From Candidatus Kapaibacterium sp. (lineage in GTDB: Bacteria; Bacteroidota; Ignavibacteria; Kapaibacteriales; UBA4661): DNA of 34,332 nucleotides. Every line of letters starts with the position of its first letter. The first letter of the stretch is position 1. A program made the position numbers and the translations under genes. The stretch lies in the NCBI GenBank assembly GCA_004292595.1, contig RDXM01000116.1:1-34332 (forward strand), written 5' to 3'. Under the pieces are notes generated by a model. It ran no database searches and had not been told where the DNA came from. It saw only the letters and a list, made by a program, of their open reading frames with translations. Positions 1-34,332 of the stretch are shown piece by piece.

Positions 1-40
1 GTTGCTTGGCAATATCAGTGTAGGTAAGGCGATTTTTCAT
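1..40 (-). CDS. possible 5' end of a helix-turn-helix regulator gene, runs off the left edge
   Basis: An ATG at 40-38 on the minus strand opens a frame that stays open to the window edge and encodes MKNRLTYTDIAKQ. This resembles the first residues of LacI-type regulators, which typically start with a short basic stretch followed by T-x-x-D-I-A-K. Only 13 codons are visible and no well-placed Shine-Dalgarno sequence precedes them, so this is a weak call. A competing plus-strand frame is open from base 2 to a TAA at 89-91 and could be the 3' end of a different gene using the terminator at 121-162. The sequence left of the window would decide. Confidence 0.25.
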   Translation of the reverse strand, partial: MKNRLTYTDIAKQ

Positions 41-120
41 ATGCTACAGAAATACGACCTTTGCCGCTCCTACAAAAATTATTCGGAATAAACTCTATTA
101 TTGGAAAAACCTTGAGAAAC

Positions 121-162
121 AAAAATCCCCTGTACGGCGCGATTGCTGTACAGGGGATTTTT
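121..162. terminator. bidirectional Rho-independent terminator
   Basis: A perfect 15-bp inverted repeat (121-135 and 148-162) encloses a 12-nt loop. The stem has a GC-rich core (CCCCTGTAC) and A/T runs at its base, so U-rich tails follow it on both strands. On the minus strand it lies about 155 nt beyond the aceB stop and is probably aceB's terminator, now separated from the gene by the inserted element at 170-301. On the plus strand it could serve a gene ending near base 91. Confidence 0.8.
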
Positions 163-169
163 TATTTCG

Positions 170-301
170 TAGGACTTTCGCAAATGAGTGTTTTGGAGTG
201 CGGAATGTTCATTCCGCAAGAACCACATCATGTATTGAAGCGGGTTTGCATCGGACGGCGGAATGAACATTCCGCACTCCAAGTTTTTTGCGAAAGTCCT
301 A
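170..301. mobile_element. 132-bp MITE-like element with nested palindromes
   Basis: Perfect 15-bp terminal inverted repeats, TAGGACTTTCGCAAA at 170-184 and its reverse complement at 287-301, enclose a second perfect 25-bp inverted repeat (193-217 and 258-282). Each inner arm is itself a palindrome (GCGGAATG, two bases, CATTCCGC). The pentamer TTTCG directly flanks both ends (165-169 and 302-306), as a target-site duplication would. There is no convincing coding content. The structure fits a non-autonomous miniature inverted-repeat element mobilised in trans. The terminus resembles the GGACTTACGCA-type ends I recall from IS4/IS5-like elements, but this was not searched. It lies 16 nt beyond the aceB stop codon. 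Confidence 0.7.
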
Positions 302-317
302 TTTCGATAATGTGATG

Positions 318-1925
318 TTATCCCAAACGGTCATATGCGGGAAGCGTGAGAAAATCTACATAGTCTGGCGAAGTCGCCAAACGGTCGAAGATTTCACGGG
401 CTTCGGGGAAGCGTCCTTGCGCAAAGAGCGCGTCGCCAAAGGCTTTTTGGATAGTTTCCATTTCTTCGGCGATAATTTGGCGCACGAGTTCAACGGTGAT
501 TTTCCGTCCATCGTCTAAAACGCCCTTTGCGTGGTGAATCCATTGCCACACCTGCGTCCGCGAGATTTCCGCCGTTGCCGCGTCTTCCATGAGATTGTGA
601 ATCGCAACCGCGCCATTGCCGCGCAACCACGCCTCCACGTACTGAATCCCAACGTTGATATTATTCCGCAAACCCGCTTCGGTAATTTTTCCGTCCGGCA
701 CAACAAACGCAAGCAAATCTGCGGCTTTGATGCTCACTTCCTCGCGTAAACGCTCCTTTTGGTGCGGCTTGTCGCCGAGTTTTGCGGTGAATGGCTCTTT
801 TGCAATCGCAACTAAGTCAGGATGCGCTACCCACGAACCGTCGAAGCCGTCATTTGCCTCGCGCTCTTTATCCGCTCGAACCCGCGCCAGTGCTGTCTCG
901 GTAACGGCTGCGTCTTTGCGATTCGGGATAAATGCTGCCATGCCGCCGATAGCGTGTGCGCCGCGTGTGTGGCAGGTTTTGACGAGCAATTCCGTGTACG
1001 AGCGCATAAAGGGAACGGTCATTGTTACTTGGATGCGGTCAGGGAGCGGCGTTTCCATGTGGTTGCGGAACTTTTTGATAACGCTGAAAATGTAATCCCA
1101 ACGCCCAGCATTCAAGCCCGCCGCGTGGTCGCGGAGTTCGTACAAAAACTCTTCCATTTCAAACGCGCCCGGAATTGTTTCAATGAGCATCGTTACCTTC
1201 ACCGAACCATGCGGCACACCGAGCGTTGTTTGCGCCAGCGTAAACACGTCGTTCCAGAGGCGAGCTTCCAAGTGGCTTTCAAGTTTTGGTAAGTAGAAAT
1301 ACGGTCCAGAGCCACGTGTGAGCAGTTCTTTGGCATTATGGAAAAAGTACAAACCAAAATCGCACAGCGAACCTGACATTTCTTCGCCATCAACCATGAT
1401 GTGCTTTTCCAGCAAATGCCAGCCGCGCGGGCGCACAAGCAGCGTCGCTACTTGCGCATTTAGCTTGTATTCTTTGCCTTCGGGCGAGGTGAAATCTATT
1501 TGGCGGCGAATGGCATCGCGCAAGTTGATTTGCCCCTGAATGGCGTTAAACCACGTTGGAGAGTTCGCATCTTCAAAATCCGCCATGAAAATATTCGCAC
1601 CAGAATTGAGCGCGTTGATAATCATTTTTCGTTCAACGGGACCCGTGATTTCAATGCGACGATTCTGCAAATCATCGGGAATTGGTGCAACGCGCCAATC
1701 GCCAGAGCGCACGGATGCTGTTTCGGGAAGGAAGTCGGGCATTTTTCCTGCATCGAAATCTTTTTGGCGTTCTGCTCGTTTGGCAAGTAATTCCTTGCGC
1801 CGTGCGTTGAAGGTGCGTTGTAAAAGGGTGATAAAATCAAGTGCTTCAGGGGTGAGAATTTCCAAAAATTGTGGCTGAATTTCGCCAGAAATGCTAACGC
1901 CTGTTGGGAGTGTGAGTTGTGGCAT
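318..1925 (-). CDS. aceB: malate synthase A
   Basis: Condenses glyoxylate with acetyl-CoA to malate, the second step of the glyoxylate shunt, in the cytoplasm. The 535-residue product has the usual length of the A isoform. The family signature [KR]-[DENQ]-H-x2-G-L-N-x-G-x-W-D-Y matches at about residues 265-280. Glu249 (LIET) and Asp277 (WDY) fit the Mg ligands, and RPRGWH is present at about 165-170. The segment [12 protein letters not shown] near residue 445 carries the region of the catalytic aspartate. The ATG at 1925 was chosen because MPQLTLPTG fits a family N-terminus, although no clear Shine-Dalgarno precedes it. It lies 52 nt downstream of the Uma2-type gene on the same strand, with aceA further upstream. 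Confidence 0.97.
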
Positions 1926-1977
1926 AAAAATAGAAATGAATGGTCAGAATTGTGGTTTGAAGCGGCTTACAAGGGAT

Positions 1978-2499
1978 TTATACCGTGAGGTCAAAAATTT
2001 CGTCAATACTAATCGGGTCGGAAAGCAAGGGATGGTGGAGGAATTCGCCAGCGTGCAAGGAAACACGTCCTTTTGCCGTGCAGACAATCACAATACCTGC
2101 TGCGGGTTCAATAACCCAACAGGTTTCTACGCCAGCTTTCATCATTTCATTTGCTTTGCGAATAATTTCTACCATTCCTTGAGAGATACTAACGATTTCA
2201 ACAGCAAGAATTGGTGCAATATTGAGCGTGGGATTAACATCAATAACATCAAGATGAAGCTCATTTGCCGCATAAACACAAATGTCAGGCGCGTATCCTT
2301 TTTCCGTAACCTTAAACGTGATGGGCGGAAGAACCGCATAACCACGCTGAATAACTCTATCAAGGATATTCATCAGACGTTTTTGTATCCAACCATGTAT
2401 TAAACTTGGCATTGCTTTTTCCTCATCGCTCATGGTATCAAAAATTCCGTATTCCTCATCGTGCGCGTCAGTAAATATCGGCTTTTCTAGCGTTTCCAT
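1978..2499 (-). CDS. Uma2-family putative endonuclease (DUF820)
   Basis: A 173-residue protein with the layout of the Uma2 family, a PD-(D/E)XK nuclease-fold group that is very abundant in cyanobacteria and some FCB bacteria and whose biological role is unsettled. The visible motifs are the PDICVY aspartate (D72), the beta-strand LAVEIVSIS with E101, the basic position R114-K115 in IIRKANEMMKAGV, and the CWVIEP strand. These fit the family pattern of PD, VE-hydrophobic-S and RK...Y..aGV..yWv. The second acidic motif reads E-I-V, without an adjacent lysine, as is common in the family. It is separated by 24 nt from the upstream coiled-coil gene, so the two are probably co-transcribed. The target is unknown. 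Confidence 0.8.
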   Translation of the reverse strand: METLEKPIFTDAHDEEYGIFDTMSDEEKAMPSLIHGWIQKRLMNILDRVIQRGYAVLPPITFKVTEKGYAPDICVYAANELHLDVIDVNPTLNIAPILAVEIVSISQGMVEIIRKANEMMKAGVETCWVIEPAAGIVIVCTAKGRVSLHAGEFLHHPLLSDPISIDEIFDLTV

Positions 2500-2523
2500 A
2501 CATTTGTCCGATTAGTAAAAAAA

Positions 2524-2793
2524 TTATCGTGCTTGTTCAATAGCGTCCATGCGGCGTTTGAGGTCTGCAATATCTTGTTTCATAACTTGCGCTGGCTCCC
2601 AGAGAACTTTTTGCATCATTTGAGAGAGTTCCCAAACGGCGTTTGTTGTTTGGTGCTGCTCTTGCTTCATTTCTCGCTGCGCGTGTTTCATCTCTCGTTG
2701 TTCTTGCTTCATTTCTCGCATTTCTTCAACAAGAGTGTCGAGTTTCATCACCATATCGGTCAGTAACTCTATCACTCGCTGGTCGCTTGACAT
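2524..2793 (-). CDS. small coiled-coil protein with heptad repeats, upstream partner of the Uma2 gene
   Basis: An 89-residue soluble protein of unknown function. The ATG at 2793 was chosen over an upstream in-frame ATG at 2910 because AAGGAG lies about 7 nt before it, and because the longer version would read through the aceA terminator hairpin. It begins MSSDQRVIELLTDMV. Residues 26-46 are three consecutive seven-residue repeats (REMKQEQ, REMKHAQ, REMKQEQ), and the C-terminus (MKQDIADLKRRMDAIEQA) continues as an amphipathic helix, so most of the protein should be coiled coil. It may oligomerise or pair with the Uma2 protein. No enzymatic motif is visible. Confidence 0.75.
   Translation of the reverse strand: MSSDQRVIELLTDMVMKLDTLVEEMREMKQEQREMKHAQREMKQEQHQTTNAVWELSQMMQKVLWEPAQVMKQDIADLKRRMDAIEQAR
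2656..2718 (-). repeat. three tandem 21-bp coding repeats in the coiled-coil gene
   Basis: Three in-frame 21-bp units encode REM-K-x-x-Q heptads. The units are similar but not identical at DNA level, which allows copy-number change by slippage without breaking the frame. Confidence 0.7.
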
Positions 2794-2849
2794 AACAATA
2801 CTCCTTGCTTTAAGGTTGTTGAACGTTGCTTGTATTGCTGCAAATCTAC

Positions 2850-2894
2850 AAAAAACACACAACCCCGCAAACACAAGGAATGATGCGGGGTTGT
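2850..2894 (-). terminator. Rho-independent terminator after aceA
   Basis: A perfect 11-bp inverted repeat with the core CCCCGC (2859-2869 and 2884-2894) has a 14-nt loop. On the minus strand a GTG and a run of six T (2855-2850) follow it. It lies 66 nt beyond the aceA stop codon and separates aceA transcription from the coiled-coil/Uma2/aceB genes, although read-through would join them. Confidence 0.85.
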
Positions 2895-2960
2895 AAAAGA
2901 ACCAATACAAAGAGACCGAGACAAATTTTTGCCTTTATCCCTTATCCTTTTGCCTTCGTC

Positions 2961-4262
2961 TTAGGTTTCAATGTGGAATTGATTTGCCTCGGTCGAGCCA
3001 GCAAGCGCGGTTGTGGAAGACATTCCGCCGCTCACAACTTCCGACACGAGGTCGAAATAGCCCGTGCCAACTTCGCGTTGGTGCTTGACCGCCGTGTAGC
3101 CATGCTCTTCAGCAGCAAATTCTGCTTCCTGCAATTCGGAATAGGATGCCATTCCACGCTCTTTGTAGCCTTTTGCGAGGCTGAACATAGAGAAATTCAG
3201 TGCGTGGAAGCCCGCAAGCGTTACGAATTGGAATTTGTAGCCCATTGCGCCTAATTCGCGTTGGAAAATAGCGATTTCTTGTGCGCTGAGATTGCGTTTC
3301 CAGTTGAAGGACGGCGAGCAGTTATACGCCAGCATTTTATTCGGGAATTTTTCGCGGACGGCTTCAGCAAACATCCGTGCTTCTTTCATATCGGGTGTAG
3401 CGGTTTCGCACCAGAGCAGGTCGGAATATGGCGCGTAGCTGAGTGCGCGGGCGATTGCGGATTCAATGCCCGGACGCACACGGTAGAAGCCTTCGTGGGT
3501 GCGCTCTCCGGTGCAGAATTCTTTATCGCGGTCATCAACATCGCTCGTGAGCAGGTCTGCGCCGTTGGCATCGGTGCGAGCAATGACGAGCGTTTGTGTG
3601 TTGCAGACATCGGCTGCAAGCCGTGCTGCTACGAGGGTTCGGATGAAATGCGACGTCGGCACAAGAACTTTTCCGCCCAAGTGTCCGCATTTTTTCTCCG
3701 ACGCAAGCTGGTCTTCAAAGTGAACACCCGCCGCCCCCGCTTCAATCATGGATTTCATGAGTTCAAAGGAATTCAATGGACCGCCAAAACCCGCTTCCGC
3801 ATCAGCAACAATCGGAGCCATCCAATACATTCCATTTTTGCCTTCGGAATGATGGATTTGGTCGGCGCGTTGGAGTGTTTGATTGATGCGCTTGACAACA
3901 TGCGGGACGCTGTTTGCGGGATAGAGGCTTTGGTCGGGATACATTTGCCCCGCTAAGTTTGCATCTGCCGCCACTTGCCAGCCAGAAAGATAAATTGCCT
4001 GCAACCCAGCTTTTACCATTTGCATTGCCTGATTACCCGTCAGTGCGCCCAAAGCATTGATATAATCTTCGGTACGCAAAAGTTCCCAAAGTCGTGCTGC
4101 ACCGAGTTCAGCAAGCGAATACTTGATATCGACCGTTCCACGTAATTTTAGAACTTCTTCTGGTTTGTAGGGGCGCGTAATCCCGTCCCAGCGCTCGTGA
4201 GAATGCCACTCTTGGAAGAGTTGAGCAGCAGTTTTCATTGAGCTTTTTGTCGTCGTACTCAT
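2961..4262 (-). CDS. aceA: isocitrate lyase
   Basis: Cleaves isocitrate to glyoxylate and succinate, opening the glyoxylate shunt that lets cells grow on acetate or fatty acids. The 433-residue product matches the usual length of about 434. The active-site signature KKCGHL is at residues 190-195 (catalytic Cys192), SGWQVA at 93-98, and the Mg-binding segment ADAEAGFGG at 153-161. The ATG at 4262 was chosen because GGAG lies 8 nt upstream. A GTG two codons earlier (4268) would sit too close to that site. It is transcribed divergently from prfA and has its own terminator. With aceB about 1 kb downstream it completes the shunt. Confidence 0.97.
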
Positions 4263-4458
4263 AACCACATCTCCACATGAAAAATTTAAAGAATTGAAAC
4301 AGAAAATTGAATTAGAAAATAAATCGGATATTTAACGCCTAAATATTGTTGAATTTTGATAGCGCAACGATTGAAACAAAAACAGTTGATACTTCAACGA
4401 TCTATACTTCTGGCATATAGTGAGAAAGCACCACAGGTTAAGCGATTTTTATTTCAAA

Positions 4459-4477
4459 CTATTTTAACTTAAAATAG
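4459..4477. promoter_or_regulatory. 19-nt perfect palindrome, candidate operator
   Basis: CTATTTTAACTTAAAATAG is two exact 9-bp half-sites around a central C. It lies about 195 nt upstream of the aceA start and 186 nt upstream of prfA. Odd-centred palindromes of this size are typical of dimeric regulators. The regulator is unknown, and the AT-richness means chance cannot be excluded. Confidence 0.45.
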
Positions 4478-4511
4478 CATTGGCAAAATACGTTTTTTTA
4501 GAATGAATTCC

Positions 4512-4562
4512 AGCGAAATTTTTCTTTTAGCGAAATTTTTTCATTTGTAGCGAAATTTTTTC
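4512..4562 (+). repeat. three direct repeats AGCGAAATTTTT(T)TC
   Basis: Near-identical copies lie at 4512-4524, 4529-4542 and 4549-4562. The start-to-start spacing is 17 and 20 nt, about two helical turns. They lie 102-152 nt upstream of the prfA start codon. They could be a phased binding array for one protein, or a bent A/T tract. Confidence 0.6.
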
Positions 4563-4663
4563 ACGTATTACAAAAAGCTCTCCACCGTTATCAGGTTTTA
4601 TGCGTGAAAAAGCGTAGATTTGCGGTGTGTAATGTTCTATATTGAAACGACAACCCCCGCATC

Positions 4664-5746
4664 ATGGAAGAAAAAATTCTCGCAATTATTACCCGTTTTG
4701 GCGAACTCACCAATATGCTCGCCGCACCCGATATTTTGAATGACTACAAGCGATTCAGCGACCTCTCACGCGAACACAAACGCCTTGAAAGCATTGTCAA
4801 GTCTGGCGAGGAATACCTCCGCACGATAAAACAACTCCGCGAAAATAAAGAAATTCTTGCCACACCAGGTGTGGATACTGATTTACGCGAAATTGCTGAA
4901 TCTGAAATGGACGACCTCAATTCCGCCAAAGAGCGCATGGAATCTGATTTGCAGGTGTTGTTGCTTCCACGCAATCCCAATGACGATAAAAATTGTATTG
5001 TGGAAATCCGCGCTGGCACAGGCGGCGACGAGGCGGGTATCTTTGCGGGCGACCTCTTCCGAATGTATCACCGCTTTGCCGACACCAAAGGCTGGCAAAT
5101 GGAAATGATTGATTTCAACGAAGGCGAGCGCGGCGGCTACAAGGAAATTATTTTCTCGCTTGCTGGCGAAGAAGCGTTTGGCATGATGAAGTACGAAAGC
5201 GGTGTGCATCGTGTCCAGCGTGTGCCAGACACCGAAGCAAGCGGGCGCATCCACACCTCCGCCGCAACCGTAGCAATTATGCCAGAAGTAGGCGAAGTAG
5301 AAGTACATATCAACGAAGGCGATTTGCGGATTGATATTTTTCGCTCTGGTGGCAAGGGCGGGCAAAACGTGAACAAAGTCGAAACAGCAGTGCGCATGGT
5401 GCATATTCCGACAGGAATTGTGGTGCAGTGTCAGGACGAGCGTTCGCAGCTCAAAAACCGCGAAAAAGCAATGAAAGTTTTGCGAGCGCGATTGTACGAA
5501 TTCGAGCTTGCCAAGCAGCAAGCGGAGCTTTCCTCCACGCGAAAAGACATGGTAAAAAGCGGCGACCGCTCGGATAAAATCCGCACCTACAATTACCCGC
5601 AAAACCGCGTGACCGACCACCGTTTGGAAGGAGAGGCAAAAAATTATCCGTTGCAAGAAGTGATAAATGGCGAGATTGAAGAAATTATCCGCGAGCTACA
5701 ACTCTCGGAACGCGCAGAAATGCTGAAGGCTGGAGCAATGGTATAG
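4664..5746 (+). CDS. prfA: peptide chain release factor 1
   Basis: Recognises UAA and UAG stop codons in the ribosomal A site and triggers peptidyl-tRNA hydrolysis. The 360-residue length is standard. The tripeptide anticodon reads P-D-T (residues 188-190, in [19 protein letters not shown]), a form of the RF1 P-x-T motif that excludes RF2 (S-P-F). The catalytic GGQ is at 232-234 within [14 protein letters not shown]; its glutamine is usually methylated by PrmC, whose gene does not follow here. The start ATG has no strong Shine-Dalgarno. The gene stands alone, with a divergent neighbour on the left and a 162-bp gap to the cyclase on the right. That gap begins with a weak hairpin (AAAACC-GTTGTT-GGTTTT) that may act as a terminator. 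Confidence 0.97.
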
Positions 5747-5908
5747 ATGAAGAAAGGATAAAACCGTTGTTGGTTTTCGTCGTGCGGACACGCTTGTTTA
5801 TGCAGTGTATGATTTTTTTTGAATACAATGGCGCAGATACTTTAAGAGAATTGTTCTTGTCTGCGCAAGCACTGAAGATTTTTACGTTTACTTCTTATTT
5901 CCTCCATT

Positions 5909-8900
5909 ATGAAGCGCATGATTGCTCGTTCTTGGTATTACGCATTGGTGTTTGCCTGTATGCTCACTGGTTTGTTGTTATTCTCTGCAAGCCTTGCTAT
6001 TGCTCAAAAAGTAGAAGAAATGCGCTTGGAGCGGATTTCTGAGGAGCAGGGCTTATCCAGTTCGATTGTCAATACCATTTTTCAGGATTCTCGCGGTATT
6101 TTGTGGTTTGGCGCGTTCGATGGCTTAAACGAGTATGACGGCTTGCATTTTCGGCAATTTCACCAGCAGCTGCCCGATTCTTTATCTACGGGAATTAGCA
6201 CCATTACAGCTCTTGAGGAAGACTACACAGGTGCGCTTTGGTGCGCCACTCGGAGCACAAAAGGGATAAGCCGCTTCAATACTCGCACACAGAGCTTCGA
6301 CTTTATTCCTTTCCCTGCTTCGTTGCGCCCACTCGTTGTGCGTACAATCTGCGAAGATGCTGATAAAACCTTGTGGATTGGCACCTCGCGTGGGTTACTG
6401 CGCCTCGACCGTAGAACCATGTCGTTTCAGCCCGTCGTACCAAGCCCGCAATCAAGAGAAGGACAAGATAGAGAAGGACAAGATATTTTGCAGATTATCA
6501 GGGGTGCTGGTCAAACCTTGTGGCTTGCCACGCCTACAAGTCTGTACGCGCTGGACAGAAGCCGAAACTCCCTGCGCAGGATAGACTGCGGCTTGCAGCC
6601 AAACACACGTATCAGGACGTTTACCGTGCAGCAGGACAGTCTGCGCAGTACGCAGGGTGCAATACACCCACAAACGCGCCTTTGGATTGGCACAGACAGC
6701 GCAGGAGTACGTTGTATTGATGCGGAAAGCGGACAGATTCTCGCTTCCTACACAGAAGCAGACGGCTTAACGAGTAATACTGTATTTTCGTTGCTTTGCC
6801 TTGAGAGCGGCGAAGTGTGGGCGGGAACAAATCAAGGAACAAGCATTTTAAATTTTGTAGGGCAATCTTTGAAAATGCCCGTTATTACTCGATTGCAGCC
6901 TGTTACCAATAATCCATACACGTTGTCGGGGAATGTAGTGCAGGCACTTTTTGAAGATGCCTCGGGTGTTGTGTGGGCGGCATCGGAGTTTTATGGATTG
7001 AATAAATATGCGCGGTTTCGTCATAAATTCCGTCATATTTCGGTTTCACTGCGCATGGAAAACTCTTCATTATCCAGCAATTATGTTCGCGGAATAGCAG
7101 AAACTCCTGCCAACGGCACAGCAAAACGCTTTCTCTGGTTTGCCACACAAACAGGCGGTCTGAATCGCTTTACTCCCGAAACGAATGAATGGGCATATTT
7201 TCGTAAGGATAAACTTGGCAGCGATACCGCATGGGCACTTCGCTTTGATGGCAACAATACGTTATGGATTGGCTTAGTGCATGGTGGTTTATGGAGCTAT
7301 AATGTTCAAACGCAAGCAATGACGAGGTTTGTAGGGATTTCGGCTGATGCGGTCATTCAAGTGATATATGTAGATAAGCAAGGAATGGTCTGGGTTGCAG
7401 GCGATTCTTTTCCTCTGACATCCTTGCCCCACAACAATACACCGTTGCGCCAGTATAGCTTGCATACCAGCAATCACGACACATTAGGGCGTGAAGAGCG
7501 TATTTTGTGTGTTCTTGAGGACCGGCGCGGACGATTTTTAGTTGGTACGGACAAAGGTTTGCGCGAATTCGACCGCGCAACGGGCAAAGTAACGGTGCGG
7601 CTTTCGGGCGTTGTTGTGAGTGCGTTGTATGAAGATGCTTCGGAAGCATTATGGGTGGGGACGCGAGGACAGGGATTGCAGCAATATCGCCGTGTAGAGT
7701 CTGGTGCGAGTGCCGTGCAGGGTTCATCAACACAAGGTTTGTACACTTCTCCCTTTGTTCTTGCCGAGCGCGATGGTCTGCCAAATAACACAATTAGCAT
7801 GATTTTATGCGATGCCGCAGGTCTGCTCTGGGTAAGCACCAAGCGGGGTTTGGTGCAGATTGACCCAGAGCAGCGCAAAGTTCTGCACGTGTACGACACG
7901 GACGACGGCTTGCAAGGCAATGAATTTCATCGTGGTTCTGGGTTTTATTCAGCATCCGGCGAAATGTTTTTTGGTGGTGCGAATGGCGCAAACGCATTTA
8001 TTCCAACAAAAATGCTGTACAACCAATCACCACCGCCTGTTATTATTTCTTCAGTAAAAAACGCCGAGAGGTCTGAACTCCTGATAGATTCTACGATTCA
8101 AGCAACACGCACGATTTATTTGCGGCACGATGAAAACACACTCACATTTAGTTTTGTGGGGCTGGATTTCAACTCACCAGAGCGCAATATTTTTGCATAC
8201 AAATTGGATGGTTTAGACAAGGCATGGATTCAGTCAGGAACGAGTCGTGAAGCCACGTACACGAGCCTTGAACCAGGCGAATATACGTTTCGTGTGCGGG
8301 CAGCAAATAACGATGGTGTTTGGAATGAAGAAGGCGCAACAATGCAGATTGTGATAGCTCCTCCTATTTGGCGCACATGGTGGTTTATCGGTTTGTCGAT
8401 TGCAAGCGTTGTGTGTATTGGCTTTGTGGCGTATCGTGCAAGAATTCGCGGTATTGAAGCGCGGAATGAATTGTTGGAAAAGCAAGTAACAACGCGCACT
8501 TCAGAGCTTCGAGAAGCAAACGTAGAGTTGCAGCAAATCAATCATAAATTATCCGATTCATTAAATGAAATCCAGATTTTAAGCTCTGTTCTGGACGGTG
8601 AGCGAAATAAGTCGGAAGATTTATTGCTGAATATTTTGCCGCCCTCAATTGCAGAACGCCTGAAGTGGGGCGAAACCACGATTGTCGATACCTTCGAGAG
8701 CGCGACGGTGCTGTTTAGCGATATGGTAGGCTTTACAAAAATTGCATCGCGCGTAACGCCAGAAGAGCTTATTATCATGCTCAACAGAATGTTTTCTGTT
8801 TTTGACCAACTTGCCGAAGTGCATGGTGTAGAAAAGATTAAGACGATTGGCGATGCGTATATGGCGGTCGCAGGCGTACCAATTCCTAACGATGAGCATG

Positions 8901-9235
8901 CTGCTGCCATTGCCGCAATGGCACTGGATATGCAGTTAGCTATTAAAGAGCTTGCTGAAGCAGAAAACTTACCTATCAGCATTCGCGTTGGGATGCACTC
9001 TGGCTATTTGACAGCAGGGGTCATTGGCGAAAAGAAGTTTGCCTACGACCTTTGGGGCGACACCGTAAACACAGCAAGCCGCATGGAATCAAGCGGCGAA
9101 GCAGGTCGGGTGCAATGTTCGGAAGCAACATATCTCTTGCTGAAAGAAAAATATGATTTTGAAGAGCGCGGTATGATTGAGGTAAAAGGCAAAGGCGCGA
9201 TGAAGACGTATTTTCTCGTTGGGAAAAAGTCATAA
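5909..9235 (+). CDS. membrane-anchored propeller sensor fused to class III adenylate cyclase
   Basis: A 1108-residue one-protein signalling system. Residues 1-32 form a signal peptide (cleavage likely after AIA). Residues about 45-700 carry roughly fourteen repeats of the LWxGTxxGLxxxD type (for example TLWIGTSRGLLRLD), as in two seven-bladed periplasmic propellers of hybrid two-component sensors. A Y_Y_Y domain follows at about 737-812 (FAYKLDGLDKAW, GEYTFRVRAAN), then a membrane span at about 824-845 and a coiled coil at about 850-905. The cyclase domain starts near 925. Its metal-binding aspartates are D938 and D982, the adenine-selecting pair is K978 and D1047 (EKIKTIG, YDLWG), and the transition-state residues are N1054 and R1058. 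All catalytic residues are present, so it should make cAMP in response to a periplasmic ligand. The ligand is unknown. Confidence 0.92.
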   Translation: MKRMIARSWYYALVFACMLTGLLLFSASLAIAQKVEEMRLERISEEQGLSSSIVNTIFQDSRGILWFGAFDGLNEYDGLHFRQFHQQLPDSLSTGISTITALEEDYTGALWCATRSTKGISRFNTRTQSFDFIPFPASLRPLVVRTICEDADKTLWIGTSRGLLRLDRRTMSFQPVVPSPQSREGQDREGQDILQIIRGAGQTLWLATPTSLYALDRSRNSLRRIDCGLQPNTRIRTFTVQQDSLRSTQGAIHPQTRLWIGTDSAGVRCIDAESGQILASYTEADGLTSNTVFSLLCLESGEVWAGTNQGTSILNFVGQSLKMPVITRLQPVTNNPYTLSGNVVQALFEDASGVVWAASEFYGLNKYARFRHKFRHISVSLRMENSSLSSNYVRGIAETPANGTAKRFLWFATQTGGLNRFTPETNEWAYFRKDKLGSDTAWALRFDGNNTLWIGLVHGGLWSYNVQTQAMTRFVGISADAVIQVIYVDKQGMVWVAGDSFPLTSLPHNNTPLRQYSLHTSNHDTLGREERILCVLEDRRGRFLVGTDKGLREFDRATGKVTVRLSGVVVSALYEDASEALWVGTRGQGLQQYRRVESGASAVQGSSTQGLYTSPFVLAERDGLPNNTISMILCDAAGLLWVSTKRGLVQIDPEQRKVLHVYDTDDGLQGNEFHRGSGFYSASGEMFFGGANGANAFIPTKMLYNQSPPPVIISSVKNAERSELLIDSTIQATRTIYLRHDENTLTFSFVGLDFNSPERNIFAYKLDGLDKAWIQSGTSREATYTSLEPGEYTFRVRAANNDGVWNEEGATMQIVIAPPIWRTWWFIGLSIASVVCIGFVAYRARIRGIEARNELLEKQVTTRTSELREANVELQQINHKLSDSLNEIQILSSVLDGERNKSEDLLLNILPPSIAERLKWGETTIVDTFESATVLFSDMVGFTKIASRVTPEELIIMLNRMFSVFDQLAEVHGVEKIKTIGDAYMAVAGVPIPNDEHAAAIAAMALDMQLAIKELAEAENLPISIRVGMHSGYLTAGVIGEKKFAYDLWGDTVNTASRMESSGEAGRVQCSEATYLLLKEKYDFEERGMIEVKGKGAMKTYFLVGKKS

Positions 9236-9571
9236 TATGTGCGCAAGCAGGGGATTCTGCAAGAAAAAATGCCAGCAAAAAACAGGAAAACTTGGGTACG
9301 ACATAAGCTCTTGGAATAACATTTTTAGAAAAAATACACACAAAATGAAAATACTTTAAAAGTAAGTTGAAGCTAGATTTGGTGCTGATTGTAGTGTATT
9401 TAATTTCGTGTTGAGAGGAGGATTTTACAGAAAATGATAAAAAAAATTTGCATAGAATAGAAAAAAGCCGTAGCTTTGCTATTCTTGACAGCAAAATTTC
9501 ATTCGCCTTAGAAAATGAGTATTTTTCGGAGGCAAAAACAGAAGAAACGTTTTAGATATTAAGTTGATATT
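9236..9571 (+). other. intergenic leader and promoter region of the str cluster
   Basis: 336 bp without a supported gene, strongly AT-rich, with stop codons in all frames. No convincing terminator for the cyclase gene is visible. The only clear signal is the promoter-like sequence at 9485-9514, which would leave a leader of about 50 nt before rpsL. Confidence 0.6.
9485..9514 (+). promoter_or_regulatory. candidate sigma70-type promoter for rpsL-rpsG-fusA-tuf
   Basis: A perfect -35 hexamer TTGACA (9485-9490) is followed after 18 nt by TAGAAA (9509-9514), a 4/6 match to TATAAT. It lies just upstream of the first gene of a highly expressed operon. A GGAGG at 9528-9532 is too far (about 40 nt) from the rpsL ATG to be its ribosome binding site. 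Confidence 0.45.
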
Positions 9572-9982
9572 ATGCCAACAATCAATCAGTTAATTCGTAA
9601 AGGTCGTACAGAGGTTTTGTACAAAAGTAAGTCTCCAGCATTGGACTCTTGCCCGCAAAAACGTGGCGTTTGTACCCGCGTGTACACAACGACACCGAAG
9701 AAGCCGAACTCGGCTCTTCGTAAGGTTGCACGTGTTCGTCTGACGAATCAGATTGAAGTAACGGCATATATTCCAGGCGAAGGACATAACTTGCAAGAAC
9801 ACTCAATCGTGATGATTCGCGGTGGTCGTGTGAAAGATTTGCCAGGTGTTCGTTATCATATAATTCGTGGTACTGCCGATACGCAGGGCGTGAAAGACCG
9901 CAAGCAAGCTCGTTCAAAGTATGGGGCAAAGCGTCCGAAGCCAGGTCAGCCCGCAGCAGTAGCAGGTAAAAAGAAGAAGTAG
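9572..9982 (+). CDS. rpsL: 30S ribosomal protein S12
   Basis: Decoding-centre protein of the small subunit that monitors codon-anticodon pairing. The 136-residue sequence keeps the two loops that contact 16S rRNA helices 18, 27 and 44: [12 protein letters not shown] (about 40-51) and [13 protein letters not shown] (about 84-96). Lysines 44 and 88, where streptomycin-resistance changes arise in other bacteria, are wild type, and Asp89, the usual methylthiolation site, is present. The lysine-rich tail ([10 protein letters not shown]) is a little longer than in E. coli. First gene of the str cluster, 57 nt before rpsG. Confidence 0.98.
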
Positions 9983-10039
9983 GTGAGTCCTGCTCTTAAA
10001 AATTCGATAGAAATCTACCATTTCAATTTTAATCCAGCG

Positions 10040-10507
10040 ATGAGAAAGAAACGCGCAGACCGCCGCCCAACGCCAGCTGACCCAAAGTACAAAGACGTGA
10101 TGATTACGCGCTTTGTGAATAATATCATGCTTGATGGTAAAAAGCAAGTAGCGCAAGGTATTATGTATGGTGCGCTTGATATTATTCGTGAGAAAACAGG
10201 TCAGAACGAAGTAGAGATCTTTCATAAGGCAGTATCAAACATCGCTCCAGCTTTGGAGGTTCGTGCGCGTCGCGTTGGTGGTGCTACGTATCAAGTGCCT
10301 TCAGAAGTGCCAGAAAGTCGCCGTATTGCTCTCGCTATCCGTTGGATTAAAGGTGCATCGCGCCAACGTCGTGATAAGTCTATGGCGCAGCGTTTGGCAA
10401 ACGAGTTGATGGCTGCTGCAAATGGCGAAGGTACAGCAGTGAAAAAGCGTGATGATATGCACCGTATGGCTGAAGCAAACAAAGCGTTTGCGCACTTCAA
10501 ATGGTAA
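10040..10507 (+). CDS. rpsG: 30S ribosomal protein S7
   Basis: Primary binder of the 16S rRNA 3' major domain, forming part of the E site and mRNA exit channel. The ATG at 10040 gives MRKKRADRRPTPADPKY and 155 residues, the normal length. An in-frame GTG directly after the rpsL stop would add 19 non-conserved residues and was rejected. The beta-hairpin region (GGATYQVPSEV) and the C-terminal helix (KRDDMHRMAEANKAFAHFKW) are intact. Upstream spacing is 57 nt, and fusA follows after 53 nt. Confidence 0.97.
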   Translation: MRKKRADRRPTPADPKYKDVMITRFVNNIMLDGKKQVAQGIMYGALDIIREKTGQNEVEIFHKAVSNIAPALEVRARRVGGATYQVPSEVPESRRIALAIRWIKGASRQRRDKSMAQRLANELMAAANGEGTAVKKRDDMHRMAEANKAFAHFKW

Positions 10508-10560
10508 TTTGAAAATACAATTTAGTTCTTTGAAAGAATAGTTCTTTTGCGTGTGTTAAT

Positions 10561-12624
10561 ATGGCGCGTACAATCCCGATAGAGAAAGTAAGAAATATCG
10601 GCATTATGGCGCATATTGATGCCGGAAAAACCACCACCAGTGAGCGCATTCTGTTTTATGCAGGTGTGGTTCACAAAATCGGTGAAGTGCATTACGGTAC
10701 TGCTGTGATGGATTTCATGGAGCAAGAGCGAGAGCGCGGAATTACGATTAGTTCTGCGGCGACATACTGCCAGTGGAAAGACTGTCATTTTAATTTGATA
10801 GACACTCCTGGTCATGTTGATTTTGCTGCCGAAGTGCAACGTTCTTTGCGGGTTTTGGATGGTGCTGTTGCTTTGTACTGTGCAGTAAGTGGCGTTGAGC
10901 CTCAGTCCGAAACAGTCTGGCGACAAGCTGAAGGGTATAAAGTTCCTCGCATTGCATTTGTCAATAAAATGGACAGAGTAGGTGCGGACTTCCTTCGAGT
11001 GGTGGAGATGATGAAAGATATATTGAAAGCGCGTCCTGTTGTGATGCAGCTTCCGATTGGCGCAGGAGATGAATTTGCGGGTATTGTAGATTTACTAGAG
11101 ATGAAGGCAATCTACTACGATGAAGAATCGCTCGGCTTTACGTTCGAGACTCATGAAATTCCTTCTGAGATGCAGGCATTAGCTAAAGAATATCGCAATG
11201 CAATGACGGAAACCGCTGCGGAATTTGATGATGTGCTTTTGGAAAAATATCTGGAATCGGGCGCATTGACGAATGAAGAGATTGTCTCTGCGCTTCGTAA
11301 AGGAACAATTCAAGCGAAAATTACACCAGTTCTCTGTGGTGCCTCTTTCAAGAATAAAGGCGTACAGCACCTTTTAGATGCTGTCACTGCATATCTGCCG
11401 TCCCCATCTGATATAGGCGGCGTAAAAGGATATACTCTTGAAACGCACGAGGAGTTGCACCGCAACTTCAAAGACGACGAGCCGCTTGCGGCTCTCGCCT
11501 TCAAGATTGTAACAGACCAATTCGTTGGTCGTCTTACCTTCTTGCGCATTTACTCAGGAACGCTTAAATCCGGTGCGCATCTTTTGAATGCTACGACAGG
11601 CAAAAAAGAACGAATCGGGCGTTTGATGAGAATTCGCGCGAATCAACGCGAAGACGTTGAAGAAGAGTATGCAGGTTCGATTGTTGCCGTTGTTGGTTTC
11701 AAAGGCGCACGAACAGGTGACACAATCTGCGATGCAGCCCAACCAATCCTCCTCGAAAAGATTGAGTTTGCCGAGCCAGTTATCAATCAGGCAATAGAGC
11801 CGAAAACGGTAGCTGACCAGGATAAACTCAATGACGCACTACAAAAACTCTCCGAAGAAGATCCTACGTTCTCCTTCAAAACCGATGAAGAAACGGGACA
11901 AATACTTGTCAGCGGCGTTGGCGAGTTGCAGCTCGAAATCATGGTTGATAGAATGAAGCGAGAATTTAACGTTGGCGTAAATGTTGGCAAGCCCCAAGTT
12001 TCCTATCGGGAAACAATCATGGCAAGCGCAACAGCCGATGAAACTCTTGAGCGACAAGCCGCAGGAAAAGCGCAGTTTGCCCGCGTCAAGGTTCAGGTTT
12101 CGCCTAATGATTCCGGTAAAGGAATCGTCTTTGAAAATAAAGTTGCCGATTCGGTGTTGCCCAAGCAATTTGTTCAATCGGTCGAGCAAGGTTCTCGTGA
12201 GGCGTTGCAAAACGGTCCCGTTATGAGTTATCCCGTGCTTGACGTAAAAGTTGAACTTATTGATGCAACATTTAACCCCGCCGAGTCTACAGATGTTGCT
12301 TTCCGTGTTGCCGCTTCTAATGCGGTGCGCGAGGCAATGCGCAGTGCAAGTCCGACGCTCCTTGAGCCTGTTTTTGAAGTTACGGTGGTAACGCCAGACA
12401 AAAACATGGGCGATGTTGTTGGAGACTTGAATGCGCGGCGCGGTAAAATCGAAGGTATAGCACAGCAAAGCTCAGATTTGCAAGTGATTCAAGCCTTTGT
12501 GCCGCTTTCGGAGATGTTTGGGTATGTAACACGCTTGCGCTCATTGTCGCAAGGTCGCGCATCCTACACGATGAAGTTTGCACGGTACGAACCGACGCAG
12601 CTTCCAACAACGACCTACTACTAG
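10561..12624 (+). CDS. fusA: elongation factor G
   Basis: Translocase GTPase that moves tRNAs and mRNA after peptide transfer and works in ribosome recycling. It has 687 residues, at the short end of the normal 690-704. The G motifs are all visible: AHIDAGKTT (17-25), RGITI switch I (59-63), DTPGH (81-85) and NKMD (135-138). Domains II-V follow, with domain IV carrying the conserved [12 protein letters not shown]-like segment (here [12 protein letters not shown]). Lies 53 nt after rpsG and 82 nt before tuf, in normal str order. A second EF-G paralogue elsewhere cannot be excluded, but this locus encodes the housekeeping one. Confidence 0.97.
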
Positions 12625-12706
12625 TGGTTTTTCTGCTAGAAAACTTACAACGAATTAAATCAACACATTTTCACAATTTTTCATCTCAGTTTGAGGAGCT
12701 ACTGCA

Positions 12707-13915
12707 ATGGCTAAAGAAAAATTTGAGCGTAATAAACCGCACGTAAACATCGGTACAATCGGTCACGTTGACCACGGCAAAACAACTTTGACAGCTGCTA
12801 TCACGGCGGGTATGGCAAAGAAAGGTAATGCTCAGTTTCGTGCGTTCGACTCTATTGACAATGCACCTGAAGAGAAAGCACGTGGTATCACCATTGCTAC
12901 GGCACACGTTGAGTACGAGACAGATAATCGTCACTACGCTCACGTAGACTGCCCAGGTCACGCTGACTACGTTAAAAACATGATTACGGGTGCTGCTCAG
13001 ATGGACGGCGCGATTCTCGTTGTTGCTGCAACAGACGGTCCAATGCCGCAAACACGTGAGCATATCGTACTTGCGCGTCAAGTAGGTGTACCGCGTATCG
13101 TTGTATTCATGAATAAAATTGACATTGCTGACCCTGAACTCGTTGAACTTGTTGAGATGGAAATTCGTGAGCTTTTGAGCCGCTATAATTTCCCTGGCGA
13201 TGATACGCCAATCGTAAAAGGTTCTGCGCTGAAAGCTCTTGATGCTGGTTCTGACAGTGCTGCTCCGGCAACCGACGAGCGTCTTAATTGCATCTACGAA
13301 CTCATGAATGCTGTTGATACGTATATTCCAATGCCTGAGCGTGCGGTTGATAAGCCGTTCCTTATGCCAATTGAGGACGTGTTCTCTATCACAGGTCGTG
13401 GTACAGTAGGCACGGGTCGTATTGAGCGCGGTATTGTGAAAGTAAACGAAGAAGTTGAAATCATCGGTCTTGGTCTTAGCAAGAAAACAACTGTTACGGG
13501 TATTGAAATGTTCCGTAAGTTGCTTGATGAAGGTCGTGCTGGTGATAACGTTGGTCTCCTCCTTCGTGGTGTTGATAAAGCTGAACTTGAGCGCGGCATG
13601 GTTCTCGCAAAAACAGGCTCTATCACCCCGCACAAAAAATTCACCTCTCAGGTGTATATTTTGACAAAAGAAGAAGGTGGTCGCCATACTCCATTCTTTG
13701 AAGGCTATCGTCCGCAATTCTACTTCCGTACAACGGACGTAACTGGTATTGCATCGCTTCCAAGTGGGACCGAGATGGTAATGCCTGGCGACAACCTCGA
13801 CAACCTTACCATTGACCTTATTACGACAATCGCTATGGAAGAAGGCTTACGCTTTGCTATCCGCGAAGGTGGTCGCACGGTAGGTTCGGGCGTTGTAACG
13901 AAAATTCTTGAATAA
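12707..13915 (+). CDS. tuf: elongation factor Tu
   Basis: Delivers aminoacyl-tRNA to the A site as a GTP complex. It has 402 residues against a usual 393-400, the excess being a short insertion around residues 188-200 ([17 protein letters not shown]). Motifs: GHVDHGKTT (19-27), RGITI (59-63), DCPGH with catalytic His85 (81-85) and NKID (136-139). A strong Shine-Dalgarno (GAGGAG, about 8 nt upstream) sets the start. It is the last gene of the first transcription unit, with a terminator about 25 nt past the stop. The gene has a strong codon bias towards GGT and CGT, as expected for very high expression. Confidence 0.98.
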
Positions 13916-13942
13916 TACTCCTCGTGGCTAACTAAAATAAAG

Positions 13943-13987
13943 AGGCAGTTTGAAACTGCAATCAGAACACAAACTGCCTTTCTTTTT
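13943..13987 (+). terminator. terminator after tuf with an alternative hairpin
   Basis: AGGCAGTTT (13943-13951) pairs with AAACTGCCT (13971-13979), and TTCTTTTT follows. The loop holds a second copy of the right arm, AAACTGC (13954-13960), which can pair with the left arm instead and would disrupt the terminator stem. It separates the str genes from rpsJ and the S10 cluster. Confidence 0.75.
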
Positions 13988-14043
13988 AATAAGTCGCATA
14001 ATTCATAAGAACATCAAGGTAATTTCTGTAAAGAGGCACTACG

Positions 14044-14352
14044 GTGGCACGTCAGAAAATTCGCATTAAGCTGAAGTCCTACGACCACAATTTGATTGAT
14101 AAATCTGCTGAACGTATTATCCGTACGGTAAAGCAGACGGGCGCAGTGATTTCGGGACCTATTCCGCTCCCGACGGAGAAGCAAATCTATACAGTTTTGC
14201 GCTCCCCGCACGTGGATAAAAAATCGCGTGAGCAATTTGAGTCACGTACACATAAGCGTCTGATCGACATTCTGAACTCAACACCGAAAACGGTGGATTC
14301 CCTGATGCGCTTGGAGTTACCTGCCGGCGTGGATGTTGAAATCAAAGTGTGA
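14044..14352 (+). CDS. rpsJ: 30S ribosomal protein S10 (NusE)
   Basis: 3'-domain protein of the small subunit that also works, bound to NusB, in transcription antitermination. 102 residues, full length, with the conserved [15 protein letters not shown] opening and the [13 protein letters not shown] loop. It starts with GTG: the conserved MARQKIRI sequence begins exactly there, and AGAGG lies about 9 nt upstream. First gene of the S10 cluster, about 55 nt beyond the tuf terminator. No convincing separate promoter is visible in that gap. Confidence 0.96.
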
Positions 14353-14366
14353 GGAGAAAACTAACA

Positions 14367-14987
14367 ATGAGCGTATTACTCGGCAGAAAAATTGGCATGA
14401 CAAGCATATTTACTGAAACAGGCGACTATGTTCCCTGTACAGTGATCGAAGCTGGTCCTTGCCCAGTGGTGCAAATTCGCACCAAAGAAAATGACGGCTA
14501 TGAGGCTGTGCAAATCGGTTTTGGGGACATTCCCGCGCGGAAAGTAAACAAGCCAGTTGCAGGTCATTTTGCGAAAGCAAAAGTAGAATTCAAGCGTGTT
14601 TTGCGTGAATTCCGTAGCGTCAAAAAACAAGTAAAAGTTGGCGATGAACTGACCGTTGAAGACTTCCTTGTCGGCGACAAGATAAAAGTCTCTGGCGAGT
14701 CTAAAGGTCGCGGCTTTCAAGGCGTTGTAAAACGCCACCACTTCGGTGGTATCGGTATGGCGACACACGGTCAATCTGACCGACCTCGCGCCCCTGGCTC
14801 GATTGGTTCTTCGTCATATCCGTCGCGCGTCTTCAAAGGTATGCGCATGGCAGGTCGCATGGGTGGTGATAGAATCACTGTTCGCAATTTGAAAGTATTG
14901 CGTATCGTACCTGAATCAAATCTGCTTATCGTTAAAGGCAGCATCCCCGGTGCGCCAAACACTATCGTTGAGATTGTAAAGCTCTAA
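14367..14987 (+). CDS. rplC: 50S ribosomal protein L3
   Basis: Early assembly protein whose long loop reaches towards the peptidyl-transferase centre. The ATG at 14367 ([15 protein letters not shown], 206 residues) has GAGGAG 10 nt upstream. An in-frame upstream ATG adding six residues overlaps the rpsJ stop and was rejected. The loop reads [18 protein letters not shown] (141-158), so the glutamine methylated by PrmB in E. coli is replaced by serine. I recall this form from Bacteroidota and Chlorobiota. 10 nt precede rplD. Confidence 0.97.
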
Positions 14988-14997
14988 GGACACAATC

Positions 14998-15624
14998 ATG
15001 AAAGTTGATGTTTATTCCAAAGAAGGAAAAGTGACCGGACAGGTTGAACTGCCGGATTTAATCTTCAATGTCGAGCCGCACGAACACGCAATGTATCTTG
15101 CTGTTCGTTCATACTTGGCTCGTCAGCGTCAAGGAACGCACAAGGCAAAAGGTCGCGCTGAGGTTAGAGGCGGCGGCAAGAAGCCTTGGAAACAAAAAGG
15201 TCGTGGTACCGCTCGTTCTGGTAGCACCCGCTCCCCTCTTTGGGTTGGTGGTGGCGCAGTTCACGGTCCAACACCGCATCGTTATTCGGTAGATTTGCCG
15301 AAAAAAGTGAAGCGTCTTGCGCGTAAGTCAGCATTGACTTTGCGTGTGCGTGAAAACAATATCGTTGTAGTGGAAGATTTAGCATTCAATGAAATCAAAA
15401 CCAAGCAAATGGCTTCGGTAATGCAAGCGTTGAATCTGACCGACCAAAAGACGCTTCAATTATTGCCCACAAGCAATGAAAACGTGTATATGTCATCCCG
15501 CAATATTGACCGCTTGACGACACAAGTTGCGGATAAAGTATCAACATATGACATCCTCAGTAACAAGAAAATTCTTGTTCACAAGAGCGCAATAGATGTC
15601 ATTGCTAAAACCTTTGCAGAATAA
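14998..15624 (+). CDS. rplD: 50S ribosomal protein L4
   Basis: Lines the polypeptide exit tunnel with L22. 208 residues, normal length. The extended tunnel loop is visible at about 42-90, with RQGTHKAKGRAEVRGGGKKP and KGRGTARSGSTRSP. In E. coli L4 also represses its own operon through a leader RNA and RNase E. No matching leader structure was identified before rpsJ here, so such control is unproven. Tightly packed between rplC and rplW (10-11 nt gaps), so co-transcription is expected. Confidence 0.97.
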   Translation: MKVDVYSKEGKVTGQVELPDLIFNVEPHEHAMYLAVRSYLARQRQGTHKAKGRAEVRGGGKKPWKQKGRGTARSGSTRSPLWVGGGAVHGPTPHRYSVDLPKKVKRLARKSALTLRVRENNIVVVEDLAFNEIKTKQMASVMQALNLTDQKTLQLLPTSNENVYMSSRNIDRLTTQVADKVSTYDILSNKKILVHKSAIDVIAKTFAE

Positions 15625-15635
15625 GAGGTACACCA

Positions 15636-15929
15636 ATGCAAGTTCTTAAACGCCCCATTATTACCGAAAAAGCTGCAAAGCTCAATGAAAAGCGTCAATA
15701 CGCTTTTGAAGTTGAGATTAAGTCGAATAAAATTGAGATTCGCAAAGCAGTAGAAGCTCAATTCGGTGTGGATGTGATTAGTATTCGTACTATTCGTATG
15801 CGCCCCAAAAACAAACTTCAGTTTACACGTCGCGGTCGTTTTGTTGGTAAAACAGCAGCACGCAAGAAGGCGTATGTAACACTGAAAGAAGGTCAAACAA
15901 TTGACATCGGCACCGGTACAAACGAATAA
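15636..15929 (+). CDS. rplW: 50S ribosomal protein L23
   Basis: Sits at the tunnel exit and docks trigger factor and the signal recognition particle. 97 residues, normal for bacteria. It shows the LKRPIITEKAAKLNEKRQYAFEV opening and the RPKNKLQFTRRGRFVGKTAARKKAYVTL hairpin in shorter blocks (KRPIITEKA, GRFVGKTAARKKAYV). GAGG lies about 8 nt upstream of the ATG. rplB follows after 45 nt. Confidence 0.96.
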   Translation: MQVLKRPIITEKAAKLNEKRQYAFEVEIKSNKIEIRKAVEAQFGVDVISIRTIRMRPKNKLQFTRRGRFVGKTAARKKAYVTLKEGQTIDIGTGTNE

Positions 15930-15974
15930 TCCGGTTACGTTTAACGTTGAATAACAGGACACGAGTTTTAGACT

Positions 15975-16808
15975 ATGCCTCTTCGCAAACTTAAACCCAT
16001 TACGCCCGGAACGCGCTTCTATTCTATTAGCACGTTTGAAGAGATTACCAAATCTACTCCGGAGAAAAGCCTTCTTGCTCCCCTGAAAAAATCAGGTGGA
16101 CGTAATAACACGGGACGCATTACATCGCGTCACCGTGGCGGCGGACACAAGCGTCGGTATCGTATCATTGACTTCAAGCGCAATAAAGCTGGAAATGCTC
16201 GCGTAGAAGCCATTGAATACGACCCGAACCGCACCTGTCGTATTGCTTTGTTGAAGTACGAGGATGGCGAATTGCGCTATATTCTTGCTCCACAAAACAT
16301 CAAAGTTGGCGACACCTTGCAAGCAGGTCCGACTGCGGAAATCCGCGACGGTAATGCTCTTCCGCTTGGAAAAATCCCCGTCGGCTCGTTCATTCACAAT
16401 GTTGAAATGAAGCCGGGTAAGGGCGGTCAAATGGCACGTACTGCAGGCGCAGCAGCACAACTTGTTGCTCGCGATGAAAAATACGCGCAAATCAAACTGC
16501 CTTCAAGCGAAGTACGCCTCATCCCGATTACTTGTATGGCAACGCTTGGTCAAATCGGCAACGCCGATCACGAGAATATCTCGTATGGCAAAGCAGGTCG
16601 TATGATTTGGTTCGGTGTACGTCCGCAAACACGCGGTATGGCGATGAACCCGATTGATCACCCAATGGGTGGTGGTGAAGGTCGCTCAAAATCCGGTGGT
16701 GGTCGTCAGCATCCTCGCTCTCCGTGGGGTCAGCTTGCTAAAGGCTTGAAAACCCGCAAGAAGCGCAAAACCTCAAGTAAGTACATTGTACGCCGCCGCG
16801 TGAAGTAA
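15975..16808 (+). CDS. rplB: 50S ribosomal protein L2
   Basis: One of the largest and most conserved large-subunit proteins, needed for subunit joining and peptidyl transfer. 277 residues. The conserved C-terminal segment reads [18 protein letters not shown]. The functionally critical histidine (H229 of E. coli, in DHP) is kept, while the second histidine of DHPHGGG is methionine, a form I recall as usual in Bacteroidota and Chlorobiota. The end, [19 protein letters not shown], is complete. A long 97-nt spacer separates it from rpsS. Confidence 0.98.
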
Positions 16809-16905
16809 TTGCACGGCATTCTTGAGAAATTATATTCTTGAATTTCCCAGATATTGACAGAAACGTTACCTGTCTTCATTCTTGATTTTCACATAGACTT
16901 AGCAT
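16809..16905 (+). other. rplB-rpsS spacer with three ATTCTTGA copies
   Basis: Long for this position in the S10 cluster. ATTCTTGA occurs at 16818-16825, 16834-16841 and 16878-16885. A TTGACA at 16854-16859 begins a small GACAG/CTGTC hairpin. No good -10 box is correctly spaced, so an internal promoter is possible but unproven. Confidence 0.35.
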
Positions 16906-17184
16906 ATGGCACGTTCCCTGAAAAAAGGTCCTTTCATCAGCGTTAAGTTGTCTAAAAAGATTACCGCGTTGAATGCTTCCAATAAAAAAGTCGTTGTCAA
17001 AACATGGTCGCGTGCTTCCATGATTTCGCCTGAATTTGTAGGGCATACCTTTGCGGTACACAACGGCAATAAATTTATTCCCGTGTATGTAACCGAAAAC
17101 ATGGTAGGTCATAAGCTCGGTGAGTTCTCGCCGACCCGTACCTACAAAGGACACTCAGGAAACCGCAAAGATCTTAAAAAATAA
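16906..17184 (+). CDS. rpsS: 30S ribosomal protein S19
   Basis: Head protein of the small subunit that contacts the A-site tRNA and S13. 92 residues, full length, from [15 protein letters not shown] to the conserved [14 protein letters not shown] segment near the C-terminus. No clear Shine-Dalgarno precedes the ATG. rplV follows after 20 nt. Confidence 0.97.
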
Positions 17185-17204
17185 ATCTTCATAGGTCAAG
17201 TATC

Positions 17205-17558
17205 ATGCAAAAGTTTGAAGCAAAAGCAACCAAGCGTTTTCTTCCTGGCTCACCCCGCAAGATGCGTCTTGTTATTGACATGATTCGCGGCAAAAGTGTT
17301 GCCGAAGCCGTTGGACTCTTAAAGTTCAACCCGAAACACGCTGCCCGCGAAGCAGAGCAAGTTCTTCGCTCTGCCTACGCAAATTTGGAAAACAAAAACG
17401 ATGCTGCTCGTTTCGATATGCAAACAGCAAAAGTAAGTGCAGCATTTGTCAATGGCGGTCCGATGCTTCGCCGCATCAGTCCTGCGCCGATGGGTCGTGC
17501 GTATCGCATTCGCAAGCGCATGAATCACTTGACAATCGTTGTGTCTTCCCAACAGTAA
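17205..17558 (+). CDS. rplV: 50S ribosomal protein L22
   Basis: Spans the large subunit, with a beta-hairpin that narrows the exit tunnel next to L4. 117 residues. The conserved core RFLPGSPRKMRLVIDMIRGK lies at about residues 11-30, and the tunnel hairpin GGPMLRRISPAPMGRAYRIR at about 83-102. The hairpin is intact, with no deletion of the type linked to macrolide resistance. Lies 20 nt after rpsS and 42 nt before rpsC. Confidence 0.96.
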   Translation: MQKFEAKATKRFLPGSPRKMRLVIDMIRGKSVAEAVGLLKFNPKHAAREAEQVLRSAYANLENKNDAARFDMQTAKVSAAFVNGGPMLRRISPAPMGRAYRIRKRMNHLTIVVSSQQ

Positions 17559-17600
17559 GTAAATTCTAAAACAATACCATTTCAATTCGGAGATAACACT

Positions 17601-18290
17601 TTGGGTCAGAAAACTAACCCCATTGGACTTCGTCTAGGCATTATCCGTGCATGGGACGCTAATTGGTTCGATGAGAGCAACTTCGCAAGCAAGCTCTCTG
17701 AAGATATGATGGTGCGTAAGTATTTGAATGAACGCTTGAAAAAAGCTGGAATTTCACGCATTATCGTTGAGCGCACTGCAAAACAAATTCGTTTGACTAT
17801 CAAAACATCTCGTCCAGGCGTGGTGATTGGTCGCTCGGGTAAGGAAATTGCGCAGCTCGAAGAGGAATTGAAGAAACTTACATCTAAAGAAGTAAAAATC
17901 TTGATTAGCGAAATCAAACGTCCTGAAATTGATGCGCAGCTCGTTGGTGATACCATCGCGCAACAGCTGGAAGGTCGTATTTCGTACCGCCGTGCAATGA
18001 AGCAAGCTGTGAGCAATGCAATGCGCATGGGTGCTGAAGGTGTTCGTATCGTGTGCAATGGTCGCTTGGGTGGCGCGGATATGTCGCGCATGGAGCAATA
18101 CCGCGAAGGTCGAGTACCGCTTCACACCTTGCGTGCAAACATTGACTACGCGACATCTCGCGCGCAGACCATTTACGGAACAATCGGTATTAAAGTATGG
18201 GTATGTTTGGGTGAAGTGCTTGATGGCGCAGAATCAATGTACCAAGAAAAACCGTCATCGTCTGCACCTCAGGCAAAAGCGGCTCGCTAA
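17601..18290 (+). CDS. rpsC: 30S ribosomal protein S3
   Basis: Forms the mRNA entry pore and contributes to the ribosome's helicase activity. 229 residues. The type II KH domain shows VVIGRSGKEI (75-84, GxxG loop G77-G80). The C-terminal domain has YRRAMKQAVSNAMRMGAEG and MSRMEQYREGRVPLHTLRA. It starts with TTG: the conserved MGQKTNPIGLRLG begins there, and CGGAG lies 8 nt upstream. The proline/alanine tail (SSAPQAKAA) is short. Confidence 0.96.
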   Translation: MGQKTNPIGLRLGIIRAWDANWFDESNFASKLSEDMMVRKYLNERLKKAGISRIIVERTAKQIRLTIKTSRPGVVIGRSGKEIAQLEEELKKLTSKEVKILISEIKRPEIDAQLVGDTIAQQLEGRISYRRAMKQAVSNAMRMGAEGVRIVCNGRLGGADMSRMEQYREGRVPLHTLRANIDYATSRAQTIYGTIGIKVWVCLGEVLDGAESMYQEKPSSSAPQAKAAR

Positions 18291-18346
18291 TTGAATCAAA
18301 ATCAAAACGTAGAAGCAAATTAGCTTAATTCTCAAGGAAATGTATC

Positions 18347-18769
18347 ATGCTGCTCCCAAAAAGAGTTAAATATCGTAAAACCCAGCGCGGTCGCATGAAA
18401 GGCAAAGCGTATCGCGGCTCACAAGTAGCCTTCGGTACATTCGGCTTGAAAGCCTTGGAACCGGCATGGATTACTAACCGTCAAATCGAATCGGCGCGTA
18501 TTGCGATAAACCGTTACTTGCGCCGCGACGGTAAAATCTGGATTCGTATTTTCCCCGACAAGCCGTTTACCAAAAAGCCCGCCGAAGTACGGATGGGTTC
18601 TGGTAAAGGTAGCACGGAATACTATGTAGCAGTTGTAAAACCTGGTCGCATCATGTTTGAAATTGATGGTGTTGATAAGGAAAAAGCAATGGAGGCATTC
18701 CGCCTTGCAGCGCACAAACTGCCGATTAAAACGAAATTTGTAACCAGAATTGATGCTCAGGAGCACTGA
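18347..18769 (+). CDS. rplP: 50S ribosomal protein L16
   Basis: Binds near the A-site tRNA elbow and the peptidyl-transferase centre, a late assembly step. 140 residues, normal. [19 protein letters not shown] opens the protein. [20 protein letters not shown] contains the conserved arginine (about residue 82) that is hydroxylated in E. coli. AAGGA lies upstream of the ATG. Only 2 nt separate its stop from rpmC, so translation of the two is probably coupled. Confidence 0.97.
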
Positions 18770-18771
18770 TT

Positions 18772-18978
18772 ATGAAGGCGCGTAAATCTGAAGACTTGCG
18801 GAAATTGAACGCTGAAGACCTTGCAATGGCTCTTCGTGATTCTCAAGAAACCTTGACCAATCTCCGCTTCCAAAAAACGTTAGGCGAACTCGAAAATGCA
18901 GCGTACTTACGCACACTGCGCAAAGACATCGCCCGTATAAATACAATTATTCGTGAGCGTGAACTTTCAACGATGTAA
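18772..18978 (+). CDS. rpmC: 50S ribosomal protein L29
   Basis: Small helical protein at the tunnel exit, next to L23. 68 residues, with the typical [21 protein letters not shown] opening (in shorter form: [11 protein letters not shown]) and the [17 protein letters not shown] helix at the end. A GGAG within the rplP 3' end (18759-18762) lies about 9 nt before the ATG. Packed tightly between rplP (2 nt) and rpsQ (5 nt). Confidence 0.95.
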
Positions 18979-18983
18979 TACTA

Positions 18984-19262
18984 ATGGAAACGACACAAAC
19001 CCAGCCTCAACGCGGAAGACGCAAAGTAAAAATCGGTAAAGTTGTTAGTGCGAAGAAAATGGATAAAACCATTCTTGTTGCCGTAGAGCGACAAGTTGCG
19101 CACCCACTTTACAAGAAATACTTCAAAAAGACCAATAAATTCATGGCGCATGATGCGGAAAATTCGTGCAACGAAGGCGATACCGTTCGCATCATGGAAA
19201 CACGCCCGCTTAGTGCGCGCAAACGCTGGCGTTTGGTTGAAATTCTCGAACGCGCTAAGTAA
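18984..19262 (+). CDS. rpsQ: 30S ribosomal protein S17
   Basis: OB-fold protein that binds the 16S rRNA 5' domain. 92 residues, slightly longer than the E. coli protein because of an N-terminal [16 protein letters not shown] stretch. The core [20 protein letters not shown] and the [20 protein letters not shown] strand are intact. The ATG follows the rpmC stop by 5 nt. Confidence 0.95.
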
Positions 19263-19293
19263 TTTTTTTCACAGAAAGTGAGCGTATTTTGCC

Positions 19294-19662
19294 ATGATAC
19301 AAGAAGAATCAAACCTCGTTGTTGCCGACAATTCCGGTGCGCGTAAAGTACGTTGTATCCGTGTTTTGGGCGGTCATGAAAAGCGTTATGCAGGTATTGG
19401 CGACATTATTGTCGTTTCCGTTAAAGACGCAATCCCAAATGCTGGTGTGAAAAAAGGCGATAAATCTCGCGCTGTGATTGTTCGCACCAAAAAAGAAATT
19501 CGCCGCAAAGATGGCTCGTATATTCGCTTCGACGAAAATGCAGCCGTTCTCTTGAACACACAAGGCGAGCCACGCGGCACCCGTATCTTCGGACCAGTTG
19601 CCCGCGAACTTCGTGATAAGAGCTTTATGAAAATTGTTTCTCTCGCTCCCGAAGTTCTCTAA
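19294..19662 (+). CDS. rplN: 50S ribosomal protein L14
   Basis: Subunit-interface protein contacting 16S helix 14, and the docking site of the silencing factor RsfS. 122 residues, exactly the standard length, from [17 protein letters not shown] to IVSLAPEVL. Conserved blocks are [17 protein letters not shown] and [20 protein letters not shown]. It lies 31 nt after rpsQ. A longer 93-nt gap precedes rplX. Confidence 0.97.
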
Positions 19663-19755
19663 GAACCTTGTGAAGTGATAGTTTGAAGCAATAAAGTACG
19701 CACGAATTGACGATTTGATATTGATGATTTGACATTTCAATCTCGACACAAAGCT

Positions 19756-20076
19756 ATGAAACTCAAAATTAAAAAAAATGACACCGTCCGCGTCATTGCT
19801 GGCAACGACAAAGGCAAAGAAGGTCGCGTTACCGAAATATTGCCCGACAAAATGCGTGTTATTGTCGAAGGCGTAAACGTGCGTAAAAAGCACATGAAGC
19901 CAGCTCAAGGACAGCCAAACGGCTCAATCCAAGAACGCGAAATGCCGATTCACTACTCAAATGTAATGCTCCTTGATGGTGCAAAAAACACCACACGTCT
20001 CGGCGTGAAAAAAGTTGAGCAAAACGGCACCGTTTCTCGTGTTCGTATCGCTCGCACGACTGGCGAACAAATCTAA
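19756..20076 (+). CDS. rplX: 50S ribosomal protein L24
   Basis: Assembly-initiator protein with a KOW motif, visible as [20 protein letters not shown] in the first 25 residues. The ATG at 19756 (MKLKIKKND, 106 residues) was chosen; a codon at 19729 would add nine non-conserved residues. No Shine-Dalgarno is evident. It lies 93 nt after rplN and 101 nt before rplE, so the gene is set apart more than usual in the spc cluster. Confidence 0.95.
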
Positions 20077-20177
20077 ACCAATCCCATATCGTTGCGATGG
20101 AAGCAGCTTCAAGCTCTTCAATTAGTAATGAACTTTTCGATTGATTTTTACCGACTTATTTAGTCCCGACATCTGTT

Positions 20178-20822
20178 ATGGCAAAGCAACAACAAGTTAA
20201 AACCAAAAAAGTAGAATTTGCATTTGAAGGTGCGCGTCTTTCTGGGGATGCCCCAAAAGCAGCAGAAGCCCGTCTTGCAAAGTTTTACAAAGAAAATGTC
20301 GTTCCTGCTTTGATGAAGCAGTTTAACTACAAAACCGTGATGCAAGTACCAAGACTGCATAAAATCACGATGAACATGGGTGTTGGTGCAGCAACCCAAG
20401 ACCAAAAAATGATTCAAGCTGCCGTAACAGAATTGGAGCTTATTACAGGTCAGCGTCCTGCTGTAACCACCGCTAAAGAAGCTATCTCAAACTTCAAACT
20501 TCGTGTGAATCAACCTATTGGCTGCCGCGTAACTTTGCGCCGTACCCATATGTTTGAATTCCTCGATCGCTTTATCAATATCGTAACCCCGCGTATCCGC
20601 GACTTTCGTGGTTTGCCAGATAAGTCTTTCGACGGACGTGGTAATTACTCGCTCGGTATCAAAGAGCAGATTATCTTTCCTGAGATTGACGTTGATAAAG
20701 TAAGCAAAATTCGCGGTATGGATATTACTTTTGTAACCACCGCAAAAACTGACGAAGAAGCATACGCACTCATGAAGGAATTTGGTTTCCCCTTCCGCAA
20801 GCGCGAGCAACCAGCAGCGTAA
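20178..20822 (+). CDS. rplE: 50S ribosomal protein L5 with N-terminal extension
   Basis: Binds 5S rRNA and the P-site tRNA in the central protuberance. The core starts near residue 33 ([17 protein letters not shown]) and continues with [26 protein letters not shown] and [15 protein letters not shown]. Total length is 214 residues against about 180 for most bacteria. The excess is an N-terminal stretch of about 30 residues ([20 protein letters not shown] and on) with no counterpart in E. coli L5. A start at an internal methionine would remove conserved core, so the long form is likely real. No Shine-Dalgarno; the sequence ACATCTGTT before ATGGC recurs at rpsK. Confidence 0.95.
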
Positions 20823-20893
20823 ACCTAAGTGTTTATCAATGCTTCATCATTCTAACGAATCCGACACTTTGTACTTTTATTTTCATTTGCAGT

Positions 20894-21163
20894 ATGGCAA
20901 CAACAGCAATCACAGCGCGAAACGACAAACGCAAACGACTTGTTGATAAATACGCTGAAAAACGTGCAGCATTAAAAGAAGCAGGCGACTGGGAAGGTTT
21001 GCAAAAACTTCCTCGCAACAGCTCTGCAACACGTGTTCGCAGCCGTTGTAGCCTGACGGGTCGCGGTAAAGGTGTCTATCGCAAATTTGGCTTGGGACGG
21101 AATAAATTCCGTGAACTTGCGCTCGATGGTAAAATTCCGGGTGTTCGCAAGTCAAGCTGGTAA
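20894..21163 (+). CDS. rpsN: 30S ribosomal protein S14, zinc-free type
   Basis: Small-subunit head protein. 89 residues of the longer class that lacks the zinc-binding CxxC pairs: only one cysteine is present ([10 protein letters not shown]). The conserved C-terminus [30 protein letters not shown] is seen in blocks ([22 protein letters not shown]). It lies 71 nt after rplE and 90 nt before rpsH. Confidence 0.95.
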
Positions 21164-21253
21164 GATGTTCGCGGAGCAAGATTTTATGAGCTTCGCAGCT
21201 TACCTTTACCTCATTTGAAACAACACTAAGTATCATCATAACGCTTAATTATC

Positions 21254-21649
21254 ATGCAGTTATCTGACCCGATATCCGACTTTCTCACTCGCATCCGCAA
21301 TGCTCAAAAAGCACGGCACAAGCGCGTTGATATTCCTTCTTCAAAGATGAAAGTTTCGATTGCAAAAATCTTGAAGGAACAAGGTTACATCGGTGAATAC
21401 GAAGTAATTTCCGACAACAAACAAGGAATTTTGCGTGTTTCGTTGCGTTATCATAATGGTCGCGCTCCGTTTGACAAAATTACACGTGTAAGCCGTCCGG
21501 GAATTCGTCGCTATACGGCTTCGTCAGAAGCTCCGCGTGTTCGTAGCGGTCTTGGTATTGCGATTCTCTCTACGCCGAAAGGCATTATGAGCGACAAAGA
21601 AGCTCGTAAACTGAACGTCGGTGGTGAAGTTCTTTGCACGATTTACTAA
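21254..21649 (+). CDS. rpsH: 30S ribosomal protein S8
   Basis: Primary binder of the 16S rRNA central domain and, in E. coli, a translational repressor of the spc operon. 131 residues, standard. It opens MQLSDPISDFLTRIRNAQKA and ends with LGIAILSTPKGIMSDKEARK then GGEVLCTIY. No S8-type leader was identified at rplE, so repression is only a possibility by analogy. It lies 76 nt before rplF. Confidence 0.96.
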   Translation: MQLSDPISDFLTRIRNAQKARHKRVDIPSSKMKVSIAKILKEQGYIGEYEVISDNKQGILRVSLRYHNGRAPFDKITRVSRPGIRRYTASSEAPRVRSGLGIAILSTPKGIMSDKEARKLNVGGEVLCTIY

Positions 21650-21725
21650 TCGCGCAGTTTGTACTTTACGCTCTAACTTTAGAATGATTCTGAACATTTA
21701 ACGTAGAATTTGAAGGAGTCTTGCC

Positions 21726-22271
21726 GTGTCTCGTATTGGCAAAAAAATCATCTCAATCCCTAAAGATGCTCAAGTAACCATCAATGGTCAGAGCGTTAAG
21801 GTAAAAGGACCCAAAGGCGAACTTGAGTTCAATATTCCGGATGCAATTTCGCATGAAATGAAAGACGGAAATATGTCTTTTGCTCGTTCCTCCGATGAAA
21901 AGCACGTTCGTGCACTTCACGGCTTGGTTCGCGCAATGATTAACTCTATGATTGAGGGAGTTACTAAAGGCTTTACCAAAACACTTGATATTGAAGGTGT
22001 TGGTTACAAAGTCGAATTGCGCGGCAAAAACCTTTATCTGTCGCTTGGGTATTCTCACCCGATTCTCTTCATTCCGCCTCCAGGTATCACGTTTGCGGCA
22101 ATAACCGCAACACAGCTTACCGTAACAGGTGTTGATAAGCAACTTGTTGGTGAGGTATCGGCGAAATTGCGCGCACTTCGCGCACCAGAGCCGTACAAAG
22201 GCAAAGGTGTTCGCTATCAAGGCGAGTACATTCGTCGCAAAGCGGGCAAATCTGGCGGCAAAGGCAAGTAA
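21726..22271 (+). CDS. rplF: 50S ribosomal protein L6
   Basis: Two-domain protein near the factor-binding site and sarcin-ricin loop. 181 residues, standard. It starts with GTG, fixed by the conserved SRIGKKIISIPKDAQV opening and by AAGGAG about 7 nt upstream. The C-terminal signature PEPYKGKGVRYQGEYIRRKA is complete. The 105-nt spacer to rplR is longer than usual. Confidence 0.96.
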   Translation: MSRIGKKIISIPKDAQVTINGQSVKVKGPKGELEFNIPDAISHEMKDGNMSFARSSDEKHVRALHGLVRAMINSMIEGVTKGFTKTLDIEGVGYKVELRGKNLYLSLGYSHPILFIPPPGITFAAITATQLTVTGVDKQLVGEVSAKLRALRAPEPYKGKGVRYQGEYIRRKAGKSGGKGK

Positions 22272-22376
22272 TAGTCCCATGCTTGCATTCGGTGTTCGAT
22301 TGGTGCAGACCTCGTTTAGTGGCTCCCCTTTCACGCCGAACCTTTCCAAGTATTTCAATTTTCATTGCTTGAAAAA

Positions 22377-22745
22377 ATGATTACAACGAATAAATATGAG
22401 CGTCGCGCACGTCGTAAAAAAAGCGTCCGTCGTAAAATCACTGGCACAGCAGAGCGTCCCCGTTTGACGGTGTATCGCAGTCTGAGCCACATTTACGCGC
22501 AGGTGATTGACGATGCAAAGATGCACACTATTGTAGCTGCCTCAAGTGCAGACAAGGATGTGAAAGCAAAGATTGATGCGGCTTCGGGTAAAATCGAAGA
22601 AAGCAAAATCGTTGGCGAACTCCTTGCACAACGCGCTGCTGCTGCTGGTGTAAAAAGTGTTGTGTTTGACCGTAACGGCTTTATTTATCATGGTCGCCTG
22701 AAAGCTCTGGCTGATGGTGCGCGTGAAGCTGGTTTGCAATTCTAA
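22377..22745 (+). CDS. rplR: 50S ribosomal protein L18
   Basis: Binds 5S rRNA and brings it into the large subunit. The ATG at 22377 gives [20 protein letters not shown] and 122 residues, near the usual 117-120. A TTG four codons upstream was rejected. The conserved [20 protein letters not shown] and [21 protein letters not shown] blocks are present in order. rpsE follows after a 118-nt spacer that holds nested hairpins. Confidence 0.95.
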
Positions 22746-22753
22746 TTGCAGAC

Positions 22754-22791
22754 ATCTCTTTGGTAATTCTCTAAATAGAGTTTAAAGAGAT
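22754..22791 (+). promoter_or_regulatory. nested hairpin in the rplR-rpsE spacer
   Basis: ATCTCTTT (22754-22761) pairs with AAAGAGAT (22784-22791). Inside lies CTCT-AAAT-AGAG (22769-22780). It starts 8 nt after the rplR stop and is not followed by a U-run, so it is more likely an RNA processing or stability element than a terminator. Confidence 0.35.
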
Positions 22792-22863
22792 AATACCCAA
22801 AATCGGTTCAAACATTTCAAAAAGAAATAAACAAATACTAACGAATTTTTACTGAGTGTTGCA

Positions 22864-23367
22864 GTGGCTAAACAGAAACCATCTGAGTTAGAACTCAAAG
22901 ATAAACTTGTAAACGTCGCACGTACAGCAAAAGTTGTAAAAGGTGGCAGACGCTTCGGATTTAGTGCAATCGTTGTTGTTGGTGATGGCAATGGTCATGT
23001 TGGCTATGGTCTCGGCAAAGCGAATGAAGTTGCCGACGCAATCACAAAAGCAACCGACGCTGCACGCAAAAGCCTCGTGAAAATCACGTTGAGCAACAAT
23101 ACCATTCCGCATGAAGTATTTGGAAAATTCGGCGCGGGCAAGGTTCTCTTGAAGCCAGCAACACCTGGTACAGGCGTAATTGCTTCTGGTGGTGTTCGTG
23201 CTGTGCTTGAGATGGCTGGTGTGCAGGACGTACTCACGAAGAGCCTTGGTTCTTCTAACCCGCACAACACCGTAAAAGCGACATTCCAGGCTCTTACACA
23301 ACTGCAAGATGCACAAACAATCGCTGAACGTCGCGGTATTGATGTTCGCAAAGTGATGTTTGGTTAA
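22864..23367 (+). CDS. rpsE: 30S ribosomal protein S5
   Basis: Located at the mRNA entry channel, contributing to accuracy and helicase activity. 167 residues, standard. Starts with GTG ([13 protein letters not shown]). The N-terminal double-stranded-RNA-binding-like domain has [20 protein letters not shown], seen as [11 protein letters not shown] then [14 protein letters not shown]. The C-terminal domain has [18 protein letters not shown]. It lies 118 nt after rplR and 81 nt before rpmD. Confidence 0.96.
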
Positions 23368-23448
23368 TCAAGTTTCATTACGAAATTTCATTACATCTTC
23401 GGCACCTCTTGAACGAACTTATTGCAGACGTTTCAACCAATGAGAACT

Positions 23449-23628
23449 ATGTCACAGCTCAAAATCACTCAAGTACGCAGTATCATCAACTGCAAGGAAG
23501 CGCAAAAACGCACGATTAAGGCATTGGGTCTTGGTCGCCCGAATAGCGTTGTTACGCAGCCGAAAAATGCTTCTACACTCGGAATGTTGAACGTGGTTCA
23601 GCATCTCGTAAAAGTAGAAGAAGCATAA
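23449..23628 (+). CDS. rpmD: 50S ribosomal protein L30
   Basis: Small non-essential-type large-subunit protein found only in some bacteria. 59 residues from the ATG at 23449 (MSQLKITQVRSIINCKEAQK), matching the family length. Another ATG at 23440 would add three residues and cannot be excluded, and a TTG at 23422 is unlikely. The core RTIKALGLGRPNSVV and the end MLNVVQHLVKVEE are typical. Neither start has a Shine-Dalgarno. rplO follows after 45 nt. Confidence 0.93.
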   Translation: MSQLKITQVRSIINCKEAQKRTIKALGLGRPNSVVTQPKNASTLGMLNVVQHLVKVEEA

Positions 23629-23673
23629 CTTTAGAATACAAGATTACTATTTCATCCTTAGAAGGTCGCATCC

Positions 23674-24135
23674 ATGAAACACGTCGGCAACTTGACGTAT
23701 AGCCCCGGGTCGCGCAAAAGCGTGAAGCGTATCGGTCGCGGTACAGGCTCAGGGCATGGTGGAACATCCACAAAAGGTCATAAAGGACACCAATCTCGCG
23801 CTGGCTATAAGCGTAAACGCTCCTTCGAGGGCGGTCAAATGCCGCTTAACCGCCGTTTGCCGAAATTTGGCTTCAAAAACCCCTTCCGCATTGAGTATCA
23901 GTGCGTGAATGTTGCTATGCTTGAAGAATTAGCTGTTGCAGGCAAATTCAATGGTGGTGCAGTTACGTTTGACGTATTGCACGACTTGGGCATCATTAGC
24001 AAAGGTAATGCGCCGCTCAAAATTTTGGGCAATGGTGCAATTACAAAGGCGTTGAAAGTGTCCGCACATAAATTCTCCGAATCCGCAAAAGCAAAAATTG
24101 AATCAGCCGGAGGCACGGTAACGGTTCATGAATAG
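23674..24135 (+). CDS. rplO: 50S ribosomal protein L15
   Basis: Late-binding large-subunit protein with a long glycine-rich extended arm. 153 residues, standard. The arm reads GRGTGSGHGGTSTKGHKGHQ then SRAGYKRKRSFEGGQMPL, and the globular C-terminal part ends AKIESAGGTVTVHE. GAAGG lies about 8 nt before the ATG. Its last 8 nt overlap the secY start, so the two genes are translationally coupled, a common arrangement. Confidence 0.97.
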   Translation: MKHVGNLTYSPGSRKSVKRIGRGTGSGHGGTSTKGHKGHQSRAGYKRKRSFEGGQMPLNRRLPKFGFKNPFRIEYQCVNVAMLEELAVAGKFNGGAVTFDVLHDLGIISKGNAPLKILGNGAITKALKVSAHKFSESAKAKIESAGGTVTVHE

Positions 24136-25495
24136 AATACTAGACACCCTCAAAAATATCTTCAGAATTGAAGAACTCCGGCAGAGAATCCTCTTCACCG
24201 CCGGAGTATTGCTTGTTGTGCGCTTAGGTTCGCACGTAACCTTGCCAGGCGTTGATGTTTCCGCCCTGGCAGCAGCAAGCGCGAACTCGGCATCGAATAC
24301 CCTCTTTGGACTTTTTGACCTCTTTGTAGGGGGCGCATTCTCCAAAGCAGCGATTTTCGCTCTTGGTATCATGCCATATATTTCTGCCACGATTATCTTG
24401 CAACTTGCAGGTATCTTCATTCCTGAGCTTCAGCGTTTACAACGTGAAGGCGAAGAAGGTCGCCGCCGCTTGAATCAATACTCTCGCTTTGCTGCGGTGA
24501 TTATTGCTACCTTACAATCGTGGGCAGTTACAATAAAAATCGCAAGCACACAAGGACCGAACGGCGTTTCGGTTGTGCCAGATAGCGGTTTCTTATTTAC
24601 CTTGACTTCTATCGTCCTTTTAACAGCAGGTACAATTTTCCTCATGTGGCTAGGTGAGCAAATCACTGAGCGCGGTATCGGTAACGGTACGTCAATGATC
24701 ATCTTTATTGGTATCATTGCGCAGCTTCCCGCCGCATTTATTCAAGAGTTCCAGCTTATCGCAGCTGGCTCGCGTGTGTGGATTGTGGATATTATCTTGC
24801 TTGTTCTTTTGGCAGGAATTATCGCAGTCGTAATTTTGATGACGCAGGGTACACGCCGTATTCCAGTGCAGTACGCAAAGCGAGTGGTTGGTCGTAAAGT
24901 ATATGGCGGTACAACGCAGTATATCCCGCTTCGCGTGAATACAGCAGGTGTAATGCCGATTATCTTTGCGCAATCTATCATGTTCATTCCGACCACGATT
25001 TTGAGCTTTTTCCCCGATGCACAATGGGCTGCTTCGCTCGCTCGTGTATGGAGCGACCGCTCATTTGTGTATGCCTTTTTCTACGCAATCATCATTGTAT
25101 TCTTTACCTACTTCTACACTGCTATCGCCTTCAATCCAAAAGATGTTGCCGATAACATGAAGAAGCAAGGTGGATTTGTTCCTGGTGTTCGTCCAGGTGC
25201 GCCGACTGCTGAATACATGGATAATATCTTAACGCGCATTACACTTCCGGGTTCAATTTTTCTTGCTCTTATTGCAATTTTGCCCGTGTTTGTTTCTAAT
25301 GTTCTCGCAGTTCCGTCTCTTTTTGCATCGTTCTTCGGTGGTACAAGCATGCTCATCATTGTTGGTGTTGCGCTTGATACGCTCCAGCAAATTGAATCAT
25401 ACTTGCTCATGCGTCATTATGATGGCTTTATGAAGAGTGGTAAATTGCGTGGTCGTGTTGGCACAAACGTTGGTGCGCCAGGTTCAGGCTACTAA
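24128..25495 (+). CDS. secY: preprotein translocase channel subunit SecY
   Basis: Central pore of the Sec translocon in the inner membrane, exporting unfolded proteins with SecE, SecG and SecA. 455 residues with ten predicted membrane helices. Conserved features are the plug/TM2 region FDLFVGGAFSKAAIFALGIM (in part), PYISATIILQL, the loop motif ITERGIGNGTSMIIF, and the cytoplasmic loop RRIPVQYAKR that binds SecA and the ribosome. The start overlaps rplO by 8 nt. adk, which often follows secY, is absent; map comes 26 nt later. Confidence 0.98.
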   Translation: MNRILDTLKNIFRIEELRQRILFTAGVLLVVRLGSHVTLPGVDVSALAAASANSASNTLFGLFDLFVGGAFSKAAIFALGIMPYISATIILQLAGIFIPELQRLQREGEEGRRRLNQYSRFAAVIIATLQSWAVTIKIASTQGPNGVSVVPDSGFLFTLTSIVLLTAGTIFLMWLGEQITERGIGNGTSMIIFIGIIAQLPAAFIQEFQLIAAGSRVWIVDIILLVLLAGIIAVVILMTQGTRRIPVQYAKRVVGRKVYGGTTQYIPLRVNTAGVMPIIFAQSIMFIPTTILSFFPDAQWAASLARVWSDRSFVYAFFYAIIIVFFTYFYTAIAFNPKDVADNMKKQGGFVPGVRPGAPTAEYMDNILTRITLPGSIFLALIAILPVFVSNVLAVPSLFASFFGGTSMLIIVGVALDTLQQIESYLLMRHYDGFMKSGKLRGRVGTNVGAPGSGY

Positions 25496-25521
25496 TTGCT
25501 AACCGTATTTCAAGAAATGTT

Positions 25522-26343
25522 ATGGTTGGTGCGCCGTCCGTCAAGGTAAAACGAGCAGTTGATTATATCGAAGAATCATGCCGTATTGTTGCCGATACAA
25601 TTACACTGGTCGGAAAAAATGTTGGCATTGGTGTAACAACTCTTGAGCTTGACAAAATCGCGGAAGATTATATTCTCTCGCAAGATGCCGTTCCTTCGTT
25701 CAAGGGCTATCAAGTGCCTTGGCAAAGCGACGTTGGTGGTAAAAAGCGTTATTTGACATATCAGTATGCTTCGTGTATGTCGGTGAATGATGTAGTTGTT
25801 CACGGGCTGCCGTCTAACTATAAACTCCAAGAAGGCGATATTTTGTCATTTGATATTGGAGTCTATAAAAACGGTTATCACGGCGATAGTGCTTATACCT
25901 TCGGTGTTGGTGAAATTTCCGCAGAAGCAAAAAAGCTCATGCGTGTAACCGAAGAAGCACTCTTGCTGGGCTTAGAGCAAGCAACTGGACGCAACAAAGT
26001 CTACACGGTGTCGGGTGCAATTCAGAAACACGTTGAACGAAATGGTTTCTCTTGTGTACGTGAATTGGTCGGACATGGCATCGGTGAAGAAATTCACGAA
26101 GAGCCTTCTATTCCGAATTTTATACCGCCGCTTTTGCACCGCGAGCAGTATCCAAATGTACGGTTTCGTGCGGGTCAGGCAGTTGCGATTGAACCAATGG
26201 TGAATGCTGGAAAAGCAAAAGTTGACACTGATGACGACGGCTGGACAATACGTACAGCAGACCGCAAATATTCAGCTCACTTTGAGCATACCGTCATCAT
26301 TCAAGAAAAAGAACCACCAATTATTTTGACACTGTTGCAGTAA
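25522..26343 (+). CDS. map: methionine aminopeptidase type I
   Basis: Removes the initiator methionine from nascent proteins, a dinuclear-metal cytosolic enzyme. 273 residues, a normal type I length without the type II insert. The metal ligands are all visible: D111 and D122 (SFDIGVYKNGYHGDSA), H185 (GHGIGEEIHEEP), E224 (VAIEPMV) and E255 (HFEHTV). The substrate-pocket histidine H94 is in VVHGLPS. Located between secY and infA, as in many bacteria. Confidence 0.97.
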   Translation: MVGAPSVKVKRAVDYIEESCRIVADTITLVGKNVGIGVTTLELDKIAEDYILSQDAVPSFKGYQVPWQSDVGGKKRYLTYQYASCMSVNDVVVHGLPSNYKLQEGDILSFDIGVYKNGYHGDSAYTFGVGEISAEAKKLMRVTEEALLLGLEQATGRNKVYTVSGAIQKHVERNGFSCVRELVGHGIGEEIHEEPSIPNFIPPLLHREQYPNVRFRAGQAVAIEPMVNAGKAKVDTDDDGWTIRTADRKYSAHFEHTVIIQEKEPPIILTLLQ

Positions 26344-26410
26344 CGCACCAACGCGCTTCTAATGCGCTTGCGAGCTGCTCTCTCTTACTTTTCACAAATA
26401 CGTTCACAGT

Positions 26411-26629
26411 ATGGCGAAGCAAGGCTTAATTCGCGTAGATGGTCTTGTTGAGGAAACGCTCCCCAATGCACAATTTATCGTCAAGTTGGAAAACGGACAC
26501 AAGGTACTTGCGCACGTTTCTGGCAAAATGCGGATGAATTTCATTAAGATTATTCAAGGCGATAAAGTTACCGTTGAACTCTCGCCATACGATTTAACAA
26601 AAGGCAGAGTTGTTTATCGTTACAAATAA
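26411..26629 (+). CDS. infA: translation initiation factor IF-1
   Basis: OB-fold factor that blocks the A site during initiation and helps IF-2 and IF-3. 72 residues, the exact standard length. It reads [20 protein letters not shown] at the start, the RNA-binding strand [16 protein letters not shown], and ends [12 protein letters not shown]. No Shine-Dalgarno is evident. A 178-nt spacer with a terminator-like hairpin separates it from rpmJ. Confidence 0.97.
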
Positions 26630-26678
26630 TGTTATATTTGTAATCTTGCCCTGAACTACTGTGAAAACACAATGTTCC

Positions 26679-26721
26679 GTCTGTGCTTGGCAAAAAAAAT
26701 TGCTAGTGCAGACATTTTTTT
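26679..26721 (+). terminator. possible terminator or attenuator between infA and rpmJ
   Basis: GTCTGTGCT (26679-26687) can pair with AGTGCAGAC (26705-26713) through nine base pairs, two of them G-U. After one A comes a run of seven T (26715-26721). The stem is moderate, so partial termination is more likely than a full stop. No clear promoter for rpmJ was found downstream. Confidence 0.45.
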
Positions 26722-26807
26722 CTGTGAAAATTGAAGAAAAAAAGGCAGAAAAAACACCGAAAACACGCATAAAATCTATACGTTAATTTCATTCAAGGAT
26801 TGTAACA

Positions 26808-26924
26808 ATGAAGGTTCAAGCCTCCGTTAAAAAGCGCAGCGCAGATGACAAAATCGTGCGTCGCAAAGGTAGAGTGTACGTAATTAACAAGAAAAATCCT
26901 CGTCATAAGCAACGTCAAGGTTAA
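26808..26924 (+). CDS. rpmJ: 50S ribosomal protein L36, cysteine-free
   Basis: Smallest large-subunit protein, 38 residues. It reads [20 protein letters not shown] and ends [12 protein letters not shown]. The typical form is a zinc ribbon with three cysteines and a histidine. Here the cysteine positions are Ser11, Asp14 and Asn27, leaving only the histidine, so zinc cannot be bound in the usual way. The start is fixed by the conserved MKV opening. rpsM follows after 21 nt. Confidence 0.95.
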
Positions 26925-26945
26925 TTTTTTTCAAGGAGTACCACA

Positions 26946-27326
26946 TTGGCACGTATCGCAGGCGTTGATTTGCCCAAAAATAAACACGCTTTTATTGGGC
27001 TTCAATATATCTTCGGGATTGGTCAATCCCGTTCTTACGAAATTTTGGAAAAAGCCAATATTCCCCCGTCGAAGCGCGTTGCTGAATTTACGGATGAGGA
27101 AGTTGCGCGTTTGCGCCAAATCATCACTAATGAATATAGCGTAGAGGGTCAGTTGCGCTCAGAAACGCAGCTTGACATCAAGCGTCTTATGGATATTGGT
27201 TGCTATCGTGGCTTGCGCCACCGTCGTGGCTTGCCGGTTCGCGGTCAGCGCACACGTACAAACTCTCGCACCCGCAAAGGTCGTCGTAAGACAGTTGCAG
27301 GTAAGAAAAAAGCTGCTCGTAAGTAA
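26946..27326 (+). CDS. rpsM: 30S ribosomal protein S13
   Basis: Head protein that forms inter-subunit bridges and touches the P-site tRNA. 126 residues. It starts with TTG, fixed by the conserved [13 protein letters not shown] opening and AAGGAG about 8 nt upstream. The helix-two-turn-helix part ([15 protein letters not shown]) and the C-terminal [20 protein letters not shown] and [17 protein letters not shown] tail are intact. An unusually long 193-nt spacer with a strong hairpin follows. Confidence 0.97.
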
Positions 27327-27344
27327 TCTGCTCGCGCATTCAAC

Positions 27345-27397
27345 GGCAACTGCTTTTGGAAAAGTGTCCTTGCAAAAGGTTTTCAAAAGCAGTTGCC
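27345..27397 (+). promoter_or_regulatory. strong structured hairpin between rpsM and rpsK
   Basis: GGCAACTGCTTTTG (27345-27358) is exactly complementary to 27384-27397. After a bulged G, AAAA (27360-27363) pairs with TTTT (27380-27383). After a GTGT bulge, CCTT (27368-27371) pairs with AAGG (27376-27379) around a GCAA tetraloop of the stable GNRA type. That is 22 base pairs in 53 nt. No U-run follows, so it is not a standard terminator. The heptamer GCGCATT occurs on both sides (27334-27340, 27401-27407). Confidence 0.6.
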
Positions 27398-27519
27398 AAA
27401 GCGCATTTCAGACTATACTTTTCGAGTACCCGACTTCAGTGATTCAAATACAACTGATTTCGGCAATGAAATTTTGATAATGAAATTTTCATACGTCCTC
27501 TTTCCTTTCAACATCTGTT

Positions 27520-27909
27520 ATGGCTAAAACATACGCAAAGCGTACAAAGAAAAAAACAGTGTCCGACATTCATGGCAAAGCCTTTGTTCGTGCCACGTTT
27601 AATAATGTCCAAGTAACAATTACCGATGTGTATGGTAATGTTCTGAGCTGGTCTTCCGCGGGTCGGAACGGCTTTCGCGGCTCAAAAAAGAACACCCCGT
27701 ATGCTGCTCAAGTAAGTGCAGAACACGCAGCGAAAGAAGCATACGATATGGGATTGCGCAAAGTTGATGTATTTGTAAAAGGTCCGGGTTCGGGTCGCGA
27801 AGCGGCTGTACGTGCTATGAACCAAGCTGGCTTAGAAGTACAAATCATCCTTGACCGTACTCCCATCCCGCACAACGGCTGCCGTCCGCCGAAGCGCAGA
27901 AGAGTATAA
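27520..27909 (+). CDS. rpsK: 30S ribosomal protein S11
   Basis: Platform protein near the mRNA exit and E site. 129 residues, standard. The conserved core [20 protein letters not shown], then [22 protein letters not shown], and the C-terminal signature [20 protein letters not shown] are present. The lysine-rich N-terminus ([19 protein letters not shown]) is typical. The ATG lacks a Shine-Dalgarno. It is followed by 242 nt in which rpsD would normally be expected. Confidence 0.97.
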
Positions 27910-28045
27910 GCGTTTGCGCTGACTGTGTTGCTTGAAAAGCTCATGAACACATACTTTTAGAATGTTTGTAGAGTGAAATGATGAATTTCCTCAGCAATAT
28001 CTTTCTCAAAGGAAAATTGATGTAACATTCACAACACAAGCAATA

Positions 28046-28135
28046 ATGCGCCTCCCGCGTTACTGCCTCACGTGCAAAACTTATGGACATGGTAAACTCT
28101 GGCTTCAAATCCATGAATTTTTTTCTTTGAAGTAA
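28046..28135 (+). CDS. doubtful 29-codon ORF with CxxC before rpoA
   Basis: ATG at 28046 to TAA at 28133-28135 encodes MRLPRYCLTCKTYGHG followed by KLWLQIHEFFSLK. Its end overlaps a weak hairpin (CATGG 28088-28092, CCATG 28111-28115) followed by seven T (28118-28124). This geometry recalls a leader peptide with an attenuator, but the stem is short, no ribosome binding site is present, and no family is recognised. It is not related to S4. Confidence 0.12.
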   Translation: MRLPRYCLTCKTYGHGKLWLQIHEFFSLK

Positions 28136-28151
28136 TCAAGAACTATCGCGT

Positions 28152-29150
28152 ATGAGTCTTTCAATGCAAATGCCGGAACGTGTGATTATTGGTGATAATT
28201 CAACACCGAATCACGGAATTTTCGTATTGCAGCCGCTCGAAGGTGGCTATGGCGTAACAATCGGTAACGCATTTCGCCGTGTTCTCTTGTCGTCTATTCC
28301 AGGTGCAGCGATTGTTGCTGTGCGGGTAAGCGGCGTATTGCATGAGTTTCAGACGATTCAAGGCGTTGCGGAAGACATGGCAGAAATCATCCTCAATTTG
28401 AAGGGTGTTCGCCTTAAAATGTTGGATAAAAAGGGTGCGCAAGTTGCATTCCGCCTGAAAGGTCCGCATACCTTTACTGCGAAAGATATTCAAACAGCAA
28501 GCGACCAAGTAGAGGTTATGAATTCTGACCACTACATTGCGACGCTCTCGAAAGATGCTGATGTTGAAATCGAACTTATCTGCGGACGTGGCAAAGGCTA
28601 TGTTCCTGCCGATGAAAACCGCGACCCTGAGTTCCCAGTAAACACGATTGCGATTGATTCTATCTTCACGCCGATCAAAAACGTCAAGTACAGCATTGAG
28701 CCGTTCCGCGTGGGTCAAAAAACTGACTACGAACGCTTAACAATGGATGTAGAAACTGACGGAACTATCCTTGCTGATGAAGCAATGGAGCAGGCTGCAC
28801 GTATTTTGCGCGACCACATCCAGCTCTTCATTAACTTCGATATCGAAGAAGAAGTTGAGCCAGAAGATGAATCCCGCGACGCAGAATTTGCGCGTGTTCG
28901 CCGTATTTTGATTACGTCGGTGGATGACTTGGAGCTTTCGGTGCGCTCGCACAACTGCTTGAAAGCAGCAAATATCAAAACTCTCGCCGACCTTGTGCGC
29001 CGCCAAGAAGCGGATATGCTCAAGTTCCGCAACTTCGGTCGCAAATCCCTTGCGGAATTGACCGAAATCGTACAGCAATTTAATCTCCATTTTGGTATGG
29101 ACGTGGAAAAGTACCTGCAAGAAGATGAAAAACAACCCGCCGAAGACTAA
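28152..29150 (+). CDS. rpoA: DNA-directed RNA polymerase subunit alpha
   Basis: Dimerises to nucleate RNA polymerase assembly and contacts upstream promoter DNA and activators. 332 residues. The N-terminal domain shows the dimer motif GGYGVTIGNAFRRVLLSSIP. The C-terminal domain, at about 255-315, has the helix-hairpin-helix elements ELSVRSHNCLKAANIKTLAD and LKFRNFGRKSLAELTEI that bind UP-element DNA. The two are joined by an acidic linker (EEEVEPEDESRD). It lies directly between rpsK and rplQ because rpsD is missing. Confidence 0.98.
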   Translation: MSLSMQMPERVIIGDNSTPNHGIFVLQPLEGGYGVTIGNAFRRVLLSSIPGAAIVAVRVSGVLHEFQTIQGVAEDMAEIILNLKGVRLKMLDKKGAQVAFRLKGPHTFTAKDIQTASDQVEVMNSDHYIATLSKDADVEIELICGRGKGYVPADENRDPEFPVNTIAIDSIFTPIKNVKYSIEPFRVGQKTDYERLTMDVETDGTILADEAMEQAARILRDHIQLFINFDIEEEVEPEDESRDAEFARVRRILITSVDDLELSVRSHNCLKAANIKTLADLVRRQEADMLKFRNFGRKSLAELTEIVQQFNLHFGMDVEKYLQEDEKQPAED

Positions 29151-29219
29151 GGAAGGTCTTCTCGCGGCTTCTTGCGCGGCTTTTTACGATACTCTCTCAC
29201 ATTTCCTTTTCCCTTAGCA

Positions 29220-29819
29220 ATGAGACACTTAAAGTCTGGTAGAAAACTCAAGCGCACGGCAAGCCATCGCCGCGCAATGCTTTGCAATATGGCAACGTCG
29301 CTCTTGCAGCACAAACGCCTCAAAACAACCGAAGCAAAAGCAAAAGAATTGCGTCCTTTCGTTGAGCGTTTAATCACGAAGGCAAAAAATGCATATTTGG
29401 CAGAGCAAAACAATCAGTTGCCGAATGGTCAAACAGTAGATATTCACTCGCGCCGCGTTGTTGGTCGCTATGTTCGTGATAAAGCAGTTCTCCAAGAACT
29501 CTTCGACACGATTGCACCTGTGGTGGAATCTCGTCCGGGCGGTTATGCTCGTATCGTGAAAACAGGTGTTCGCTTCGGCGACGGTGCGCGTACAGCAATG
29601 ATTGAACTCGTTGATTGGGCAGAGCAAGCGGATGGTCGTGCTTCTCTTGGTCGCAAGAAAAAGCGTAAAGAAGCACCTGTATCGCCCGCTCAAGCGCGTG
29701 TTCAGCAAAAAGTAGCTGCGAGCGTGGCTCAGGCAGTAGCGCAAGTTGAAGATGTAGCCGCAGAAGCAACAGAAGCTGCTCCTGAAGAAGTGAAAATTGA
29801 AGAAAAAGCTGCTGAGTAA
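29220..29819 (+). CDS. rplQ: 50S ribosomal protein L17 with C-terminal extension
   Basis: Located at the bottom of the large subunit near the tunnel exit. The ATG at 29220 gives MRHLKSGRKLKRTASHRRAM, the conserved start; an upstream codon at 29172 adds 16 non-conserved residues and was rejected. The core ends near residue 133 (TAMIELVDW). Residues about 138-199 are a basic then Ala/Glu-rich low-complexity tail (GRKKKRKEAP, AEATEAAPEEVKIEEKAAE). Similar tails are known in Bacteroidota L17. Last gene of the ribosomal superoperon, followed by a strong terminator. Confidence 0.96.
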   Translation: MRHLKSGRKLKRTASHRRAMLCNMATSLLQHKRLKTTEAKAKELRPFVERLITKAKNAYLAEQNNQLPNGQTVDIHSRRVVGRYVRDKAVLQELFDTIAPVVESRPGGYARIVKTGVRFGDGARTAMIELVDWAEQADGRASLGRKKKRKEAPVSPAQARVQQKVAASVAQAVAQVEDVAAEATEAAPEEVKIEEKAAE

Positions 29820-29844
29820 GATTGTAGATTTTTTTCGAGAAAAT

Positions 29845-29881
29845 AAAAAACGCCGAAAGTTTCAGACTTTCGGCGTTTTTT
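29845..29881 (+). terminator. strong Rho-independent terminator of the ribosomal superoperon
   Basis: A perfect 16-bp inverted repeat (29845-29860 and 29866-29881), with the core CGCCGAAAGT and a 5-nt loop, is flanked by A and T runs so that it can end transcription in either direction. It lies 25 nt past the rplQ stop. Confidence 0.93.
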
Positions 29882-30009
29882 CGTATCTTATATCGTACGT
29901 TATTTACGATGATTTTTAGAATACTGTAGATGCGTTAATAGGTTGAGTTGTCTCTCTTCTATTGAGATTTTTCAACTATTAGTGATTCAAGAAAACTATG
30001 AGGAGTTAA

Positions 30010-31419
30010 ATGCGTCCAATTATTGTGCAAGAGAATGATAATCAAGAAGAAGTAATCACCCAACGACTTGCCGACTTATTGAATTTCTCTATCCAAGAAA
30101 TTCAAGAACAGTACTGTGATGACACTTTGCCTTGGGTTATTGGTTTTTCAGGTGGTAAGGATAGCACCGCAGTCTTGCAACTGGTTTTTACTGCAATTAG
30201 CGGATTACCAGTAGAGAAGCGAGTAAAAGAAATTCACGTCTTGTCGAATGATACGCTTGTTGAGAATCCCAAAGTTATTGAGTATCTTGACCGGCAGCTA
30301 GATTTGATTCGTGCTACTGGAAAAACTCGTTTGTTTGCTCACAATCCCGCATTATTTCATGTGGTCAAGACCGTTCCAAAACTTGAAGATACATTTTGGT
30401 TGAACCTGATTGGAAAGGGCTATCCGTCGCCAAATCGTTGGTTTCGGTGGTGTACGGAGCGGATGAAAATTAACCCTACCAGTGATTACATCCTCAAAAC
30501 AGTCAATAAGCACGGTAAAGCTATTATCTTACTCGGAACACGCAAAGATGAATCCGCTAATCGAGCAGCTTCTATGAAGCAATACGAGCTTGAGGGTGTG
30601 CGCCTCAGAAAACATACATTGCCAAACGCTTTTGTGTTTGCTCCCATTGCAGACATGACAAACAAGCAAGTGTGGGCGTATTTGACACAAAATCCAAATC
30701 CTTGGGGTGGCGATAATCAAGAGTTAGTGCGCTTGTATTACAGTGCTTTCGATATTCAGGAATGTCCTCTTGTTATTGATACCACAACCCCTAGTTGTGG
30801 TAATTCGCGCTTCGGATGTTGGACGTGTACAGTCGTTGATAAAGACAAATCAATGACGGGCATGATTCTGAACGGTGAAGAATGGATGCGCCCATTATTG
30901 AAGTTTCGAGACAAACTTAAAGATATTCGTGATAAGGAAGAGTATAGAGAAAAGCGTCGTAGATCTGGGCAAGATGGTATAGGACCGTTTACTATTGAAA
31001 CAAGAAAAGAAATTCTTGAAGAACTACTTACTATTCAAGAACAGATATATCCTAAAATTCAGACACAACTCATTAGTATCCAAGAGCTTTCAGCAATTCA
31101 AGTGCAGTGGCATTATGACGGTAAATTTCAATATTCCGTCGCTGAAATCTACCAACGAATAACAGGGAGAAGCCTGATGCTTTCTGAATATTCCTCTCTT
31201 GAGCGTCGCCAAGAGGAATTCGCGCTCCTAGAATCAATAAGTGAACAGAATGATGTTCAAGCAAATCATATCAAAGAATTGTTAGAACTTGAACGAGTGA
31301 ATTTCGGTCACCTCCGGCGTAGTACTATCTTTGCTAATATGGAGCAGAAAATTAGACGTTTTATCAAAGAGAATGATGATGCAACAAAAGATGGATTCAG
31401 CTTTAGTTTACCTCAATAA
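30010..31419 (+). CDS. DndC-like phosphorothioation sulfurtransferase (PAPS-reductase family)
   Basis: Resembles DndC, the ATP-pyrophosphatase/iron-sulfur protein that activates DNA and passes sulfur into the backbone in Dnd systems. In the 469-residue product the PP-loop SGGKDST lies at 47-53. Four cysteines that fit DndC's [4Fe-4S] cluster are C148 (FRWCTERMK) and C263, C270 and C273 (CGNSRFGCWTC). LLGTRKDESANRA (174-186) is also typical. A strong AGGAG 5 nt before the ATG sets the start. No dndA, B, D or E neighbours are visible in the window; instead the HNH gene overlaps its 3' end. Other members of the family act in BREX-like loci, so the true substrate is uncertain. Confidence 0.85.
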   Translation: MRPIIVQENDNQEEVITQRLADLLNFSIQEIQEQYCDDTLPWVIGFSGGKDSTAVLQLVFTAISGLPVEKRVKEIHVLSNDTLVENPKVIEYLDRQLDLIRATGKTRLFAHNPALFHVVKTVPKLEDTFWLNLIGKGYPSPNRWFRWCTERMKINPTSDYILKTVNKHGKAIILLGTRKDESANRAASMKQYELEGVRLRKHTLPNAFVFAPIADMTNKQVWAYLTQNPNPWGGDNQELVRLYYSAFDIQECPLVIDTTTPSCGNSRFGCWTCTVVDKDKSMTGMILNGEEWMRPLLKFRDKLKDIRDKEEYREKRRRSGQDGIGPFTIETRKEILEELLTIQEQIYPKIQTQLISIQELSAIQVQWHYDGKFQYSVAEIYQRITGRSLMLSEYSSLERRQEEFALLESISEQNDVQANHIKELLELERVNFGHLRRSTIFANMEQKIRRFIKENDDATKDGFSFSLPQ

Positions 31420-32344
31420 GTTCAAGCGGCTGCGAAGGGATACTTCACACGGGGAGCCAGCACCGCACAAGCCCATTCTTCTCATTTCAATTTTGGAGCA
31501 TATTGGTAAGAATACCATACAGACAAATAAGATTTACATCACCCCAGAACTTATTGCTACATTTAGGGAGAACTGGTCACTCCTTGCTTCCACTACGAGG
31601 CACAAGCCTAACTTTATCTTGCCATACAGCTACTTGCGAGGAGACAAGTTTTGGCACATTGTAGCTCGTAGAGGTTTCCAAGCTATCTTGGATAAGTCCA
31701 AATTGCGTACTTTTAGTGAAGCAGAAGAAATTGTTGAATATGCTTGTTTTGATAAAGAGTTGTACGAATTATTACAGAAGTCAAGTACTCGACAGGAGTT
31801 TTTACAAAATTTATTGATCACATATTTTCCTGAATCGCAAAATAGATTTTGGGATAAAACCTCTGATAATACCTATCTAATGGATGTTGAGAATAAAGTT
31901 CTGCATAATACTCAACAAAATTATCGTGCTGAATACGAACAGTTGCCTGACGAAGAGCGTTTTGTTCGTAAAGGAGTTTTCAAAAAAGTTGTACCTCGTC
32001 TCTATGGTTACTCTTGCTGTATTTCAGAACTCAAAATAGATTCTCTTTTCGATATTGCAATGGTGGATGCCTGTCATATTGTTCCGTTCAGTTCCTCATT
32101 TGACGACACGATTAAAAATGGCATTTCCCTCTGCCCCAATTTGCATCGTGCATTCGATAGAGGAATGATAACCATTGACCAAAATTACAAAGTCGTCATT
32201 TCCAAAACGTTTGTGGAGAACCTGAATGTCTATGGTATTAGGCAATTTGAGGGCAAAACTATTCGTTTGCCAAATGATTCCCAGTTTTATCCGAGCCTTG
32301 ATAATCTTGCGTGGCATCAGCAAAACATTTTTAAGAAATCGTAG
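31391..32344 (+). CDS. HNH endonuclease with McrA-like N-terminal domain
   Basis: A 317-residue protein. The C-terminal HNH_2-type nuclease has a cysteine pair (C209, C210 in YGYSCCISELKI), H229 in DACHIVPFSS, N243 in KNGISLCPNLHRAFDRG and H252, the H-N-H order of an active site. The N-terminal part opens with a pattern (APHKPILLISIL at about 24-35, then NFILPYSYLRGDKFWHI at about 74-90) that I recall from HNH restriction enzymes with a sulfur-binding domain for phosphorothioate DNA. The start at 31391 gives a 29-nt overlap with the dndC-like gene; an ATG at 31373 is also possible. The overlap implies coupled translation and shared function. Confidence 0.82.
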   Translation: MDSALVYLNKFKRLRRDTSHGEPAPHKPILLISILEHIGKNTIQTNKIYITPELIATFRENWSLLASTTRHKPNFILPYSYLRGDKFWHIVARRGFQAILDKSKLRTFSEAEEIVEYACFDKELYELLQKSSTRQEFLQNLLITYFPESQNRFWDKTSDNTYLMDVENKVLHNTQQNYRAEYEQLPDEERFVRKGVFKKVVPRLYGYSCCISELKIDSLFDIAMVDACHIVPFSSSFDDTIKNGISLCPNLHRAFDRGMITIDQNYKVVISKTFVENLNVYGIRQFEGKTIRLPNDSQFYPSLDNLAWHQQNIFKKS

Positions 32345-32358
32345 TTGTTCGTTACTCA

Positions 32359-32546
32359 GTGAATTCAAGCTGTAAGTGCGAAAGTTGATTTTGCCTGTGG
32401 CGTAGATACAGGCTTGATGATCTGTTGAGGCAAGAAGTACTCACTCAGATTTTGCATAAATATTCCTAGGTACAAAGAATATGATTGTTCTCAAACCCGC
32501 ATCCCTCCTTGTTGAAAGAGGTTTCGCACTTACAACCTGAATTCAC
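32359..32546. repeat. 188-bp region bounded by 25-bp imperfect inverted repeats
   Basis: The left arm (32359-32383) and right arm (32522-32546) match at 23 of 25 positions; the shared inner part is TGTAAGTGCGAAA and the outer part GTGAATTCA. Inside is a GCCTGT/ACAGGC hairpin. No flanking duplication is evident. It begins 14 nt after the HNH stop codon. It could be a degenerate miniature mobile element or a structured 3' region. Confidence 0.55.
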
Positions 32547-32590
32547 CATACACAATTTCCCTGTTTTTCAATACCAACGTTTTTATCGGT

Positions 32591-34156
32591 ATGCCAAGCA
32601 AACAAGCACATAAACAGAAATCACAGAAAAAAGTAACAACGACCCAATCAAATCAGCAGAAGTTTTTGAAATATTCCTCGTTTCTTCTCATGCCCGCTTT
32701 ACTATTGGCTTGGTGTGTTGGATATTATAGTGTTGGTGGGGAAATAATTGGGCTAAATCGGGGTTTTGGGTGGGACGGAGTTACCTACGGTTCATTTGCA
32801 TACATATTTGATACACTTCTTGCTACGCCTGTTTTAGACCCCTATTTGGCACAGCGCGTCTTGCCGAGTGGCTTGATTCATTATGCTTTGCCTTTTCTTG
32901 GGATTGACCTAGACAGTAAAAAAAATATTTTGCAGGCATTCATTGTTTTGAATACCATCTGTGTTACTGTTTCAGGCGGATTGTGGGCGGCTATTGCTGC
33001 TAAATTGCGTTTGTCCCTGAAAGTGCAGTGGCTCGGTTTTATCGCGCTGTTTTGTAATTGCGCTGTGATGAAAATGAGTGTATATTATCCACCACTTACG
33101 GACGTTCCTGCATTTTTTCTTTCCATGCTTGCGCTTTTATGCTATGTTTATCGGTTTCAGACGCTTCTTTATCTTGTGAGCGCGTTAGCGTATTTTACGT
33201 TTCCGACGGGATTTTATATCTGCTCCGTCCTCATTATTTTGCCATTTGCACCCTTGCAGACGCATAATCGCCTAGCCTCTACTTCGACTGATTTCTTTGA
33301 CAAACGAATACCAATCGTCATAACCAGCGTCGCTATTCTCGTTGCTGGTGCTTTCATATGGTATTTCGCTTTTTTCAAAAAGGTTGTGTTTCCTGGTACA
33401 GAAAGCATTTTCGAGCCTACGTTACTCATCGCTATTCCTTTGATGCTTGGGTATATCGGAGGCATTGTTTGGATAGTGAGTAGCCTTTTGCCATGGCAAT
33501 ATATTCTGAACATTCTCAAAGACAAATTCTTTTGGGTACGAGTTGGCTCAGTGGGGCTTTTGTGGGGCTTCTTGCTGTTTTGTCGAATACATTTTCTCCA
33601 AAACCCCGATCCACGTGTTGCCACGCCCATGAATGTGCAGCTATTTTTTGGTGGTAGTTTTTCGTTATCTATTGCAAAGCCCTTACTGCCGTTTGTTTCT
33701 CACGTTGTATATTTTGGTCCGATGGTGATTCTGGTGGCATTATTTTTTCGCTCAATTATTCAATCCTCATTGCAACAAACTGGTCTCGGTATCGTGGTTG
33801 TCATAACGATTACAGCACTTATGAGCGGCATTATGAGCGAATCTCGGCAGCTTATTAACCTCATACCGTTTATGATGTTTGGCGTGGCAGTGGCAATGTC
33901 GGGGCGCAATGTCCAACGCTGGCACATTGGCGTTGTAGCGGTCGTGGGAATATTTTGCTCAAAGTGTTGGGTGCAAATGAATTACCCTGACATACAAACA
34001 AGCAGTTTTCTTTCAGGAAAACTGGTCGTATTTCCAGCGCAATGGTACTTTATGAATTTTGGTCCGTGGATGAGTATGGTCAGCTACGTTTGGCAAATAA
34101 GCATTATTACTGTGATTGGATTAGCGTATGCGTTTATATTTTTGAGAAGCAAATAG
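32591..34156 (+). CDS. polytopic membrane protein of unknown function
   Basis: A 521-residue integral membrane protein not assigned to a family. The first 25 residues are highly basic and hydrophilic (KQAHKQKSQKK) and should stay in the cytoplasm. About ten to twelve hydrophobic segments follow, starting near residue 28. Acidic residues occur in loops after the first helix (GFGWDGVTYG, D62) and in YYPPLTDVPAFFL (D171). That layout, with early-loop aspartates and AQRVLP, recalls GT-C glycosyltransferases or related polyprenyl-linked sugar enzymes, but no diagnostic motif was confirmed. Not obviously linked to the dndC/HNH pair, from which the repeat region separates it. Confidence 0.75.
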   Translation: MPSKQAHKQKSQKKVTTTQSNQQKFLKYSSFLLMPALLLAWCVGYYSVGGEIIGLNRGFGWDGVTYGSFAYIFDTLLATPVLDPYLAQRVLPSGLIHYALPFLGIDLDSKKNILQAFIVLNTICVTVSGGLWAAIAAKLRLSLKVQWLGFIALFCNCAVMKMSVYYPPLTDVPAFFLSMLALLCYVYRFQTLLYLVSALAYFTFPTGFYICSVLIILPFAPLQTHNRLASTSTDFFDKRIPIVITSVAILVAGAFIWYFAFFKKVVFPGTESIFEPTLLIAIPLMLGYIGGIVWIVSSLLPWQYILNILKDKFFWVRVGSVGLLWGFLLFCRIHFLQNPDPRVATPMNVQLFFGGSFSLSIAKPLLPFVSHVVYFGPMVILVALFFRSIIQSSLQQTGLGIVVVITITALMSGIMSESRQLINLIPFMMFGVAVAMSGRNVQRWHIGVVAVVGIFCSKCWVQMNYPDIQTSSFLSGKLVVFPAQWYFMNFGPWMSMVSYVWQISIITVIGLAYAFIFLRSK

Positions 34157-34332
34157 AGGATTAGAAACTGTTTTATTTGAAATTATGCAATCTTGGTCAT
34201 TATTGTACATTTTGAGTACTATAAGTCATTGCTACATTGCTTTATTCTGCCGTTGTGCGTATATTTGTTCCAGCTCTTTGACAGATGTACAGCGTTGTTA
34301 CCGAAGAAATAGCCACCCAAAGAGTATGTGGG
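34157..34332. other. right-edge region without a supported gene
   Basis: 176 bp. Short frames are open to the edge on both strands, among them a minus-strand frame ending SVKELEQIYAQRQNKAM at a TAG near 34230 and a plus-strand ATG at 34285 (MYSVVTEEIATQRVCG). None has a ribosome binding site or a recognisable family, so no gene is called. Confidence 0.4.

Follow-up and report, generated by a model that had tools for sequence, protein, structure and literature searches.

A gene for the sulfurtransferase DndC is overlapped, in the place where a relative carries dndD, by a gene for an endonuclease that joins a sulfur-binding domain to an HNH domain (SBD-HNH). Judged from comparative sequence evidence, what is new is a pair of these two genes with dndD absent, formed at least twice independently and with its DndC kept under selection; SBD-HNH genes near dnd genes and SBD-SRA-HNH proteins within Dnd loci are already known (PMC7461809; PMC10853773), and we found no report of a DndD-less dndC-nuclease pair in the open-access literature. 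We tentatively read the pair, with a little less than even confidence, as a retained two-gene defense module, derived from a Dnd locus but lacking DndD, in which the nuclease has replaced DndD as the partner of DndC.

The window, that is, the whole stretch of DNA analyzed, is a complete contig (G000:C87) of 34332 bases from a draft, fragmented genome (G000) of 4.6 Mb and 96.5% completeness. It holds a ribosomal-protein operon with rplQ as its last gene, followed by a strong stem-loop terminator that sets the operon apart from the dndC-nuclease unit, then dndC, the SBD-HNH nuclease gene and a 521-aa ORF. The annotated features are:

29845-29881, + strand: stem-loop terminator between rplQ and dndC, with 17 pairs and a T tail.
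30010-31419, + strand: dndC, sulfurtransferase of 469 aa, from TIGR03183, the PADLOC DndC model and invariant residues.
31391-32344, + strand: SBD-HNH endonuclease gene, 317 aa, with its start from homologue alignment and its assignment from HNH_2 and NF045808.
31391-31837, + strand: sulfur-binding domain, residues 1-149, from phmmer, family profile and predicted fold.
31967-32341, + strand: HNH nuclease domain, residues 193-317, from its fold similarity to TagI 6ghs and the motif H229-N243-H252.

Both overlapping ORFs that the preliminary description had placed at 30010-32344 are present there. Aligned homologues of the nuclease begin at the residue equivalent to the ATG at 31391, giving an overlap of 29 nt with dndC; ATGs at 31373, 31376 and 31379 are other possible starts, and across the candidates the overlap spans 29-47 bases. 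A TTG at 31331 (89-base overlap) is probably too early and finds no support among homologues. The translational coupling proposed earlier is probable. The 521-aa ORF that lies 3' of the nuclease (32591-34156) is hydrophobic and has no Pfam, NCBIfam or PADLOC match.

The first ORF had been described as an orphan DndC with a PP-loop and four cluster cysteines. It is a full-length TIGR03183 member (458.7 bits, above the curated cut-off of 290.4) that scores 506.5 bits against the PADLOC DndC model, and its PP-loop is intact (SGGKDST, residues 47-53); the cysteines, in turn, number five rather than four (C148, C252, C263, C270 and C273), each invariant across 22 DndC proteins. Its predicted structure was too poor for use (mean pLDDT 65.5), and a sequence search found no solved structural relative. 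The word orphan proved apt as well, with no dndD or dndE adjoining and genome searches for DndD and DndE-HerA coming back empty while a congener (G283, described below) served as control. For DndD, the best matches in G000 reached 31 bits or less, those at 31 bits coming from ORFs some 1240 aa long that resemble SMC-type ATPases, against 396 bits in G283 by the same search and 442 bits in G744, a further positive control. The DndE-HerA protein of the congener, used as query, had no match in G000 and matched in G283, G403 and G404; a TIGR03184 (DndE) search of G000 also gave no match, in a run that had no positive control. Within the window, tblastn with the congener's proteins returned chance matches only for relics of dndD, dndB and dndE, no dnd cluster lies elsewhere in the 34332 bases, and no gene for a cysteine desulfurase (DndA/IscS) is linked to the pair. 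A complete dnd cluster near the pair, of which the nuclease gene would be a chance neighbor, was found neither in the window nor elsewhere in G000. The assembly lacks DndD, which in a 96.5% complete genome is not proof of absence, and the genomes nearest to it in the comparison are likewise fragmented drafts.

The second ORF is, by sequence and predicted fold, an SBD-HNH protein in which both the reader pocket and the catalytic motif are kept, and phosphorothioate (PT)-dependent cleavage is predicted for it. HNH_2 matches with 45.3 bits, and NCBIfam NF045808 (PT-DNA restriction endonuclease) with 99.8 bits, short of its 180-bit cut-off; DndC-linked relatives of the nuclease score 125-138 bits with the latter model. 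As a single sequence in phmmer, the ORF in its long form matched the solved SBDHga1 (8h0l) over residues 23-158 (E 7e-15), and a profile of the nuclease family matched 8h0l (1.6e-22), ScoMcrA (5zmm, 2.7e-18) and the SprMcrA SBD, with TagI and VcaM4I matched in the C-terminal half. The structure model (mean pLDDT 81.9) superposes its SBD on 8h0l with Z 21.1 and rmsd 2.3 over 145 residues and on the ScoMcrA and SprMcrA SBDs with Z 13-14, and its HNH domain on TagI 6ghs with Z 15.4 and rmsd 2.1 over 110 residues. The N-terminus, proposed as a phosphorothioate reader fused to HNH, is thus a true SBD, structure prediction and sequence profile agreeing that it is related to solved sulfur-binding domains. 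The sulfur pocket of ScoMcrA is lined by H116, R117 and P165 (PMC6224610), to which H26, K27 and P78 correspond here, Lys being usual at the second of the three; where ScoMcrA has Y164, which the family does not conserve, the window protein has Leu, like SBDHga. The catalytic residues H229, N243 and H252 are intact and invariant in our nuclease alignment (A3). No SRA domain was matched, nor any NTPase domain with Pfam and NCBIfam.

The last result bears on the idea that the SBD-HNH protein senses PT as self and cuts unmarked invaders in the manner of SspE or DndI, with sulfur supplied by DndC together with host proteins. PT-sensing nucleases that act with a PT-marked host do exist, namely DndI (PMC11662687) and SspE (PMC9646914), and such a role was proposed by Iyer and colleagues for the wHTH(SBD)+SAD+HNH proteins that Dnd loci encode (PMC10853773). 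We nevertheless think it very unlikely here, as it requires host phosphorothioation without DndD, characterized SBD-HNH enzymes cut marked DNA (PMC7461809), and an NTPase domain was not matched. A phage origin of the pair was considered and rejected, since single-sequence scans of viral contigs gave no relative of either protein. A profile scan of the same kind of contigs did return SBD-HNH proteins, the best at 41% identity to that of the window; its gene (L230:921-1913) has resolvase-like ORFs nearby, and no dnd genes were recognized among the listed ORFs of that contig.

The chromosomal site points to where dndC came from. The congener G283, a Kapaibacterium MAG, carries beside rplQ a locus (L002) that runs nucleotidyltransferase-substrate-binding protein, nucleotidyltransferase, dndC, dndD, an ORF that we read as GIY-YIG and that has no Pfam match, dndB and dndE-herA. 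The closest relative of the window genome (G275, rplQ 98% identical) has at the rplQ site the genes for the nucleotidyltransferase-substrate-binding protein and the nucleotidyltransferase without dnd genes, and a search of the G275 genome gave no DndC. Relative to G283, the genes on either side of dndC are gone in the window, and the SBD-HNH gene that overlaps dndC occupies the place of dndD. Between window and G283, dS is 1.30 for DndC and 1.35-1.44 for rpoA, rpsK and rplQ. Because the rplQ site is the same and the dS values are close to those of the flanking genes, dndC probably descended vertically, and the pattern fits a dnd locus that would already have been present in the common ancestor of window and G283 and of which all but dndC would have been lost or replaced in the window lineage. 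A recent transfer of dndC alone is not favored on the same two grounds, dS above 1 being a coarse clock; a coincident transfer could also give this arrangement.

The same pair recurs elsewhere. In a comparison set of 87 full-length DndC proteins, dndD lies directly downstream of dndC in 79; three of the remaining 8 loci (L006, L034, L048) run off the contig. SBD-HNH is the next gene after dndC in 3 of the 5 dndD-less loci with enough sequence (the window, L005 and L213) and in 0 of the 79 dndD-bearing ones (Fisher p about 1e-4, computed with 80 for 79 and on loci that are related). The two genes are separated by 6 bases in L005 (G403) and overlap by 8 bases in L213 (G415). Against a module stand the cyanobacterial dndD-less loci L070 and L081, which are without SBD-HNH, and L050, L068 and L114, in which an apparently intact SBD-HNH gene lies no more than 8 kb from a complete dnd locus; coexistence of an intact SBD-HNH with complete dnd is not always excluded.

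Three Acidobacteriota genomes (G403, G404 and G415) hold dndC together with this nuclease, adjacent in G403 and G415, and DndD was not found anywhere in these three assemblies, with G283 and G744 as positive controls. All three keep a DndE-HerA gene, which is without match in the window genome, and the acidobacterial and window systems may differ in this respect. In G404, dndC sits at one contig end and the orthologous nuclease at another, with no exact overlap joining the two; by eye, the ends (L214:11929-12046 and the end of L006) share a similar stretch in opposite orientation, and an element with inverted ends may sit between the two genes.

In the DndC tree, the window protein pairs with DndD-bearing L002 and that of L213 with DndD-bearing L212, while in the nuclease tree the acidobacterial enzymes form one clade and that of the window falls among stand-alone Bacteroidota enzymes. 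A tree constrained to keep the four nucleases of DndD-less genomes together is worse by 51 log-likelihood units (AU p 0.0002). With a single nuclease clade rejected and separate places in both trees, the nuclease gene came to follow dndC directly at least twice independently, separately in two phyla, and this recurrence suggests an undescribed small DNA-defense module. The fuller version of this reading, in which dndC and SBD-HNH make up a separate minimal defense system with at least two origins from Dnd and DndC, working without DndD and bound to the nuclease in its stead, either gates that nuclease or marks invader DNA for it to cleave, is possible, but we doubt it rather more than we credit it.

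Other DndC-like genes without DndD came to light in the comparison. Three Bacteroidota genomes encode a short DndC-like protein of 345-357 aa (L177:4518-5591, L178:6813-7877, L179:6730-7767), the L178 copy reaching 270 bits to TIGR03183, below the cut-off; the genes overlap one for a protein of about 220 aa that is hydrophobic near its start (no Pfam match for the L178 copy), possibly another two-gene unit. At L176:6931-9314, L221:7316-10017 and L222:7615-10082 an IscS-like gene immediately precedes a short DndC-like gene with no DndD nearby, followed in L176 by ORFs that look DUF262-like and helicase-like by eye.

The DndC proteins of the window and G283 are 86-87% identical, with dN/dS of 0.064 and equal branch lengths (0.091 and 0.090) for the window and its DndD-linked sister L002, figures that are the weaker evidence because the loss of DndD in the window lineage is undated. 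The stronger figure comes from G403 and G404, both without DndD, where dN/dS is 0.078 over dS 0.79 and DndC seems to have persisted in the absence of DndD. Moreover, each of the 77 alignment columns that do not vary among 18 diverse DndD-linked DndC proteins is likewise unchanged in four DndD-less ones. Even where DndD is missing, DndC is held under strong purifying selection (dN/dS about 0.08). These data weigh on the explanation that a dnd locus decayed to dndC and that a stand-alone SBD-HNH type IV enzyme landed beside it, DndC having no role in restriction. Such a history would accommodate the loss of the genes on both sides of dndC and a window nuclease whose nearest relatives are stand-alone Bacteroidota enzymes encoded away from dnd genes, and the undated loss of DndD means that selection on this DndC copy without DndD cannot be timed. 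It sits badly with the constraint on DndC in G403 and G404, with the survival of every family-invariant residue, with a window DndC whose rate of evolution does not exceed that of its DndD-linked sister, and with a nuclease gene directly after dndC, overlapping or a few bases away, in two independent cases. A bare decaying remnant fits poorly, and we consider this explanation unlikely.

The preliminary description saw a paradox in a sulfur-inserting enzyme paired with a nuclease that reads sulfur, as cutting the host's own DNA would be lethal. The pair is real, and the paradox was overstated. Phosphorothioation in Streptomyces lividans requires every one of dndA, dndC, dndD and dndE (PMC2653506), and because DndD is absent here the host should not make the canonical mark on its own DNA; a reader nuclease would therefore be tolerable, self-cutting need not be invoked, and the paradox largely dissolves. 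Writer and reader together may indeed be harmful, as suggested by two broken cases set against the three apparently intact ones nearby: L170 has an SBD fragment (6662-6860) that ends after about 65 residues just upstream of intact dndC-dndD-dndE, and in L173 the SBD-HNH gene (3376-3930), upstream of dndB-dndC-dndD-dndE, is interrupted by several stops and has suffered a large deletion. This fits the expectation in the literature that few such nucleases occur close to dnd clusters, fewer than 3.6% of about 3000 SBD-HNH enzymes lying near dnd genes (PMC7461809).

The broken genes beside intact dndC-dndD also speak against a host in which DndC still inserts sulfur with the help of a replacement DNA motor, DndE-HerA in Acidobacteriota and some ATPase in the window genome, and the nuclease cuts the DNA so marked, either as abortive infection or with a nuclease motif different from the motif that the host itself marks. 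The full retention of the DndC catalytic residues and the persistence of DndE-HerA in 3 of the 4 genomes agree with this, there is a precedent in SspC, an ATPase of another family that replaces DndD in Ssp systems (PMC12707154; PMC10853773), and sequence preference varies among SBDs (PMC7470945; PMC6224610). The window genome, however, has neither DndD nor DndE-HerA, and we judge such marking and cutting quite improbable.

In the module that we prefer, a host without DndD (and here without DndE) would not phosphorothioate its own DNA, and a PT-dependent nuclease would thus not be suicidal and could restrict incoming phosphorothioated DNA, like the type IV enzymes ScoMcrA and EcoWI. IscS, DndC, DndD and DndE assemble in gene order, DndC binds DndD, and DndC alone tends to insolubility (PMC4611135). 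In the weakest step of the proposal, DndC, normally bound to DndD, would now bind the nuclease and dose or gate it; with DndC translated first and the genes coupled, the nuclease would never be made without its partner. This partnership is the only step of the module reading that would be new biology. DndC has been regarded as serving no purpose unless DndD and DndE are present, and SBD-HNH nucleases as enzymes of hosts that lack phosphorothioation; the pair, formed twice and with its DndC under selection without DndD, makes both assumptions directly testable with two genes, and would reveal either that DndC has a further function or that simpler machinery can make a PT mark.

Compared with known systems, the unit shares with DndABCDE a DndC that is a full member of its family and a congener with a complete locus at the same chromosomal site, but differs in that DndD and DndE-HerA were not detected in the window genome and the nuclease gene stands in the place of dndD. 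With the type IV enzymes SprMcrA, EcoWI and ScoMcrA it has in common the N-terminal SBD, the His-Lys plus Pro pocket and the C-terminal H-N-H, whereas ScoMcrA carries an added SRA domain that has no match here; SBD-HNH type IV enzymes are mostly stand-alone, while this gene overlaps dndC with dndD missing and its product scores below the NF045808 cut-off. SBD-HNH nucleases linked to dnd genes are also represented by the wHTH(SBD)+SAD(SRA)+HNH proteins found in Dnd loci of 698 taxa, in a survey that likewise describes DndE-HerA fusions next to a DndD-related ATPase (PMC10853773). Its starting point was DndD/CxC-DndE, in contrast to a pair without DndD and without an SRA match; the survey appears centered on these proteins and would therefore have missed DndD-less pairs. 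Finally, SspABCD-SspE resembles the unit in using a sulfurtransferase (SspD) without DndD next to a PT-sensing nuclease, but SspD is only a distant relative of the window DndC (46 bits), and SspB, SspC and SspE have no counterpart in the two-gene unit.
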